A DNA stretch of 64,000 nt from assembly GCA_937922785.1 (NCBI GenBank), contig CALAJQ010000012.1, forward strand, positions 124,001-188,000, in the 5' to 3' direction. Below are positions 1 through 64,000 of this stretch, one piece after another. A model generated the notes under the pieces. That model ran no database searches, was not told the origin of the DNA, and saw only the letters and a program-made list of their open reading frames with translations. The translations under genes and the position numbers were made by a program. Numbering within the stretch: the stretch's first letter is position 1; every line of letters begins with the position of its first letter. Origin of the DNA: an uncultured Acidimicrobiales bacterium (GTDB taxonomy: Bacteria; Actinomycetota; Acidimicrobiia; Acidimicrobiales; SZUA-35).

Positions 1-7
1 AAGCCCA

Positions 8-730
8 CTAGTGAAGATTGCGACGGAACAGGTCGTGCAGTCGTTCCCAGTGTCGCTCTGAAGATTGCTTGTCATACAGAGGGCGTTCTGCAAAGGCGAA
101 ACCATGTTCGGTTCCCGGATACCACTCGACCTGACCCTTCGAGCCGGACTCGTTCATTGCTGCGGCAAAGGCGTCGATCATTTCTTGTGGCGCATAACTG
201 TCTGTCTCGGCGGCACCGACGTAGATCTCAGCGTTGGCTTCGGAAAGGCGCAAGTGAGGTGAGTCGTCGGCGTCGGTCACTAAGGCAACGCCGTGAATAG
301 ATGCGGCAGCGGTCACCTGGCTTGGATAGTCCGCAGCCAGTGCGATAGTAAACGGACCACTCATGCAGTAGCCGACCGTTCCAACCTTGGAGGCATTTGC
401 GGCTGGGTCGCTTTGTGCGAAGTTCATGCAGACCTTGGCATCGGCGGATGCTTGAGCGTTGGAAACGTTGTTCATCAGCTCGAACATGCGGTCGCGGTCG
501 CCGGTCTCAAACACGTTGTATTGGCGCACGTCGCGGTAGTAGAGCATGGGAGCTAGTACGTAGTACCCCGAGGTGGCAAGGCGCCGGCACATGTCGTGAA
601 GTTCCTCGCGCATGCCGGGCGCGTCCATCAGGAAGACAACTAGGGGGTGCGGGCCTCCAGAATCAGGGTGAACGATGAACGTTGGCATCTCGCCGTCAGG
701 AGTGGTGAGGTCAAGGTGATGTTCGATCAT
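8..730 (-). CDS. Dienelactone hydrolase family protein
   Basis: This is a 240-aa alpha/beta-hydrolase of the dienelactone hydrolase family, which hydrolyses lactones or esters in the cytoplasm, classically in chloroaromatic degradation. The nucleophile elbow reads GYCMSG, giving Cys122 in place of the usual Ser. Asp177 (in AAETD) and His209 (in GTEHGF) complete the expected Cys-Asp-His triad. The length is normal for the family. Both ends lie inside the window, with TAG at 8-10 and ATG at 730. The natural substrate cannot be told from the sequence; many actinobacterial members are uncharacterised. No partner gene is adjacent. Confidence 0.88.
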   Translation of the reverse strand: MIEHHLDLTTPDGEMPTFIVHPDSGGPHPLVVFLMDAPGMREELHDMCRRLATSGYYVLAPMLYYRDVRQYNVFETGDRDRMFELMNNVSNAQASADAKVCMNFAQSDPAANASKVGTVGYCMSGPFTIALAADYPSQVTAAASIHGVALVTDADDSPHLRLSEANAEIYVGAAETDSYAPQEMIDAFAAAMNESGSKGQVEWYPGTEHGFAFAERPLYDKQSSERHWERLHDLFRRNLH

Positions 731-842
731 GGCCCGAACCTAACCCGCTGTAGCTGGTCGCTCAAAACACAGCAGGCGAGCTCCGGCCCAAATTTCTGCT
801 GGAGGTGACAAAACCCCGAAAAGTCAGCTGTGGGTGACATCT

Positions 843-889
843 ATTGTCACCTGGGGCAGAAATTTGCGGGAATTGTCACCTGGGGCAGA
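843..889. repeat. 18-bp direct repeat pair around an AAATTTGCGG spacer
   Basis: ATTGTCACCTGGGGCAGA occurs at 843-860 and again at 872-889, a period of 29 bp. The spacer begins AAATTTGCGG (860-869). Inverted partial copies (GGTGACAA at 804-811, GGTGACA near 831) lie just upstream, so the region can also fold. The same spacer with unrelated but likewise duplicated flanks recurs at 5353-5400. It is non-coding and its function is unknown. Confidence 0.7.
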
Positions 890-912
890 CAGAACGAAAC
901 GACAGAACGAGA

Positions 913-984
913 GCGGTACGTAAGCGGTAAGTAGGCGGTAAGTAGGCGGTACGTAGGCAGTATGTAGGCGGTAAGTAGGCAGTC
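913..984. repeat. 11-bp tandem repeat, about 6.5 copies
   Basis: Consecutive 11-mers begin at 913, 924, 935, 946, 957, 968 and 979 (the last partial). The consensus is GCGGTAAGTAG, with single-base variants such as GTACG or GCAGTATG. The array fills the gap upstream of the PPOX gene start at 1026. It is not CRISPR, because there are no spacers. It could be a variable-number tandem repeat or a binding array; nothing in the sequence decides between these. Confidence 0.8.
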
Positions 985-1025
985 CTGATCGGCGTGGCGA
1001 GCCTTCCAGCCTCTAGCTTTGTTGC

Positions 1026-1424
1026 ATGGCCTTTGACCCGAACAACTTGTCTGACGAAGTGCTGAAATTCTTGTCCGAGCGTCATTTAGCCACGCTCACT
1101 TTGCTTCGCCCAGACGGCACACCTCACGTGACGCCAGTGGGCTTTACCTGGGACGACGAGGCCAAGTTGGCCCGAGTTATCACTTGGGATGGGTCCAACA
1201 AGGCTCGATTACTGTCGGCTTCGGGCGGCGGTCAAGCCGCAGTGTGTCAAGTCGACGGAGGCCGCTGGTTAACTCTTGAGGGCTTGGCTGTTGTGTCTGG
1301 CGACCCTGACCGGGCCGCTGAGGGGGTTAAGCGGTACGCCCAGCGCTATCGCCAACCGAAAGAACGCGGAGCCGAACGAAGAGTGATCGAGATTTCGGTA
1401 GACCGAATGATGGGACGGGCCTAA
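1026..1424 (+). CDS. PPOX-class (likely F420-dependent) oxidoreductase
   Basis: This 132-aa protein has the split-barrel flavin/F420-binding fold. The N-terminal motif (FLSERHLATLTLLRPDG then PHVTPVGF) is typical of the small Rv1155-like PPOX-class enzymes of actinobacteria. These bind F420 or FMN and act as homodimers on small substrates in the cytoplasm. The length of 130-140 aa matches the F420-type subfamily. An 11-bp tandem repeat array lies directly upstream. Cofactor and substrate are inferred from family resemblance only. Confidence 0.8.
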   Translation: MAFDPNNLSDEVLKFLSERHLATLTLLRPDGTPHVTPVGFTWDDEAKLARVITWDGSNKARLLSASGGGQAAVCQVDGGRWLTLEGLAVVSGDPDRAAEGVKRYAQRYRQPKERGAERRVIEISVDRMMGRA

Positions 1425-1456
1425 CCGTCACCGAATTCACCAACCGCGAACGAGCA

Positions 1457-2221
1457 TTACCGAGGGAGGAAGAGGACTAGCTGCCATCCGGGGCTGTCGG
1501 GAAGTCCGAGGCGGTGTTGTTCAAACCGGCGCGGGCCCTCTGGGTGGTTGATTTGGCGCACATGGGGCTTAAGGGGTGCGACATCATGGCGATTCCATGC
1601 TTCGGCGAACTCGGGATAGTCGTTACGCAACTCAGCGGCCAGATTCTCCAGCGTCTCACTGGGGTACTTGGAAGCGTGGGATCGAAACTGCCGCGTAAGT
1701 CTTTCGATCTCCAACGGCCAATCATCGATGTAGGTGCGAAGTGAAGCCTCGGCCAGAAAGAGTCTGAGCAGATTTGGGTGACTACCCACAGAAGGTTCGG
1801 CGAGAATCGGGAACAGGTCTTGTTCGGACTGATTCCAGACGGCGAGGTTCCAATGGTGGTCCAACAGGTATGCGGGGTTCGGATTGAGGCCGTCAACCAG
1901 ACGCCGATGGGTTTCGTTCAAGGTCGAGCTGCCAGTGTCGGTTGCTAGATGCACATCAGCCAGACTGAACAGATGGGCCCGTTCGGTGGCACTTAGGCGC
2001 AAGGCCGAGGCCAGACCATGCAGGACTTCCGCAGAGACCCGATTTGCGTTCCCCTGCTCCAGTCGAGTCACCCAAGACGCTCCAACGCCGGCCAGCACCG
2101 CTACCTCTTCGCGCCGCAGACCCGGAGTGCGCCGGTTCGTGCCAACTGGAAATCCAATGGCGGCCGGATCGGCGCGCTCACGCCGAGTTCGCAAGAAATC
2201 ACCTAGCTCAGCGGCTCTCAT
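1457..2221 (-). CDS. XRE-family regulator with MmyB-like ligand-binding domain
   Basis: This 254-aa transcription regulator starts at the ATG ending at 2221 (MRAAELGDFL). A longer ORF up to 2260 exists, but its extra 13 residues do not look conserved. Residues about 5-80 form a Cro/C1-type helix-turn-helix with the family signature TPGLRREEVA followed by GVGASWVTRLEQG. Residues about 95-250 resemble the MmyB-like PAS-type ligand-binding domain. The gene is divergent from the aminotransferase at 2338, an obvious candidate target. A 14-bp tandem repeat covers its start codon and could be its own operator. The ligand is unknown. Confidence 0.85.
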   Translation of the reverse strand: MRAAELGDFLRTRRERADPAAIGFPVGTNRRTPGLRREEVAVLAGVGASWVTRLEQGNANRVSAEVLHGLASALRLSATERAHLFSLADVHLATDTGSSTLNETHRRLVDGLNPNPAYLLDHHWNLAVWNQSEQDLFPILAEPSVGSHPNLLRLFLAEASLRTYIDDWPLEIERLTRQFRSHASKYPSETLENLAAELRNDYPEFAEAWNRHDVAPLKPHVRQINHPEGPRRFEQHRLGLPDSPGWQLVLFLPR

Positions 2222-2241
2222 GAATGTGCTCTCATGAATGT
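2214..2241. repeat. Tandem 14-bp direct repeat over the XRE start codon
   Basis: GCTCTCATGAATGT is repeated immediately head-to-tail at 2214-2227 and 2228-2241. The first copy contains the minus-strand ATG of the XRE regulator. This placement would suit autoregulation or could be a simple slippage duplication. Confidence 0.65.
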
Positions 2242-2337
2242 GACAGTACCGCCCATTCAAATGTTGGTCCTATCACTGGTAGTAGCACCATCGGCCGGGG
2301 CTTCTAGAACCGGGTGTTCAGACTCAGTGTGTAGAAC

Positions 2338-3567
2338 GTGTCTGCTGAATCACCGCCCGCCGAATCAACGTCCCGCCTACTAACACCCGCCACACGACTA
2401 ACACCGCCACAGATCCCAGCCCTCAGCGACCGGGCTAGCACCCTAGGGTCGTCTGCGATTCGTGATCTCCTCGCTCAAGCAGCACAGCCCGGAATGATCT
2501 CACTGGCCGGCGGTTTGCCGAACCCTGATTTGTTTCCGGTGCATCAGCTAGCCGAGATTGCGGCAGATGCTTTGCGCCGCGACGGGAGGCAGCTCCTGCA
2601 ATACGGATTGACTGGTGGGCAGCCCGAAACCAAAGATGTCCTGCGTGAACACTTCGGGTTAGGAGACCAGCAATTGGTGATCACAACCGGGTCTCAGCAA
2701 GGGCTGGACCTGCTAGCCCGGATCTTGCTAAACCCCGGCGACCAGGTAGTAACAAGTGATTCAGAGTATTTGGGGACGCTGCAGGCGTTAAGCGCTCACG
2801 GCGCGGTCGCGGTGGGTTTCCCGGTCCACAAAGACGGATTGGACGTTGCTGCTCTGGAGGACAGGCTCGCAGCCGGATTCAGGCCCAAGGTTGCCTATGT
2901 CGTCCCGCATTTTCATAACCCAACTGGAGCCACGCTTAGCCCGGAGCGGCGCAAGCAACTGCACGCCCTGTCATCGCGTTATGGCTTCGTAGTGATTGAG
3001 GATGATCCGTACCGAGAACTGTTCTACGACTCGAATCCGCCCACCGAAGTGGATGCTGATGCGGACTGGACTATCCGGTTGCGAAGCACGTCAAAGACGT
3101 TGGCGCCGGGTCTGAGAATCGGTGTGGTTTCCGGACCTCGCCGGATTCTTGATGCGGTAACTATTGCCAAGCAGTCCTGTGATCTGCATACGAGCTCGCT
3201 TAACCAGGCCATCATCGCTGCAGCAGTACAGGCGCCTTGGTTTGACGAGCATCTCGATCTTCTTCGCTCGAACTACGGCAAAAAGAGGTCAGCGATGTTG
3301 GGCGCGTTGTCTGCGGCCTTTGGTGACGAAGTTAAGGTGGCCAAGCCTGCTGGAGGCATGTTTGTGTGGGCCGACTTTGGGTCCAATGTCGATACCGCCG
3401 ACTGGCTTAAAGATGCGCTCGGCGCAGGTGTTTGTTTTGTCCCTGGGTCAGCCTTTGAAGTGGGCCGAGATCTATCTGGATATATGCGTCTGAGCTTTTC
3501 GACCGCAACCGTAGATGGCATAACCGAAGGTGTGGCCAGGCTGGCCAAGTCGGCTCGCCTGGGCTGA
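2338..3567 (+). CDS. PLP-dependent aminotransferase (class I/II, 2-aminoadipate-type)
   Basis: This 409-aa fold-type I aminotransferase begins at GTG 2338. The PLP-binding lysine is Lys253 in STSKTLAPGLRIG. Upstream motifs include HNPTG and EDDPYREL, as in LysN/ARO8-like aminotransferases and MocR-type enzymatic domains. No N-terminal DNA-binding domain is present, so it is a free enzyme rather than a MocR regulator. It would transfer an amino group between an amino acid (aromatic, branched or 2-aminoadipate) and a 2-oxoacid. It is divergent from an XRE regulator with a 116-bp gap. Substrate specificity is not readable. Confidence 0.88.
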   Translation: MSAESPPAESTSRLLTPATRLTPPQIPALSDRASTLGSSAIRDLLAQAAQPGMISLAGGLPNPDLFPVHQLAEIAADALRRDGRQLLQYGLTGGQPETKDVLREHFGLGDQQLVITTGSQQGLDLLARILLNPGDQVVTSDSEYLGTLQALSAHGAVAVGFPVHKDGLDVAALEDRLAAGFRPKVAYVVPHFHNPTGATLSPERRKQLHALSSRYGFVVIEDDPYRELFYDSNPPTEVDADADWTIRLRSTSKTLAPGLRIGVVSGPRRILDAVTIAKQSCDLHTSSLNQAIIAAAVQAPWFDEHLDLLRSNYGKKRSAMLGALSAAFGDEVKVAKPAGGMFVWADFGSNVDTADWLKDALGAGVCFVPGSAFEVGRDLSGYMRLSFSTATVDGITEGVARLAKSARLG

Positions 3568-3657
3568 CTAGGTCATGCCGGATTTCACTGATGGCCGTTG
3601 CAGCAAGTTAGAGCTCCTCGAACTTCGCAGCCTCGGGCAGGTAGCTTCAAAAAGAAA

Positions 3658-3674
3658 ACTTTACTTAGTAAAGT
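3658..3674. promoter_or_regulatory. Perfect 17-bp palindrome, probable TetR operator
   Basis: ACTTTACT-T-AGTAAAGT is a perfect 8+1+8 inverted repeat. It lies 12 bp upstream of the first gene of a two-gene unit whose second gene encodes a TetR regulator. Size, symmetry and position are typical of TetR-family autoregulatory operators. Inference only. Confidence 0.7.
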
Positions 3675-3686
3675 AGCAGATCTACC

Positions 3687-4097
3687 ATGATGCCTATGAG
3701 TTCGAACCGTGTCCTGGATCTCTCGCTATTGGCCAATGCCGCCTTCTCTTTGGCGTCAGGTTTGGTGCTTGTCCTTTCACCATCCGCAGTGTCTGATTGG
3801 TTGGGAATCTCGGCCAGCACGTGGCTTCGGTTGTTCGGCATCGGCCTGGTCGGTCACGCTGGAATTTTGTTGTGGGCTCGGGGTCGGCCTGAAGTCAAAC
3901 GTTGGGCCAAGTTGAACTTTCTGGCCATCGCCCCGTACCCGTTGCTGATGTTCGCGGTTGTGGGATTCGGCCTTGTTGACAAGCCGCTTGGTCAAGCAAT
4001 CGTCATAGCGGACGGCGCCATTGTCGGACTAATTGCATTTGGCCACTGGATGGGGTTGCGGACTCAGAGAGTTTCGGTAGATGCTGAACCAGCATGA
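3687..4097 (+). CDS. Small four-helix membrane protein
   Basis: This 136-aa protein of unknown function has about four hydrophobic segments, near residues 10-32, 45-65, 77-98 and 102-120. It has no catalytic motif I recognise. An ATG is also present at 3690. It overlaps the downstream TetR gene by ATGA (4094-4097), which means translational coupling. With the palindrome at 3658-3674 this is a typical arrangement of a repressor controlling a small membrane protein, possibly for efflux or an envelope role. That role is inferred from context only. Confidence 0.75.
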   Translation: MMPMSSNRVLDLSLLANAAFSLASGLVLVLSPSAVSDWLGISASTWLRLFGIGLVGHAGILLWARGRPEVKRWAKLNFLAIAPYPLLMFAVVGFGLVDKPLGQAIVIADGAIVGLIAFGHWMGLRTQRVSVDAEPA

Positions 4098-4669
4098 GTA
4101 CAACCGCAGAGAATCTGCTGGACGCGATGGACCAAGTAATTGCTACTCACGGACCCTCCGGCGTCACCTTGAGACGGGTTGGTGCCGAGGCCGGGCTTTC
4201 TCACACCGCTGCCGCCCACTATTACGGGGACAAGCCGGGGTTGTTCACGGCTTACATCACTCGTGCTTTTAACGCCGTGGCGGACGGCATGGAAGCGGCG
4301 TTGCTTATAGAGGACAACCGGAATGCGTTTCTGCAAGCGGCCAGCTCGTATGCAGAGTTCGCACTGGAGCAGCCCTCGCAATTCAATGTGATGAACCGTC
4401 TAGAGCTGGTGCGGGTTGACACCCCCGAACTTTGGGCGGCCCGAGAGCGCGGCTTCTTTGCTCTGGCAGCTCTGATTGATCGTAGCCAGGCCGAAGGGTG
4501 GGCTGTGTCTCGCGATGGTTTGGACCTAGCCGCCACAACCTGGGGTTTGGTGCACGGCTTTGTTGACCTTTGGGTCGGAGGACCGTTAGCCGCGCCCTAT
4601 GACCCGGCCGAGTTGGTTCCGACATTGCTGCGCGTGGTCGAAGACTTGCTTGACGCTTTGGACGACTAA
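4094..4669 (+). CDS. TetR/AcrR family transcriptional regulator
   Basis: This 191-aa regulator has an N-terminal helix-turn-helix at about residues 10-55. It includes GVTLRRVGAEAGLSHTAAAHYYGDK, the standard TetR recognition-helix pattern ending in a Tyr-Tyr/Phe motif before a Lys-x-x-Leu. The C-terminal part (about 60-190) is the all-helical ligand and dimerisation domain. Its ATG overlaps the stop of the preceding membrane-protein gene. It probably represses its own operon by binding the perfect palindrome at 3658-3674. The inducer is unknown. Confidence 0.88.
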   Translation: MSTTAENLLDAMDQVIATHGPSGVTLRRVGAEAGLSHTAAAHYYGDKPGLFTAYITRAFNAVADGMEAALLIEDNRNAFLQAASSYAEFALEQPSQFNVMNRLELVRVDTPELWAARERGFFALAALIDRSQAEGWAVSRDGLDLAATTWGLVHGFVDLWVGGPLAAPYDPAELVPTLLRVVEDLLDALDD

Positions 4670-4718
4670 GTCTGTCTCATCAGCTAACTGCGTGCGCCAG
4701 GGCTGCTATATCTAACGC

Positions 4719-5309
4719 ATGGCTGGCAAGGCGACTTCCCTCAAATCGTTACTAACCGAGGTCAGGTCCTGCACGGTTTGTGCCGAGTATTTGGAAGCGG
4801 GACCGCGGCCCGTCGTGCGCCTTGGCTCTTCAGCTCGAATCGTAATTATTGGGCAAGCTCCTGGTCGACTGGTGCACGAAAGCGGCGTTCCCTGGGATGA
4901 CCCGAGTGGCGTCCGGCTGCGAGACTGGCTTGACCTAACCCCGGAACAGTTTTATGACGCGGACCAGGTGGCGATACTGCCGATGGGGTTTTGCTTTCCT
5001 GGCACCGGCAAGTCGGGGGACAATCCTCCTCGACCAGAATGTGCGCCGCTTTGGCATGACAAGTTGCTTGCTCACCTGTCCGAAGATCGGCTTGAAATCA
5101 TTATCGGTATGTACGCACAGGCTCGCTACATCGACAATCGCCAGAAGACCTTGACGGCCACCGTGGCCAACTGGGCCGACTACATGCCAACCCAAGTTGT
5201 CCTGCCGCATCCCTCGTGGCGTAACAATGGCTGGATCAAGAAGAATCCCTGGTTCGAAACCGACACGCTGCCCGCCGTCCGTGCCCGAATAGCCGAGGTC
5301 CTGAACTAA
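4719..5309 (+). CDS. Uracil-DNA glycosylase superfamily protein
   Basis: This 196-aa cytoplasmic protein of the UDG fold is related to COG1573-type enzymes. Visible are CTVC (Cys18, Cys21), which could be half of a metal or FeS site, the GQAPG motif (about residues 45-49), which forms the uracil pocket/water-activating loop, and LPHPS near residue 165, corresponding to the family HPS DNA-intercalation motif. A full four-Cys cluster as in family 4 UDG is not obvious. It may therefore be a non-FeS relative, and activity on uracil is inferred. Confidence 0.75.
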   Translation: MAGKATSLKSLLTEVRSCTVCAEYLEAGPRPVVRLGSSARIVIIGQAPGRLVHESGVPWDDPSGVRLRDWLDLTPEQFYDADQVAILPMGFCFPGTGKSGDNPPRPECAPLWHDKLLAHLSEDRLEIIIGMYAQARYIDNRQKTLTATVANWADYMPTQVVLPHPSWRNNGWIKKNPWFETDTLPAVRARIAEVLN

Positions 5310-5343
5310 CCCCCTTTGGGTTCTGGCGGCGCCCTGGCCCGCA

Positions 5344-5371
5344 TTCGGTTCTGGCCACAGCCAGAACCGAA
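5344..5371 (+). terminator. Perfect 12-bp hairpin after the UDG gene
   Basis: A 12-bp perfect stem (5344-5355 with 5360-5371) closes on the loop CACA. It follows the UDG gene, with a smaller AACCC/GGGTT hairpin at about 5308-5322. There is no strong T run. It may be an RNA-processing or REP-like element rather than a classical terminator, because its right arm belongs to a directly repeated unit (5353-5400). Confidence 0.45.
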
Positions 5372-5400
5372 ATTTGCGGTTGCGGCCACAGCCAGAACCG
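5353..5400. repeat. 17-bp direct repeat pair around AAATTTGCGG
   Basis: GGCCACAGCCAGAACCG occurs at 5353-5369 and 5384-5400, separated by a spacer starting AAATTTGCGG (5370-5379). The arrangement mirrors 843-889 although the duplicated flank sequence differs. A related inverted structure with CTGGCTGT/ACAGCCAG is at 45763-45804. This suggests a dispersed intergenic element family. Confidence 0.65.
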
Positions 5401-5462
5401 GTGGTGGAGCGTGGTTCGTGCCCGATTAATGACTGCGTGGACCGCGCAGATAGGGTTGCCGC

Positions 5463-6695
5463 GTGGCTGAATCTGGAAGTCTAAAGCGACATCTTGGGGT
5501 GTCTGATGCAGTGATAATCGGCGCTGGTTCGATGATCGGTGCCGGCGTATTCGCTTCTTGGGCTCCGGCGGCTGAAGCAGCCGGAACTGGTCTCATTATT
5601 GGTCTGGCCATTGCTGGGGTTGTGGCGTTTTGCAACGCAACTTCGTCGGCGCAGCTTGCAGCCATCTACCCCGAGTCGGGTGGCACCTACATCTATGGTC
5701 GACGCCAGCTAAGCGAATTGTGGGGTTATATAGCCGGTTGGGGATTTGTCGTTGGGAAGACGGCATCGTGCGCAGCGATGGCCCTAACCGTTGGCGCCTA
5801 TCTCTGGCCAGAACAAGAGCGAGCAGTGGCCGTTGCTGCAGTCGTGTTGATCACCGCCGTCAACATCGGCGGGCTTAGCCGGACAGTTGCTGTCACAAAA
5901 GTGTTGCTGACGGTCTCGGCCATAGCGCTGACTGCAATTGTGATTGCCGGCTGGAGTGGTGGGGCGGTGGATACTGGCCGCTTGAGCACTATCGATACCA
6001 ACGCTTACGGGGTCCTTCAGTCAGCCGGGTTTATGTTCTTTGCGTTTGCCGGGTACGCCAGAATCGCGACGTTGGGCGAAGAGGTTAAGGATCCGAGAGT
6101 CACCATTCCAAAGGCAATCCCTCGGGCCCTATTCGGCGTGCTCGGTGTGTATGCCGTAATCGCCGTAACTGCCTTGCTCACCGTTGACGTAGGGCAGCTG
6201 GCTGCAACCGATGCGCCCCTCCGCCTGGTGGCAGACACCTCATCCCTGGGCATCGGTGGCCTGGTTCGAGTTGGGGCCGGAATCGCTGCTCTCGGTGTGC
6301 TCCTGAATCTAATACCGGGTGTTTCTCGGACTGTCCTTGCGATGTCCAGAAACCAAGAGCTGCCTAACTGGTTCTCAACAATCGACTCCAGCCGATCCCT
6401 TCCGCTCCGGGCTGAGCTAACAGTGGTCACAGTCGTAATCGGCCTGGTCTCGCTGGTGGAACTCCGAAGCGCCATTGCCATTTCCGGTGTGGCCGTCCTG
6501 ACCTACTATGCCATCACAAATGCAGCGGCCCTATCTCTAGATGACTCCCAACGCCGCTGGCCAAAGGCCATCGCAGTAGCTGGTCTAGTCGGCTGTGTAG
6601 TTCTGATTGCCGCTCTCCCACTGCAAGCAATAGCCACAGGAGCCACAACCCTAGGAATAGGGATGATCCTGAGAGCAGCCGCAAAAAGAATCTGA
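5463..6695 (+). CDS. APC-family amino acid permease
   Basis: This 410-aa integral membrane transporter starts at GTG 5463. The N-terminal signature GAGSMIGAGVF is the unwound first helix that binds the substrate carboxylate in APC-superfamily permeases. About 12 hydrophobic segments follow, and the conserved EEVKDPRVTIPKAIP loop lies at about residue 205-220. It would import amino acids or amines by proton or sodium symport. It is a single gene, followed by a hairpin (6784-6807) and the tRNA gene. The substrate is unknown. Confidence 0.88.
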   Translation: MAESGSLKRHLGVSDAVIIGAGSMIGAGVFASWAPAAEAAGTGLIIGLAIAGVVAFCNATSSAQLAAIYPESGGTYIYGRRQLSELWGYIAGWGFVVGKTASCAAMALTVGAYLWPEQERAVAVAAVVLITAVNIGGLSRTVAVTKVLLTVSAIALTAIVIAGWSGGAVDTGRLSTIDTNAYGVLQSAGFMFFAFAGYARIATLGEEVKDPRVTIPKAIPRALFGVLGVYAVIAVTALLTVDVGQLAATDAPLRLVADTSSLGIGGLVRVGAGIAALGVLLNLIPGVSRTVLAMSRNQELPNWFSTIDSSRSLPLRAELTVVTVVIGLVSLVELRSAIAISGVAVLTYYAITNAAALSLDDSQRRWPKAIAVAGLVGCVVLIAALPLQAIATGATTLGIGMILRAAAKRI

Positions 6696-6783
6696 CAGCG
6701 CCAGCAACCACAACCGACCATACTGACAGCACCAGCAACCGGATCCGGCTCCTGACACGGTCAGAACAGCCCAGTGCGTCGAC

Positions 6784-6807
6784 GTTTTGGCCCCCTAGGG
6801 CCGAAAC
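6784..6807 (+). terminator. Hairpin downstream of the permease gene
   Basis: GTTTTGGCCC-CCTA-GGGCCGAAAC forms a 10-bp stem with one G-U pair when read on the plus strand. The minus-strand transcript would have an A-C mismatch there, so it more likely acts on plus-strand RNA from the permease. No long T run follows. Confidence 0.45.
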
Positions 6808-6835
6808 TCGGTTAGTGAGGCGGAGCCGAACGGCG

Positions 6836-6907
6836 TGCCCCCGGCAAGAATCGAACTTGCGCTCATGGTTTAGGAAACCAATGCTCTATCCACTGAGCTA
6901 CGGGGGC
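6836..6907 (-). tRNA. tRNA-Arg (anticodon CCT)
   Basis: The reverse complement of 6836-6907 folds as a 72-nt tRNA. The acceptor stem is GCCCCCG/CGGGGGC with discriminator A. The D arm is GCTC/GAGC, and the anticodon arm TTGGT-TTCCTAA-ACCAT has one T-T mismatch at its base. The T arm is GCAAG-TTCGATT-CTTGC. The anticodon CCT reads AGG (arginine). No 3' CCA is encoded. Confidence 0.95.
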
Positions 6908-7010
6908 CAGATTTGATGCAAATCCTGATCAGCAGGTTACCGACGCGGCGCCGCCGAACATCATCTACCTTTAGCCCACTACTAACGATTACGACTAAAG
7001 GTGGACATCG

Positions 7011-8561
7011 ATGTCTGCGACTTCAACGCCCAACATTTTGCTGATCATGGCAGACCAACTGGCCCCCCACTTCACGGGCACTTACGGCCACCCTTTAGTT
7101 GCCACGCCGAACATGGACGCTTTGGCCGAGCGAGGCGTGAGGTTCGACGCCGCCTACTGCCACTCACCTCTTTGTGCTCCGGCTCGGTTCTCGCTGCTCT
7201 CGGGCCAACCTGTTCACAAGATTGGCGCATGGGACAACGCCTCAGAGTTTGCAGCTACGGTCCCAACCTTTGCCCATCACCTCCGCAGCGCGGGATACAA
7301 AACGACGCTTTCGGGCAAGATGCACTTTGTTGGCCCGGATCAACTTCACGGCTTCGATGAGCGTCTGACTACCGACATCTATCCGGCCGATTTTGCCTGG
7401 ACCCCGAACTGGGAACGGTCTGATGAGCGAATCGGCAAGTGGTATCACAACATGGAAGCGCTGTATGAGGCCGGGGAGGCAGTGGCAACCTACCAGATTG
7501 ATTATGACGAAGAGGTCGGTTTCGCGGCCCGTCGCCGGCTTTTTGACCTCGCCCGCGAAAACGATGATCGCCCGTTCTTTATGGTGGCCTCTTTCATCCA
7601 CCCGCATGACCCCTATGTCGCTAGGCCCGAATGGTGGGCCAAGTACAACTCCGAAGACATAGACATGCCTGCGCCCGTTGAGATCGATTCCCTAGATCCC
7701 CACACAAAACGAATCCGTCATGGGATAGAAGCTGACAGCGTTGGCTTTGGAGATGAGCAAACTCGAAACTCGCGCCATGGCTACTACGCCAACACCAGCT
7801 ACTTCGACGACTGGGTCGGCAAGCTTGTTTCAACCTTGGAAGAAACCGGCCAGCTGGAGAACACAGTGGTGATTCTTACTAGCGACCACGGTGACATGTT
7901 GGGCGATCGGGGTACTTGGTTCAAGATGTCGTTCTTCGAACGGTCGGCTCGGGTGCCGTTGGTAATCGCGGGGCCGGGTGTTGCCAACACAACTGTTGGC
8001 AACGTCTGCTCCCATCTTGACGTGCTGCCAACCCTTATTGACATCGCCACCGATGGTGCTGGCCTTGGGGATCTTGGTGTTGACCTTGAAGGTCGAAGCC
8101 TTTGGTCACTGGCCAGCGGTGACAAGTCAGAGGTCGATGAAACTACCGGCGAGTACATGGCCGAGATGACCTCGCATCCGATGTTCATGATTCGGCGAGG
8201 CAGCTACAAATACATTCACTGCGACACCGACCCAGCTCTGTTGTACAACGTCGACGAAGACCCGCTTGAGCGGAACAATCTGGCCGAAGATGAGGATCAC
8301 AAGACCATGGCCTCAGACTTCGCCGCCGAGGTTGCCAAGCGCTGGAACAGCAAGGCAATAAGAGATCAAGTTATTGCTTCACAGCGAGCTAGACGGGTGG
8401 TGTATAAGGCCATGGCGGCCGGCCCGTTGACATCTTGGGATCATCTCCCGAAGAACGATGTTGCGAACCACTACGTACGAAATCACATGGACTGGGCCGA
8501 GGCGGGGGAGACCTACCGCTTCCCGAGATTCGGCGACGCGGCCGATGGGAAGAAACAGTGA
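7011..8561 (+). CDS. betC: Choline-sulfatase
   Basis: This 516-aa type I sulfatase should hydrolyse choline-O-sulfate to choline and sulfate in the cytoplasm, feeding osmolyte (betaine) or sulfur metabolism. The formylglycine signature CAPAR starts at Cys55. GPDQLHGFDERLTTDIYPADF and the metal-binding HPHDPYVAR are close to what I know of the rhizobial BetC sequence. The C-terminal choline-sulfatase extension (RRVVYKAM then RNHMDW) is also present. Maturation would need a formylglycine-generating enzyme or anaerobic maturase, not seen here. A Gfo/Idh/MocA dehydrogenase follows 37 bp downstream, probably co-transcribed. Confidence 0.92.
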   Translation: MSATSTPNILLIMADQLAPHFTGTYGHPLVATPNMDALAERGVRFDAAYCHSPLCAPARFSLLSGQPVHKIGAWDNASEFAATVPTFAHHLRSAGYKTTLSGKMHFVGPDQLHGFDERLTTDIYPADFAWTPNWERSDERIGKWYHNMEALYEAGEAVATYQIDYDEEVGFAARRRLFDLARENDDRPFFMVASFIHPHDPYVARPEWWAKYNSEDIDMPAPVEIDSLDPHTKRIRHGIEADSVGFGDEQTRNSRHGYYANTSYFDDWVGKLVSTLEETGQLENTVVILTSDHGDMLGDRGTWFKMSFFERSARVPLVIAGPGVANTTVGNVCSHLDVLPTLIDIATDGAGLGDLGVDLEGRSLWSLASGDKSEVDETTGEYMAEMTSHPMFMIRRGSYKYIHCDTDPALLYNVDEDPLERNNLAEDEDHKTMASDFAAEVAKRWNSKAIRDQVIASQRARRVVYKAMAAGPLTSWDHLPKNDVANHYVRNHMDWAEAGETYRFPRFGDAADGKKQ

Positions 8562-8598
8562 GCAGCCCTACTGGCACCGCATCACAGGCAAGCACAGC

Positions 8599-9540
8599 AT
8601 GAAGACAGTCGCCGTTGTTGGCGCCGGAGGGATGGGCCAGTTTCACGCCGCAACCTTGGCGGCGCTGCAGGGTGTGGAGCTGGCAGCGGTCTGTGACGTC
8701 AACGTGGATACGGCAACGAAACTGGCCAAAACTTATGGCATCGAACCAACCACTGATCCGGCTGCAGTTGCCTCAGCGGGGTACGACGGGGTAGTCATAG
8801 CGTCGCCTGATGAAACCCATTCGGAATTGACGCTGCTGGCAATGAAGGCGGGCAGTCGGGTTCTCTGCGAAAAGCCGTTGTCGAACACCCTGACGGGCGC
8901 CCAGGCAGTGGTAGATGCAGAGTCCGAGCTTGGCCAAAGAAGGGTGCAACTTGGGTTCATGCGTCGGTTCGACCCCGCTCATCTGGCGCTAGAAGCTGAG
9001 CTTCAAAAGCTTGGCGAGATCCAGTACCTGCGGTGTACCCATCGAAACACAAATGCCATTGCGCGTGCGCCAGAGGTAGTCATGGTGCAGTCACTGGTTC
9101 ATGACATACACACTGTTCACTGGCTCGCAGGAACAGTTACTGCTGTTGACGCCCGGGTCATTGAAAGGCCTGGCGGGCTTGGCCATGTGCTGTTGATTTT
9201 GCGTTTGGCCTCAGGGGCAACAGCCAGTGTTGAGTTCAGTGACAACACATACGCCTATGAGGTCGAGGTTGAGGCCACCACCGAAAACGCGATGATTACA
9301 ACGGCACCTCCACAAAGGCCGAGACTGCGAATCGCTGGCGATCACCGGACTCCGATTGGCAATGATTGGTTCGGTTGGTTCGCTGATGCCTATCGGGCCC
9401 AAGATCGCGCCTGGGTGCAGTCATTGACTGCCCCAGCCGCGATCGGTCCGTCGGCAAGTGATTCACTTGCAGCCCAGACGGTGGCCATTGCAGCTTTGGA
9501 GTCAATGGCCACCGGTGAACAGGTCGCAGTTGCGATCTGA
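8599..9540 (+). CDS. Gfo/Idh/MocA family NAD(P)-dependent dehydrogenase
   Basis: This 313-aa oxidoreductase has an N-terminal Rossmann fold (VAVVGAGGMGQFHA), the EKPLS motif near residue 94 (Lys is the conserved catalytic/cofactor residue) and a C-terminal alpha/beta domain with QSLVHDIHTVHW, whose Asp/His pair matches inositol dehydrogenase-like enzymes. I chose ATG 8599. An upstream ATG at 8545 would overlap the sulfatase and adds no family-like residues. Its position behind betC suggests it acts on a polyol, sugar or choline-linked compound, but the substrate is unknown. Confidence 0.85.
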   Translation: MKTVAVVGAGGMGQFHAATLAALQGVELAAVCDVNVDTATKLAKTYGIEPTTDPAAVASAGYDGVVIASPDETHSELTLLAMKAGSRVLCEKPLSNTLTGAQAVVDAESELGQRRVQLGFMRRFDPAHLALEAELQKLGEIQYLRCTHRNTNAIARAPEVVMVQSLVHDIHTVHWLAGTVTAVDARVIERPGGLGHVLLILRLASGATASVEFSDNTYAYEVEVEATTENAMITTAPPQRPRLRIAGDHRTPIGNDWFGWFADAYRAQDRAWVQSLTAPAAIGPSASDSLAAQTVAIAALESMATGEQVAVAI

Positions 9541-10086
9541 TTATCCGGGCTCTCCGGGAATGCCCACAACCACATGTTCTAACGAACCTCTGGCAATGGT
9601 TGCCAGAGCGTCAGAGAGTGATTCAAGCTGCTCGTCGTTTAGCTGGCTGAAGAACTGTGCCCGCACGTTATTGATTGCGTGATACATCTCATCTACCAGC
9701 TGTTTGCCTTGCCGATTGAGCGTTAGCTTGTACGAACGCCTGTCCCGGTCACAGTCGTGGCGCTCAAGGATGTCTTGTTCATAGAGACGCTGAATCCGAT
9801 TGGATATGGCTCCTCTAGTGGCCCCAAGGAAATCGGCTAACTCCGAAACTGTCATTCCGAGGTCACCCGCTCTCCTGATTAGGGCTAGCGTCCGAAAGTC
9901 ATCTATGCCGCTTATCCCGTAGTGGGAAAAGCGGCGCAGAGTTCGTTTCTGCGCTGAATTGAGGACGTCTGTAACTTGTTCGATTCTCAATCCGAACAAG
10001 CCAAACGAGTGGTCAGCTTCAGGCAGGATCTCTTCCCACCTTTGAATGGACCACTCGGCGTGGTCCACGGGTGTGTTAGCAATCAT
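9541..10086 (-). CDS. MarR-family transcriptional regulator
   Basis: This 181-aa winged-helix regulator starts at the ATG ending at 10086, preceded by AAAGGAG at good spacing. A longer ORF to 10146 lacks such a site. The wHTH covers about residues 65-130 (MTVSELADFLGATRGAISNRIQRLYEQD, then the wing DRDRRSYKLTL). The gene is convergent with the dehydrogenase at 9540 with no gap. It may control betC or its own transcription. An imperfect inverted repeat with CTAGGT/ACCTAG arms (10128-10155) upstream is a possible operator. Confidence 0.85.
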   Translation of the reverse strand: MIANTPVDHAEWSIQRWEEILPEADHSFGLFGLRIEQVTDVLNSAQKRTLRRFSHYGISGIDDFRTLALIRRAGDLGMTVSELADFLGATRGAISNRIQRLYEQDILERHDCDRDRRSYKLTLNRQGKQLVDEMYHAINNVRAQFFSQLNDEQLESLSDALATIARGSLEHVVVGIPGEPG

Positions 10087-10206
10087 TGGACTCCTTTCCC
10101 TGCGGTGATACCGCATGCAAAGAATTGCTAGGTAATGCAACAGCAAGCAACCTAGTTGTAACGATTATGGTCTTGCACGTCGAACCGGTGGGCGAATTAA
10201 CTTCTT

Positions 10207-10464
10207 GTGCCTCAAAACTCACTCATAGAGCGATCAAATCAGGATCAAACCGATGCTGTCATAGGTGCTGTTTATGGTTTGAGCATGGAGAAAATCACAG
10301 ATTCAAGAATCGAAGCAATGTTGTGCGCCATTGAATTGGGGGTCGATTCCAGCGACTTCGCTTTCTATTCGATGACCGAGCGGGTGCTGTGGCGAGAGCT
10401 GGAGACAGAACTGGATGAGTTCTTTGCCAAGCACGGCCCAACCTGGGTTGCTGAGGCTGCATAG
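10207..10464 (+). CDS. Small hypothetical protein
   Basis: A predicted 85-aa acidic protein runs from GTG 10207; ATG 10285 would give 59 aa. The second half, with amphipathic segments (EAMLCAIELGVD, then ERVLWRELETELDEFFAKHG), looks protein-like. The first 26 residues do not. I recognise no family. It lies between the MarR gene and the O-acylation cassette and reads toward the latter. Reality is moderately supported by helical amphipathicity only. Confidence 0.45.
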   Translation: MPQNSLIERSNQDQTDAVIGAVYGLSMEKITDSRIEAMLCAIELGVDSSDFAFYSMTERVLWRELETELDEFFAKHGPTWVAEAA

Positions 10465-10551
10465 TCGCTGAGGCCATAAGCTGCACAGAGTCACCGCACC
10501 TCAGGACTGGACTGTTAGCGTTGAGGCCCGACCCTGGTTGAGGTAGGCGCT

Positions 10552-11955
10552 TTGCTATTCAATTCGGTCCAGTTCGCGCTGTTCTTTGCAATCGTGATAG
10601 CCGCCTACTGGCGGTCACCTCCGCGACTGCGAAATCCAATACTGCTTGTTGGTTCCTACTTCTTCTACGCCAACTGGGACTGGCGCTTCCTAGGTCTGCT
10701 CCTCATCTCGACCGTGGTCGATTTCAGTATTGGAGCAAGACTAAGCCGAGCCAATACTTCCTGGGTCCGCAAGGTGCTCCTAGCGGTTTCGATGCTGGTC
10801 AACTTGGGAATCCTGGGCGTTTTCAAGTATGCAAACTTCTTTGTGGACAGCTTCGCTGACGTTTTACGCGACGTGGGTTTGGAGCCCAACGAACCGTTCC
10901 TCAGCGTGATTCTGCCCGTCGGAATTAGCTTCTACACGTTCCAGACAATGTCCTACACAATTGACGTGTACCGGCGGCGCCTAGAGCCGGTTTCGGATTT
11001 CATCGTCTTTGCTACCTTCGTCGCGTACTTCCCCCAGCTGGTGGCCGGCCCGATCGAACGGGCTCGCATCTTGCTTCCGCAGCTTCAAAGCAATGACCGA
11101 TCACTAAGCCTCGACCGCGTCCAATCAGGCTTAGGTCTCATTCTTCTGGGCTTGTTCAAGAAGGTGGTTCTGGCCGATGGCGTCGCGGGCGCGGCCGACC
11201 GAGCCTTCACAGACCCCGCCACACTTTCTTCGGTCTCAGTGGCGGTGGGTGTGCTCGCTTTCGCAATTCAGATCTACGGCGACTTCTCTGGCTACACAGA
11301 TATGGCTAGAGGAGTCTCGAGACTGCTGGGCATCGAACTGACGCTGAACTTTTCCCAGCCTTACTTAAGTCGCAACATCACCGAGTTCTGGCGCAGGTGG
11401 CACATCTCGCTATCTAACTGGTTGCGTGACTACCTTTACATTCCACTTGGCGGTAATCGTCATGGAGTCATCAGAACCTATTTGAACTTGATGATCACGA
11501 TGTTGCTGGGGGGACTGTGGCACGGCGCGTCGTGGAACTTCGTTGTGTGGGGAGGGCTGCATGGTTTGTTCTTGGTAGCCCACCGGCTTGTGTTCGGTGG
11601 ATCAGTTTCTGACCAACCCTTGAGGCCAAGAGACCTTCCGTCGGTGGCGCTTACCTTTGCCACTGTGGCCGCAGTTTGGATCTTCTTCCGAGCCGAAGAC
11701 TTCTCGGTGTCGGCGGCTGTGTTTCGGGGACTTTGGTTTCAGAGCGGGGAACTGTTGGCTGGCGATGCAATTGTTGTTCTCTGGGCATTTGTGACGATGA
11801 TCGTTGTCGATTCCGGCGCCCGTGCCCAGTTGTTCTCGCCAACAGTGTTAAGACGTCAGCCGGCCACTAGCGGGATCGTTGTTGGCCTAGCGTTGGCTGG
11901 AATTCTCCTGTTCTCCGGTGGTGTTCCTCGACCCTTTGTGTACTTCCAATTCTGA
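10552..11955 (+). CDS. MBOAT-family O-acyltransferase (AlgI/DltB-like)
   Basis: This 467-aa polytopic membrane enzyme starts at TTG 10552; the N-terminus MLFNSVQFALFF is typical of the family. It should transfer acetyl or another acyl group across the membrane for O-acylation of an exopolysaccharide, wall polymer or peptidoglycan. The signature FWRRWHISLSNWLRDYLYIPLGG and the catalytic His324 in LWHGASWNF are present. It overlaps the next gene by one base (TGATG at 11953-11957). The two following genes encode exported SGNH-like partners, as AlgI works with AlgJ/AlgX and DltB with DltD. Confidence 0.92.
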   Translation: MLFNSVQFALFFAIVIAAYWRSPPRLRNPILLVGSYFFYANWDWRFLGLLLISTVVDFSIGARLSRANTSWVRKVLLAVSMLVNLGILGVFKYANFFVDSFADVLRDVGLEPNEPFLSVILPVGISFYTFQTMSYTIDVYRRRLEPVSDFIVFATFVAYFPQLVAGPIERARILLPQLQSNDRSLSLDRVQSGLGLILLGLFKKVVLADGVAGAADRAFTDPATLSSVSVAVGVLAFAIQIYGDFSGYTDMARGVSRLLGIELTLNFSQPYLSRNITEFWRRWHISLSNWLRDYLYIPLGGNRHGVIRTYLNLMITMLLGGLWHGASWNFVVWGGLHGLFLVAHRLVFGGSVSDQPLRPRDLPSVALTFATVAAVWIFFRAEDFSVSAAVFRGLWFQSGELLAGDAIVVLWAFVTMIVVDSGARAQLFSPTVLRRQPATSGIVVGLALAGILLFSGGVPRPFVYFQF

Positions 11956-13520
11956 TGTCTAAACCAAGGCTGAAGGCGATGATTCTCGCCTCGATCCTTG
12001 CCCTAGTAGCTTCGGGCTGCGCGGCAACAACCGACGATGGGTACATAGTCGCGGATCGGGTCCTGGAGCAGCTCGGCGAACCCTCCGGTACATCGCCCGA
12101 ACAGCCACTTGGCGCTCAGGCCGGGTGTGAGGTGATCGAGGAAGTTGACGAATACGGATTTGTCACCGAAGTTTCGACGTGTGATGACAACCCAGAGCAG
12201 ACCGCTGAGACCGTTCCGGCTAACGAGACTAACGAACCTGATGAGACCGAGACTGGCGAAGCTGATGAGCTCAGTGCTGAGCAGTTACTGAATGCAACGG
12301 GTGACCTTCCGCTGTGGGCACTGCCGACGTTGGCCGAAACAGCTCCCATCGAACTGCGCCCTTTGCTGTTGTCCATGTCAGCCACCGTTGACGCGCTAGA
12401 CCAGGCCTGTGGCAGCGACTTTGGAAGCTGGCGGTCGCTGTTGCGGGCGCTTGCCGACGAAGTCGATGAAATGGCACTTCTCATAGCCGATGGCAAAGGG
12501 GCTGACTACGTCGGCACCGTCGAATCGAGAGCCTTAACCAGAGCTTTGATGGAGCGCAGCCTCGCTCAAACGGGTTGCAAGAACCCTGGTGGCGGGGATC
12601 GCTTCACTGATGCTGAGCTGGTGCGGAACTCAACATATGAACTGACTTCGCGGGCTTCGATCGGCTTGTCGGATTTGAGTCGGCTTCTTGGAGACACATC
12701 ATCGGGCTATCTGTTTCACTTCTTCACCACTGCAGACAATTACGAGTGGCTCCGAACTCAAACCGAGAATGTTGATCTGATTGTCTATGGCACATCGCAG
12801 GCAGGCGCAGCCATCGATGTGCCTGGGTTGGCTCAACAGATGTCAGCCAATGCTGGCAACGCGTTTCTTTATGGCTCTCTGGCTGAGGTTCAACAGCACT
12901 GGTTCCCTGAGGTCGAGCGATACGTAGACGCTGACACAGTCGTCTGGTTGGTCGGGGCCATAGACCTCTTGATCGATTGTGATCCGGTTGGTCGGGAAGC
13001 ACAGTTCACCGACCGGATAGCTAGAAGGCAGCGAACCTTTCAGGCGTCGGGCTGGTTCGGCGATGTCGACTACCTCAACGTCGTGCTTGGCGTGCCCGGT
13101 CCGCCAAACACAAACAAAGGCAACGGGATCAAAGAACCTGCACCCGACCCCGCGGCGCTTGAGAACCACGAAAACGAATACCGGGATCGGTTTGCTAACG
13201 CTCAGTTCTGCAAGAGTCGCGCCGAGACAATCAAGACCTCGGTTGAACGCATGGCCAATGACAACCGACGAGTCGTAGTTGTGGGAATGCCGCTTAGCCC
13301 AATCGCGTATGGAGAGTTGCCGGGCGGTCCGGCCGCAGTCGCTGAGGCAATGGAACTGCTTGCTCAAGAGTTCGGCGACGTACCAGTGGACGTGGTTGAT
13401 ATGTCTTCGACCCTTCAAAGCCAGGTGGAAATCTGGGTTGACTACACCCACCTAACCGAGGGTGGAGCTGTTCAATTCACCGAGCTGCTTGCCGCTGAGT
13501 TAAAGGCCTTGGGATTGTAA
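11955..13520 (+). CDS. SGNH-like lipoprotein, probable O-acyl transfer partner
   Basis: This 521-aa predicted lipoprotein has a lipobox ASGC at Cys22, then an acidic Thr/Glu-rich linker (about 60-105) and a C-terminal SGNH-type catalytic region. The block I-like motif GTSQA places Ser281. The block V-like DYTHLTE places Asp496 and His499. It would act outside the membrane on the acyl group delivered by the upstream MBOAT protein. It is co-translated with its neighbours (TGATG upstream, TAATG downstream). No named family was recognised; the call rests on motifs and operon context. Confidence 0.7.
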   Translation: MSKPRLKAMILASILALVASGCAATTDDGYIVADRVLEQLGEPSGTSPEQPLGAQAGCEVIEEVDEYGFVTEVSTCDDNPEQTAETVPANETNEPDETETGEADELSAEQLLNATGDLPLWALPTLAETAPIELRPLLLSMSATVDALDQACGSDFGSWRSLLRALADEVDEMALLIADGKGADYVGTVESRALTRALMERSLAQTGCKNPGGGDRFTDAELVRNSTYELTSRASIGLSDLSRLLGDTSSGYLFHFFTTADNYEWLRTQTENVDLIVYGTSQAGAAIDVPGLAQQMSANAGNAFLYGSLAEVQQHWFPEVERYVDADTVVWLVGAIDLLIDCDPVGREAQFTDRIARRQRTFQASGWFGDVDYLNVVLGVPGPPNTNKGNGIKEPAPDPAALENHENEYRDRFANAQFCKSRAETIKTSVERMANDNRRVVVVGMPLSPIAYGELPGGPAAVAEAMELLAQEFGDVPVDVVDMSSTLQSQVEIWVDYTHLTEGGAVQFTELLAAELKALGL

Positions 13521-14494
13521 TGCGGCGACGAATTGTGACCTTTCTTAAGGTTCTTGTGTTCTTCGCCGGTGTCTGCAGCGCCTTAGTTGCCGCAGAGGCT
13601 GGCGCCCGCGAGGCCATGAGGCGCAGCGAGGTTCCAGTTCTGCGATGGCACGACTTCTCTTCCCAGCTGAAAGTGGAACAAATGGCGTCTTTAACATCAG
13701 GCGTCGATGTTGTCGTGGTTGGCACGTCAATGGCTCAACAAGACCTTGTTCCCTCGTTGATAACTGACGAAAGTGTTAGCTCATACAACGCTGGTTTGAA
13801 TGGGGGAGTCCCGGTAGTCATGGAGCCGTGGCTTATTGAGCAAGTCTTGCCGGTGCTGTCTCCCAAGACGGTTGTGTGGGGCTTGTCTCCGTTGGACCTG
13901 TCAGCCACATATGGAGATGCCACCAAGAACGCATACGACCAAGCGTTCGAAACCAGACAGGGATACCTGGCCGAAGCTGACCGTTGGGTATCCCAGTACT
14001 CGACGCTGATCTCGTCGCGCGCCGTTCTGCGGGATCCAGCAAAGATCTATGGGGATGAGGCCGACGCAACTCAAGCCAAACTGGCTGACGCAGTGTCTGC
14101 CCTAGGTGAGTTCGGGGAACGCACGGTGTTCGACATCGAACTGGGCGTCGAGCGACAGGACGAAGTGACTGACCGGATCTCTCCTTTCCAAATCGACCGC
14201 GATGATTTGGCGGCCATAGCTCGAACGGTTGCCGCACTCCGTAACCAGAACATAGAGGTTGTCTTTGTGGAGCTGCCCGTCCCCGAACGATTTGTGTCGC
14301 TGATGCCCGCCGGTGACTCTGACCGCGCACTCTTCAGCCGAGCGGTGGACACGTTGGGACAAGAGCTCGAGGTCGAAGTACTCAAGGCATCAGCTGCTTT
14401 TGAGAATGAGGACTTCGTTGACTTCACTCACTTGTCTGAAGAGGCGGCGGCCCGGTTCAGTTCCGACATCGGCACCCAGCTAGCAGGCCTCTAG
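13520..14494 (+). CDS. SGNH-like exported protein (AlgJ/DltD-like)
   Basis: This 324-aa protein has an N-terminal signal anchor (about residues 5-27) and an SGNH-like core. GTSMA gives Ser70, and DFTHLSE gives Asp301 and His304. These are the same two motifs, with the same surrounding residues, as in the preceding gene, so the two are distant paralogues. ATG overlaps the upstream TAA (TAATG). It is inferred to be the second extracellular component of the O-acyl transfer cassette. Confidence 0.72.
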   Translation: MRRRIVTFLKVLVFFAGVCSALVAAEAGAREAMRRSEVPVLRWHDFSSQLKVEQMASLTSGVDVVVVGTSMAQQDLVPSLITDESVSSYNAGLNGGVPVVMEPWLIEQVLPVLSPKTVVWGLSPLDLSATYGDATKNAYDQAFETRQGYLAEADRWVSQYSTLISSRAVLRDPAKIYGDEADATQAKLADAVSALGEFGERTVFDIELGVERQDEVTDRISPFQIDRDDLAAIARTVAALRNQNIEVVFVELPVPERFVSLMPAGDSDRALFSRAVDTLGQELEVEVLKASAAFENEDFVDFTHLSEEAAARFSSDIGTQLAGL

Positions 14495-14526
14495 CGCCTT
14501 CGTTATGGTTGGCTTGGGAGGTTTCG

Positions 14527-15519
14527 GTGGGAATATTTTCGAAAGCATTCAAAGGTAGCCAGATCGGTGCTGGTGGCTCCGCGGCGCCGTTCTGCGACGC
14601 GTTCTTATACGACCCTGAGTTCCAAAGCGCCCACCGAGCTCTAGCGGAAGGATCCTGGGCTGAGGCCCAATCAGTTATAGCTCGGCGCCCCGATGGCTGG
14701 TTGCTGACTTTGGCGTTGACTTCAGCTGATTCGGCGGTTTCGGTAGACACATTCGCTCGTTGGGCCGAAGCCGAACCTTCGGGTACCTCAATCGCATTGC
14801 ATGGAGCGTCCCAGATCCGGGCCGCTTGGAAGATCAGAGGAGACAAGACGGCCGATCAGGTTTCACGTGGTTCATGGGCGCCGTTCAAGGCTGGCCTCGG
14901 AGAGGCGGAGGAGACTCTACTTCGCGGCACCGACGCATATCCTGAGTCACCTGAACCGTGGGCGGCGCTACTGAATTCTGGACGCGGGCTCGGCAAATCG
15001 AACGCTGAGATCAGAAGGCGGTTCGACATGGCGAACGCAAGGGCGCCATTTCGTGGCGACATTTGCTCTTCGATGCTTCAAGCGTCATGTGAGAAGTGGG
15101 GTGGTTCCCACGCGGAGATGTTCCAGTTCGCCCGATGGGTTGAAGGCAACGCGCCTCCGGGCGGATCCGCACATTCGATGCTTCCCAAGGCTCACTTGGA
15201 AAAGGCCATGTATGAGGACGATCTTACAGCAGCGAACTATTTCACTCTGCCTGAGGTTTCCCATGAGATGAAGAGCGCATCTCGGATGTTCCTTGCATCG
15301 ATTCCCGATGTGCCCGAACCGGAACACCTGTCGACGTTGAATCACTACATTTACTTGCTGATTCCGACAGATCGGGAGTCAGCGGATCTGGTTACCGAGA
15401 TTGCTCGCCGCCTTGGCGACCGCCCGACCGAGGCCCCTTGGACCTACTGGAACGATTCTCCGGGGGAGCGGTTCGCACGAGTACGAAATAGCCGTTTGAA
15501 AGCAGCCCGCAGATTTTAG
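14527..15519 (+). CDS. Hypothetical protein, helical-repeat type
   Basis: This 330-aa soluble protein is of unknown function. I chose GTG 14527 because GGGAGG lies 6 nt before it; the ORF opens at TTG 14509. The sequence is rich in short amphipathic helices (for example RALAEGSWAEAQSVI and EETLLRGTDAYPESPEPWAALL) and resembles TPR/DUF4034-like proteins, which mediate protein contacts. It has no signal peptide and no catalytic motif. It is 32 bp behind the O-acylation cassette and probably in the same transcript. Confidence 0.7.
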   Translation: MGIFSKAFKGSQIGAGGSAAPFCDAFLYDPEFQSAHRALAEGSWAEAQSVIARRPDGWLLTLALTSADSAVSVDTFARWAEAEPSGTSIALHGASQIRAAWKIRGDKTADQVSRGSWAPFKAGLGEAEETLLRGTDAYPESPEPWAALLNSGRGLGKSNAEIRRRFDMANARAPFRGDICSSMLQASCEKWGGSHAEMFQFARWVEGNAPPGGSAHSMLPKAHLEKAMYEDDLTAANYFTLPEVSHEMKSASRMFLASIPDVPEPEHLSTLNHYIYLLIPTDRESADLVTEIARRLGDRPTEAPWTYWNDSPGERFARVRNSRLKAARRF

Positions 15520-15550
15520 TTAGGTGGTTCGCGCCAGACTATTTGCGGGG

Positions 15551-16978
15551 TTAGATGGCGAACCCGCCGAGTTTAGTTTCGAGATATTCCGATATGCCCT
15601 CGGCCCCGCCCTCGCGGCCTAGGCCAGAGTCTTTCATTCCACCAAATGGCGCGGCAGCTGAGGTCGGATTGACGTCGTTGATGCCGATGATCCCGAACCG
15701 GAGACCTTCAAACGCCGTCATCGCCGTGCTTAGGTTGTTGGTGTATACATAGGCCGCAAGTCCGTAGTTGGTGTCGTTAGCTAAGGCCAGGACATCGTCG
15801 TCATCGGTGTAGGTGATCACCGGAGCAACTGGCCCGAAGGTCTCCTCTCGATAGATCTTCATTGTTGAGTCGACGCCGGTCAGAAGCGTTGGCGCATAGA
15901 AATGTCCGGCTCCAAAGTTGTCCTCTGTGAGTCGCGTGCCACCCACTAACGCACTGGCGCCTCGGGTAACGGCATCGTCCACCTGGTCAGCGACCTTGGT
16001 GACTGCCGCGGCATTCACAAGCGGCCCCACTCCCACACCCTCTTCGGTTCCGGGGCCGGCCTTAACTTTGCGAACTCTCTCCACCATCGTGGATATGAAC
16101 GCGTCCGCGGCACTTTCGTGTACGTACAGACGGTTGGGGCTGATGCAGGCCTGTCCCGAGTTGAGGAACTTCAGAGCGGCGGCGCCCTTTGCGGCTCGGA
16201 CGGGGTCGGCGTCGGGGTAGACAATGAACGGGGCGTGCCCGCCAAGTTCCACCGATACTCGCTTGAGGTTTGAGGCGGCAACACCAGCTAGCAAGCGACC
16301 CACCGCGGTTGAGCCAGTAAAGGTGACCTTGTTGACCAACTGATGGGTAGTGAAGACCTCGCCGATCGGCTTTGGGTCCAACGCTGTAACAAGGTTGATT
16401 ACCCCATCAGGTACGCCTGCTTCGGTGAGGATTTCGAAGACCGCCTTGGCGCAAAGCGGTGTGGCCTCAGCCGGCTTGAGCACGATGGTGCAGCCAGCGG
16501 CCAGGGCTGGCCCCATCTTCCGGGTCAGCATAGAGATCGGATAGTTCCATGGTGTTACCGCGGCCACTACCCCAACTGGCTGGCGTAGCGATAGGAACCG
16601 CTGGTTGGCTCTACTCGAAGGCAGCCATTCTCCAGCAACCCGTGTGGCCTCTTCGGCGTAGTACCGCAGGAAGCTGGCGGCGTAGGCCACCTCGGCCCGG
16701 CTGGCCTTTAGCGGCTTGCCTTGCTCTCGCGTCATGAGTGCAGCCAGATCTTCGGCTTGATCGTTCATAAGCTGCCAAGCTCGATACAAGATGTCGGCCC
16801 GCTCATAAGCCGTGGTCTTGCTCCAAGACCCGAAGGCGGCGTCAGCGGCGACGATCGCAGCTTCGGCGTCGGGCGCACCACCGTCAGGAACCAGCCCGAT
16901 CACTTCACCGGTTGCTGGGTTAGTTACTTCGAATTCGTTCCCTGACTCAGCAGAGCTCCATTGGCCGTTAATGAACAT
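15551..16978 (-). CDS. gabD: NAD(P)-dependent succinate-semialdehyde-type aldehyde dehydrogenase
   Basis: This 475-aa aldehyde dehydrogenase has an N-terminus (MFINGQW then NPATGEVIG) typical of succinate-semialdehyde dehydrogenases. The catalytic glutamate is Glu244 in VELGG and the catalytic cysteine is Cys278 in GQACISPNR. The C-terminus ends LGREGG then YLETK as in GabD. It would oxidise succinate semialdehyde or a similar aldehyde to the acid. It is divergent from the enoyl-CoA hydratase with a 51-bp gap. Exact substrate is inferred. Confidence 0.85.
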   Translation of the reverse strand: MFINGQWSSAESGNEFEVTNPATGEVIGLVPDGGAPDAEAAIVAADAAFGSWSKTTAYERADILYRAWQLMNDQAEDLAALMTREQGKPLKASRAEVAYAASFLRYYAEEATRVAGEWLPSSRANQRFLSLRQPVGVVAAVTPWNYPISMLTRKMGPALAAGCTIVLKPAEATPLCAKAVFEILTEAGVPDGVINLVTALDPKPIGEVFTTHQLVNKVTFTGSTAVGRLLAGVAASNLKRVSVELGGHAPFIVYPDADPVRAAKGAAALKFLNSGQACISPNRLYVHESAADAFISTMVERVRKVKAGPGTEEGVGVGPLVNAAAVTKVADQVDDAVTRGASALVGGTRLTEDNFGAGHFYAPTLLTGVDSTMKIYREETFGPVAPVITYTDDDDVLALANDTNYGLAAYVYTNNLSTAMTAFEGLRFGIIGINDVNPTSAAAPFGGMKDSGLGREGGAEGISEYLETKLGGFAI

Positions 16979-17029
16979 GTCGGCGAGGATATAAGAACGA
17001 CGGGGGAGGACCCCAAAGGAGCGATCGAA

Positions 17030-17812
17030 ATGACTTCAGACTCAAAGCAAGTTGTTAGCTATGACCAGGACGGTCATGTTGTGACTCTAACCTTGCGCAG
17101 ACCCGAGGCACGCAACGCGATAAACGGTGATGTTGCCGAGCAACTTGAGGCGGCGCTTGACCGCTATGAAGCTGACGATCAGGCTTGGGTTGCAATCTTG
17201 ACTGGCGAAGGGACCGTGTTTTGCGCGGGTGCGGACCTTAAGGAGATTGCCGCTGGCAACGCTAGACGGCTGTCTACAAAGCGGGGCGGCTTCGCCGGGT
17301 TCGTTATGAGAGAGCGGACCAAGCCAGTGATCGCAGCGATCAATGGACCCGCTCACGCTGGTGGCTGTGAGATCACGCTCGCTTGTGATCTTGTTGTTGC
17401 TGCCGACAACGCAAACTTTGCAGTCCCGGAAGTAAAGCGAGCACTAATCGCTGCCGCTGGGGCCTTGTGGAGATTGCCAAGAGCCGTGGGCCCAGCAAAG
17501 GCGGCAGAGATGATCATGACCGGCGACCCGATTTCGGCCTCGGAAGCCTTGGAAGCCGGATTGGTGAACCAAGTTGTTCCCGGCGCCCAATTGTTGACCG
17601 CGGCTCGGGCTTTGGCTGATCGCATCGCTGTTAACGCTCCGCTGGCGGTTCAAGCAAGCCGCATGGTGTCAGTGCAAGCGTTTGACTTAGACATCGCTGA
17701 GATGGCCAAGGCCAGTGGACAGGCAATGCAACAGATGATGGGCACTGATGACTTTAAGGAGGGGCCGAGGGCCTTTATTGAGAAGCGAGCGCCCAAGTGG
17801 CAAGGCCGGTAG
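17030..17812 (+). CDS. Enoyl-CoA hydratase/isomerase family protein
   Basis: This 260-aa crotonase-fold enzyme starts at ATG 17030, preceded by AAAGGAG. The longer ORF from 16961 would overlap the divergent dehydrogenase. The CoA-binding/oxyanion motif is CAGADLKEI near residues 65-73. The second oxyanion strand includes NGPAHAGGCE with catalytic-type Glu114. It would hydrate enoyl-CoAs in fatty or aromatic acid breakdown. It stands alone rather than in the paa operon. Confidence 0.88.
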   Translation: MTSDSKQVVSYDQDGHVVTLTLRRPEARNAINGDVAEQLEAALDRYEADDQAWVAILTGEGTVFCAGADLKEIAAGNARRLSTKRGGFAGFVMRERTKPVIAAINGPAHAGGCEITLACDLVVAADNANFAVPEVKRALIAAAGALWRLPRAVGPAKAAEMIMTGDPISASEALEAGLVNQVVPGAQLLTAARALADRIAVNAPLAVQASRMVSVQAFDLDIAEMAKASGQAMQQMMGTDDFKEGPRAFIEKRAPKWQGR

Positions 17813-17840
17813 GCCTTGCCACCATCGTCAGGGCAAGGCC
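17801..17840. terminator. Overlapping alternative hairpins between convergent genes
   Basis: CAAGGCC-GGTA-GGCCTTG (17801-17818) and GGCCTTGCC/GGCAAGGCC (17812-17820 with 17832-17840) share an arm and are mutually exclusive. They sit between the converging hydratase and spondin genes and have no T run. A bidirectional terminator is likely. Confidence 0.5.
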
Positions 17841-17841
17841 G

Positions 17842-19164
17842 CTAGTTGCGGGTGATGCTGATGTCCATGACCTGGCCAGACCAATCTAGAGAAGGGTCTA
17901 GGTCACCTATGCCACGAAGCGTTCGGTGGCGGCGGATAACTCCGTTTTCGGCAAGCTCAGGGTTCGATTCGGTTGCGCCTTCGCCCTCTCCGCAGAAGGG
18001 TGCAGGTACAAGGTCGGCTCGCATCTCGGTGTTTATCTCAGTACCAGCATCCAGAGCTCTCACCCAGAAGTTCCGAGTCTTGCCCGACGCGTTAGGCAGT
18101 CGCACGGAGTCGAGCCCAGCAAACCCATCGTTGGTGCAAATGACCATGGACGCAAGGCTGAACCGACGCTCTGTAGTTGTGAAGTTGAACGTGATCGATT
18201 CGCCAGGACCGATAGGGGCATCGGCCCCAACACCGCTGACTCCGAGGCCAGCTTCGTCAACCGCCGTTGAAAGCGCCGCGGCCAATCCTGCAACATCACC
18301 GTTCTCGGCAAGGCCTTGAATGGCCGGACTGGCCTTTTGGCCTCTCTGATATACATCAACACTTCGTGCGTGTGCGGCGAAGTTTGGTGGTGTCAGATAT
18401 TGGCCGTGCGTGGCATTCTTGATTGTCACTGTGTAGGTGGCAGGAGCAGGAACTCTTGTTATTGAGATCTCAGCAACTGGGCCCTTCCAATCCAATCCTG
18501 GGTCTAGGTCGCCGACGCCACGAAGCGTTCGGTGGCGGCGGATAACTCCGTTTTCGGCAAGCTCAGGGTTCGATTCGGTTGCGCCTTCGCCTTCTCCGCA
18601 GAAGGGTGCAGGTACAAGGTCGGCTCGCATCTCGGTGTTTATCTCAGTACCGGCGTCGTAGGCGCGAATAGACCGTGTTCGTGTTCTACCGTCTCGTGTT
18701 GGCAACCGGGTTGAGTCCAGTCCGGCGAATCCGTCGTTAGTGCAGATGACCATAGAGACAACACTCAGGCGTGTTGCGTCGGTGGTGAACTGAAAGCTCA
18801 CTTGTTCACCGGGAGCGATTGGTCCATCAGCGCCCACTCCGCTAGTGCCGACTCGGCCCTCGAGTAGTTGCTCAAGCTCGGCCGCAAGAACCGGCACCCC
18901 TCCGTTTTCGGCGACGGCTTGAACGCCTGGGCTTGCCTTGTGGCCTCTGCTGAACACATCAACATCGCGGTTGTGAGCAGCGAAGTTGGGTGGGGTTAGG
19001 TACTGGCCGCTTGTGAGGTTCTTGTAGGTCACCTCATAAGTGACTTGAGTGGCAGGGTCATGACCAGAGCTGGAGGCTCCAGCGCTTCCGACGCCCGCCA
19101 GCGTTCCTGTTGCGGTAACCAGCGCCAGGGCTGCCACCATCTTCGATTTCTTCAGTCGTATCAT
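17842..19164 (-). CDS. Secreted protein with two tandem spondin domains
   Basis: This 440-aa exported protein starts at the ATG ending at 19164, preceded by GGAGG 5 nt away. Residues 1-30 form a signal peptide (MIRLKKSKM then a hydrophobic core ending SAGA). Two homologous units of about 200 aa follow, each opening with YxVTxKNxTxGQYLTPPNFAAH, a pattern I associate with spondin_N domains. Each contains one Cys-bearing VICTNDGFAGLDS and one APFCGEGEGATESNPE segment. The role of bacterial spondin proteins is unclear; surface adhesion is a guess. Confidence 0.8.
   Translation of the reverse strand: MIRLKKSKMVAALALVTATGTLAGVGSAGASSSGHDPATQVTYEVTYKNLTSGQYLTPPNFAAHNRDVDVFSRGHKASPGVQAVAENGGVPVLAAELEQLLEGRVGTSGVGADGPIAPGEQVSFQFTTDATRLSVVSMVICTNDGFAGLDSTRLPTRDGRTRTRSIRAYDAGTEINTEMRADLVPAPFCGEGEGATESNPELAENGVIRRHRTLRGVGDLDPGLDWKGPVAEISITRVPAPATYTVTIKNATHGQYLTPPNFAAHARSVDVYQRGQKASPAIQGLAENGDVAGLAAALSTAVDEAGLGVSGVGADAPIGPGESITFNFTTTERRFSLASMVICTNDGFAGLDSVRLPNASGKTRNFWVRALDAGTEINTEMRADLVPAPFCGEGEGATESNPELAENGVIRRHRTLRGIGDLDPSLDWSGQVMDISITRN
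17911..18044. repeat. 134-bp near-identical repeat within the spondin gene, copy 1
   Basis: This segment matches 18517-18650 at 133 of 134 positions, the only difference I see being CCCTCTCC versus CCTTCTCC. The rest of the 606-bp unit is clearly more diverged. It encodes the C-terminal part of each spondin unit. Confidence 0.85.
18517..18650. repeat. 134-bp near-identical repeat within the spondin gene, copy 2
   Basis: This is the partner of 17911-18044 at an offset of 606 bp, equal to one domain unit of 202 codons. Identity far above that of the flanks points to recent gene conversion or recombination. Confidence 0.85.
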
Positions 19165-19360
19165 TCGGTCCTCCGACATCATCACTGACTATTTGTCAGC
19201 CAGCGTCAGCAAATCACGCTCGGTCACCGAGAGTCGCCCCCTTAAGGACTTCATAAGCCATCTGAACACCTGTTCTGACATGTGAACAAAGGCACCTTTA
19301 CGTGGCCGCAGAAGTTCGGTACCTTCACTTGTTCGGCCCCTTAGGCCGAGGCGGATAGTG

Positions 19361-22345
19361 ATGCGGAACAATCAAAAAGGGAACAAAGCGGTCCTGATCG
19401 GGGCCCTTATATCGATATTTGCGAGCTTGCTAGCAGTAGCTCCCGTCTCTGCCGCGCCCGGCGACATCTACTCCTCTACCGCAACTCTCACCGATGGAGT
19501 GGACGGTCTCGACCTAAGTCGCACAACAACGGTTGAGGCCCAGGTCTGGGCAATTGAGTCGGTCGGCGAGCTGATGTTGGTTGGCGGAGCGTTCACCCAT
19601 GTGCGTGATCGATCCAGCTTTGACCGGATAGCCCATCCATATCTCGCTGCATTTGATCCAACCACCGGCGAGTACGTCCCGTGGTTCAGAACTCAGCCGG
19701 ACGGCCCGGTGTATGAGATTCTCGACGCAGGCAACGGACGGGCAGTGCTCCTCGGCGAGTTCACGTCGGTAAACGGAGTAGCCGGAACCAACGGAGTGGC
19801 GGTAATTGATATTGCCACCGGACTTGTCGACACCACTTTCGACGTAACTCTCAATCCGCCGAACTCAGCAGCCGTGCGCGACGGCGTTATCAGTGGTGGG
19901 TTCCTATACCTCGCTGGATCGTTCGGTTCGGCACGAGTTGGTGATGTGGCGCTAGCTACTTCGGGTCTAGCGCGAATCAACATGGCCACGGGCGAACTTG
20001 ACACCGGCTTCAATCCACGGCTGACCGGCGGCGGTGCTTGGGCAGTCGATGTGGACCCGGAGACCGGGAGAGTCTTCGCCGGCGGCTACTTCTCACGAGT
20101 GAACAACGCAGTTGGCACCGAAACGTTGGTTGCACTCGATACCGACGGAAGCGTTGTCGCTGGCTGGAACCATGGGTTCCCCCACCGGCTGTGCAACCTC
20201 GGCACCTTCATAAGTTGCGGCGCTGTGACCGGCCTGGCAGTAACTGAAGGTCGGGTGTTTGTTGCCGGGGCAAAACACTTTTGGGCAGCATTGAGTGTCT
20301 CGACGGGTGAGCTTCTGGCCGATCGCGAGATCTCGAACGATGGCCAATCGGTTGATGTCGTGGATGGCATGGTGGTTGTCGGCTGTCACTGTTCGACCGG
20401 CGATGGATCAGACGAGTTTCCGGACATCGAAGACCGCTATATCCGGGTAATTGATCCTGTCAGTCTGACCGAGGTTGAAAGTCCCACCGTAAATTCCGAA
20501 GGTGGAGCGGGTGGCTGGACCGCCGAAAGTGCGCCAGACGGATGTCTTTGGGCTGGAGGCAACTTCTCGAGCACAGTTGTCGGATCTCAGGTTCCGGCAT
20601 GGAACATGCTTCGATTCTGCCCAAACGCAGGCCGCGGCACCAACCCGCAGCTGCCAGTTCCAACATCTGCCGACACTACTGCTCCGCCAAAGCTGGGAGC
20701 ACCTTCGGTCGTTTCACAGAAGGCGTCGAGCATCACTCTGGAGTGGTCAGCATCCACTGAGGAATCAGGCCAAGTGGTCTACAACGTCTACCGAAATGGC
20801 AGGCTGATAGCCCGCACTTCAGGCTCAACTTTTGTTGATCCACTACTCGACCCCAACGCCGTTTACTACTGGCAGGTGTCGGCCGAAGATCTAGCGGGCA
20901 ACCTGGGTCCCATCTCCGAGCGTTCTCGCCCAGTGGAAATTGGACCTCGATACAACGCAGCCCTAACAGGAACCGCAACTCAGTTCAACGATTTCAGTTC
21001 AGCCACAACAGCTGACAAGGCCATCGACGGCAACACAGATGGCGCCCTAGTCAACGGCAGTGTTGCAAGGACGGCCGGGCCAGTCGGCGACGGTCGCTCA
21101 TGGTGGAATCTAGATCTGGGTGCTTCAGTGGAGATTGACTTCGTTGAGGTTCACCCTCGGACTGATCCAGGATGGTTCGGTGAGACCAACAATCGACTGC
21201 GGATTTTCTACTCGGAGTCGCCCATCGCCGGTGACAACATGGCGGCGGTGTCTAACACGGGACTTCAGGTTTGGGTTGGGGATCGTCTAGGCACCGAACC
21301 CGTGATTGAGCGTGCCGAGCTGGCGACCTCAGCCCGATTCCTGCGGATGTTCAACAACAGCTCTCAGCTTGGCCTTGCTGAGGTTCGAGTCTTCACCGTG
21401 GATCCCGTTGCAGAACCTGCGGCGCCAGCGCCCGATGTTTCTGCTCCAACCGAGCCAGTATGGAGCCTGGTGCAGCGGCGGGGAGCGAATTCGGTTCTGT
21501 CTTGGGGTGGCTCTGTTGATGATGTGGGCGTTGCTTACTACGAAGTCTTCCGAGACGGCGCTTTGGTAACCCGTTCAACCAACCGCATTGTTTCGGTGGG
21601 CGTCGCCGGCCAAGCTGCATCTGCCTTTCACATCGTCGCCTATGACGCAGCCGGCAACCACAGCCGGTTGCCCGTTGATTTCCACCCGCTCACAAATGTC
21701 GAGCGATTCGTTGCCCAGCAGTATCGCGACTTTCTGAATCGTGAACCTCTGAAGGTTGAGCAGTTCGGATGGACTAAAGACATTGAAGAGGGCACTCGAA
21801 GCCGAACCGATTTGTCCACTCATCTGCTGACCTCAGCTGAATACATTGACGCTGCGCATCCGAACATTCGCCTCTACGCGGCGTACTTCAACCGCCTTCC
21901 TGACGCAACAGGTCTTAAGTATTGGATGGACGTTCGGAGACAGGGATACCCGCATGACGGTGTCTCAGATCAGTTCTCGCTGTCGGTTGAGTTCCAGAAC
22001 ACCTACGGCGACACAAGTAACGCTGAGTTCATCCGGCGGGTCTACCTAAACGTGCTGAACCGTGAACCCGACGCCGGTGGTTATGCCTACTGGCAGGATC
22101 TGATCGATCGTCAGGTAATAACGCGGGGTCAACTTATGGTGAATTTCAGTGAGTCGGCTGAATACCGCACCAAGCTGGCTCCTAGGGTGCAAGTCGTTGG
22201 TACCTACATTGCTCTACTCAACCGGATTCCCACTGCAGTTGAATTGGCTGCAGATGAGCAAAGGGTGCTTGCAGGCGACATTCCCAGGATCCTGGTTGCT
22301 CGCATCTTGGCCAGCGACGATTACTTCGACCGCTTCTCCAACTAA
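19361..22345 (+). CDS. Large secreted multidomain protein with C-terminal DUF4214
   Basis: This 994-aa exoprotein has a signal peptide (about 1-32, ending VSAAP); a GTG at 19358 is an alternative start. Domains in order are: beta-propeller-like repeats of the delta-60 type (about 40-425; pattern VLLGEFTSVNG, ARINMATGELDTGF), a fibronectin type III-like domain (436-528), a discoidin/F5-8C-like domain (530-681; KAIDGNTDG, WWNLDLG), a second FN3-like domain (691-770) and DUF4214 (780-990; REPDAGGYAYW). Such proteins are surface or secreted and bind glycans or the S-layer. Binding target is inferred from the domains only. Confidence 0.82.
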   Translation: MRNNQKGNKAVLIGALISIFASLLAVAPVSAAPGDIYSSTATLTDGVDGLDLSRTTTVEAQVWAIESVGELMLVGGAFTHVRDRSSFDRIAHPYLAAFDPTTGEYVPWFRTQPDGPVYEILDAGNGRAVLLGEFTSVNGVAGTNGVAVIDIATGLVDTTFDVTLNPPNSAAVRDGVISGGFLYLAGSFGSARVGDVALATSGLARINMATGELDTGFNPRLTGGGAWAVDVDPETGRVFAGGYFSRVNNAVGTETLVALDTDGSVVAGWNHGFPHRLCNLGTFISCGAVTGLAVTEGRVFVAGAKHFWAALSVSTGELLADREISNDGQSVDVVDGMVVVGCHCSTGDGSDEFPDIEDRYIRVIDPVSLTEVESPTVNSEGGAGGWTAESAPDGCLWAGGNFSSTVVGSQVPAWNMLRFCPNAGRGTNPQLPVPTSADTTAPPKLGAPSVVSQKASSITLEWSASTEESGQVVYNVYRNGRLIARTSGSTFVDPLLDPNAVYYWQVSAEDLAGNLGPISERSRPVEIGPRYNAALTGTATQFNDFSSATTADKAIDGNTDGALVNGSVARTAGPVGDGRSWWNLDLGASVEIDFVEVHPRTDPGWFGETNNRLRIFYSESPIAGDNMAAVSNTGLQVWVGDRLGTEPVIERAELATSARFLRMFNNSSQLGLAEVRVFTVDPVAEPAAPAPDVSAPTEPVWSLVQRRGANSVLSWGGSVDDVGVAYYEVFRDGALVTRSTNRIVSVGVAGQAASAFHIVAYDAAGNHSRLPVDFHPLTNVERFVAQQYRDFLNREPLKVEQFGWTKDIEEGTRSRTDLSTHLLTSAEYIDAAHPNIRLYAAYFNRLPDATGLKYWMDVRRQGYPHDGVSDQFSLSVEFQNTYGDTSNAEFIRRVYLNVLNREPDAGGYAYWQDLIDRQVITRGQLMVNFSESAEYRTKLAPRVQVVGTYIALLNRIPTAVELAADEQRVLAGDIPRILVARILASDDYFDRFSN

Positions 22346-22404
22346 TTCAAGCTCGCCCAGGGCGTTTTGATTAGCCCATCACATTCGCGCCACACTTTGG
22401 AGCA

Positions 22405-23874
22405 ATGACATCGCTTGATCCCCGCACCCCGGTGCTAATTGGTGCTGCCCAACTAAATGACCGGGGCGGCGAAAACGAACCAGTCGAGTTCATGGTTCGC
22501 GCCGCCGAGGGCGCCCTTGCCGACTGCGGGGGAGACATAAGGTCACAGGTTCAGTCAGTTCGCGTAATCAAGGGCATATGGCGCTACAGCGACCCTGGGG
22601 CATTGGTTGCAAAGCGTCTAGGTTTGGGAGAAGTGCACACCGGTCTGACCCGCATTGGGGGCAACGGTGTGTATGACCTCACCAATGAGACCGCCACCGA
22701 AATTCAGCAGGGACAACTTGGCGCGGCCCTTATATGTTCAGCCGAAGTGCTGAGAACAGTCCGGGCAAAGAAGGCGGCCGGTCACGAGGTGCTCCGTCTC
22801 GATGAGGCAGCCGATGCCGAGCCGGCAACGGTTTACGGCAAGGATCGGTCGATTACTTCCCCCGTTGAGGAAGCGGCAGGTTTGACCACCGCAGTGAACT
22901 TCTACGCGGCTGCTGAGACTGCGCTTAGGCACCGACTCGGCGAGCCTGCCCAAGAACATCTTTCCCGTATCGCCACGCTGTGGGCTGGTGCAAGTGCGGT
23001 CGCTCGAAACAACCCGTCAGCATGGATACAAGCAAGCCAGGATCCCGAAGCTCTGGCCTCGATTCATGCCAAGAACCGAATGGTCGCAGCGCCCTATCCA
23101 AAGATGTTGACTGCCAACATCAACGTGGACCAGGCCGCGGCAGTCGTGATGTGTTCTGTGGAGGTAGCCGAAGCTGCGGGCATCAGTCGAGACCGTTGGG
23201 TGTTCCCATGGTCAGGGAGCGGTGCCTCAGATCACTGGAGTCTCTTCGAGCGGTATCGATTCGACGGTTCACCCGCAATGCGGCTTTCGGGCCAAACCGC
23301 TCTTGGTCTTGCTGGCGTCGGGGCCGATGAGGTGGACTTGCTTGATCTCTACTCGTGCTTTCCTGTGGCGGTCCAACTTGCCCAAGAAGAGCTTGGAATT
23401 GATCCTGGACGTCCGTTCACGATCACTGGCGGGCTTACCTTTGCTGGCGGGCCACTGAACAGCTACTGCCTCCACGCTCTTGCCCGCTCTATAGAACTGT
23501 TACGAGAGTCTTCTGGCACAACCGCACTTCTAACCGGCAACGGCGGTTATTTCACCAAGCACTCGGCGATGGTGCTGGGTTCGGACCCATCCGAAGCACC
23601 ATTTAGGGCTGAGTCGCCACAAGCCGAAGTTGATGCGTTGCCCTCTCGCCCAATGCCGGGCACTGCCTCCGAGGGCCAGATCGAGGCATACACAGTTACC
23701 TACAATCGTGAAGGGCCCGACCGAGCGATCGTGGCCGTCTTGGACAGCGATGGGGCAAGACATCTAACCAACAGTCGTGACGAGGCCCTGATGATTGCGC
23801 TTGGAAGTAACGACCTTTGCGAAACGCGCGTTCAAATCGATCAATCTACCGAGGTGCCAACAGTCCATGTCTAA
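22405..23874 (+). CDS. Thiolase-superfamily acetyl-CoA acetyltransferase-like protein
   Basis: This 489-aa thiolase-fold protein has an N-terminus (TPVLIGAAQLNDR) typical of the actinobacterial thiolase-like group. Downstream are YSCFPVAVQ and the thiolase-like motif GGLTFAGGPLNSY. An extra C-terminal OB/DUF35-like domain (about 405-489, including EAYTVTYNREG) is part of this subfamily. It would act in acyl-CoA chain cleavage or formation, but the classical active-site Cys context is not obvious in the N-half. The stop overlaps the epoxide hydrolase start by 8 nt, indicating a common operon. Confidence 0.82.
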   Translation: MTSLDPRTPVLIGAAQLNDRGGENEPVEFMVRAAEGALADCGGDIRSQVQSVRVIKGIWRYSDPGALVAKRLGLGEVHTGLTRIGGNGVYDLTNETATEIQQGQLGAALICSAEVLRTVRAKKAAGHEVLRLDEAADAEPATVYGKDRSITSPVEEAAGLTTAVNFYAAAETALRHRLGEPAQEHLSRIATLWAGASAVARNNPSAWIQASQDPEALASIHAKNRMVAAPYPKMLTANINVDQAAAVVMCSVEVAEAAGISRDRWVFPWSGSGASDHWSLFERYRFDGSPAMRLSGQTALGLAGVGADEVDLLDLYSCFPVAVQLAQEELGIDPGRPFTITGGLTFAGGPLNSYCLHALARSIELLRESSGTTALLTGNGGYFTKHSAMVLGSDPSEAPFRAESPQAEVDALPSRPMPGTASEGQIEAYTVTYNREGPDRAIVAVLDSDGARHLTNSRDEALMIALGSNDLCETRVQIDQSTEVPTVHV

Positions 23875-25003
23875 CATTCGTCCATTCAAAATCGACATCC
23901 CCGACTCCGATCTTGAAGATCTCAAGGCCAGACTAGGAAACACTCGCTGGCCCGAAGCTGAGTTGGTTGAGGACTGGTCCCAAGGTGCTCCGCTTGGCTA
24001 TGTGCGCGAGCTAGCTGACTATTGGCTAGACACCTACGACTGGCGTGCCCGCGAGGCGATGTACAACCGCTTCGACCACTTCAAGACCGAGTTGTCTGGT
24101 CTGGACATCCACTTCATTCATCAACGCTCGCCCCACGAAGATGCCCTTCCGCTCTTGATCACTCACGGTTGGCCAGGCTCTATAGCTGAATTCAACAAGG
24201 TGATCGATCCTTTAACTAACCCAACCAAGTTCGGTGGCAGCGCCAGCGATGCCTTCCACGTTGTGTGTCCTTCCCTACCTGGTTTCGGATTCTCTGGTAA
24301 GCCCACTACGACGGGTTGGGGTATCGAGAAGATTGCAAGCGCCTGGAACGACCTAATGGCTCGGCTCGGCTACAACAGCTACATGGCCCAGGGAGGCGAC
24401 TGGGGTTCGGCAGTCACAACTGAGATCGGCCGGCTGGTCGGTGGCTGTATAGGCATTCACACGAACATGCCTATTGCCAGGCCGATCGGGGCTGATCTTG
24501 CCGCGCCCAGCCCTGCGGCCCAGAACGCGATGAAGGCGCTGGGCTTCTACCAAGAATGGGACTCGGGCTATTCCAAACAGCAAGCCACAAGACCCCAAAC
24601 ACTGGGTTACGGGCTGGTCGATTCTCCTGTCGGGCAGATGGCTTGGATCATGGAGAAGTTCTACTTCTGGACTGACAACGACGGACCCAATCCCGAAAGT
24701 GCGGTGTCGAAAGATGAGATTCTCGACAACGTCATGTTGTATTGGCTGCCAGCGACAGCCGCCTCGTCGGGCCGTCTGTATTGGGAGAGCTTCGGCAAGG
24801 GCAGCAGCACAACACGGGTAGAGCTTCCTACTGGTGTTGCCGCGTTCCCTAAGGAAATCTTGCCTGCGGTCAGGGAGTGGTGTGAGCGAATCTACAACGT
24901 CACTCACTGGACTGATATGGAGGTCGGTGGCCACTTCGGAGCGCTGGAGCAACCCGACCTTTACATCGCTGACGTCACGAAGTTCGCGGCGACCATCCGC
25001 TGA
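23867..25003 (+). CDS. Epoxide hydrolase (EHN-type alpha/beta hydrolase)
   Basis: This 378-aa enzyme starts at ATG 23867, overlapping the thiolase stop; a longer ORF from 23795 is out of family. Residues about 1-110 form the N-terminal epoxide hydrolase (EHN) domain. HGWPG (100-104) is the oxyanion motif. The nucleophile is Asp178 in GGDWGS and the catalytic base is His356 in GGHFGALE. It would convert epoxides to diols in detoxification or catabolism. The SCO6745-like gene is 45 bp downstream. Confidence 0.9.
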   Translation: MSNIRPFKIDIPDSDLEDLKARLGNTRWPEAELVEDWSQGAPLGYVRELADYWLDTYDWRAREAMYNRFDHFKTELSGLDIHFIHQRSPHEDALPLLITHGWPGSIAEFNKVIDPLTNPTKFGGSASDAFHVVCPSLPGFGFSGKPTTTGWGIEKIASAWNDLMARLGYNSYMAQGGDWGSAVTTEIGRLVGGCIGIHTNMPIARPIGADLAAPSPAAQNAMKALGFYQEWDSGYSKQQATRPQTLGYGLVDSPVGQMAWIMEKFYFWTDNDGPNPESAVSKDEILDNVMLYWLPATAASSGRLYWESFGKGSSTTRVELPTGVAAFPKEILPAVREWCERIYNVTHWTDMEVGGHFGALEQPDLYIADVTKFAATIR

Positions 25004-25048
25004 GGTAATTCGCCCGAACTCACTGGAGTCACCTACTGTCGGACACCA

Positions 25049-25762
25049 ATGACTCCTCTTGAGCTAGCCAAACAGACCGATCAACAGTTTCAGAAGGCCG
25101 GTGCAGCCTTCTACTTCCACGACGACACGGTTGCCAAGGGTAAGGAACACGGGATCGACGGATTCCGATTTTACATTCTTGGTAGGGGAGGAGTTCTAGG
25201 TGACGTTGAGTCGAAGGTGATCGCATCCGCGTTCGGTTATTTCAACCCGGCGCTTATCGCCAAGATGTGGAACTCGGCAAAAGAGAAGATGGGGCCCCGT
25301 GACGCTGCTCGCCTCTACCTTCAATGCAACGCAGACCTGGGACGCAAGACGCTCTCTGAGATCGAGGGTCTCGAGCAATTCTGCGCATCTGCGGAGAAAA
25401 TCGTTAACTCGCTAGATGTCTCGGGGTTGAACCTGTTCGCAGGAGTTGCGGCTGAACCACTACCGGAAGATCTGCTCGGACGTGCAGCACAGCTCGTATT
25501 GGTCCTACGAGAGCTGCGGGGCAGTGTTCACCTCGCCGCCATCGTGGGTGGAGGTCTAAGCCCTATCAAGGCTCACGCTATTCGGCGTCCGGACGACGCA
25601 TTCGGATGGGACCCGATGCCTGAAGTCACCGACGAGGACCGAGTGTTGTTGGAAGCAATTGATCTTCGAACAGACGAGATTATGGCAGGCCACTTTTCGG
25701 TGTTGTCCGGTGAAGAGATCGAGGCGTTCGCGGCAACCGCAAAGGCGATCGCGGCCATCTAG
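25049..25762 (+). CDS. SCO6745-like helical protein
   Basis: This 237-aa protein resembles the actinobacterial SCO6745 family, which has the pattern of a Gly-rich turn (ILGRGGVLGDV), then SAFGYFNPALIAKMW. The predicted structure is all-helical and no catalytic motif is known. The family is often next to coenzyme or oxidoreductase genes. Here it follows the epoxide hydrolase and may be co-transcribed. Function is unknown. Confidence 0.6.
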   Translation: MTPLELAKQTDQQFQKAGAAFYFHDDTVAKGKEHGIDGFRFYILGRGGVLGDVESKVIASAFGYFNPALIAKMWNSAKEKMGPRDAARLYLQCNADLGRKTLSEIEGLEQFCASAEKIVNSLDVSGLNLFAGVAAEPLPEDLLGRAAQLVLVLRELRGSVHLAAIVGGGLSPIKAHAIRRPDDAFGWDPMPEVTDEDRVLLEAIDLRTDEIMAGHFSVLSGEEIEAFAATAKAIAAI

Positions 25763-25768
25763 AGCCGT

Positions 25769-26245
25769 CTACTCGTCGCCAAAAAGCTCGGTTACGGCGT
25801 TTCGAATAGCTTCAAATGTGGTGAAGTCTGTAATGAGAGCTTCGGCTAACTCGCGCCCGGAGCTGATGTGGACTACCCGCTGAATCTCGCGATTTCCCGG
25901 GGGCAGATCGTCGGCTGACACAAACGGCGGAAGTATCCACATGGGTTCTTCGCCCTGGAACTGAGGGTTACAGATCGCTAGCCGCGCAGCCGCTGCGAAG
26001 CCGTACACAAACTCCACGATGCCCTGGTTCAGGGTGCGGACTATCAACTGGGCGCCGCCAGTCCACGGCTCGCCGTCACGCCACGGGACAAACCCAAACA
26101 ACTCATTGCCTTCGCCGTCGTCTCCAAAGAGGCGACCCTCTTCGACTCGAGCACCAACGCTGGCCAGATAAGCCTCGCCAGCCTCACGATTCGCCTCAGC
26201 AGGTTCGGAACGGCTGAAGGAATTCAAGAACAGATCAAAACTCAC
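25769..26245 (-). CDS. Hypothetical protein
   Basis: This 158-aa soluble acidic protein is of unknown family. It has a compact alpha/beta look (MSFDLFLNSF, GAQLIVRTLNQGIVEFVYGFA). Codon use and composition fit its neighbours. It is convergent with the SCO6745-like gene, 6 bp apart. I have no function to offer. Confidence 0.65.
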   Translation of the reverse strand: MSFDLFLNSFSRSEPAEANREAGEAYLASVGARVEEGRLFGDDGEGNELFGFVPWRDGEPWTGGAQLIVRTLNQGIVEFVYGFAAAARLAICNPQFQGEEPMWILPPFVSADDLPPGNREIQRVVHISSGRELAEALITDFTTFEAIRNAVTELFGDE

Positions 26246-26288
26246 TGGAGGAGGCTACCTCAGCAGAAGAGTTTCAAAGTTTTGCTTG

Positions 26289-26340
26289 TGATTACATGAT
26301 TACACCCCTAAGGTTGCCTGCAACTAGATAACTGTAATCA
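26289..26340. promoter_or_regulatory. TGATTACA tandem and inverted repeats, probable operator
   Basis: TGATTACA occurs twice in tandem (26289-26304) and once inverted as TGTAATCA (26333-26340). They lie 35-86 bp upstream of a gene encoding a ribbon-helix-helix protein. RHH regulators commonly bind short repeated sites in their own promoters. Confidence 0.6.
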
Positions 26341-26374
26341 AGTAACTATGTAAGTACAGAGATGGAGAGTGTTT

Positions 26375-26995
26375 ATGCACCCCAATAGACCCAGTAGAAC
26401 AGCACAAATGAGAGGGCGCGGGCCCGGCGGTAGAGGGCCTGGCGGTCGAGGCAGAGGACGTGGGCGCGGACGCCAATTCGAGCCCGTACCTACAACGACC
26501 GAAGAGCTTCGGGCTTGGTTCGCTGGAAATGTTCATGACGACTGGTTCATCGAACCGGTTTCCATATCCTTTGACCGGGACGAAATCGTGGTAACAGGAG
26601 CCCTGGCCGCTCCCAAGACCGAGGACGGCGACGCTGTCGCTGCGGCCAAGGCCCGTATCGAGGGCTTCCGTGAAAACAGTCGCGATGACCGAATCGGTAT
26701 CGCAGCACGAGCTGAAGCAAAATTCGAGCGCAAGGTTTCGTGGGCAGTCGCATGTGGCGAGGCCCAAGAGGCCTACACAATGGCCAGTGTTCCAGTCATG
26801 ACCAGGCTCCACATGGAAGAGCGCAGAACCCTCGACACACTGATTGATGCCGGAATCGCTCGATCACGAAGCGAGGCGTTGGCCTGGAGTGTTCAGCTCG
26901 TCGCCGACAACGAGGCGCAGTGGATCGGCAAGTTGCGATCCGCCATGACCGAAGTTGAAGAGCTCCGGGATCAAGGTCCCGACAGTCGCAGCTAG
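26375..26995 (+). CDS. RHH-domain protein with RG-rich N-terminal arm
   Basis: This 206-aa protein starts at ATG 26375, with GGAGAG upstream; a GTG at 26369 is possible. Residues about 8-35 are an Arg/Gly arm of RGRG and GGRG units, likely disordered and nucleic-acid binding. The middle part (about 40-130) is an unrecognised alpha/beta domain. The C-terminal part (about 145-190) fits a ribbon-helix-helix: a strand then ERRTLDTLIDAGIARSRSEAL. The repeats at 26289-26340 could be its operator. It ends at a strong terminator. DNA or RNA binding is inferred. Confidence 0.65.
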   Translation: MHPNRPSRTAQMRGRGPGGRGPGGRGRGRGRGRQFEPVPTTTEELRAWFAGNVHDDWFIEPVSISFDRDEIVVTGALAAPKTEDGDAVAAAKARIEGFRENSRDDRIGIAARAEAKFERKVSWAVACGEAQEAYTMASVPVMTRLHMEERRTLDTLIDAGIARSRSEALAWSVQLVADNEAQWIGKLRSAMTEVEELRDQGPDSRS

Positions 26996-27029
26996 TCCAA
27001 AAACTGCACTCTGAAATAACGGCGTTAGA

Positions 27030-27070
27030 GAACCCTCAGTCGTAGCGACTGGGGGTTCTTCGTTGGTTTT
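27030..27070 (+). terminator. Rho-independent terminator
   Basis: A 13-bp stem (27030-27042 with 27046-27058, one G-U pair, loop TAG) is followed by a T-rich tract. It terminates the RHH gene. The stop codon and last codons of arfB on the other strand lie inside the stem. Confidence 0.85.
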
Positions 27071-27422
27071 TGAGCTCAGTCGTGCGCTTCTTTGACTTCA
27101 AGCGACGCTCCTTGGATCCGCGGCTGGGTTTGGTCGCTCGTCGCTTCCGCTGTGGTTTCAGAGCCTCGGCGACCTTCGCCTCAAGTCGATCCAGCGCGAT
27201 ATCTCGGTTGCGAGCTTGGCTGCGCGTGTCATCAGCAACTACTCGCAGGCGAGGGCCGAATGCCTGATAGAGCCGGTCTCGGTGAAACTCGCTGAGGCTC
27301 GGTGATTCCTCAATTTCAAACACCACTTCGGCTCGAGTGTTTGCAGTGTTGGCGTGCTGGCCGCCTGGTCCGCCTGACGGACCAAAACGCCAGGTCAGCT
27401 CATCTTTGGGGATTGAGAACAT
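27036..27422 (-). CDS. arfB: ArfB-type peptidyl-tRNA hydrolase (ribosome rescue)
   Basis: This 128-aa protein has the release-factor GGQ motif (GPSGGPGGQHANTANTRAEV) and no codon-recognition domain. The Lys/Arg-rich C-terminal tail (about 95-128) is the part that inserts in the empty mRNA channel in ArfB. It frees ribosomes stalled without a stop codon by hydrolysing peptidyl-tRNA. I chose the ATG ending at 27422; the ORF is open to 27506 but would overlap the neighbouring gene. Its 3' end lies within the terminator hairpin of the opposite gene. Confidence 0.88.
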   Translation of the reverse strand: MFSIPKDELTWRFGPSGGPGGQHANTANTRAEVVFEIEESPSLSEFHRDRLYQAFGPRLRVVADDTRSQARNRDIALDRLEAKVAEALKPQRKRRATKPSRGSKERRLKSKKRTTELKNQRRTPSRYD

Positions 27423-27450
27423 GATCTGTGCTCTTGAACGTTTGAGCGCG

Positions 27451-28227
27451 CTAGGGCGCTGCGAGTGAGGCGCCGCCAAGATCGTCGCTGGCAATGCATT
27501 CAACATTGTTAGTGCCCACGGTCATTTCTGCACCTTCAAGGTCTAGCGGTGGTGGATCGAAGTAATCGGGCGAGCCGTCGATCGTGACAGATAGCTTGTC
27601 AGGGTCAAACCCTTGGGCGATGAACTGTTCACGGTAAGCCTGGGTTAACACGCCCTCGGTTACCGCAAAGGCGGTCCGCATGCACTGGCTGGAACCGATG
27701 ACGTTCTGGGCGTAGGCATAAGCCAGGGGAGTCAGTCCTAGGTCATCTGACACCCACGGAAACACGTCTGTAATCTTTCCGAGCTGGCCTTTGGTGACCT
27801 TCACTGAGTCGGCGGTCTCGACGGTGTTGACCCGCGGGCGGACAAACACCACCGACTCGCCTGGAATCACTACGTCTACGGATCCATCGGCGCGGTGGAA
27901 CACGTTCGCTGCTGCGCCCTCGACGCATGTGTCGACGTCTCCGATTGCGAACAACTCGACCTTGTCGGTCCGATAGGTCTGGCCGAACAAGTTGTGTTCC
28001 CGTTTCCCTTCTACTGGTACTTCGGCGTGAACCCGAGCTCGACAATCGAGAACGATTGGCTCGACGGCAACAATCCTTGCTTCTTCAGGAAGTTCGATTG
28101 CGACCTCAACATCGGTGAAGTCGGGAATGACTTTCCATGGCCAGTTGAAATTGCCAACGCCTGTCCAAATGAAAACACCGGCCAGAAGCAAAACTCCCAG
28201 CATCATTCCTTGAGTTAGTCGTTTCAC
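27451..28227 (-). CDS. Membrane-anchored hypothetical protein
   Basis: This 258-aa protein has one N-terminal hydrophobic segment (about residues 8-24) followed by an extracytoplasmic or soluble domain. The domain has alternating strands and a helical stretch near 170-215 (YAYAQNVIGSSQCMRTAFAVTEG). There are four cysteines downstream of the anchor. A faint resemblance to DUF4230-type proteins is possible but not secure. It is 28 bp upstream of arfB on the same strand. Confidence 0.65.
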   Translation of the reverse strand: MKRLTQGMMLGVLLLAGVFIWTGVGNFNWPWKVIPDFTDVEVAIELPEEARIVAVEPIVLDCRARVHAEVPVEGKREHNLFGQTYRTDKVELFAIGDVDTCVEGAAANVFHRADGSVDVVIPGESVVFVRPRVNTVETADSVKVTKGQLGKITDVFPWVSDDLGLTPLAYAYAQNVIGSSQCMRTAFAVTEGVLTQAYREQFIAQGFDPDKLSVTIDGSPDYFDPPPLDLEGAEMTVGTNNVECIASDDLGGASLAAP

Positions 28228-28368
28228 GGCACAAATCTCCTGCTGTGTCCGATGGCAGCTCGGTCACAAGTGTTAACGCGCGCTGATAGGAAAAAGTTCC
28301 GATCAGAGAGCAGCAACGTGACCCAAAGCTACATTGTCGGGCGATTCAAGATAGGGCGGGGTTCAGAA

Positions 28369-28386
28369 TTCACCCGCACGGGTGAA
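28369..28386. promoter_or_regulatory. 18-bp palindrome upstream of the HD gene
   Basis: TTCACCCG-CA-CGGGTGAA is a perfect 8-bp inverted repeat ending 18 nt before the GTG start of the HD-domain gene. It may be an operator or an RNA hairpin. Confidence 0.5.
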
Positions 28387-28404
28387 CTTTAGGGTTCTAG
28401 GCTG

Positions 28405-29187
28405 GTGCCAGTGAGTCCAGAAGAACAGCGGGAACGCTTAAATACCGTGTTGCTTGCCGATGACCCCACTGCGGGGCTTTGGGAGCTTTATGACAGCGGG
28501 GATGCAGACAGGTTCATTCCCGAGCTTGGCGCTCTGAAGCTAGAGCAGGACCCAATACATCGTCACAAGGATGTGCTGGCTCACTCGATCGCCGTCACCG
28601 CCAAGACCAGACCAGATCTGACGCTTCGTCTTGCGGCACTATTTCACGACATTGGCAAGCCAGCAACCCGCTCATATGAACACGGTGGCGTGACGTTCCG
28701 CCACCACGAGGCTGTTGGAGCAAAGATTGCCCGAACTCGACTTCGTGAGATGGGTTATGACAAACAGCTTGTGAAAGACGTCGTCGAGTTGGTCAGGCTA
28801 AGCGGCCGATTCAAGGGTTATGGCGACGGTTGGAGCGACTCTGCAGTTCGGCGATACGCCCGCGGAGCCGGCCACTTGCTGGGCTATCTGAATGAGCTTG
28901 TCCGGGCTGACTGCACTACAAGAAACAAGTCCAAAGAAGCTCGGCTCCATGCTCAAATCGATGAGATGGAAGGTCGCATTGTGGCTTTGGCCCAGGCCGA
29001 TCTTGTTGCAGCTGAGCGTCCTCAGATGGATGGTGCCGCCATTATGGATCACCTCGGCCTGGAGCCTGGGCGAGAGGTTGGTCAAGCACTCAAGTACTTG
29101 CTTGAAATCAAACGGAACGAGGGCGAACTACCTCACGAAGATTTGATCAAGCGGCTGGATGAGTGGTGGGCGCAGAAATCAGCCTGA
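28405..29187 (+). CDS. HD-domain protein matching the C-terminal half of CCA-adding enzymes
   Basis: This 260-aa metal-dependent HD phosphohydrolase-type domain starts at GTG 28405. The HD signature is LFHDIGKPATR, preceded by a conserved His (RHKDVLAHS) and followed by FRHHE. The rest, including RADCTTRN, is what follows the HD in actinobacterial CCA tRNA nucleotidyltransferases. The N-terminal nucleotidyltransferase head of those ~480-aa enzymes is absent here and upstream. It could be a split enzyme's partner or an independent phosphatase. It overlaps the ATL gene by 25 nt. Confidence 0.75.
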   Translation: MPVSPEEQRERLNTVLLADDPTAGLWELYDSGDADRFIPELGALKLEQDPIHRHKDVLAHSIAVTAKTRPDLTLRLAALFHDIGKPATRSYEHGGVTFRHHEAVGAKIARTRLREMGYDKQLVKDVVELVRLSGRFKGYGDGWSDSAVRRYARGAGHLLGYLNELVRADCTTRNKSKEARLHAQIDEMEGRIVALAQADLVAAERPQMDGAAIMDHLGLEPGREVGQALKYLLEIKRNEGELPHEDLIKRLDEWWAQKSA

Positions 29188-29471
29188 GCCCCGACGGGGA
29201 CGGTCTGACGCCGTTTGAGGTGGCCGTCATCGAGGTGCTTCGGTCGACAGTGCCGGGTGACGTCATGGCCTATGGGGAAGTGGCGGCCGAAGCAGGTTTC
29301 CCAGGGGCGGCACGCGCTGTAGGTTCGTTGCTGCGTCGATTCGACGATCTGCCTTGGTGGCGAATAGTTAACGCAAGCGGACGCCTCGTGCCCAGTAATG
29401 AAGTGACTCAGGCCAAGCTGTTGAAGGCCGAAGGGGTCAGAACAAAGAACGGCCGTGTTCTACCCGGCTAG
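29163..29471 (+). CDS. Alkyltransferase-like (ATL) protein
   Basis: This 102-aa protein has the MGMT DNA-binding fold. The active-site PCHR of O6-alkylguanine transferases is replaced by PWWR (in DLPWWRIV), the hallmark of ATL proteins. These bind alkylated guanine without repairing it and hand it to nucleotide excision repair. The GTG start at 29163 overlaps the HD gene, so the two are translationally coupled. The length is normal for ATL. Confidence 0.88.
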   Translation: MVGAEISLSPDGDGLTPFEVAVIEVLRSTVPGDVMAYGEVAAEAGFPGAARAVGSLLRRFDDLPWWRIVNASGRLVPSNEVTQAKLLKAEGVRTKNGRVLPG

Positions 29472-29509
29472 GCCAGAGCTATGCCAGAACCACGTGGGGA
29501 CCGATGTAC

Positions 29510-29692
29510 CTACTCGCTAAATGCGAGCTTCTCTCGTGGCGGGAAGACTGGGTAGTTTGGGTTGTCTTCGGTGGCAGATGGGTTGCCTACAGTCAGCGAA
29601 GCAGTCATGGCCATCGTTGCCATCGCTACAAGAGCAGTAGCGGCTAGCCGCTTGCCTACAGGTCGTTTGTGGGAGATGCCTTGATTTCTCAT
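29510..29692 (-). CDS. Small predicted exported peptide
   Basis: This is a 60-aa ORF. Residues about 12-36 look like a signal peptide (KR, then ALVAMATMAMTA, then a possible cleavage near SA), leaving a short acidic/Pro tail (NPNYPVFPPREKLAF). GGAG lies too close to the ATG to be ideal. No homologue is recognised. It stands alone, minus strand, before the sulfotransferase genes. Confidence 0.45.
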   Translation of the reverse strand: MRNQGISHKRPVGKRLAATALVAMATMAMTASLTVGNPSATEDNPNYPVFPPREKLAFSE

Positions 29693-29743
29693 TCTCCAAC
29701 AAGTTTGGGAATGAATTTGGGCGGCGTCTATATGAGGACGTGC

Positions 29744-30730
29744 TTAACGCTTGTAGCCAAAAAGGCCTAGAACCGGCGCTGTCATAAGCGTCACTGTTCG
29801 CCTCGCCTTAGCGTCAAGTTTCTCCCGCCAAGCATCGTCGAGTTTCAGTTTGATTTCCGCAGCCCCAAACCGCATTGGGTTACCTGCGACCGAGTGCATG
29901 GGGGCCACAAGGCTTGCTTTCGCCCCATCCAGAAAACTCAGATCAGCCGGTGTTTCCAGTCCGGCAAATCCGGCAATGGCTTGCATCTGGGCCTCGGCGT
30001 CGACCATGAAGTCTTCATAGCGAACGACCATCGTGGGTACACCCAGCTTCGCCAAAGCCTTGAAGCCCAAGTTGTCAGTGACCCAACGTCCCGCCGTGCG
30101 CTTCGGGTCATATGTAGGCATCAGCTCACCATCGGCCTCGGGCCGTTCGACCTGTTTGGTCCAGCTGTAGGCAACGCCTCGAGGATCTCGAACAACGTGT
30201 AACACTCGAACGTCTAGCCGCGGGTCCAACGAGTACAGCGCGGCAGCACTTAAGTGCTTGGATGAATCGAGAAGAACAACGTCTTGGCCTGAACGGTCCG
30301 ACTTCGCCTTGGCTCCAGCTTCGACCAGCACCGGAACTATGTAGTCGAGGTAGTCCTGCTGATCTTGGGTGGGTTTGGAGGAACGGTGTGCTGAGAACAT
30401 TTGTGGAAGCCGCCGTGAGCGGTCGACGCTCCAACGCTTCTCGATGACCTCATCGATTGGCAACCTATCCCAGCCGCCGAAAGCGGCGTCGCCGACTGGC
30501 CCCCAGTGGTCACAGGAAGCAAAGGGCTGGCTGCAACCACACAGTTGGTTGTCACGAACCCCGCGTTCCCATAGGTGCACGGTTTCGCCGACTGCGAAAG
30601 TCTCAGAGAGCTCGTTGAGCATCTTCTCGACCAGGGTTGACCCCGATCTTCCAATCCCGCCAATAAAAAGAACGCGCTGTGGCGTTGGGGCAGACGTCTG
30701 ACCGTCACGTTCCGCTGAATTTGTCGACAC
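29744..30730 (-). CDS. Sulfotransferase family protein
   Basis: This 328-aa PAPS-dependent sulfotransferase starts at GTG 30730. The 5'-phosphosulfate loop is GGIGRSGSTLVE (about residues 23-34). The 3'-phosphate motif is probably VLHVVRDPRGVAYSW (about 178-192). It would sulfate a glycan, lipid or small metabolite. Two bases separate it from the upstream sulfotransferase gene, so the pair is an operon. The acceptor is unknown. Confidence 0.86.
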   Translation of the reverse strand: MSTNSAERDGQTSAPTPQRVLFIGGIGRSGSTLVEKMLNELSETFAVGETVHLWERGVRDNQLCGCSQPFASCDHWGPVGDAAFGGWDRLPIDEVIEKRWSVDRSRRLPQMFSAHRSSKPTQDQQDYLDYIVPVLVEAGAKAKSDRSGQDVVLLDSSKHLSAAALYSLDPRLDVRVLHVVRDPRGVAYSWTKQVERPEADGELMPTYDPKRTAGRWVTDNLGFKALAKLGVPTMVVRYEDFMVDAEAQMQAIAGFAGLETPADLSFLDGAKASLVAPMHSVAGNPMRFGAAEIKLKLDDAWREKLDAKARRTVTLMTAPVLGLFGYKR

Positions 30731-30732
30731 CC

Positions 30733-31668
30733 TTAAAGCCAGTCCATGTTGCGGTTGAGGATGGTCTCGACCTCTCTAATGTCTGGCTCCAATTGGGTGC
30801 GGAGCCACTGTTCATCCGATGCCTCCAGTGGGTCCCTAGGTTTCAGATTCCACGCAGCGAACGCTTTCGGTTCGAAATGCTCTAGACCCAAGAAGTCAGT
30901 GACTTGTGTGTAGATCTTTGCCGGCTCGGCGTACATGTCCTCTGAACGCAGGATCATCAACTGGTCCCCATAGGTGTCAATCCAACGTCGGAGCCCCCGG
31001 CTGTATCGGCCTTGGTCAACATAGGAGTAATGCTGGTGGGCGAAGCTCACATAGGAAGGGTCATCGATCATCTTCTGTTCTTCGCCTTCAAGGCGCTCAG
31101 CTTCGATTCGGATTGCTTCGGCAAAAGCGAGCGTCTCTACACCGTTGCGAGTTCGTTCCATCCAGTGGCCATAGGCCCGATCGATCGGGTTACGCAGCAA
31201 GGCGATGACCTTGGCATCAGGTGCTGCTTCGTGGGCGCGAGCTGGCGCGTTCGGGTGATACAGGTAATAGGGGGTAGCCTCGCCCACGATCAGCTTCTTG
31301 CCAGCTTTACGTTGGGCCAGTTGGTGGGCAGCTTTGGTAGGGAAATGTCCGTGGTACCAACTTGACCCGCGGCTGTAGTTAACGTCGAAGTAGTAGGTGC
31401 CTTTTCTGGTTTCCCGGGCTGGCCATAGGGTCTGCACTTGGGGGTGTTCTAAGAGCCACTTAGCCATCGAGGTGGTGCCGCCCCGCTTGGTGCCGATGAT
31501 CAGATAGTCGGGACCTTCGCGCAGCGGGGCTGTTGCGGTTCCGAGCTTGCGAAGCGTTTCACGGGCGAGGGCCTTGGCCTGGCCAGCTAGTCCTTCTGGC
31601 GGCACATAACGTGAACCGTAGGGGTGCATCCGCACAGGTGGGTCGGTGTTAGCTCCCGGAGTAGTCAT
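30733..31668 (-). CDS. Sulfotransferase domain protein
   Basis: This 311-aa sulfotransferase has a PAPS-binding loop IIGTKRGGTTSMAKWL and a 3'-phosphate motif ALLRNPIDRAYGHW, like heparan/glycan-type sulfotransferases. I chose the ATG ending at 31668; the ORF is open to 31698, but that would nearly meet the divergent DUF3499 start. It is first in a two-gene operon with the paralogue at 29744. A short Tyr/Pro-rich N-terminal region precedes the domain. The substrate is unknown. Confidence 0.86.
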   Translation of the reverse strand: MTTPGANTDPPVRMHPYGSRYVPPEGLAGQAKALARETLRKLGTATAPLREGPDYLIIGTKRGGTTSMAKWLLEHPQVQTLWPARETRKGTYYFDVNYSRGSSWYHGHFPTKAAHQLAQRKAGKKLIVGEATPYYLYHPNAPARAHEAAPDAKVIALLRNPIDRAYGHWMERTRNGVETLAFAEAIRIEAERLEGEEQKMIDDPSYVSFAHQHYSYVDQGRYSRGLRRWIDTYGDQLMILRSEDMYAEPAKIYTQVTDFLGLEHFEPKAFAAWNLKPRDPLEASDEQWLRTQLEPDIREVETILNRNMDWL

Positions 31669-31700
31669 CACTGCACAGTATGACCGGCTAAGCTGCAAAT

Positions 31701-32108
31701 ATGGGTCTTCGTTGCAGTCGTTTTTCTTGCCCGGCCGAAGCAGTAGTCAGCATGCAGTTTGACGCGGCTTTGTCTCAGGCGATGTTGATTGATCTTGGCC
31801 CCAGGACCGCTGGCATGCCTTTATGCGCAGCTCATGCCGAAACGCGCACTCCACCAATGGGCTGGGAGATTGTTGATCATCGCACGGGTGCGGGTCACAC
31901 AACTTGGGAAGCACCTGACACTGTTGTCTCCGAAGCGATTCCCGAGCGCCCATCCAAGCGACGCCCCGCCAGCGAACCTTTCCCTGCTCAAACTGCTCCA
32001 GAGGCTGGGTTCACCTTCAGCGATGCTGTCGAGGATGAGGACACACCCGAAGAGCTAGCCCCCGCTAGCCCCCTGTTGTCACGGGCTTTTCGCGCCGCTA
32101 ACGGCTAG
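31701..32108 (+). CDS. DUF3499 family protein
   Basis: This 135-aa actinobacterial protein has the DUF3499 N-terminus [11 protein letters not shown], then [20 protein letters not shown], a Cys/His pattern suggesting a small metal site. The C-terminal 60 residues are low-complexity and acidic. Function is unknown. It sits 31 bp upstream of cobS on the same strand. Confidence 0.8.
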
Positions 32109-32139
32109 CCAACCCACACTACTGAGCGCCGAGGCTTTC

Positions 32140-33105
32140 ATGTCCGATGAGTTTCAGCTGCCCGACAAAACAGTCTCGGCCCGGGATGCGCTAGGTATCG
32201 ACAGCGACTTCCGGGTGCCCGCATTCAGCGAGCCGAGCGATCACGTTCCCGAGGTTGATCCTGCCTACCAATTCGACCGTGATGTGTCATTGTCGATTCT
32301 CGCCGGCTTCGCACAGAACCGTCGAGTCCTTGTGCAGGGCTACCACGGCACCGGCAAGTCAACTCACATCGAACAAGTCGCCGCCCGCCTCAACTGGCCG
32401 TGTGTGCGAGTGAACTTGGACGGTCACATCTCGCGTCTGGACATGGTCGGTCGAGATGCAATCGTCATTCGTGATGGCAAGCAGGCCACTGAGTTCAAGC
32501 AGGGCATCTTGCCGTGGGCCCTTCAGCGTCCGGTCGCCCTAGTCTTTGACGAGTTTGATGCTGGTCGTCCAGACGTAATGTTTGTGATCCAACGCGTTCT
32601 TGAAAAGGATGGCAAGTTCACCCTTCTTGACCAGAACAAGATCATCACACCGCACCCGGCCTTTCGTTTGTTCGCAACAGCTAACACAGTTGGACTTGGC
32701 AATCTGAACGGTCTGTACAGCGGCACCCAGGTTCTTAACCAGGCCCAGGTGGATCGCTGGAACATCGTGGTGAAGCTGAACTATCTCAAGCCCGAGGCCG
32801 AAGCCGCAATCGTCACCGCTCAGGTCCCTGACATCGCCAAACGAGTTGATGGCGACGCTCTTGTTGGCTCAATGGTGGCAATGGCTGCTCTCACCCGTGA
32901 TGGTTTCGCGGCCGGTGATATTTCAACGGTCATGTCGCCCCGAACGGTCATCACTTGGGCCGAGAATGTGTTGATATTCAACGACGTTGCGCTGGCTTTC
33001 CGGCTCTCGTTCGGCAACAAGTGCGACGACGCAGAGCATTCAATTGTGGCCGAGTACTACCAGCGGGCAATGGGCGATGAGCTGCCCGAGTCCATTGCCA
33101 ACTGA
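32140..33105 (+). CDS. cobS: Cobaltochelatase CobS subunit (AAA+ ATPase)
   Basis: This 321-aa MoxR/CobS-type AAA+ ATPase has a Walker [11 protein letters not shown] and a Walker [11 protein letters not shown]. The N-terminus ([17 protein letters not shown]) is close to CobS. With CobT and the large subunit CobN it forms the ATP-dependent chelatase that inserts cobalt in the aerobic B12 pathway. It overlaps the downstream cobT start. CobN is not in this window. Confidence 0.88.
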
Positions 33106-34819
33106 CACCGCCGAGCAAAGCGCCGATGCTCGGTTGCGCAGTCTTGAGCGGCACGGCGCCGCAGCCATCAGGGCTTTGTCGGGAGTCAGAGATGCCGAGT
33201 ACCGCGCCAGCCGGCTGAAGATCGGCGGCAAGGTCAGCCAGTTTGCGTCGCCTCATCTCGTGGCAGACTTTTCCGAAACCAGCGTGTCACATAGCAGGGG
33301 AGTCGTGGACTCCTTGGGGCTTAGGCTGCGCCATAGCGATGCTGAGATACACAACGACTTAGCCCCGAACCACCCGTTTGGGCGAATTCTCTTCGACGTG
33401 TTCGAGCAGCTGCGGTGTGAGTCGCTGGCGCCGCCTGAGATGCGAGGTCTGCGATCCAATTTGGACACTGCCTTTTTGGAGTGGTGTTCTCAATCTCACG
33501 GCAACGGAATGACCGAGACTGAGTGGGGCATCTGGCTTTACACCGCAGTTCATATGGTTCGAGCCCGCCTGGTTGGGACTATCGAGGATGAGATCGCCGA
33601 AGGCATCATTGAACATCACAGAGGCGAGGCAGGCGAGTTCATCGGAGCCGACCTGTTGCGCCTTCGGCCTAACGCCCCCGACCAGCGTCAGTTTTCGGTG
33701 CCAGCAAAACGAATTGCTGAATTCTTTACCCAACTTGTTGGCGACGGCGATGATGACGCAACCCAAGAACGGCTAGAGGCCCGATTCACATTCTTCCTTC
33801 CACCTGGTTGGGCCGCAGCAGAGGTCGAGGGCGGCCAAGGTGGTCCAAGCGGCGGAGGGATTCACAGTGCTGAGACCGATGCTGAGCTTGACGCAGTTGG
33901 GGGGTATCACGTCTTTAGCAACGCTTATGACATTCAAGAAACAGGTGAGTCGCTGTACAGCGAGCGCCGCCGGACCCAGCTTCGCGCCGAGCTAGACGAG
34001 CTGGTTTCCGCGCAAGCTTTGAGCGTTCCCCGGTTGGGTAGAGAACTAAAGATGCTCTTCGCCGAACCAGTCAGCGACGGCTGGCTCCTGGGGATGGACG
34101 AGGGTTCAATCGACGGTGGCTCACTGTCTTTACTTGTGTCCCATCCCGGCTATGAACACATCTTCAAACAGAATCACCTCCAGCCCAAGTGTGACTCGGT
34201 GGTGAGTTTCTTGGTTGATAACTCTGGCTCGATGAAGAGCCAGCGGTATCGGGCGGTCGCGGTCCTGCTGGACACTTTTGCCCGAGCCCTGTCGCTGGCC
34301 GGGGTTGCAACCGAAGTACTTGGATTCACCACTGCAGCTTGGGTCGGCGGGGAACCGATGAATGAGTGGCGGGCTCAGGGCCAACCGGAGGAGCCGGGTC
34401 GGCTGGGTGAGACGTTACATGTGGTCTACAAAGATGCCGACACCTCCTGGCGACGATCTCGGGGGTCAATTGCCAGCCTTCTTGAGACGAAGCATTTCAG
34501 AGAGGGGATCGATGGTGAAGCTGTGCTTTGGGCCTATCGACGATTGCTGGCCAGGCAGGAAAAACGGAAGCATCTGGTTGTTATCTCAGATGGTTCCCCT
34601 ATGGATTCGGCCACTCACAACGCCAACCGCGATGGCTTCCTGACCGACCACTTGCGTGATGTGACTAGCCACATTCATCGTCGGGGTCTTGTGCGAATCG
34701 GAGGCGTCGGTATTGACCTTGACCTGTCAGAGTTCTACCCGAACTCAGTTGATTTGGACCTAAACGGCACCCTTGGCCAGGCCAGCTACGCCGTCCTACA
34801 AAACCTCTTCTCTCCTTAG
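33077..34819 (+). CDS. cobT: Cobaltochelatase CobT subunit (VWA domain)
   Basis: This 580-aa protein starts at ATG 33077, overlapping cobS by 29 nt; TTG 33095 is an alternative. The C-terminal von Willebrand A domain has the MIDAS motif DNSGS in [16 protein letters not shown]. The middle contains an acidic stretch and a Gly-rich linker ([10 protein letters not shown]), as in CobT. It pairs with CobS as the ATPase motor module of cobalt chelation. The N-terminal part resembles CobT less strongly, but context supports the call. Confidence 0.85.
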
Positions 34820-34833
34820 CAACCCCAGCTCGC

Positions 34834-37713
34834 TCATTCGTAGGCGTCTAGTGGTGGGCAGCTGCAGCTGAGGTTTCGATCTCCGTAAGCGTTGTCGACT
34901 CTGCCCACTGGTGGGAAGTACTTGTCTCGCTCCATCCCAGGCAGCGGGAAAGCAGCTTGGGCTCGGGTGAATGCATGGGGCCACTCTTCGCCGAGGACAA
35001 CCGCAGCGGTGTATGGGGCATGCCGCAGCACCGAGTCTTCGACGGCAACTTTGCCCGACGCCACATCGTCAATGTCAGCCTTGATCGAAATCATCGCCTC
35101 GCAGAAACGGTCCACTTCGTGCAGCGGCTCGCTTTCAGTCGGCTCAATCATCAACGTGCCAGCCACCGGGAAACTCATTGTCGGGGCGTGGAAGCCGCAG
35201 TCAGCTAGTCGCTTGGCGATGTCGTCAACGGTTACGTCCGTCTCAGCTGACACGGGACGAATATCGATGATGCACTCATGAGCCACAAGACCATCTGGCC
35301 CGGTGTAAAGAACCGGATAGTGCTCTTGTAGCCGGCGAGCGATGTAGTTGGCGCTTAGGACAGCAGCTTCGGTTGCTCTCCGCAGACCGTCCGGACCCAT
35401 CATCTTTAGATACATCCAGGAGATAGGAAGGATGCCGGCTGAGCCCCAGGGTGCTCCAGAAACTGGACCCATGTCTGGACCCCCGCACTCGGGCACGACC
35501 GGGTGTCCAGGCAAGTATGGGGCTAAGTGCGCGCCCACGCCGATGGGCCCCACGCCGGGCCCGCCGCCACCATGAGGAATGCAGAAAGTCTTGTGCAAGT
35601 TGAGGTGGCTAACGTCTGACCCGAACTTGCCAGGACGGGCAACACCAACCAAAGCGTTGAGGTTTGCACCGTCGGTATAGACCTGACCTCCGGCATCGTG
35701 AACCATTGCGCAAACCTGGGCAACTGTGTCTTCGTAGACGCCGTGAGTAGACGGGTAGGTGATCATCAGTGCAGCTAGGGAATCGGCGTGAGCTTCTATC
35801 TTTGCGGTGAGGTCATCGAGATCTACGTCACCCCGTTCGTTGGTGGCAACAACCACAACCTTCATGCCCGCCAGTACTGCAGAAGCTGCGTTGGTGCCGT
35901 GCGCCGACTGAGGGATGAGGCAGATATGGCGGTTCTCATCTCCATTGGCTTTGTGCCAAGCACTGATTGCTAGAAGGCCTGCGTACTCGCCCTGACTACC
36001 GGCGTTGGGTTGGAGAGACACTTCGTCATACCCGGTGATCTCAGCCAAAGAATCTTCTAGCTCGGTAATCAGCTGGCGGTATCCGAGCGTCTGGTCGGCT
36101 GGGGCGAATGGATGAATCGCTGCAAACTCGGGCCACGAAATCGGCTCCATCTCTGCGGCGGCGTTTAGCTTCATCGTGCATGAACCAAGTGGGATCATTG
36201 TGCGATCGAGAGCAAGATCGCGATCTGCGAGCTTTCGGAGCCAGCGCAACATCTCATGTTCTGACCGGTAGCGGTGGAAGCGCTCGTCGGTGCAGAACTC
36301 AGAAGTTCTGACGATCGGCCCCACTCCGCTGGTTGCGGCAGGCGCGTCAACCGGTTCGATGTCAAAGCAGTCCAAGACTGCGGTCAGAGTCTCCACAGTG
36401 GAGGTCTCGTCGAAGGCAAGGCTTATCGTGTTGTCGTCAATCTTGCGGATGTTGATGTTGTGGGCCAGCGCCTTGGCCACCAGCTCGTCGGCTCGGCCGT
36501 CAACGGTGACCGAGACGGTGTCAAAGAAGCTGCCAGTAGTGGAAAGCCCGGCTGCCTTCACTGCTTCGGCAAATGCAAACGCAATGCCGTGCACCGAGCT
36601 GGCAATCTCAATTAGGCCTTCTGGTCCGTGCCAGCAGCCATAGGCTGCGGCCACGTTGGCAAGCAAGGCTTGTGCTGTGCAGATGTTTGAGGTGGCCTTC
36701 TCTCGTCTGATGTGCTGTTCACGGGTCTGCAGGGCAAGACGGAACGCCTCTTTACCGTTGGCGTCAACCGACACGCCGACGAGGCGGCCCGGTAGCTGGC
36801 GAGCAGTCGCCTTGGGTGATGCCATGAAGCCGGCGTGAGGCCCGCCGAAGGCCATGGGCACTCCGAACCGCTGCGCCGAGCCGACAACCACATCGGCCCC
36901 CATTTCCCCGGGGGGAGTCACGATGCAACAAGCGAGAAGGTCAGTGGTGGCCGCAACTCCAGCACCTGTGGCGTGGAGCTGAGCGGCAATGTCGGTGATA
37001 TCAAGCAACCGTCCACTTGTTCCGGTGTGAGCCAACAAGGCCCCAAACACATCGTCGGCAACCAGATCCGTGGTCGGGTCGCCAACAATTACTTCGATGC
37101 CGAGCGGTTCGGCCCGAGTTGCAACAACGGCAATTGTTTGAGGGTGGCATTCGGCGTCAACAAAGAAGCCGGGGCGTTCGCTGGCAGGCCTCTTAGCAAT
37201 GCGGCGTAAGAACGTCATGGCTTCGGCTGCCGCTGTTGCTTCGTCCAACATTGACGCATTCGCCATTTCGCAGCCGGTTAGGTCTGCGATCATTGTTTGG
37301 AACGTCAGCAGCATCTCCAGGCGGCCTTGGCTGATCTCCGGTTGGTAAGGCGTGTAAGCGGTGTACCACGCCGGGTTCTCGATCATGTTGCGACGGATTA
37401 CTGCGGGCGTTATGCAATCGTTCCAGCCCATACCTAGCAGGGACGTGACAACTTTGTTCCTAGAAGCCATTGCCTTAAGCGCAGCAAGAGCCTCGGTTTC
37501 GGTCGCTGCGGCGGGCAGGTTCATTGCCGCTGAGTAGGAGATGTCATCTGGGACCGCTGCCATCAAAAGGTCAGAGCCAGTTTCATAACCCACGGCCGCC
37601 AACATCTTGGCTTCGTCGCTTTGTTCAAGGGCAATATGGCGATCAGCGAAGCGGTTGGTTGGGATCGCGTTGTTTGGGATCGCGTTGTTGGTGTTCATGT
37701 TTGTGTTGCTCAC
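34834..37713 (-). CDS. gcvP: Glycine dehydrogenase (glycine cleavage P-protein)
   Basis: This 959-aa PLP enzyme decarboxylates glycine and passes the aminomethyl group to the H-protein lipoate. I chose GTG 37713: it overlaps the gcvT stop as GTGA and has GAGG 6 nt upstream. The PLP lysine lies in [17 protein letters not shown]. The N-terminal half begins with FADRHI. The length is right for single-chain P-protein. The first 20 residues contain a duplicated NAIPN from a 15-bp DNA duplication. gcvH is not in the window. Confidence 0.95.
37660..37689. repeat. 15-bp tandem duplication at the gcvP N-terminus
   Basis: TGGGATCGCGTTGTT occurs at 37660-37674 and 37675-37689. In-frame, it adds five residues to the non-conserved N-terminus of GcvP. 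Confidence 0.8.
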
Positions 37714-38801
37714 TTTGTGCCTCGGAAGTATCGGTGGGGTGCGAACGGAAGATTGGCGATTGTGCAGGGCACGTCTTTGCCTCGAACGTTGGCAACGAGC
37801 GGCGTGCCAACTTCCGATAGTGATGGAGGGACTAGCGCCATTGCGACTGGTGCCTCGACCGTTGGCCCGTATCCGCCGGAGGTCACGATGCCAGCATCGG
37901 TTCCATCCGCGGTGGACAGCGTTGCGCCATCGCGGATTGGGCGCTTGCCTTCGGCCGATAGTCCAACGCGAATTCGGCTTGGTCCGTTCTCCCATTCGGT
38001 CATGATGCGGTCCGCACCCGGGAAGTCTTTAGCCTCTCGTCGGCGTTTGGGAATAGACCACCGCAAGTCTGCCTCGACCGGGCTGATGGTCTCGCTCAGG
38101 TCGTTGCCGTAAAGGCACAGCCCAGCTTCAAGCCGCAGGGTATCTCTGGCGCCTAGACCGCTAGGCCCGACCTCGGGTTGATCTAGTAGCAGTCTTGCGA
38201 GTGCTTCAGCGTCTCCGTTGGCCACGGCTATTTCGAACCCGTCTTCGCCGGTGTAGCCAGCGCGTGAGGCGCTTACCTGAATTCCACCAAGTGAGGCCAT
38301 GCGGGCGTCGTTAAACACCGTGTCACCCAGGCTGGGGTCTAGTCGGATCAGAACTTCGGCTGCTTTGGGTCCTTGAAGGGCCAATAGCGAGATCTCGGGC
38401 TTTTCGACTACGTTGCAATCTGGGAGACCAGCGACGAGGTGGGGCAGGTCGACGTCACGCCTTGAAGCATTGGCCACGATTGTCAGATGTTCACCCCAAT
38501 TCGTCACCATAAAGTCGTCTATGACGCCGCCGTCTTCGGTAGTGAAAAGGCCATAGCGCTGGCGGCCGGGTTCAATCGAGGTGACTCCGGCTGGAGTGAG
38601 GCGCTCGAGCGAAGCAGCCGGGTTGTCGCCCCAGATCTCAATGACGGCCATGTGGCTTACGTCAAACAACGCCGCAGCGGCGCGGCACAGCGTGTGCTCT
38701 GCGACGACGCCCTCAAACTGAATTGGCATTTCCCAACCCGCAAAGTCGACCATGCGGCCACCTAGCTCGGTATGGAGTTCGAATAGCGGGGTTCGTTGCA
38801 T
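37710..38801 (-). CDS. gcvT: Aminomethyltransferase (glycine cleavage T-protein)
   Basis: This 363-aa folate enzyme releases ammonia and makes 5,10-methylene-THF from the aminomethylated H-protein. The N-terminus has [20 protein letters not shown] and the C-terminal barrel PIRDGATL then GYGPT. It is the first gene after the tandem glycine riboswitch and is coupled to gcvP by GTGA. Expression should rise with glycine. Confidence 0.95.
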
Positions 38802-38829
38802 TTGGCACCTCGAATAGACGTATCGACGA

Positions 38830-39006
38830 TGCCCCCTCTGTCCGGTTACCTGAGAGCGTTAGCCCCTTCGGCGATCGACTTCGGCCTATGTGGGACCGAA
38901 CTTGATTCTCTCCAGAGTGATCGAACTTAGCGGTACGGGTGCCTGAGAGTTTCCGGGGCGGTTGCTCCTTCGGCGGGCCGGGAAATCCCGACCTCTCTCC
39001 CAACTA
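38830..39006 (-). promoter_or_regulatory. Tandem glycine riboswitch
   Basis: Read on the minus strand, the leader of gcvT has two aptamer copies. Each has GGAGAG, then CGCCGAAGG-GC, then CTCTCAGG (CTCTCAGGCACCCGTACCG in the 5' copy, CTCTCAGGTAACCGGACAG in the 3' copy). This is the known gcvT-motif arrangement. The 3' copy ends about 30 nt before the gcvT start. Confidence 0.93.
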
Positions 39007-39041
39007 GGTTCATTGATCTTGTTCAGGTTACCTTCTCCGTC

Positions 39042-39701
39042 ATGTCTCTGGAGTCCTCAAGCAAACTTCCCCCTGAACCGCCCTTTGCGCAGATCCATAA
39101 CCGGACCTATTCGGTCAATTCCTACTATGTGGATTCGGACACGATGATGGTGCGGGGCACGGTCCATGATCAGAAGCCGCCAGGGCTCTATCTCACCGAC
39201 GACCCTGAGCCACTTTCGATCCACCTGATGACGGTTGACCTCACAATCGAGTTCCCGGCTCTCACAATCACCAAGGTCGAAACCACCATGCCGGTGACTC
39301 CGCACCTCTCTTGCACCGACATAACTCCGTCATACGACGCGCTTGCAGGCCTTTCGATTGCCCGTGGCTTCAGCCGCAAAGTTAAAGAGCTCTTTGGGGG
39401 ACCCCAAGGCTGCACCCACATTGGCGCCTTACTGCAAGCAATGGCACCAGTTGTGGTGCAGTCAATGTGGAGCATGCGACGAGCTGGCGGTCAGGCAGTC
39501 GCTGTGCCGGGAGATGCCGACATGACCCGTGAGGAGAGGCGCAAGTCGATGGCATTCAACTTGAACAGTTGTCACGTTTGGGATGAGAACAGTCAGATGG
39601 CCCAAGATGCCCTTGATGGCAAGCCCGTGGAAAAGCCCCTATGGATCGTCAACCGGCTTAAAGAACTCGGACGTGAGCCCGGTGATTGGGACGGTTGGTA
39701 G
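39042..39701 (+). CDS. DUF2889 domain protein
   Basis: This 219-aa protein has the DUF2889 pattern: a divalent-looking MTVDLTIEF strand, ITPSYDALAGLSIARGFSRK, then GPQGCTHIGALLQA. The role is unknown; members are scattered in proteobacteria and actinobacteria. It is divergent from gcvT across the riboswitch region. Its TAG stop touches the left inverted repeat of the RAYT element. Confidence 0.75.
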   Translation: MSLESSSKLPPEPPFAQIHNRTYSVNSYYVDSDTMMVRGTVHDQKPPGLYLTDDPEPLSIHLMTVDLTIEFPALTITKVETTMPVTPHLSCTDITPSYDALAGLSIARGFSRKVKELFGGPQGCTHIGALLQAMAPVVVQSMWSMRRAGGQAVAVPGDADMTREERRKSMAFNLNSCHVWDENSQMAQDALDGKPVEKPLWIVNRLKELGREPGDWDGW

Positions 39702-40669
39702 GGGACAGGCCTGGCTCACCTCGATTGGCTCAACTCTTGTCGTGCCCTGGCCAGCATCTCCGATGCCTTGACATCGGTTTCCGCAGCCGCTCTTGCCCTG
39801 GTGATTCCTGACCACACACTGGTCGCCCCACTCAAGCCATATCTAGCAGCAAGTTCATGAGGCGACTGGGCCTGAGTCTCGACCGCAATTGCAAACGCTA
39901 GGTTCCTCGCAAGGTTCGGGCGACCGCGGACGCTGGTAAATAGATCGGCCATCTCAATATTGGCGGCTCGGGCGACTGCGTGTTCAACCGCCTCGATTCC
40001 CACCGCGCAAGTGGGTGCAACGGGTTGGTCGATCTTCGGCGACGTCGATCCGTCTTGACGTGGCGCTGGTTGGTGGTCCGATTCAACAAACCGTCGATAG
40101 TCATATGCCATGTTGAGGATGAACTGAGTCCTTAGCCAATGAGGACGGACGCGTTCGTCGATATAGGCGCCGTAGCTTGACCAGGGGTAGGAAGCGAGAT
40201 CGACGTTCGGACCGAGATCCTCGGGGTTGCGGTGGATGTAGCGAGACACCCAAAGCAACTGTTCGTCGGTAGTGACGGGCACGGACTTGAAGCGCTCACG
40301 AAACAACGGACCGTCGAACCCATGTCTGCGGTTGAATCGCTGGGTGTACACGCCCAACAGGTAGTGCATGGCATCTGACAGAGCGGGCACAGGGCAATAG
40401 AGCAGCAGATGGAAGTGATTGCCCATCAGGGCATATGCGTGCGCTTCAATACCCGATCGATGACTCGCTGCCCCCAGAAGCGACAGGAACATCGATCGAT
40501 CCTCGTCGCAGAGAAATACTGCTTGTCTCCTAGAACCACGATTCATCACGTGGTGCCACGATCCTTGAACGTCCCGTCTTGGTTTCCGCGCCATGAAATC
40601 TAGGCTACGAAGCGCCTATGACAGTCGAGACTAGCGAGGCCAAGTTGAAGGTGAGCCAGGCCTGTCCCC
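39701..40669. mobile_element. RAYT/IS200-like element with perfect 21-bp inverted ends
   Basis: A perfect 21-bp inverted repeat at 39701-39721 (GGGGACAGGCCTGGC...) and 40649-40669 (...GCCAGGCCTGTCCCC) bounds the Y1 transposase gene. The left end overlaps the DUF2889 stop codon, and the right end stops just before the next gene's stop. No clear target duplication is visible, as expected for Y1 enzymes. Confidence 0.75.
39716..40594 (-). CDS. REP-associated tyrosine (Y1/IS200-like) transposase
   Basis: This 292-aa HUH single-strand endonuclease has the histidine pair His60/His62 (GNHFHLLLY) and the catalytic tyrosine Tyr83 (YTQRF), then a conserved FRERFKSVPV and YIHRNPEDLG. The C-terminal extension (about 170-292) includes a DnaA-like helical region (HELAARYGLSGATSVW). 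Its last codons lie inside the left 21-bp inverted repeat. RAYTs process REP hairpins and are often domesticated, so the gene need not be an active transposase. Confidence 0.9.
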   Translation of the reverse strand: MARKPRRDVQGSWHHVMNRGSRRQAVFLCDEDRSMFLSLLGAASHRSGIEAHAYALMGNHFHLLLYCPVPALSDAMHYLLGVYTQRFNRRHGFDGPLFRERFKSVPVTTDEQLLWVSRYIHRNPEDLGPNVDLASYPWSSYGAYIDERVRPHWLRTQFILNMAYDYRRFVESDHQPAPRQDGSTSPKIDQPVAPTCAVGIEAVEHAVARAANIEMADLFTSVRGRPNLARNLAFAIAVETQAQSPHELAARYGLSGATSVWSGITRARAAAETDVKASEMLARARQELSQSR

Positions 40670-40674
40670 GCTAG

Positions 40675-41730
40675 CTAGCTGAATGTCACGGTCATGGAAA
40701 CTGCGTGACCTGCTTCGCCTCGGCCACTTCGCTCAGCGAACATCTGGGCGGTAAATGTGTAGGTGCCGGGCTGAAACCTGACCACTCCGTAGTTCCCTCC
40801 GTTATTGCCTCCCAAAGCATATGGGTTCGTGTTTTCGACCTTGAATTGGCGGCCGTCGAGGAACCAGACCACGCTTCCAACGCTCTGGTTGACATTTGCT
40901 CGGATACTGAGCCGGTTGCCGACCTCGTCGAGTGAAACCGACGAACCATCGGACAGACCGAGCAAGTCGACGTCGGCCCGGGCATCGATCAGTGTGAATC
41001 CGGTTATACGGGCGGCGCCAAAGCCGTCGTCATCGCGGTCGTCTTCGTCGCGATCGTCGTCATCGTCCTCGTCGTCGCGGTCTTCGTCTTTGTCGTCGTC
41101 TTCGTCTTCGTCGTCATCGTCTTCGTCGTCGCGGTCTTCGTCGTCCTTGGGCGGATCGGTTGTGGGCGGCGCAGTGGTTGTGGGCGGCTCAGTCGTTGTT
41201 GGTGGCTCGGTCGTAGGAGGAGAGGTCGTCGTAGGAGGCTCAGTCGTTGTCGGCGGCTCGGTCGTAGGAGGAGAGGTGGTCGTGGGCGGCTCGGTAGTTG
41301 TTGGGGCAGCGGTCGTCGGTGCTTGGGTAGTTGGAGCTGCGGTAGTGGGGGCAGCGGTCGTAGGCGCAGCCGTTGTCGATGTGGTCCTCGGCTGAGTCTC
41401 GGGCGGATCGACGGCGATCGGGGCAGCCTCTGTTGGTGGTGTTGTCGCGATTGTGGATGTTGTTGTTGGCGCGGTTGTTGTTGGCGCGTTCGATGTTGCA
41501 GTTGAGCTTGTTGCAGCGGAGTCTCCGGCCGCATCCGATTCTGGCGCTGGCTCGCCTTCAGCCAGCACTCGTGAGCGGGATGCAGCGTTCGAAGCATCAC
41601 TTGCAGCGCCCTCGGTTCGATTCGTAAACCAATCGGTAGCAACAACGGAGGCTGACCCGAACAATATGCCCACAATTGTGAGCCAAATAAGAACCTCTGG
41701 CCGCTTCAGCCTTCTTTGAACAATCCGCAT
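40675..41730 (-). CDS. Membrane-anchored low-complexity protein with acidic tract
   Basis: This 351-aa protein has a basic N-terminus, a transmembrane segment (about 14-33) and an external Ala/Thr/Pro-rich stretch (about 60-195, repeats of TTEPPTTTSPP). A highly acidic Asp/Glu/Arg run (about 196-235) and a C-terminal beta-rich domain of ~100 aa ending FERSGRG-like follow. It is a tandem paralogue of the 41784 gene in the first 35 residues (MRIVQRR, LIWLTI, GS-SVVA-DW). Presumably it is a cell-surface stalk; no catalytic motif was seen. Confidence 0.75.
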   Translation of the reverse strand: MRIVQRRLKRPEVLIWLTIVGILFGSASVVATDWFTNRTEGAASDASNAASRSRVLAEGEPAPESDAAGDSAATSSTATSNAPTTTAPTTTSTIATTPPTEAAPIAVDPPETQPRTTSTTAAPTTAAPTTAAPTTQAPTTAAPTTTEPPTTTSPPTTEPPTTTEPPTTTSPPTTEPPTTTEPPTTTAPPTTDPPKDDEDRDDEDDDDEDEDDDKDEDRDDEDDDDDRDEDDRDDDGFGAARITGFTLIDARADVDLLGLSDGSSVSLDEVGNRLSIRANVNQSVGSVVWFLDGRQFKVENTNPYALGGNNGGNYGVVRFQPGTYTFTAQMFAERSGRGEAGHAVSMTVTFS

Positions 41731-41783
41731 AATTCGAACTCCGCCTTTGCCACTCGCACCCTAATTGGCCATTACAGCCAATT

Positions 41784-42497
41784 TCAGTCGCTCTCGGCAC
41801 CCTTCTTTGCCTTGCGTTCGGCCTTTCGACGCTCCCGTTCGGCTTTCTTTTCGGCTTTCTTGCGTTCTTTCTCGGCTTTCTTTTCGGCCTTTTCGCGTTC
41901 GCGTTCAGCTTTGCTGTCAGCAGCTTCGTCACCGTCAGGTTCGGAAACCGGGTCGACGACGGGGACAGGCTGAGGATGGGCGGGTGGATCTTCAGCAACC
42001 GGGGGCTGGGTCGTCGGCGATTCGGTAACTGGTGGTTCGGTCGCTGGTGGTTCGGTCGCTGGTGGTTCAGTTGTCGGCGCTGCGGGCGCAGGTGATTCAG
42101 TGGTTGGTGGTTCGGCAACTGGAGGAGTGGCGGCCGGCGCCGGCTTCTTCGGCTTGGGGTCTGCAACTGCCACCGGGGCCGCAGTGGTTTCCGGTGTGAG
42201 ATCTTGAGAAACGAGATCTTGAGAAACCTCTGGCAACACTGGAATCGCATATTCGCCGTCTGATACCGACGGTCCATCGAGTCGAGGACCAATCAGGCTG
42301 GGCACGCTGTTCATCGACTCAGCGTCGATCAGCATCCGGGAACGGGAGGAGTTGAGCGTTGCCGTTTGCGCGTAGCTGTTGGCCCGCGATGTGCTCCAAT
42401 CAACCGCAACTACCGACGTTGAACCAGCGAGCACCCCAATGATCGTCAACCAAATGAGCATCTCAGTGTGTTTTACTCTTCGCTGAACTATCCGCAC
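41784..42497 (-). CDS. Membrane-anchored low-complexity protein with Lys/Glu coiled tail
   Basis: This 237-aa protein has the same N-terminal anchor as the neighbour at 40675 (MRIVQRRVKHTEMLIWLTI). It then has an external Pro/Thr/Glu-rich linker (about 120-180) and a C-terminal run (about 197-237) of AEKKAEK-type repeats that would form a charged single helix with excess Lys. The acidic tract of the paralogue and this basic one could interact. Function is unknown. Confidence 0.72.
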   Translation of the reverse strand: MRIVQRRVKHTEMLIWLTIIGVLAGSTSVVAVDWSTSRANSYAQTATLNSSRSRMLIDAESMNSVPSLIGPRLDGPSVSDGEYAIPVLPEVSQDLVSQDLTPETTAAPVAVADPKPKKPAPAATPPVAEPPTTESPAPAAPTTEPPATEPPATEPPVTESPTTQPPVAEDPPAHPQPVPVVDPVSEPDGDEAADSKAEREREKAEKKAEKERKKAEKKAERERRKAERKAKKGAESD

Positions 42498-42619
42498 GTC
42501 TCCACCTTCGTTCGAACAACTGTCAGATTGTCACCTGACCCCGCGGTCGGAATAGTACAGCGCCAGCTGTAAAAGTTCCTGTTTTCCAACAATGCTCATT
42601 GATCAGCTAAAACAGACAA

Positions 42620-44482
42620 ATGTCTCACAACTCTCAGCCCGCTAGCTCTCACACTCGGAAGCTCAACTCAGCCGTACAGCTTTCATTCGACGATCCGGGC
42701 GACTTTCAGCGAGCATCACAGGGCCTAATTGCCACTCTTGAGGGTGGCAAGGTGATGATGGGTGACCACATGGTTTGGGACACCGCACGCCATGACTTTG
42801 TGCGTGAAGGTGGTGAAGCTCCAGAGACCGTAAACCCCAGTCTGTGGCGCCAAGCGAAGCTGAATTCGAACCACGGGCTGTTTGAGGTAATGCCCGACGT
42901 CTGGCAAGTGCGCGGCTATGACCTCGCCAACATCACCCTGATGGCCGGTGACACCGGTTGGCTGATTATCGACCCGCTTACGAATGCGCCAGCCGCCGCA
43001 GCGGCGTTGAAGCTGGCGAATGACACGTTGGGGGAGCGGCCGGTGAAAGCCGTCATCTACACCCACTCCCACTCTGACCACTTCGGCGGCGTGCTTGGCG
43101 TCACATCGGCTGAGGCTGTGGCGGCCGGTGAGGTTGAGGTGATTGCCCCTGTTGGGTTCATGGACGAAGTCGTCAATGAGTTTGTGATAGCAGGGCCGAT
43201 AATGGGTCGACGTGCTGCATACCAGTTCGGCATCTTCTTGCCGCCTGGGCCCCAAGGACATGTGGATTGTGGCCTCGGAACTGCGATCGGGTTTGCGCGC
43301 TCAGACTTGATCGCCCCTACTGACGTCATCACCGACACCGGTGAGACCCGTGTTGTTGACGGCATCCGAATTGAGTTTCAGAACACGCCTGATGCCGAAG
43401 CGCCAGCAGAGATGAACTTCTTCTTCCCCGACAAGCGCCTCCTGTGTATGGCCGAAAACTGCACGCACACGTTGCACAACCTGTATCCCATTCGGGGGGC
43501 CCAAACCCGTGACGCCTTAGCTTGGAGCAAGTACATCCAAGAGGCGCTAGTGATGTGGGGCGACGACACAGACATCATGTTTGCTAGTCACCACTGGCCC
43601 CGGTTTGGACAAGAAGACGTCAAACAGTTCTTGACAATGCAGCGAGACGTCTACCGCTGGATGCATGACCAGACTATGCGGCTAGCGAACCTCGGTTATG
43701 TTCCTACTGAGATTGCCGAAGTCTTGCGGTTGCCATCTGAGTTCACTCAGTCTCACGTTCAGGGCTACTACGGGACCGTCTCCCACAACGCAAAGTCGGT
43801 CTACACGAAGTACATGGGTTGGTATGACGGGAACCCGGCCAACCTGAATCCGCATCCTCCCATCGAATCTGCGAATCGCTATCTCGAATTCATGGGAGGC
43901 GCCGATGAGGTGTTAACCAAGGCCAAAAAGTCGTTCGAAGAGGGCGACTACCGCTGGGTCGCTCAAGTGGTGAACCACGTTGTTTTCGCCGATCCTACAA
44001 ATAGCGCAGCCCGGCAACTGCAGGCCGATGCCTTGGAACAGATGGGCTACCAGGCTGAGTCCGCAACTTGGCGCAATGCTTATCTGGTTGGAGCGATGGA
44101 GCTTCGCGACGGAAGCCCCGACTGGGGTCGGATACCAACACGCGACGCCGGCAACGCCTTAAGCATCGAGCAGATTCTGGACGTGATTGGCGTCAAGTTC
44201 GATCCCGACGTGTACAGCTCAGGAGTTGGCGAGATCAACCTTGAGATCACTGACTTGGGAGAAAAGCACGTGATAGGCGTCGGTCTTTCAGCCATTCACC
44301 ACACTCCTGGCCGGTTGTCCGAAGGTGCTCGTGCGTCGGTTGTGACCTCCCGGGGTGCGTTGGCCCGAGCTATGAACGAGCCGGACCTTGAGGGCTTTGA
44401 AACAACGGGCGACCAAGCCATGGTTGCCGACTTCTTTGGGTCGCTTCAGGTCTACACAACCGCAAATATGATCGAGCCTTAG
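42620..44482 (+). CDS. Alkyl/aryl sulfatase (metallo-beta-lactamase fold)
   Basis: This 620-aa enzyme is of the SdsA1/Bds1 type, which hydrolyses primary alkyl sulfates. The Zn motif HSHSDH is His149-x-His151-x-Asp153-His154. Downstream are a dimerisation domain (about 370-480; RWVAQVVNHVVFADP) and a C-terminal SCP2-like domain (about 500-620). It has no signal peptide, so it is predicted to be cytoplasmic, unlike some secreted homologues. It is the second sulfate-ester hydrolase in the window. Confidence 0.92.
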   Translation: MSHNSQPASSHTRKLNSAVQLSFDDPGDFQRASQGLIATLEGGKVMMGDHMVWDTARHDFVREGGEAPETVNPSLWRQAKLNSNHGLFEVMPDVWQVRGYDLANITLMAGDTGWLIIDPLTNAPAAAAALKLANDTLGERPVKAVIYTHSHSDHFGGVLGVTSAEAVAAGEVEVIAPVGFMDEVVNEFVIAGPIMGRRAAYQFGIFLPPGPQGHVDCGLGTAIGFARSDLIAPTDVITDTGETRVVDGIRIEFQNTPDAEAPAEMNFFFPDKRLLCMAENCTHTLHNLYPIRGAQTRDALAWSKYIQEALVMWGDDTDIMFASHHWPRFGQEDVKQFLTMQRDVYRWMHDQTMRLANLGYVPTEIAEVLRLPSEFTQSHVQGYYGTVSHNAKSVYTKYMGWYDGNPANLNPHPPIESANRYLEFMGGADEVLTKAKKSFEEGDYRWVAQVVNHVVFADPTNSAARQLQADALEQMGYQAESATWRNAYLVGAMELRDGSPDWGRIPTRDAGNALSIEQILDVIGVKFDPDVYSSGVGEINLEITDLGEKHVIGVGLSAIHHTPGRLSEGARASVVTSRGALARAMNEPDLEGFETTGDQAMVADFFGSLQVYTTANMIEP

Positions 44483-44495
44483 ATACCTAGTTGGG

Positions 44496-45203
44496 TTAGC
44501 TCAGCTCTATTCGCAGGCGCTTGTTGCCTTTGCCTTTGCTCTCTGTCTTCACAACCTTAAAGGTGCCAACCTCAGAAGTGGACTGAACATGGGTTCCACC
44601 GTCAGCTTGTTTGTCTAGCCCCACGATGTCCACGACACGAATCTCGGTGACGCTTTCTGGGATCAGATTCACCTTGGTGCGAATAAGATCGTCGTCTTGA
44701 AGAGCTACACCTCTTCCCAAGAAACTGACCTCGATCGGGTGGTCGTTGGCGATCTCAATGTTGACCAGCTCTTCCACTCGCTGAGCAAAGCCTTCGGGCA
44801 AAGGATCAAACGCAAAGTCCATCCGACCTTTCAGAGGCTCCATGTTTCCGCCAGTCACCGGCACCTGATACTCGTTCCATATAACGCCGCACAAAATGTG
44901 CATCGCGGTATGGGTGCGCATCAACTGGTGACGTCGTTCCCAATCAAGAGTACCGGTTACCTCAGCTCCAACTTCTGGCATCTCGCCGTCGAGCGTATGC
45001 CAGTGTGATCCGTCAGCCTTACGAACATTGGTGACGTTAGCTGAGCCTGCGGCCCAGGCGAGGCTGCCAGTGTCGTGAGGTTGGCCTCCGCCGGTTGCAT
45101 AGAAAGCAGTTTGATCAAGAGCGACAGCGTCATCGCTCACGGCAGTGACGATGGCAGAGAAAGTCTGGAGCTGAGCGTCTCGTAAGTAGAGCTGGTCGGT
45201 CAT
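44496..45203 (-). CDS. AlaX-type alanyl-tRNA editing protein
   Basis: This 235-aa trans-editing protein hydrolyses mischarged Ser- or Gly-tRNA-Ala. The editing zinc motif HxxxH is in RTHTAMHIL, and the second pair is the GGTHV segment. The OB-like N-terminus with ATGGGQPHDTG is conserved. I chose the ATG ending at 45203; the longer ORF to 45284 would overlap the divergent peroxidase start. Confidence 0.85.
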   Translation of the reverse strand: MTDQLYLRDAQLQTFSAIVTAVSDDAVALDQTAFYATGGGQPHDTGSLAWAAGSANVTNVRKADGSHWHTLDGEMPEVGAEVTGTLDWERRHQLMRTHTAMHILCGVIWNEYQVPVTGGNMEPLKGRMDFAFDPLPEGFAQRVEELVNIEIANDHPIEVSFLGRGVALQDDDLIRTKVNLIPESVTEIRVVDIVGLDKQADGGTHVQSTSEVGTFKVVKTESKGKGNKRLRIELS

Positions 45204-45269
45204 GAGCTGATTCTGCCAGTTCAATCTCCTTGTGGCACATCTCAAGGTCTTGTGGCTACGGTTAGCGCC

Positions 45270-45746
45270 ATGAGCGAATTTCACGACCTCTCCATGACGT
45301 CAATCACAGGAGATCAGATCGAATTCAGCACCTTTGCTGACCAGGCAGTCTTGGTGGTAAACGTCGCGAGTCGTTGAGGCCTTACTCCTCAGTACGCAGG
45401 TCTGCGTACGCTTCACAACGAAGTTGAGGGTCTTGTAGTCGCCGCTTTCCCGTGTAATCAATTTGGTGGGCAAGAGCCGGGAACTGACGCTGAGATTCTC
45501 GAATTCGCCACTTCGAACTATGACGCAAACTTTCCGATGTTCTCCAAGATTGACGTCAACGGTGAGCACGAGGCACCTCTGTACTCAATGCTTAAAGCTG
45601 CTCAACCGGGCGACGGCGAAACATCAGACATCGCCTGGAACTTCGAGAAGTTTCTAGTCGGCGCCGACGGAACTGTTCTTGCCCGCTTTGGCCCGCAGGT
45701 TACGCCTGAAGATGTCCGAGAGGCTCTGCCCGCCCTGCTTGGCTAA
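45270..45746 (+). CDS. gpx: Glutathione peroxidase with in-frame TGA (predicted selenoprotein)
   Basis: Reading from ATG 45270 gives 158 residues if the TGA at 45375-45377 is decoded as selenocysteine (Sec36). The flanks NVASR-U-GLTPQYAGL match the GPx catalytic loop, where the residue is Cys or Sec. Downstream FPCNQFGGQEPG (Gln68) and IAWNFEKFL hold the other tetrad residues. The frame stays open for 122 codons after TGA. A SECIS-like hairpin is at 45392-45409. It reduces peroxides with a thiol donor. An unaware gene caller would start at ATG 45537. Selenium genes are not in this window. Confidence 0.82.
45392..45409 (+). promoter_or_regulatory. Bacterial SECIS-like hairpin
   Basis: GTACGC-AGGTCT-GCGTAC is a perfect 6-bp stem with a 6-nt loop, starting 14 nt after the TGA. 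The apex GCAGGTCTGC is what I recall for the E. coli fdhF SECIS loop recognised by SelB. The loop begins 20 nt after the TGA, comparable with fdhF. The bulged U of fdhF is absent. Confidence 0.78.
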
Positions 45747-45762
45747 CGCTCTCTTTACCGTT

Positions 45763-45804
45763 CTGGCTGTGCCCGGGCCCGAATGCGGGCGTGGCTACAG
45801 CCAG
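45763..45804. repeat. Intergenic inverted repeat, related to the 5.3-kb element
   Basis: CTGGCTGT (45763-45770) pairs with ACAGCCAG (45797-45804); GC-rich arms between them can also pair. Its reverse complement shares CCCGCATTCGG and GGCACAGCCAGAAC with the element near 5337-5369. It lies between convergent genes and could also terminate. Confidence 0.55.
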
Positions 45805-45836
45805 TTCGGAAGTTTTGGTGCTTTTGGGGAGTCGAG

Positions 45837-46865
45837 CTAGAAGCCCTTGGCGATTTCCAGCGCGCCGGCAGCGAGGTTTTCTACCTGCTCCGCATAGAGG
45901 TCGGTGTCTACTTCGGACGCGTCTCCCATCACCCCTTGCAAATAGCGGCTTAGAACGCCTTCAACAATTGCGGCGAGGCGCCAAAACTGGAACGCCTGGT
46001 AGTAGCCGATGTTGCCCACTTCGAAGCCGGTCTTTTCCTGGTAGCGCTCTATGAGATGCTCTCGGGTTGCGAAGCCGCCCGCTTTGGTTGGGAACGCTGT
46101 GGCGCCTCGGATGTCCTCTTCACCGGGCAGCACCCAGTTGTTAAGCAAGTAGCCCACATCGGCTAGAGCGTCGCCCAAGGTGCAGAGCTCCCAGTCCAGA
46201 ACTGCGGTCACTTTGGCAGTCGCTGGGTCCACCAACATGTTGCCCAGGCGATAGTCGCCGTGCACAACGCCTGAGAAGCGCTGCTCTGGCGTGTGTTCGA
46301 CCAAGGCCAGGTAGAGCTCATCCATAGCTGGCAGCTCTCGAGTCTTGGATGCTTCCCACTGGCGGTTCCACCGCTTGAGCTGGCGGGCGACGTAGCCCTC
46401 AGTGCGTCCCAAATCGCCGAGGCCTATCTCGGCGGGAACAGCTAAGTGCAGCTTTGCTAGAACGTCGACGACGTCGTTGCTGAGGTCCATCCGTGAATCG
46501 TGAGGGATCGATGCATTGGTGACCTCGTCATCGTGAAGGACAACTCCGTGAACAAAGTCCATTACATAGAACGGAGCGTCGTTCACCGATTCGTCTTCGC
46601 AAAGTGCCAAAGCCTGTGGAATTGGCACATCGGTGAGCCCAAACGCGGAAATTATCCGATGTTCTCGCGCCATGTCGTGTGCGGTAGCCAAAACGGCACC
46701 TAATGGAGGCCTGCGGAGCACAAATTCGGCTCCGTCGGCTCCAACTACCCGGTAAGTCAGGTTTGAGTGGCCACCGGTTATGAACTCAAAGGTAAATGGC
46801 CCCTGAGCTGGGCCTACGTTGTCCTCTAGCCACTTGGTTACTGATTGCTCATTGATTCCACGCAT
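45837..46865 (-). CDS. Phosphotransferase family protein (APH/ACAD10-like)
   Basis: This 342-aa protein kinase-like fold enzyme has an N-lobe GGHSNLTYRV and a catalytic HGDYRLGNM, with the metal-binding LDWELCTLGDALAD. This subgroup phosphorylates hydroxyacyl-CoA or related substrates for degradation, as in the N-terminus of ACAD10. I chose the ATG ending at 46865; another ATG at 46895 is possible. Antibiotic kinase activity is unlikely. Confidence 0.84.
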   Translation of the reverse strand: MRGINEQSVTKWLEDNVGPAQGPFTFEFITGGHSNLTYRVVGADGAEFVLRRPPLGAVLATAHDMAREHRIISAFGLTDVPIPQALALCEDESVNDAPFYVMDFVHGVVLHDDEVTNASIPHDSRMDLSNDVVDVLAKLHLAVPAEIGLGDLGRTEGYVARQLKRWNRQWEASKTRELPAMDELYLALVEHTPEQRFSGVVHGDYRLGNMLVDPATAKVTAVLDWELCTLGDALADVGYLLNNWVLPGEEDIRGATAFPTKAGGFATREHLIERYQEKTGFEVGNIGYYQAFQFWRLAAIVEGVLSRYLQGVMGDASEVDTDLYAEQVENLAAGALEIAKGF

Positions 46866-46961
46866 CACGCAATTGCTATCACCTTCGGACCCCATGTTGC
46901 GACTTTTGGTTTAGACGCAGCTATCTTTGCCACCGCGGGCGGCAAGGTAGGTGTTTTCGTT

Positions 46962-48593
46962 ATGTTCACTAAGCGGCTCAAAGTATTGCTCGTGTGCCTC
47001 TCGCTCTTTGCGGGTGCAGTCGCCGGAATCTCACCGGTGTCAGCAACGGCCAACGTTGGCGCAGTCCCCACTCAGAAGGACTTTGTCATCCAGCAATACG
47101 ACGATTTCTTGTCTCGTACTCCTGATGCTGGCGGTCTGGAGTTCTGGCGAGGACGGCTGGAGGATGGTGCTCAACCGTCTGCACTGGTCGAAGCGCTTGC
47201 CCTAAGTCCAGAGTTTCAAGGCACTGTCGCCCCCGTTGTGCGGCTGTACTACGCACACTTGCTTCGGGCACCGAAGTACGAAGGCATCACATATTGGGCG
47301 GGAGTGATGCGAAGCGGTTTCACAATCACCCAGGTGTCAGATGAGTTTGTTCTTTCGCAAGAGTTCCAGAACCGATACGGCGACTTAACCGACGCCGAGT
47401 ACGTAAACCTTGTGTATGTAAACGTTCTTGGCCGTGACGCCGATGAAGGCGGACTGGCTTTCTGGCTAAACGAAATGGACAACGGACTGAGCCGCGGCGC
47501 CGTCATGGCGGCGTTCTCCGATTCACCCGAGTATCGCAACGTTATTGATTCCAGGGTGCTGGCCACCATGTTGTATGTAGGCATGTTGCGTCGGTCTCCA
47601 GAGCCAGAAGGTTTGGATTACTGGGCCGACGTAATCGCTGGCGGCTTCCCCTACTCATCTGTAATCGCCGGCTTCTTGGAGTCAAAAGAGTACGCCCGCC
47701 GAATGGATGCCATCTACACCGAGGTACAGCCCCTAAGCGGCGCAGCTACCAAGGAGGCGGCCACCCAGCCTGCGCTGGCGGTGAAGATCGACAATCTTGA
47801 CGCGGCACGCCCGCCTCGCAACATCGACAAGGCCGACATCATCTACGAAGAGATGGTTGAGTTCAATCTCACTCGCCTAATTGCGGTTTTCCATTCCGAT
47901 GTTCCTGACATCGTCGGACCGGTACGGTCGATCCGAACCAGCGACATAGACATCCTCGATCAGCTGAACACGCCGTTGCTGTCCGCGTCGGGCGCCAATA
48001 GTGGCGTGCTAGCGGCAGTGGCCGATGCAGACCTGGTAAACGTAAATGCAATAGTTGCGGGCCAGGCCTACTTTCGGGATCCGGGACTACGTGCTCCGCA
48101 TAACTTGTTTGCTCGCACCGCTGACTTGTACGCGTTCGCAGATGGACGCGGTGGCACACCACCAGCACTGTTCACCTACCGAGAGCCAGACTCTCTACCT
48201 GTAGGCGGAGCGCCCGCAACTGGTGTCAACGTTGACTTTGGCCGTCAAGTCGTTGACTTCGAATGGGACCCAAGCAAGAAAGCCTGGATGCGCAGCCAGA
48301 ACGGTACGCCCCACGTCCTCCAGTCGGGTCGTCAACTTGGCTTCGAAAACGTCGTTGTGTTGCAGATGGAATATGGCGTAAGCCCAGCTGATGCGCAGTC
48401 GCCTGAAGTCAACAGCATTGGTAGTGGCAACGCGTACGTCTTGAGCATGGGCCAGATTGTGTTTGGAAGCTGGAGCCGTACTTCATCAACCGATCCAATC
48501 GTTGTGGTCGACCTCAATGACAACGTCATCCCGTTGCTGCCCGGGCACACCATGGTTGAGCTAGCGCCTCCGGGCACCATCTCTGTCAGATAG
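46962..48593 (+). CDS. Secreted DUF4214-DUF3048 protein
   Basis: This 543-aa exoprotein starts at ATG 46962, which begins a signal peptide (MFTKRLKVLL then a hydrophobic core). The longer ORF from 46845 would overlap the divergent gene. Residues about 35-245 are DUF4214-type repeats (DFLSRTPDAGGLEFW, NVLGRDADEGGLAFW, GMLRRSPEPEGLDYW). Residues about 270-543 match DUF3048 (ALAVKIDNLDAARP, ADIIYEEMVE, VGPVRSIR). Both domains are extracellular; the DUF3048 family includes the lipoprotein YerB. Function is unknown; wall association is inferred. Confidence 0.8.
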   Translation: MFTKRLKVLLVCLSLFAGAVAGISPVSATANVGAVPTQKDFVIQQYDDFLSRTPDAGGLEFWRGRLEDGAQPSALVEALALSPEFQGTVAPVVRLYYAHLLRAPKYEGITYWAGVMRSGFTITQVSDEFVLSQEFQNRYGDLTDAEYVNLVYVNVLGRDADEGGLAFWLNEMDNGLSRGAVMAAFSDSPEYRNVIDSRVLATMLYVGMLRRSPEPEGLDYWADVIAGGFPYSSVIAGFLESKEYARRMDAIYTEVQPLSGAATKEAATQPALAVKIDNLDAARPPRNIDKADIIYEEMVEFNLTRLIAVFHSDVPDIVGPVRSIRTSDIDILDQLNTPLLSASGANSGVLAAVADADLVNVNAIVAGQAYFRDPGLRAPHNLFARTADLYAFADGRGGTPPALFTYREPDSLPVGGAPATGVNVDFGRQVVDFEWDPSKKAWMRSQNGTPHVLQSGRQLGFENVVVLQMEYGVSPADAQSPEVNSIGSGNAYVLSMGQIVFGSWSRTSSTDPIVVVDLNDNVIPLLPGHTMVELAPPGTISVR

Positions 48594-48623
48594 TCGGTAC
48601 TCGCTGTTAGTAAACGCCGCCGG

Positions 48624-49453
48624 CTATGGCCATTCGTAGAAACCGCGGCCAGTCTTCTTGCCTAGCTTTTGGTCGGCGACCATCTTGAGCAGCAGCTGTG
48701 GAGGTTGGAAGCGGTCTCCCAGTTCGCTGGCCAGATGTTCGGCGATAGCGAGGCGAACGTCGAGCCCGACAAGGTCAGTGAGGCGCAGCGGACCCATCGG
48801 GTGGCGATAGCCCAGCTCCATAGCTTTGTCGATGTCTTCGGCAGAAGCGACGCCGCTTTCGAGCATCCGAATTGCCTCTAAGCCAAGAACCAGTCCCAGC
48901 CGGCTGGATGCGAAGCCGGGTGAGTCGGCTACAACGATCGGTGTCTTGTCGAGGCGCTGGACTAAGTCAGAGACAGTATCGAGAACCGAATCTGTGGTGG
49001 CGGCGCCCATAACGATTTCAACCAACGCAGACACCGGCACTGGGTTAAAGAAGTGGGTGCCGATGAGTCGTTCGGGGTGCAGGAGGCCGTCGGCCATGGC
49101 GGTGATCGAGAGGCTGCTGGTGTTGGAAGCCAAGATGGCCTCGGCCGAAACGAGACCTTCCAAATCTGCAAATAATGCACGCTTGATGCCAAGATCCTCG
49201 GGAATGGCCTCTATCACGATTGCGCACTCGCTTACGTTGTTGAGCCCCACCACCGCTTCGAAACGGGCTAGTGCCACCGCAGTGTCGAGTGCCTCGTTGC
49301 GGCGAGCTAGACGTTCTAGCGAGTTTTGGAGCTGCCTAATGCCGCTTCGGCGCGTACTGGGTCAGATTCAACAAGCACAACGGTTTCCTCTGCCACGAGC
49401 AGGCTGACGGCAATGCCCGCTCCCATTGTTCCGCCTCCGACAACACCGATCAT
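48624..49453 (-). pseudogene. 3-hydroxyacyl-CoA dehydrogenase (PaaH/FadB-like), frameshifted
   Basis: The N-terminal Rossmann segment begins at the ATG ending at 49453 (MIGVVGGGTMGAGIAV then VESDPVRAEAALG). It is in a different frame from the rest, which runs QLQNSLERLARRNEALD and on to a normal C-terminus (GRGFYEWP) at 48624. A one-base deletion near 49325-49345 explains this; the corrected protein would be 276 aa, the usual length. It may be a pseudogene or a sequencing/assembly error. It is divergent from paaZ and belongs with phenylacetate catabolism. Confidence 0.8.
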
Positions 49454-49497
49454 ATGATACTTCCCTAGGTTAGTTTCTCGGTCTTGTAGTATCATAT
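49452..49497. promoter_or_regulatory. Divergent promoter region with 10-bp inverted repeat
   Basis: ATATGATACT (49452-49461) and AGTATCATAT (49488-49497) are perfect inverted arms 36 bp apart, flanking the gap between the 3-hydroxyacyl-CoA dehydrogenase and paaZ. TATCAT (49490-49495) would fit a -10 box with transcription starting at the paaZ ATG. The regulator could be the PaaX of this operon. Confidence 0.6.
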
Positions 49498-49501
49498 CGC
49501 A

Positions 49502-51568
49502 ATGGATCCAATCAGACCCCTTTCGAGCTTCATCAACGGTGCGTGGGTGGAAGGCAGCGGGCCCCAAACTCCGCTCTTGGACGCCGCAACGGGCGAGCAA
49601 GTGGCAACAATGGCAGCTGGCGGTTTGGACCTGGCAGCGGCTGTTCAATATGGCCGGGACGTGGGCGGCAGCGAGCTGAGAGGCATGACGTTTCACGAGC
49701 GAGCCACTGTGCTTCGCAACATTGGCAAGTTCCTACTCTCTGACGACGTTAAAGAATCGCTCTACGAACTTTCATTCGCCACTGGCGCAACACGTTCAGA
49801 TTCCTGGATAGATATCGACGGGGGAGCGGGCGTCCTGCTGACCTATGCCAGCAAGGCCCGTAAGGAATTGCCAAATGGGAAACTGGTTATCGACGGTCCG
49901 ATGGAAGTGTTTGCCAAAGACGGCTCGTTTGCTGCGGTGCACGCTCTTACGTCACGCCACGGTGTTGAAGTACAGCTCAACGCCTACAACTTCCCCGTGT
50001 GGGGCATGCTCGAAAAGTTAGCTCCGGCGTTTCTCGCAGGCCTTCCTTCAATCGTCAAGCCTGCACCCCAGACTGCGTACCTCGCACATGCTGCGGTTAA
50101 GGCAATGACCGATGCCGGGCTAATGCCTGATGGTTCGTTGCAACTGATATGTGCTGAGCCTGGCGACCTGCTCGATCACCTGGACGGTCAGGACACAGTT
50201 GCTTTCACCGGTTCTGCCTCAACCGCACAGCGTCTCCGGACCCACGCTGGCCTGGCTCAGAAGTCGGTGCACTTCACCGCTGAGCTTGATTCGCTGAACG
50301 CCGCCGTGCTTGCCGAGTCGGCCAAACCCGGCACTGCAGAGTTCGACCTCTTCATCAAAGAGATCGTGTCTGAGACCACAACCAAGGCCGGACAAAAGTG
50401 CACGGCGATCCGTCGTGCACTTGTGCCCGATGCCCTTGTTGACGATGTCGCCGAAGCACTCCGAACTGCGTTCGCCGATGTGGTCGTGGGGGATCCACGA
50501 GCAGACGGGGTGACAATGGGGGCGCTGGTGTCGCTGGATCAACGCAGCTCCGTAGTCGAAGCCGTCGAAGCCCTGAAAGCAGCGTCAGAACCAATCCTTG
50601 GTGACGGCAACATCGTCGATGTTGATACCAATAGGGGAGCATTCCTGGCTCCAACCATTCTTAGAGCCACCGACTCCCATGCCGCAGTTCTTCACTCGCT
50701 TGAGGCATTTGGTCCAGTCGCGACATTGATCGGCTACGACGGCCACGACGATGCAATCAAGCTCGCGGCCGCCGGCCAAGGCAGTCTTGTGGCCTCGGTC
50801 TACTGTCGCGATCGGTCCGAAGCCACCGCTCTCATCCTTGGGCTGGCAGCCCACCACGGGCGAGTACTTGTAGTGGATGAGTCGGTAGCCAAGACAAGTA
50901 CTGGTCACGGCTCACCGCTGCCTCACTTGACCCACGGAGGTCCTGGCCGCGCTGGTGGCGGACAGGAACTGGGTGGCATGCGGTCAGTCCGTTCACACAT
51001 GCAACGAACAGCAGTGCAAGGAAGCCCCGCAATGCTGACAGCGATCACGGGCGAGTACATGCCCGGATCTCCAACTAATGAGGCGAAGGGTCACCCGTTC
51101 AAGCTCACCCTTGATGATCTTGAGGTGGGCGACTCGTTCACTTCGCCTCCCCGCACTGTGACTCGTGAAGACATCTCACATTTCGCCGAGTTCACAGGAG
51201 ACACTTTCTACGCTCACATGGACGAAGAGGCAGCCAGCCGAAGCCCAATCTTTGGTGGCATCGTCGCTCACGGCTACCTCGTACTGTCGTTTGCGGCCGG
51301 TCTGTTCGTTTGGCCCGACGAAGGCCCTGTTCTTGCCAACTACGGAATCGACAAGCTTCGCTTTGCCACCCCGACGTCTCCCGGCGATGCCATTCACGTG
51401 GTGTTGACATGCAAACGCAAGACCCAGCTCGACGGCCGGGGTTACGGCGAGGTTGCCTGGGCCACACAGGTGATCAACCAAAACGGGAAGGTCGCTGCTG
51501 ACTATGACGTACTCACAATGGTGGCCAATCGGCCAGGAATCAACGGAGCCCCGGAGGCACAAGCATGA
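49502..51568 (+). CDS. paaZ: PaaZ, oxepin-CoA hydrolase / aldehyde dehydrogenase
   Basis: This 688-aa bifunctional enzyme opens the oxepin-CoA ring and oxidises the resulting semialdehyde. The N-terminal aldehyde dehydrogenase domain (about 1-520) has the active-site motif GQKCTAIRR. The C-terminal MaoC-like hydratase domain (about 530-688) has GIVAHGYLVLSFAAG. The length agrees with known PaaZ (~680 aa). No Shine-Dalgarno is seen before ATG 49502, so the transcript may be leaderless. It overlaps paaA by ATGA (51565-51568). Confidence 0.92.
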   Translation: MDPIRPLSSFINGAWVEGSGPQTPLLDAATGEQVATMAAGGLDLAAAVQYGRDVGGSELRGMTFHERATVLRNIGKFLLSDDVKESLYELSFATGATRSDSWIDIDGGAGVLLTYASKARKELPNGKLVIDGPMEVFAKDGSFAAVHALTSRHGVEVQLNAYNFPVWGMLEKLAPAFLAGLPSIVKPAPQTAYLAHAAVKAMTDAGLMPDGSLQLICAEPGDLLDHLDGQDTVAFTGSASTAQRLRTHAGLAQKSVHFTAELDSLNAAVLAESAKPGTAEFDLFIKEIVSETTTKAGQKCTAIRRALVPDALVDDVAEALRTAFADVVVGDPRADGVTMGALVSLDQRSSVVEAVEALKAASEPILGDGNIVDVDTNRGAFLAPTILRATDSHAAVLHSLEAFGPVATLIGYDGHDDAIKLAAAGQGSLVASVYCRDRSEATALILGLAAHHGRVLVVDESVAKTSTGHGSPLPHLTHGGPGRAGGGQELGGMRSVRSHMQRTAVQGSPAMLTAITGEYMPGSPTNEAKGHPFKLTLDDLEVGDSFTSPPRTVTREDISHFAEFTGDTFYAHMDEEAASRSPIFGGIVAHGYLVLSFAAGLFVWPDEGPVLANYGIDKLRFATPTSPGDAIHVVLTCKRKTQLDGRGYGEVAWATQVINQNGKVAADYDVLTMVANRPGINGAPEAQA

Positions 51569-52482
51569 CCCGCAGTTGGAACACGATGGAAGACTTCGAA
51601 GCCTTCCTAAATGACGGCGGCATCGTCGAAGTAGACGACGCGATGCCAGAGGATTATCGCAAAGCCGTATTCACCTTTATCGAGATGCACGCCAACAGTG
51701 AACTGATGGGCGGCCTGACCGAGCGTGACTGGATCCCTAAGACTCCAGGTCTGCGCCACAAGATGAGCGTGCTGGCCAAAACTCAAGACGAAATTGGCCA
51801 CGGCCACCTGTTGTATATGGTCGCCGCTGACATGGGCATCAAGACTCGCACTGAGATGCTTGAAGATCTGTTCGCCGGCAAGAGCCGTTTCCACAACGTC
51901 TTTCACTACAAAGCTGAAACCTGGGGCGACCAAGTCGCCATTGCATTCCTCGTGGATGCCGCTGCACTTGCGAGTCAGCAGGCAGTGTTCAAGAACTGCT
52001 CCTATGGTCCTTACCGCCGGATTCTGAAGCGCATCATTTCTGAAGAGGGTTTTCACATGCGGCTTGGCGAAGACCGCATGATGCGAATCGCAAACGGTAC
52101 CGATCTTCAACGCGAGCTTTTCCAAGGAGCACTTGATCGCTGGTTCTGGCCGTCACTGCAGCTCTTTGGCCCAGACTCCAAACCCGGTGACTTGTTGCTT
52201 CGATGGCACATCAAGTCTGAACGCAACGAAGTCCTGCGTGACCGATGGGTTCAGAAGTTCGTTCCGTTGTTGCAGAGCTACGGCTTCAGCGTTCCGTGTC
52301 CAGATCTAACCCAGGACGAAGACGGCCGCTGGGATGTTGGCCCGATCGACTGGGAGCCTCTTAAGGCAACACTCGCCCAAGGTGGACCAGACTCCAAGCG
52401 ACGTATCGAACAGGCTGCACGCAACTGGGAACGCACACAGTGGGTACGTACCGCAATGGACGAATTGGCGGTACCCGCATGA
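51565..52482 (+). CDS. paaA: Phenylacetyl-CoA epoxidase subunit PaaA
   Basis: This 305-aa catalytic subunit of the diiron monooxygenase converts phenylacetyl-CoA to the 1,2-epoxide. Diiron-ligand motifs are DEIGHGH (about residues 73-79) and EEGFHMRLGE (about 158-167). It is preceded by paaZ and overlaps paaD by ATGA. The length and the WNTMEDFEAF start suit PaaA. Confidence 0.93.
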   Translation: MTRSWNTMEDFEAFLNDGGIVEVDDAMPEDYRKAVFTFIEMHANSELMGGLTERDWIPKTPGLRHKMSVLAKTQDEIGHGHLLYMVAADMGIKTRTEMLEDLFAGKSRFHNVFHYKAETWGDQVAIAFLVDAAALASQQAVFKNCSYGPYRRILKRIISEEGFHMRLGEDRMMRIANGTDLQRELFQGALDRWFWPSLQLFGPDSKPGDLLLRWHIKSERNEVLRDRWVQKFVPLLQSYGFSVPCPDLTQDEDGRWDVGPIDWEPLKATLAQGGPDSKRRIEQAARNWERTQWVRTAMDELAVPA

Positions 52483-52946
52483 TGGTGCAGATCGACATGC
52501 GGTCTGAGGTGCGGGCAGCAATTGCCTCGGTTGATGACCCGGAATATCCGGGTCTTTCGATAGTTGACCTTGGACTCCTCGAGTCGTTCGAGGTCGAACC
52601 CGAAGGTGTGGTTCAGGTGGGTCTAATTCCAACCTTTTCCGGTTGCCCGGCGCTTGCGATGATTGCCCAAGACGTCGTCGATGCCGTTGAGGAAGTAGAA
52701 GGCGTTTCGTCTGCTTCGGTGAGTTGGTTGCGGTCACCAACATGGAGCGCAGAACGGCTTACACAACATGCCCAGGAAACGCTGGCAGATGAGTTCACAG
52801 TGGCAGTCCAGATAGGTCAGAAAGCCCCGGTTTGTCCGCTCTGTGGTTCGGCGACAACAGAGCTTTCAATGTTCGGCCCAAGCCGCTGCCGTTCGGTAAG
52901 CCGGTGTAAGAACTGCAGCGAAACCGTGGAGGTATTGCGCGCATGA
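52479..52946 (+). CDS. paaD: Phenylacetyl-CoA epoxidase subunit PaaD
   Basis: This 155-aa protein starts at ATG 52479 (ATGA with paaA). The N-terminal MIP18/DUF59 domain has DDPEYPGLSIVDLGL, and the C-terminal zinc-ribbon-like part has CPLCG, then C-x5-C-x2-C. PaaD helps FeS maturation of the epoxidase. Here it sits between paaA and paaB, whereas the usual order is A-B-C-D-E. It overlaps paaB by ATGA. Confidence 0.88.
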   Translation: MMVQIDMRSEVRAAIASVDDPEYPGLSIVDLGLLESFEVEPEGVVQVGLIPTFSGCPALAMIAQDVVDAVEEVEGVSSASVSWLRSPTWSAERLTQHAQETLADEFTVAVQIGQKAPVCPLCGSATTELSMFGPSRCRSVSRCKNCSETVEVLRA

Positions 52947-53215
52947 TCTACGAAGTGTTCCTGAAGAAGGACGGCCGCGACGAGTATCGACACGCTGGCG
53001 CTCTCGAAGCCGCCAACGACGAACTGGCACTGGTGCTCGCCCGTGAGTCCTACCTGCGTAGAGCCGAAGGCAGCCGACTTTGGTTGGCTCGCCGTGACCA
53101 CATCATCGAGGGCGGGACTGACTTCGTCGCTCCGAACGCAGACAAGCCTCACCGCCACCACGACGGCCAAGCTGTGGCAGCCCATCGCAAACAAGTACGT
53201 GAGGATCGCTCATGA
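52943..53215 (+). CDS. paaB: Phenylacetyl-CoA epoxidase subunit PaaB
   Basis: This 90-aa small subunit contains EVFLKKDGRDEYRHAGALEAAND, the PaaB signature, and VARRDHI-type strands. It links the PaaA and PaaC heterodimers in the complex. It overlaps paaC by ATGA. Confidence 0.9.
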   Translation: MIYEVFLKKDGRDEYRHAGALEAANDELALVLARESYLRRAEGSRLWLARRDHIIEGGTDFVAPNADKPHRHHDGQAVAAHRKQVREDRS

Positions 53216-53976
53216 CAGATTCAACGACTCATTCAACGATTGACTTTCTCTTGACTTTCGCTGACGACGAACATCTCATGGGGCAACAGCACACAGAGTG
53301 GATTGGCATCACTCCATTTCTGGAAGAGGACTTAGCGTTCTCGAGCATTGGTCAAGACGAACTCGGCCATGCCGTCATGCTGTATGAGCTTGTCCTCGAG
53401 TTACAAGGTATCGAAGCCACCGATACTGCGATTGATGAGCTCGCCTACCGGCGAACTGACGAGGAGTATCGGTCAAGCGCATTTGTCGAGTATTCAACTG
53501 AAGATTGGGCCCAAGCACTTGTGCGCCACTGGATCTATGACACAGTCGAAGAGCAACGCTGGAACATGGTGGCCGAGTCCAGCCTCCAGCCACTTCGCGA
53601 AGTCAGTGTCCGAGCTGGTCGGGAAGAGGTGTATCACCGTCGCCACGCCAATGCTCTTCTCGACTCGCTGCTGACTAGCGATGCCGCACGCCAGAAGCTG
53701 CTTGATGCTCTCGAAGTTCTGACTCCTTTGGTGCCATCGCTTCTTGCCCCTGCGCCAAGTGAACAGGCCGCCCTCAACGATGGTGTCGTTGGCGGTTCAT
53801 CCGCTGCATTGGATTCGTTGCTTGTCGAGGCAATCCAAGATCGGTTCGGCGTAGAGGTTTCGTTCGCCACAATTGATCAGCCTCCTCAGGCAAGGCTTAC
53901 CCGATCCGAACACTTCGCCCCATTGATAGGCCGTATGCGAGAAGTGCTCGATTATGACCCCGAGGCAAGCTGGTGA
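53212..53976 (+). CDS. paaC: Phenylacetyl-CoA epoxidase subunit PaaC
   Basis: This 254-aa structural subunit has the ferritin-like fold, with QDELGHAVMLYEL and EEVYHRRHANALLD. It pairs with PaaA. It overlaps the next gene by GTGA. The length is normal. Confidence 0.9.
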   Translation: MTDSTTHSTIDFLLTFADDEHLMGQQHTEWIGITPFLEEDLAFSSIGQDELGHAVMLYELVLELQGIEATDTAIDELAYRRTDEEYRSSAFVEYSTEDWAQALVRHWIYDTVEEQRWNMVAESSLQPLREVSVRAGREEVYHRRHANALLDSLLTSDAARQKLLDALEVLTPLVPSLLAPAPSEQAALNDGVVGGSSAALDSLLVEAIQDRFGVEVSFATIDQPPQARLTRSEHFAPLIGRMREVLDYDPEASW

Positions 53977-54734
53977 GCGCTGTGGGTGGAGACTCCAACC
54001 TCGTCGTTGAACAAGTTGATGAACATGTGGTGACGGTGGGATTCAACAATCCCGAGTCGCTCAACGCACTAGACAACGACACAGCTGATGAGCTTGACGC
54101 CGTCTTAGCTGCTCACTCGCGAACGCCGACGATTCTGATTTTGCATTCAACTACGCCCGGGGTGTTCATTTCCGGAGCAGACATTCGTGAGCTTCGCGAC
54201 AGAGGAGCCGACGATGCACTGGCGTCGATTAACGCCGGACTGTTTAATCGCCTTGCCGCTCATCGCTGGCCCACAATCGCTGCCGTCGATGGTTATGCGC
54301 TGGGCGGCGGTTGTGAGCTGGCGCTCGCTTGTGATCTGAGAATCGCCACACCAGGGTCCACCTTCGGTCAACCCGAGCTCGGACTAGGAATTCTGGCCGG
54401 AGCAGGGGCCAACTGGCGTTTGCAAGAGCTGGTTGGACTGCCTACGGCCCGGCGAATGCTCTACCTGGGTGAACGTCTCAACGCCGAAGCGGCTTTGGAA
54501 GTTGACCTCATTGACGCCGTTTCAACTCCAGAAGCTCTGCTTGAAAACGCAATTGCGATGGCACACAAGGTGGGCCGCAATTCGTGGCGGGCAATCGAGC
54601 TCACCAAGTTAGCCCTTCGACAACACCAGCCATCCACTACCTCCTTCGATATCGCAGCCCAGGCCCTGCTGTTCGAGAGTGATGACAAGCGGGAACGGAT
54701 GGACAAGTTTCTGAACCGCAAGAAAAAGTCGTGA
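53973..54734 (+). CDS. Enoyl-CoA hydratase/isomerase of the paa operon (PaaF/PaaG-like)
   Basis: This 253-aa crotonase-fold protein starts at GTG 53973, coupled to paaC. The CoA-binding motif is FISGADIRELR; GGGCELALACDLRIA carries a catalytic-type Glu. It may be PaaF (hydratase) or PaaG (isomerase); position alone does not decide. It is immediately upstream of paaX. Confidence 0.82.
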   Translation: MSAVGGDSNLVVEQVDEHVVTVGFNNPESLNALDNDTADELDAVLAAHSRTPTILILHSTTPGVFISGADIRELRDRGADDALASINAGLFNRLAAHRWPTIAAVDGYALGGGCELALACDLRIATPGSTFGQPELGLGILAGAGANWRLQELVGLPTARRMLYLGERLNAEAALEVDLIDAVSTPEALLENAIAMAHKVGRNSWRAIELTKLALRQHQPSTTSFDIAAQALLFESDDKRERMDKFLNRKKKS

Positions 54735-54737
54735 CAC

Positions 54738-55598
54738 ATGGCTGAGGTGCTTGATGCGACCTTGCGTGGCTGGCTGTCTGATCCGCGCAACACTGCTCGG
54801 TCTGTCCTTGTCACCATCTCTGGTGACACGCTTCTTCCGAAGCGGGAAAGCGTCTGGCTCGCCGAGCTCTTTCAGCTGACGGCCCCTTTTGGTTTCAGCG
54901 AACGTCTTGTTCGAACGTCGATGTATCGGCTCAGCGAGAGTGGATGGTTCACCAGCGAACGCATCGGTCGTCAAAGCCGGTATTCGCTTACCTCGCTAGC
55001 CGTTGAGGAGTCTCGCCTGGCATCGGAGCGAATCTACAACGCGCCGCATCCAGACTGGACGGGAGAATGGATTGTCGCTTTCCTTAACTCACCTTCGCTC
55101 CCCAGCGACATCGCCGATCTACTCACTAAGCGGTTGAAGTGGTTGGGTTTTGTGGCGCTGGCCGACGGAGTCTTGGCTTCCCCTAGCTCAGCGCTGGCAG
55201 ACGCTAGAACGCTGTGCGAAGGACTAGCACCTGACACTCACGTTCCACTGGCGGTTATGGAATTCTCCAACCTTGATGCGGTCGTTGCCAACGGGCTCTT
55301 CGAGGCTGGGTTTGATTTCGAGGCGATGTCACAGTCCTACACAGACTTCGCCAGCTTCTATGAACCACTAAGCAAACTGAGTCACTCCGGCAGCGAGGCT
55401 TTCGCTCTGCGAACAATGCTCATCCATGACCTGCGCCGCATCAGACTCAGCGCACCAGATATTCCAGCCGCCTTGCTGCCAGCCGACTGGGCAGGAACCA
55501 CAGCACAAACCCTGGCCCTCGATCTCCACCTCGACCTAAGCGCAACAGCAAAACCGTGGCTCTCAGAAGTTTTGGGGTCAAGTCTCAAAAGTACTTAG
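54738..55598 (+). CDS. paaX: PaaX family transcriptional repressor
   Basis: This 286-aa regulator has an N-terminal winged helix (about 15-85; RESVWLAELFQLTAPFGFSERLVRTSMYRLSESGW), the PaaX wHTH pattern, then the PaaX central and C-terminal domains. It senses phenylacetyl-CoA in known systems. The gene begins 3 bp after the hydratase stop, so it is autoregulated if it binds the operator at 49452-49497. It ends in a hairpin. Confidence 0.9.
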   Translation: MAEVLDATLRGWLSDPRNTARSVLVTISGDTLLPKRESVWLAELFQLTAPFGFSERLVRTSMYRLSESGWFTSERIGRQSRYSLTSLAVEESRLASERIYNAPHPDWTGEWIVAFLNSPSLPSDIADLLTKRLKWLGFVALADGVLASPSSALADARTLCEGLAPDTHVPLAVMEFSNLDAVVANGLFEAGFDFEAMSQSYTDFASFYEPLSKLSHSGSEAFALRTMLIHDLRRIRLSAPDIPAALLPADWAGTTAQTLALDLHLDLSATAKPWLSEVLGSSLKST

Positions 55599-55608
55599 GT
55601 CCCAAAAC
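55567..55608 (+). terminator. Hairpin at the end of the paa operon
   Basis: AGTTTTGGG (55567-55575) pairs with CCCAAAACT (55600-55608), with an inner AAGT/ACTT stem. It overlaps the paaX stop (55596-55598). No long T run follows. Confidence 0.5.
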
Positions 55609-55622
55609 TGTGGATAAGTCGC

Positions 55623-56603
55623 CTACTCGATGAGGTTGCCTGGATTGGCCTCGAGCCAAGCGGCGGCGTCCATTGAGGCCTCTTCGTAGTAACCAACCGG
55701 AAGCCTTGCCAGGCCGACCGTTGTTTGAAAGTAAACCTGCCAAGCGTGGTAGCCGTAGTAAGCATCAGGGTCTTGCCGGATAACTTCGGCATAGGCCTTT
55801 ACTGCCGTTACGTAGTTCTTGGAGTTGTTGTAGCCAAGAATTGCCCGGTCCATATTGTCTGGCCCGCCTCGGTCCACTAGGTATTCGCCGGCCCCTCTGA
55901 TGGCATCAGCGGGCACAGTCGGGTCGCCCTCGCAACACTCGGCCCACGTCGTGGGTAAGAACTGCATTGGGCCGACAGCACCTGCGGTGGACACGCCGTT
56001 GATCCGACCCATGCGGGTTTCCACAAGATTAATTGCGGCCAGGTACTCCCAATCGATTCCGGTCTCAGCTTCAGCCGATTGGTAGAGCTCGATGAGTTCT
56101 GCCGCTGGCAGCGGTGGCTCGATACTCCAGGCCGGCAACGTGTCAGAAATCTTGTAGTTGTTGACCAGCGCCGTCAGAGCCAACCGGGCTTCGAGGTTTA
56201 ACGAGATGGCGTCGGTGTATGGGCTTTCGACCTGGGCGATCACAGCGCTGGGATCGGACTCGGACTCAAGCAGTTCATACAACCGTTGTTGGCGCTCACC
56301 CCAAAGTGCTCTGACCTCCAGATTGGCCTCGGACCTGATGCCCTGCTCGGCTTCGGTCAACGCTGCGGCTAGCTGGGTGGGGTCTTCGGGTTGAGGGAAT
56401 AGGGGGTCGATGCTGGGCGCGGCAGTAGTTGTGGGCGCCTCGGTCGTAGGAGCGGCCGTTGTCGTGGAGGCGGTCTCGCTAGTCGTTGGCGCCTCGGTAG
56501 CGACGGGAGCCAATGTTGTTGCCGGCTCGGTGGTGGTAGCTGAGGTGCAGCCAGACAGGCCAATTCCTATGGCCATACCGCTAGCTAGCACGCGTCGTTT
56601 CAC
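55623..56603 (-). CDS. Lytic transglycosylase, lipoprotein
   Basis: This 326-aa murein-cleaving enzyme has a lipoprotein signal (LSGC, Cys19), then a Thr/Ala/Pro-rich linker (about 20-70). The SLT-type domain at about 185-300 has the catalytic glutamate in NLVETRMG, followed by AGAVGPMQFLPTTW and ILGYNNS. It would cut glycan strands at the outer face of the membrane. It is convergent with paaX. Confidence 0.9.
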   Translation of the reverse strand: MKRRVLASGMAIGIGLSGCTSATTTEPATTLAPVATEAPTTSETASTTTAAPTTEAPTTTAAPSIDPLFPQPEDPTQLAAALTEAEQGIRSEANLEVRALWGERQQRLYELLESESDPSAVIAQVESPYTDAISLNLEARLALTALVNNYKISDTLPAWSIEPPLPAAELIELYQSAEAETGIDWEYLAAINLVETRMGRINGVSTAGAVGPMQFLPTTWAECCEGDPTVPADAIRGAGEYLVDRGGPDNMDRAILGYNNSKNYVTAVKAYAEVIRQDPDAYYGYHAWQVYFQTTVGLARLPVGYYEEASMDAAAWLEANPGNLIE

Positions 56604-56664
56604 CGGGCTGAGGGTAGCGCTGGACTATCAAAAGAGACCGATAGACGGACTTGGTGCGTCGTGG

Positions 56665-56676
56665 GTCACATGTGAC
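56665..56676. promoter_or_regulatory. 12-bp palindrome upstream of the stress gene
   Basis: GTCACATGTGAC is a perfect palindrome 100 bp upstream of the universal stress protein gene. It resembles CRP/FNR-type half sites without the usual spacing. A role is inferred only. Confidence 0.4.
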
Positions 56677-56775
56677 GTTTGCACCCCCGAAAGAGGTATA
56701 CATCGGGCCGGAATCTGTTTAACGTTTTGGTTGATTGTTGCAAATCGGTAACAAGACTAAGAAAGAAATTCCACC

Positions 56776-57216
56776 ATGTACAAGCAAATTGTTGTTGGCT
56801 ACGACGGATCAGAACGAGCCCTTCGAGCAGTTGACGAAGCAAGCCTTATCGCAACCGCATTTGGGTCCTCCCTCCACCTAGTGACCGCTGTTGCCAAGGA
56901 CGAGCTTCACGAGTTCGGCGTTGGTTCAGACCGTGTTGTCATGAGCGACATAGAGATGGCCAAGCGCAGCCTCAAGAAGCTAGCCAAGAGCTACAACCAC
57001 CTTGACGTATCAGCCAATGCTGTTGTCGGCGGTCCGGCGAACGTTCTACTAAGCGAAGCTGAGGCCGTAAAGGCGGATGTAATCGTTGTTGGAAACAAGA
57101 ACGTTCAGGGCCTCGGTCGAGTGCTAGGAAGCGTTGCTGAAGATGTTGCCCATAGCGCCACATGCGCTGTTCTAATTGCTCAGACTTCTGACAAGTTCGC
57201 TTCTGTAAACGCCTAA
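56776..57216 (+). CDS. Universal stress protein (UspA family)
   Basis: This 146-aa protein has an N-terminus YKQIVVGYDGSERALRAVDEA and an ATP-binding-like GNKNVQGLGRVLGSVAEDVAHSA. It is cytoplasmic and forms dimers. It is convergent with the 57213 gene and overlaps it by 4 nt. Confidence 0.9.
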   Translation: MYKQIVVGYDGSERALRAVDEASLIATAFGSSLHLVTAVAKDELHEFGVGSDRVVMSDIEMAKRSLKKLAKSYNHLDVSANAVVGGPANVLLSEAEAVKADVIVVGNKNVQGLGRVLGSVAEDVAHSATCAVLIAQTSDKFASVNA

Positions 57217-59453
57217 GAGCGTTCCGCAGCCAGCGCACCTCGCCGAACCTTTCCTGCGTCATCGCGCAGGGGTTCGGACACAAACTCAAACGTCCAAGGC
57301 AGTTTGTAGCTAACTAATCGCTCTGCCAGGAACGGCATTAGCTCTGCTTCGGTCAGGTCGACAGAATCCACAATGGCGTGGATCCGACTTCCTTTCTCTT
57401 CATCGGGAAGGCCGATGACGGCAGAGGAACGAACCTTGGGATGTGCGCCGATTGCGGCCTCGATCTCGGCAGGGAAAACGTTCGAACCGCCTACCAGGAT
57501 CATGTCTTTTCGACGATCAGCTAGATAGAGGAAACCCTCTGCGTCTAGCCAGCCCATGTTGCCCAGACACTCCCAGCCGTCTCGCTCTTCGGGCTCAGCA
57601 CCAACGTATCGATAGCTGGGAGTTTCGCGCGTCGTGTTTCGCATCCACACCGAACCGGTCTCACCGCAAGCTAGCTCGTTGCCGTCGTCATCGGTGATCT
57701 TCAGCTCACCAGAGACCGGAGCACCTACTGATCCAGGATGAGTTAGCCATTGGTTGCCATCTAACACAGTGAAGCACTGCCCTTCGGTGCCGCCATAAAG
57801 CTCCCACAGGACGTCAGGACCAAGCCAGTCAATCCAGGCCTCCTTTAACCATTTCGGGCACGGCTCAGCGAGGTGGAAGGCGGTCTTAAGTGAAGACAGG
57901 TCGTAAGCGAACTTGACGCCGTCTTCGAGCTTCCAGATGCGTTGCATCATCGTCGGCACCAGGTAAATGGCAGTTGCTGAGTGCTCGGCAATTGCAGCCA
58001 ACGTCGCTTCAGCATCAAACCGTTGTAGTTGAACGAGATGGCCGCCTTTCAACAGCGTGTTCCAGGACCAAATCAGCGGGCCGTTGTGATAGAGCGGGCC
58101 GGGCATCACCATCGTTCCATGCGGGCTCGAACCGATGATGTTCGCCAGCCCATTCATACTCGCTGTGAATACTGCCGGGTCACCGCTGACTATCAGCTTG
58201 GGTCTTCCGGTTGAACCGCCAGAGGTTGGAGCCTTCCACGCTGGTGAAACAGGCACAGAGCCTAGGTCGGCGCCCTCAGGTGTTGCAGGCGCAACGAACC
58301 CTTTAGGTAGGAACGGGCGCGTCTGGTGTTCGATGCCTATCACCACCGGCGATTCTGCCAATTCGACAATCGCGTCAAGTTCAAGGCGAGGTAGGCGTGA
58401 CGACACTGGTTGGGGAACAGCGCCAAGCTTCCAGCAGGCAACGAACGCAATGAAGTACTCAAATGAATTGGGCTCGGCAATCGTCACGAATTGGCCTGGA
58501 ACGACCCCCATCGAGCGCAAGTGGTGAGCAAGGTCGGTTGAGCGCTGGTGTAGCTGTCCGTACGTGAGCTTTTCGTGGCCTAGAGTCACGGCGATCTTGT
58601 CAGCCTGTTGGGTGCCATACCGCGTAAACACTTCAACAAATGACACATCTTCGCCGGCCCCAAAGCCAGCGGGGCGCTGTTGGTCACTTGACCAACCCGA
58701 CCAAGAACCCACAAACAACTTTGCTTTGCCCAGCCCGACCGCCTCGGCCACTAGTAGATCGTGGCAGGCTGTCACACCGGAGCCGCAATAGAAGATCGAG
58801 TCCTCGGTGACGCCCGCCTCCACGTAGCGCTCCCTTAGTTCGTCCAGATTGGCGATAGTGCCATCGGCGGTGAGGTTCGAGGCGCACGGAATGTTGATGG
58901 CCCCGGGGATGTGGCCCGCTCGCGGGTCAAGATGTTCAGCATCCCCGCGAAATCGTTCAGCTGATCGAGCGTCGATGACTGGGGTGCCGCTAGCGATGGC
59001 CGCTACAACATCGTCTGCCTGGACTAAGGCATCAGCAGGCCAAGCAACCGGCTGTCTCTCAACAGCTGTCCGTCCTTCGGCCTCGCCTTCGGAAAGCTCT
59101 CGCTTCCAAACCGGGAGTCCGCCATCCAGCAGCGCCGCGTCGCTGCCGATCATCCTCAGCATCCAAACGAGTCGCCCCGCCATCAGTCCGCCTTGCCCGT
59201 CATAAGCCACGACAGTGTCGGTGATATCGATTCCTAAGGCGCCCAGCGTCTTGGCGAAATCCTCGGCTGTAGGCAGCGGATGGCGACCAAGGAACGGAGC
59301 TGGTTCTGATGCCGTTATTTCGTTCAGCACCGCAGAGACCGCACCCGGGATGTGTCCCGCTGAATACTCCGCTGCCGCTCTAACGTCGCAGATCACCACG
59401 CTGTCGAGATTCGCTTCAAGCCACTCAACACTCACGATTGGGTCAATTGCCAT
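57213..59453 (-). CDS. Fusion of two-domain sulfurtransferase and AMP-dependent acyl ligase
   Basis: This 746-aa single chain is a fusion. Residues 1-265 are a thiosulfate/3-mercaptopyruvate sulfurtransferase: an inactive first rhodanese domain (Asp85 at the loop) and an active second with Cys223 in YCGSGVTA, ending SWSGWSSD. After a ~5-residue linker, residues 271-746 are an ANL adenylating enzyme: A3 motif SGGSTGRPK (411-419), ELYGGTE, and catalytic Lys735. The adenylate could be attacked by the rhodanese persulfide to give a thiocarboxylate, or the ligase could be a plain acyl-CoA synthetase. Neither is shown. Confidence 0.82.
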   Translation of the reverse strand: MAIDPIVSVEWLEANLDSVVICDVRAAAEYSAGHIPGAVSAVLNEITASEPAPFLGRHPLPTAEDFAKTLGALGIDITDTVVAYDGQGGLMAGRLVWMLRMIGSDAALLDGGLPVWKRELSEGEAEGRTAVERQPVAWPADALVQADDVVAAIASGTPVIDARSAERFRGDAEHLDPRAGHIPGAINIPCASNLTADGTIANLDELRERYVEAGVTEDSIFYCGSGVTACHDLLVAEAVGLGKAKLFVGSWSGWSSDQQRPAGFGAGEDVSFVEVFTRYGTQQADKIAVTLGHEKLTYGQLHQRSTDLAHHLRSMGVVPGQFVTIAEPNSFEYFIAFVACWKLGAVPQPVSSRLPRLELDAIVELAESPVVIGIEHQTRPFLPKGFVAPATPEGADLGSVPVSPAWKAPTSGGSTGRPKLIVSGDPAVFTASMNGLANIIGSSPHGTMVMPGPLYHNGPLIWSWNTLLKGGHLVQLQRFDAEATLAAIAEHSATAIYLVPTMMQRIWKLEDGVKFAYDLSSLKTAFHLAEPCPKWLKEAWIDWLGPDVLWELYGGTEGQCFTVLDGNQWLTHPGSVGAPVSGELKITDDDGNELACGETGSVWMRNTTRETPSYRYVGAEPEERDGWECLGNMGWLDAEGFLYLADRRKDMILVGGSNVFPAEIEAAIGAHPKVRSSAVIGLPDEEKGSRIHAIVDSVDLTEAELMPFLAERLVSYKLPWTFEFVSEPLRDDAGKVRRGALAAERS

Positions 59454-59462
59454 GGCCCCAAA

Positions 59463-60179
59463 TTACGCGCTGAGTTCTAACAAGGTCCATTCGCCTTTTG
59501 AGGCGCTTCGGGCCAGGGTGAGGTCGGGAAAGAGGTCGAGCACTTGATCACCCTGGTCGCGCAGGAAGCCGGTTGTGATTAAGGTGCCGCCATATGCCAG
59601 CGAACTACGGATCGAGCCGGCGATGGTCTGTAGATCTGCAAGCAGCATGTTAGCTACCACCACATCAAATACTTGGTCTGGAACCTCGCCGGCAACTGCA
59701 ATATCGCTCTTGTTTGTGGCAGCGTTGACCACTGTTGCCTGAACTGCTGCGGGATCGTTGTCGACAGCGGTCACCGCCGCCCCACCAAGTGATGCCGCAA
59801 TTGCAAGAACACCAGTGCCGCATCCAAAGTCGAGAACTATCAAACCATCTAGTGCGATTTGCTCCAACGCATCAAGAGCGAGCCTGGTAGTTTCATGGGC
59901 CCCGTGGCCGAAGACCGAGGTCTCAACAAGCTCGATTGTGCTCTTGCCGAAGCTGACCTTAGTTGGCGCCGGTGTTGGAACTATGGCCGGGTCATATTCA
60001 GAGACCGTGCCGTGGCCTAAGACTAAGCGGGCTTGGTTGGCCTCCACTTGCGTGTCGAATCCGGCGACGACAACACCGTTGCCAAGCTCGGCAATTCCTG
60101 TTGTCCCGAGGTCCCAAAGCTGGGAACTCAGTAAATCAACCGATCTGGTTTCGCAATCGAGGTGCAATAGCCAGCTCAC
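59463..60179 (-). CDS. prmA: Ribosomal protein L11 methyltransferase-like (PrmA)
   Basis: This 238-aa SAM-dependent methyltransferase starts at GTG 60179. It has the PrmA signature GHGAHETTRLAL, the SAM motif VLDFGCGTGVLAIA and VANMLLADL. It methylates lysines of ribosomal L11 in known cases. It is 9 bp upstream of the fusion gene and 3 bp downstream of ppx, on the same strand. Confidence 0.82.
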   Translation of the reverse strand: MSWLLHLDCETRSVDLLSSQLWDLGTTGIAELGNGVVVAGFDTQVEANQARLVLGHGTVSEYDPAIVPTPAPTKVSFGKSTIELVETSVFGHGAHETTRLALDALEQIALDGLIVLDFGCGTGVLAIAASLGGAAVTAVDNDPAAVQATVVNAATNKSDIAVAGEVPDQVFDVVVANMLLADLQTIAGSIRSSLAYGGTLITTGFLRDQGDQVLDLFPDLTLARSASKGEWTLLELSA

Positions 60180-60182
60180 TCG

Positions 60183-61694
60183 CTAAGCCTCAATGAGAAC
60201 GTCCATTGACAGGGTTTCGGCCATCAAGGCCGATCGCTCGTTCGCCGCGAAGACTTCCAGTTCTAGGTCGACTCCTTCATCGGCCTTTGGCGTGATGATC
60301 AACACCAGATCATCACGGGTGACCTCCACCGACTTGACCGAACCTGCGTGCGAGCGATCAAGGCCGATGGCGACGCGCAGAATTCCGGCCAGTAACTTCA
60401 GGCGCTCCTGTTCCCGGGGCCTTAGCGCAACAAAGGCCTCATGCGACTGCTTGGGGTGTGACTTGCGGTGGTATCGGGTGATCTGGGCAATCAGCTCTAT
60501 CTCGTTATCTGTAAACCCGGTTAGCTGTTCGGTGTTGCGCACGATGTAGTAGGAGTGCTTGTGGTGGGCGGCATGGTTTATGAACAGTCCAACGTTGTGC
60601 AGCATCGCTCCGGCATGCAGCAGCTCGCGATCTAACTTGCCTAACCCATGCAGGGGCTGGGTGCGATCGAAGATATCCAGCGCCAGCTTTGCTGAATGTA
60701 TGGCGTGTTCAAAGTCCGGATCCAGGTCACGCGACAACTTTGCAACGTTGGTGCCGCGAAGATCTTGAAGGCGATCGAGCCCAGCGCCTCTGCTAGATCC
60801 AAAACGATCTAACAGCACGCCTTCGCGCAACGCGAACGGGCTGAAACTCATGCTTTGGAGATTGAACGCCTTGAACACTTCGAGAAGTAGAGCTGCGCCA
60901 GCGACAATGATGTCAACTCGCTTTTCGTCAAGTCCCTTCATTGCAAGGCGAGATTCGGTGGTTGAGTCTACGAACGAGGCAACCAACGCCTTGAGGTCTT
61001 GGCGACTAAGGGTTGTTCCGTCTGACCCACTCATTGCGGTTAGCGTCGCAATAGTTCCGGATGATCCGATTGCCACAGTCGGTTCGTGCACCGACAGATC
61101 GCGTTTAACGTTCCCTAACGTTGACCGGACGCTCTTTCGGCAACGAGTGATTGCATCAGCCGTTGCGTTCACCTCGCCGGTTTCGTCGCGCAGGAAACGG
61201 TCGGTAAGACGAATCGCACCCAGTTTCAAGCTGCGGGCTTCAAGAATGTCTAGTCCTTGCCCAACTACAAACTCGGTACTGCCACCGCCGATATCGACCA
61301 CGAGCAAGCGCTCGTCGTAGACCGGCAAAGCTTGTAGAACGCCGAGATGAATCAGACGGGCCTCTTCAACTCCGCTAATTACCTCCACCTCAACACCGGC
61401 TTCGTCGAGGGCTCTGGTCAGGAACTCATCGCGGTTGGACGCCTCGCGTACTGCGCTGGTTGCGACCGCGGAAAGGTCGGCGTCCATGCTGGCCGCAACC
61501 GCTGCCATGCGCTGCAAGGCCGCTACCCCCCGATCGATTGCGTCTGCTCCTAATTCGGCCATGTCTTTACCGCCGTGGCCAAGTCTCACCATTTCCTTTT
61601 CGGTAGTGATCACGTCGAAACCGCCGTCTCCGTCGGCGTTTGCGACTACTAGGTGGAAAGAGTTGGTTCCGATGTCAATGGCTGCATGGCGCAC
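60183..61694 (-). CDS. ppx: Ppx/GppA phosphatase
   Basis: This 503-aa exopolyphosphatase/guanosine pentaphosphatase starts at GTG 61694. The actin-like phosphate-binding motifs are AIDIGTNSFHLVV and VDIGGGSTEFVVG. The C-terminal HD-like domain (about 310-450) has GAMLHNVGLFINHAAHHKHS. It degrades polyphosphate or pppGpp. It is in an operon with prmA. Confidence 0.9.
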   Translation of the reverse strand: MRHAAIDIGTNSFHLVVANADGDGGFDVITTEKEMVRLGHGGKDMAELGADAIDRGVAALQRMAAVAASMDADLSAVATSAVREASNRDEFLTRALDEAGVEVEVISGVEEARLIHLGVLQALPVYDERLLVVDIGGGSTEFVVGQGLDILEARSLKLGAIRLTDRFLRDETGEVNATADAITRCRKSVRSTLGNVKRDLSVHEPTVAIGSSGTIATLTAMSGSDGTTLSRQDLKALVASFVDSTTESRLAMKGLDEKRVDIIVAGAALLLEVFKAFNLQSMSFSPFALREGVLLDRFGSSRGAGLDRLQDLRGTNVAKLSRDLDPDFEHAIHSAKLALDIFDRTQPLHGLGKLDRELLHAGAMLHNVGLFINHAAHHKHSYYIVRNTEQLTGFTDNEIELIAQITRYHRKSHPKQSHEAFVALRPREQERLKLLAGILRVAIGLDRSHAGSVKSVEVTRDDLVLIITPKADEGVDLELEVFAANERSALMAETLSMDVLIEA

Positions 61695-61715
61695 ATGGAA
61701 ACCCTAGGCCCGAGT

Positions 61716-62681
61716 TCAGCTTGTTATCGAATCACCAAGTTTGCGGAGCCAATCGGTGGTGGCAGTCTTGTGTTCCTCGGCCGGACTCTTGCCCAGCCGA
61801 ACAAGTACCAGCTCATGCTTGGGAACCACGACTGTGTATTGCCCTTCAAAGCCGTGCGCCCCGAAAGCGTTTAGGTCACCCCACAGCCACCACTGAGCGC
61901 CGTAGCCAAAGTCGCCCTCAACCTCAGGCTCTATTGGTAGCCGAGCTGCATCAACCCAGCCTTCGGGCAGTAGACGACGACCTTCCCAAACCCCGTCCTG
62001 TAGATAGAGCTGCCCAAAGGCGGCAAACTCTCGCGCTGTTGCGTACACAAATGAGGAGCCGATGAAGGTGCCAACTTCATCGGTCTTGACGGTCGCGTTG
62101 GTCATTCCGAGAGGATCAAACAGACGCTCTTGAATGAATGCCGCCATATTCTCAGCACCACCAAGTGCGTCTTTGCAGATTCTTGAAATGATGTTTGTGG
62201 TGCCGCTTGAGTAGTTAAACACGGTGCCTGGTTCGTGATCGAGAGGCAGCGCCGCCGCGTAGGCGGCGGTGTCTGAGGAGCCTTTGCCAAACAGCATTTC
62301 AATGCAGTCTGATGTTTCGGCGTCCACATAGTCTTCGCTGAACCGCAGCCCGCTGGTCATTGTTAGAAGATGGTTCAGTGTTATCGCTGAGCGGTTGTCG
62401 CCAACCCATTCGCGGACCGGGGCCGGCTGGTCAGGTTGCAGCTTTCCATCGAGGACCAGCATGCCCACCAGAGCATGAGTGAGGCTCTTCGCCATGCTCC
62501 AGCTAATCAAGGTTGTGTCGGCGCCAACCTGGCCACCGCTGCCGGGATCGATTCCGTAGCGCTCTGCGATTACTTCGCCTTTGTGCTGCACGACTGCTGC
62601 TAACGGGACCCCAAATCGTTCCTGGTTGGCGGGTAGGAAGTGTTCATCGAGCAGGGCGGCTAAACGCGGCGAAACAGTCAC
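61716..62681 (-). CDS. Serine hydrolase (beta-lactamase family, class C-like)
   Basis: This 321-aa protein starts at GTG 62681. The nucleophile motif SxxK is Ser62-x-x-Lys65 (SWSMAKS), followed by a Tyr motif FNYSSGT and an HGFEG segment replacing the usual KTG. There is no signal peptide, so it is likely a cytoplasmic esterase or peptidase rather than a beta-lactamase. Confidence 0.85.
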   Translation of the reverse strand: MTVSPRLAALLDEHFLPANQERFGVPLAAVVQHKGEVIAERYGIDPGSGGQVGADTTLISWSMAKSLTHALVGMLVLDGKLQPDQPAPVREWVGDNRSAITLNHLLTMTSGLRFSEDYVDAETSDCIEMLFGKGSSDTAAYAAALPLDHEPGTVFNYSSGTTNIISRICKDALGGAENMAAFIQERLFDPLGMTNATVKTDEVGTFIGSSFVYATAREFAAFGQLYLQDGVWEGRRLLPEGWVDAARLPIEPEVEGDFGYGAQWWLWGDLNAFGAHGFEGQYTVVVPKHELVLVRLGKSPAEEHKTATTDWLRKLGDSITS

Positions 62682-62695
62682 TTGCTCAACTTAAC

Positions 62696-63232
62696 TCAGC
62701 GAGGAAGCCTGTATTCCATCGTCATTCCACCCCAGCCGCTGATTTGGTCCCGACCTTCAACTATCACTGTGTCAACGTCGGCTGGGATCTCGATTCCTGA
62801 CTGGCTTCGAGTGAACGGCTGCTCGTTGGCGTGGTCGTGACCCAGGATGCGCTCGCCAAAGACGGTGCCGTCTGGTCCCACCACTCGCCACGCATCGGCG
62901 TAGCGGTCTGGCGAGTCATAGGGCGAGCTAAGTGTCACTGAGAAGCTCCAGCTATCCCCGCCCTCAGAGTTGGCTTCAACGCCAACAACGTCAGGGAAAA
63001 GCTCGTCCGGATCCGAGACTTCATACCCTGTCGATGAGTCCTCTTGAGCAGCCTCGCTGCCAGTGTTTGAGGCTTGGGTTGTTGGCGAATCGTCCGCAAC
63101 TACGGATGTGGTAGGCGTGTCAGTGCCTGCGTCGCTATTGGTATCGCCGCCCGAACAGCCAACCAAAGCAGCCGCAAAGGCAAGCGCGGCTACGAACTTA
63201 AGACTTAACTGAGAAACGAATTTTGCGTTCAT
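62696..63232 (-). CDS. Predicted lipoprotein of unknown function
   Basis: This 178-aa protein has a lipobox LVGC (Cys26), a Thr/Ser/Asp-rich linker (about 27-65) and a C-terminal beta-rich domain of ~110 aa (WSFSVTLSSPYDSPDRYADAW, then YRLPR). Its start overlaps the exoribonuclease stop by 35 nt, implying coupling. No family recognised. Confidence 0.75.
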   Translation of the reverse strand: MNAKFVSQLSLKFVAALAFAAALVGCSGGDTNSDAGTDTPTTSVVADDSPTTQASNTGSEAAQEDSSTGYEVSDPDELFPDVVGVEANSEGGDSWSFSVTLSSPYDSPDRYADAWRVVGPDGTVFGERILGHDHANEQPFTRSQSGIEIPADVDTVIVEGRDQISGWGGMTMEYRLPR

Positions 63233-64000
63233 GAGGGTTGGCCTCTTCTAGTTTTAGTTTCAGTGTTTCGGCTGGAGTCCGGCCGTCAGGTTTGATGTGA
63301 GCAACAACAGCTGGCTCGCGCAGCTGCACAGTGGCTCGGTCTCGACGCTCATCGACATCGATCACAAACGCGTCGAACTCCTGTCCTACGGATCCGCTAA
63401 GGCACAGCGCTTCGACGAAGTCCAGCATGGTCCGATCCAATGCTGACTCTTTCGAGCGCGACTTACCCATTTGCGACGGGAGCTCATCCAAGGCCTCAAC
63501 CGCCCACGCTGGCGGTTCCTCTTCGGCGTAAAGCGAAAGCAAAATCTCGTTAGCGAACCGGTCGACCAGACGTCTTAGAGGAGCTGTCACGTGTCCGTAT
63601 ATGGACGCGATTGCGCCGTGTTCTGGGTGGTCTGGGAGGTTTCCGTTGCTGAAGCCAACATAGCCGGCACCTCGAAACGACCGGGCGGCCTGCAACAGGA
63701 ATGCCGAGGATTGAGGTGAATCGGGCTGCACGCCCCGAACCATGTCGGCGTATGCCATGTCGTCTGGCCAGCTAATCCCCAAAGCCTTTGCCTGGCGGCG
63801 GAGACGACGCAGGTCCTGTTTGCGAGGCGGGGGCAAGGTTCGTAGAACACCGACCCCAGCGTCGTGCATCATGGTGCCGGCAACGATTCCGGTAAGTAGC
63901 GAGATTTGTGCGTTCCAACCTTCAACGGGAATCGATTCGTCATAGGCCAGCCTGTAGCTGCCGTTGCTTTCGACAACCTCCTGTGACGGCAAGTTGAGGC
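63198..64000 (-). CDS. RNB-domain exoribonuclease (RNase II/R family), 5' end off the window
   Basis: The C-terminal ~267 residues of an RNase II-like 3'-5' exonuclease are present. The RNB domain is recognised by YGHVTAPLRRLVDRFANE, and the last ~80 residues look like an S1-like tail. The ORF is open to the window edge, so the start is not seen. It probably degrades single-stranded RNA. Confidence 0.85.
   Translation of the reverse strand, partial: LNLPSQEVVESNGSYRLAYDESIPVEGWNAQISLLTGIVAGTMMHDAGVGVLRTLPPPRKQDLRRLRRQAKALGISWPDDMAYADMVRGVQPDSPQSSAFLLQAARSFRGAGYVGFSNGNLPDHPEHGAIASIYGHVTAPLRRLVDRFANEILLSLYAEEEPPAWAVEALDELPSQMGKSRSKESALDRTMLDFVEALCLSGSVGQEFDAFVIDVDERRDRATVQLREPAVVAHIKPDGRTPAETLKLKLEEANPHERKIRFSVKS

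Follow-up and report, generated by a model that had tools for sequence, protein, structure and literature searches.

Whether an in-frame TGA in a bacterial gene is a selenocysteine (Sec) codon, a misread base or a sign of decay is the question raised by a glutathione peroxidase (GPx) locus in the window (the whole 64,000-nucleotide stretch analysed here). Judging from its sequence, from the source genome (4.9 Mb in 45 contigs, 95.7% complete) and from homologues, we consider it very probable that this gene encodes a Sec glutathione peroxidase.

Reading frame and predicted Sec codon

The reading frame and its internal codon are placed as follows:

45270..45746, + strand: coding sequence of the predicted selenoprotein glutathione peroxidase (158 amino acids, Sec as residue 36; PF00255; purifying selection upstream and downstream of that codon)
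45375..45377, + strand: predicted Sec codon (NVASR-U-GLTPQY), a TGA within the frame that homologue alignment places at the peroxidatic position

The frame comprises 158 codons, the sole internal TGA being codon 36, and translates as MSEFHDLSMTSITGDQIEFSTFADQAVLVVNVASR-U-GLTPQYAGLRTLH...LLG-stop, with a UxxT motif (U-G-L-T) at residues 36-39. As the first-pass annotation had stated, 122 codons stay open after the TGA, up to a TAA. Across the window, at least 122 open codons follow 2.1% of all TGA triplets; taken alone, the long open frame is weak evidence for Sec. What carries the case beyond chance, on comparison of sequences, is homology across the TGA, a TGA shared by 27 relatives and a frozen hairpin. 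A profile search matched PF00255 at residues 4-109 (127 bits, E 2.8e-37; gathering cut-off, 27 bits), so homology extends across the TGA; the source genome has no other PF00255 match. The TGA had been assigned to the catalytic Cys/Sec site, and there it aligns with the catalytic Cys of 82 homologues and the TGA of 27. The predicted loss of 89 residues under standard annotation was borne out as well: the only conventional open reading frame at the locus is 45537-45746 (69 amino acids), so the 89 N-terminal residues, active site included, would go unannotated.

Sec machinery and distribution among relatives

The first-pass annotation had named selA, selB and tRNA-Sec as genes to look for, their absence counting as refutation. 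All are present in the source genome, where selA (385 bits, cut-off 268) adjoins selB (296 bits, cut-off 242) and a tRNA-Sec with anticodon TCA is encoded; selD is present too (368 bits, cut-off 125). This selD gene (L019 1405-2448, - strand) carries its own in-frame TGA (HGAGUGCK) followed by a hairpin, and is thus predicted to encode a further selenoprotein, which serves as an internal control.

Across 110 homologues, the column of the Sec codon holds TGA in 28 (window included) and TGC or TGT in 82; the 27 distinct TGA homologues besides the window are separately assembled and mainly from Acidimicrobiia. TGC or TGT in related strains, together with a resequenced base in the window, had likewise been put forward as grounds for rejection, and the closest relatives were found to share the window TGA. 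Among 80 loci from named species, six have TGA (four Acidimicrobiales, one Myxococcota and one Gammaproteobacteria) and the rest TGC or TGT. The gammaproteobacterial GPx L031 (2501-2977) combines TGA with a preserved stem and a different loop; selA was not found in its 2.0 Mb genome, which is perhaps incomplete. In the phylogenetic tree, the 28 Sec sequences and one Cys sequence form a clade (support 100/99) against 81 Cys sequences. The 37 GPx loci on IMG/VR viral contigs (L141-L177) include none with TGA at the Sec site, the peroxidatic position being Cys in 33, Ala in three and Thr in one. At the resolving position of these viral-contig GPx-like genes, 33 have Cys and four do not.

In a survey of the class of the source genome, taken as Acidimicrobiia since its closest named relatives are Acidimicrobiales, GPx was found in 159 of 395 genomes, with TGA within GPx in at least 23, and all 23 listed TGA-GPx genomes have both selA and tRNA-Sec. 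Among genomes with GPx, selA was present and absent in 23 and 0 of those with the Sec form and in 52 and 84 of the others (Fisher 4e-9, with kinship ignored). PF00255 homology across the TGA, the Sec machinery in the genome and the conservation of the TGA in relatives together support the Sec-GPx interpretation originally proposed.

It is very improbable that the gene is a pseudogene, or that sequencing or assembly turned a TGC or TGT into the TGA. Error or decay does occur nearby, to judge from an apparent frameshift in a 3-hydroxyacyl-CoA dehydrogenase gene near 49320; against it as an account of the GPx, the identical TGA recurs in 27 separately assembled homologues, Sec machinery always accompanies TGA-GPx in the surveyed class, and the hairpin is frozen. 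In close pairs, moreover, dN is far below dS both upstream (codons 1-35) and downstream (codons 37-158) of the TGA, by which the coding sequence on both sides is seen to be under purifying selection. Given the conserved TGA and the low dN, we rejected this candidate explanation.

SECIS hairpin

The predicted bacterial Sec insertion element lies within the coding region:

45392..45409, + strand: bacterial SECIS hairpin GUACGCAGGUCUGCGUAC, assigned from folding z, frozen wobble positions and an fdhF-identical core

The hairpin has a 7-bp stem (GUACGCA with UGCGUAC) and a small 4-nt apical loop, GGUC, which contains G, as expected for bacterial SECIS elements; its folding z is about -2.3 to -3.0. 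The first-pass annotation was right that a hairpin follows the TGA and wrong that it does so 'directly': the hairpin begins 14 nt, and its loop 21 nt, past the TGA. Between UGA and hairpin, no conserved fold was found among the Sec genes. The apical core GCAGGUCUGC is identical to that of the Escherichia coli fdhF SECIS (fdhF sequence checked against E. coli genomes), so recognition of the window element by E. coli SelB may be expected. The two elements differ in that the window hairpin is 3 nt farther from UGA, has an uninterrupted 7-bp stem with no counterpart of the unpaired U by which the fdhF stem is broken ahead of its apical part, and lacks an extended lower stem.

SECIS codons 41-45 read CAG TAC GCA GGT CTG in 27 of the 28 Sec genes, and codon 46 is CGT in 24; elsewhere in the same genes, GCA makes up 9% of Ala codons, and GGT and CGT 21% and 17% of the codons for their amino acids. 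Wobble positions in codon columns 41-46 are frozen in Sec genes and variable in Cys genes, and pairwise synonymous change is zero across the six SECIS codons vs 0.33-0.59 per site downstream. No compensatory double changes in the stem were found among the Sec genes, only invariance and one-sided changes, so the support for an RNA element comes from synonymous-site invariance and not from covariation. The Arg at position 46 is found in 27 of 28 Sec-GPxs and in Sec forms only, Cys-GPxs having Glu or Gln; because its codon lies within the SECIS, the RNA element appears to dictate a residue. That a near-cognate or suppressor tRNA decodes the TGA as another residue, Trp or Cys, with no Sec, is exceedingly improbable: tRNA-Sec(UCA), selA, selB and selD are all in the genome, and the conservation of an fdhF-type hairpin would be without reason.

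Genomic neighbourhood

A divergent gene at 44496-45203 (- strand), 66 bp from the GPx start, encodes a protein resembling the alanyl-tRNA editing protein AlaXM, with a score of 258 bits where the cut-off is 300. In relatives, whose available flanks extended no further than a few kb, none of the AlaX, APH and alkyl-sulfatase neighbours was found beside Sec-GPx, so synteny is no help. Elsewhere in the window, a tandem glycine riboswitch (two RF00504 aptamers) occupies 38830-39013 (- strand). In the 3-hydroxyacyl-CoA dehydrogenase gene at 48624-49500 (- strand), the N-terminal part (MIGVVGGGTMGAGIAV...) lies in a different frame from the rest, the apparent frameshift being due to gene decay or to an indel in the assembly.

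Catalytic residues and reductant

Fold and tetrad are identifiable from sequence alone, and three further sites bear on the chemistry of the predicted enzyme:

45459..45461, + strand: Gln64 of the catalytic tetrad, invariant in 110/110 homologues
45507..45509, + strand: Ala80 (EFATSNY vs FCxxNY), aligned with the resolving Cys of 2-Cys GPxs
45636..45641, + strand: Trp123-Asn124 of the catalytic tetrad, invariant in 110/110 homologues

The resolving-Cys position holds Ala, Val or Ile in all 28 Sec-GPxs and Cys in 81 of the 82 sampled Cys-GPxs, a loss in the Sec branch that the first-pass annotation had not noted. The sole Cys-GPx without a resolving Cys is L028 (2262-2729; gammaproteobacterial), which is nested within the Sec clade; its gene keeps TACGCAGGTCT with a broken stem (-2.7 kcal/mol), and selA is still in its genome. 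By sequence, L028 is apparently a Sec form that reverted to Cys and retains a fossil SECIS; in other families, SECIS-like remnants after Cys codons have been described (PMC1794560).

For Sec insertion itself, peroxidase activity and the reductant, we infer the following scheme. SelA and SelD would make Sec-tRNA(UCA); SelB would bind the core-bearing hairpin just past the UGA and bring the Sec-tRNA to the ribosome; and codon 36, UGA, would be decoded as Sec. Its selenolate, positioned by Gln64, Trp123 and Asn124 of the tetrad, would then reduce hydroperoxides, and the resulting selenenic acid would be reduced directly by a small thiol, most plausibly of the mycothiol type, and not via an internal disulfide and thioredoxin.

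The last step turns on the resolving Cys of the Cys block, to which thioredoxin use by GPxs is tied, canonical Sec-GPxs being without one (PMC10084747, PMC2679728). Since that residue is replaced by Ala here, a small thiol is the most likely direct reductant of the selenenic acid, with no internal disulfide formed, as expected of a one-Sec enzyme lacking the Cys to which thioredoxin dependence is attributed; on this sequence evidence we regard small-thiol reduction as reasonably likely. Reduction by thioredoxin or another redoxin, with Cys62 (FPCNQF) or no second residue involved, seems unlikely. It would agree with the description of bacterial GPxs as thioredoxin-dependent (PMC10084747), with the retention of Cys62 in 28 of 28 Sec-GPxs and with the source genome, in which no GCS2-type glutathione ligase was found; against it stand the absence from all 28 Sec-GPxs of the resolving Cys linked to thioredoxin use (PMC10084747, PMC2679728) and the equal retention of Cys62 in Cys-GPxs (80 of 82), which is thus not a compensating change. 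Regarding small-thiol reduction by mycothiol, the source genome encodes an MshA-like protein (417 bits, below the curated cut-off of 462.5) and an MshC-like protein (434.7 bits, below the curated cut-off of 485.1), which scores 349 as cysS; a separate cysS lies elsewhere in the genome.

Relation to known glutathione peroxidases

A bacterial GPx-like selenoprotein family was described already in 2005 (PMC1088965), with five members in the Sargasso Sea (PMC1088965), one in a 2006 genome survey (PMC1794560) and 40 in the GOS data (PMC2398784), and a 2026 review lists the bacterial GPx selenoprotein as UxxT (PMC13188914). Like these proteins (for example, those of Treponema denticola, the Sargasso Sea and GOS; reference protein, WP_010957027.1), the window GPx belongs to PF00255 with Sec at the peroxidatic site, has the U-G-L-T motif and carries its bacterial SECIS within the coding sequence (PMC1088965, PMC2398784, PMC13188914). 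Bacterial Sec-GPx genes are therefore already known but rare, and the window gene adds one to a known family; in the literature searched, we found no papers on Acidimicrobiia members.

With the thioredoxin-dependent bacterial Cys-GPxs (Gpx-like peroxiredoxins), the window protein shares the family, the Cys/Sec-Gln-Trp-Asn tetrad and ~50% identity, but it has Sec for Cys, no resolving Cys and, from a codon within the SECIS, Arg46 in place of the Glu or Gln of the Cys forms. It resembles mammalian GPX4 and other Sec-GPxs in Sec, tetrad, lack of a resolving Cys and a short, monomer-like length; its sequence matches in the PDB include GPX4, the closest solved sequence being yeast Hyr1, of the 2-Cys type. 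Unlike in GPX4, the SECIS is bacterial and within the reading frame rather than in the 3' UTR, and no GCS2-type glutathione ligase was found in the source genome. According to a 2023 survey, every known bacterial GPx is a Cys enzyme that has both peroxidatic and resolving Cys and depends on thioredoxin (PMC10084747), a statement with which the Sec-GPx clade, as identified by sequence, is in conflict.

We tentatively raise the possibility, itself somewhat doubtful, of a widespread, Acidimicrobiia-centred clade of one-Sec GPxs that may have reached the GPX4 design, with mycothiol or another actinobacterial thiol replacing glutathione, and in which the resolving Cys would still be absent after reversion to Cys (L028). 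What is gained is a Sec-GPx branch that is well supported, has a SECIS signature of its own and falls outside the few recorded bacterial cases. Standard annotation cuts off its active site, which may explain why the branch escaped notice. Sec and the resolving Cys replace each other almost perfectly, which makes the reason for selenium use directly testable in bacteria, with L028 available for comparison as an apparent natural reversion from Sec to Cys.
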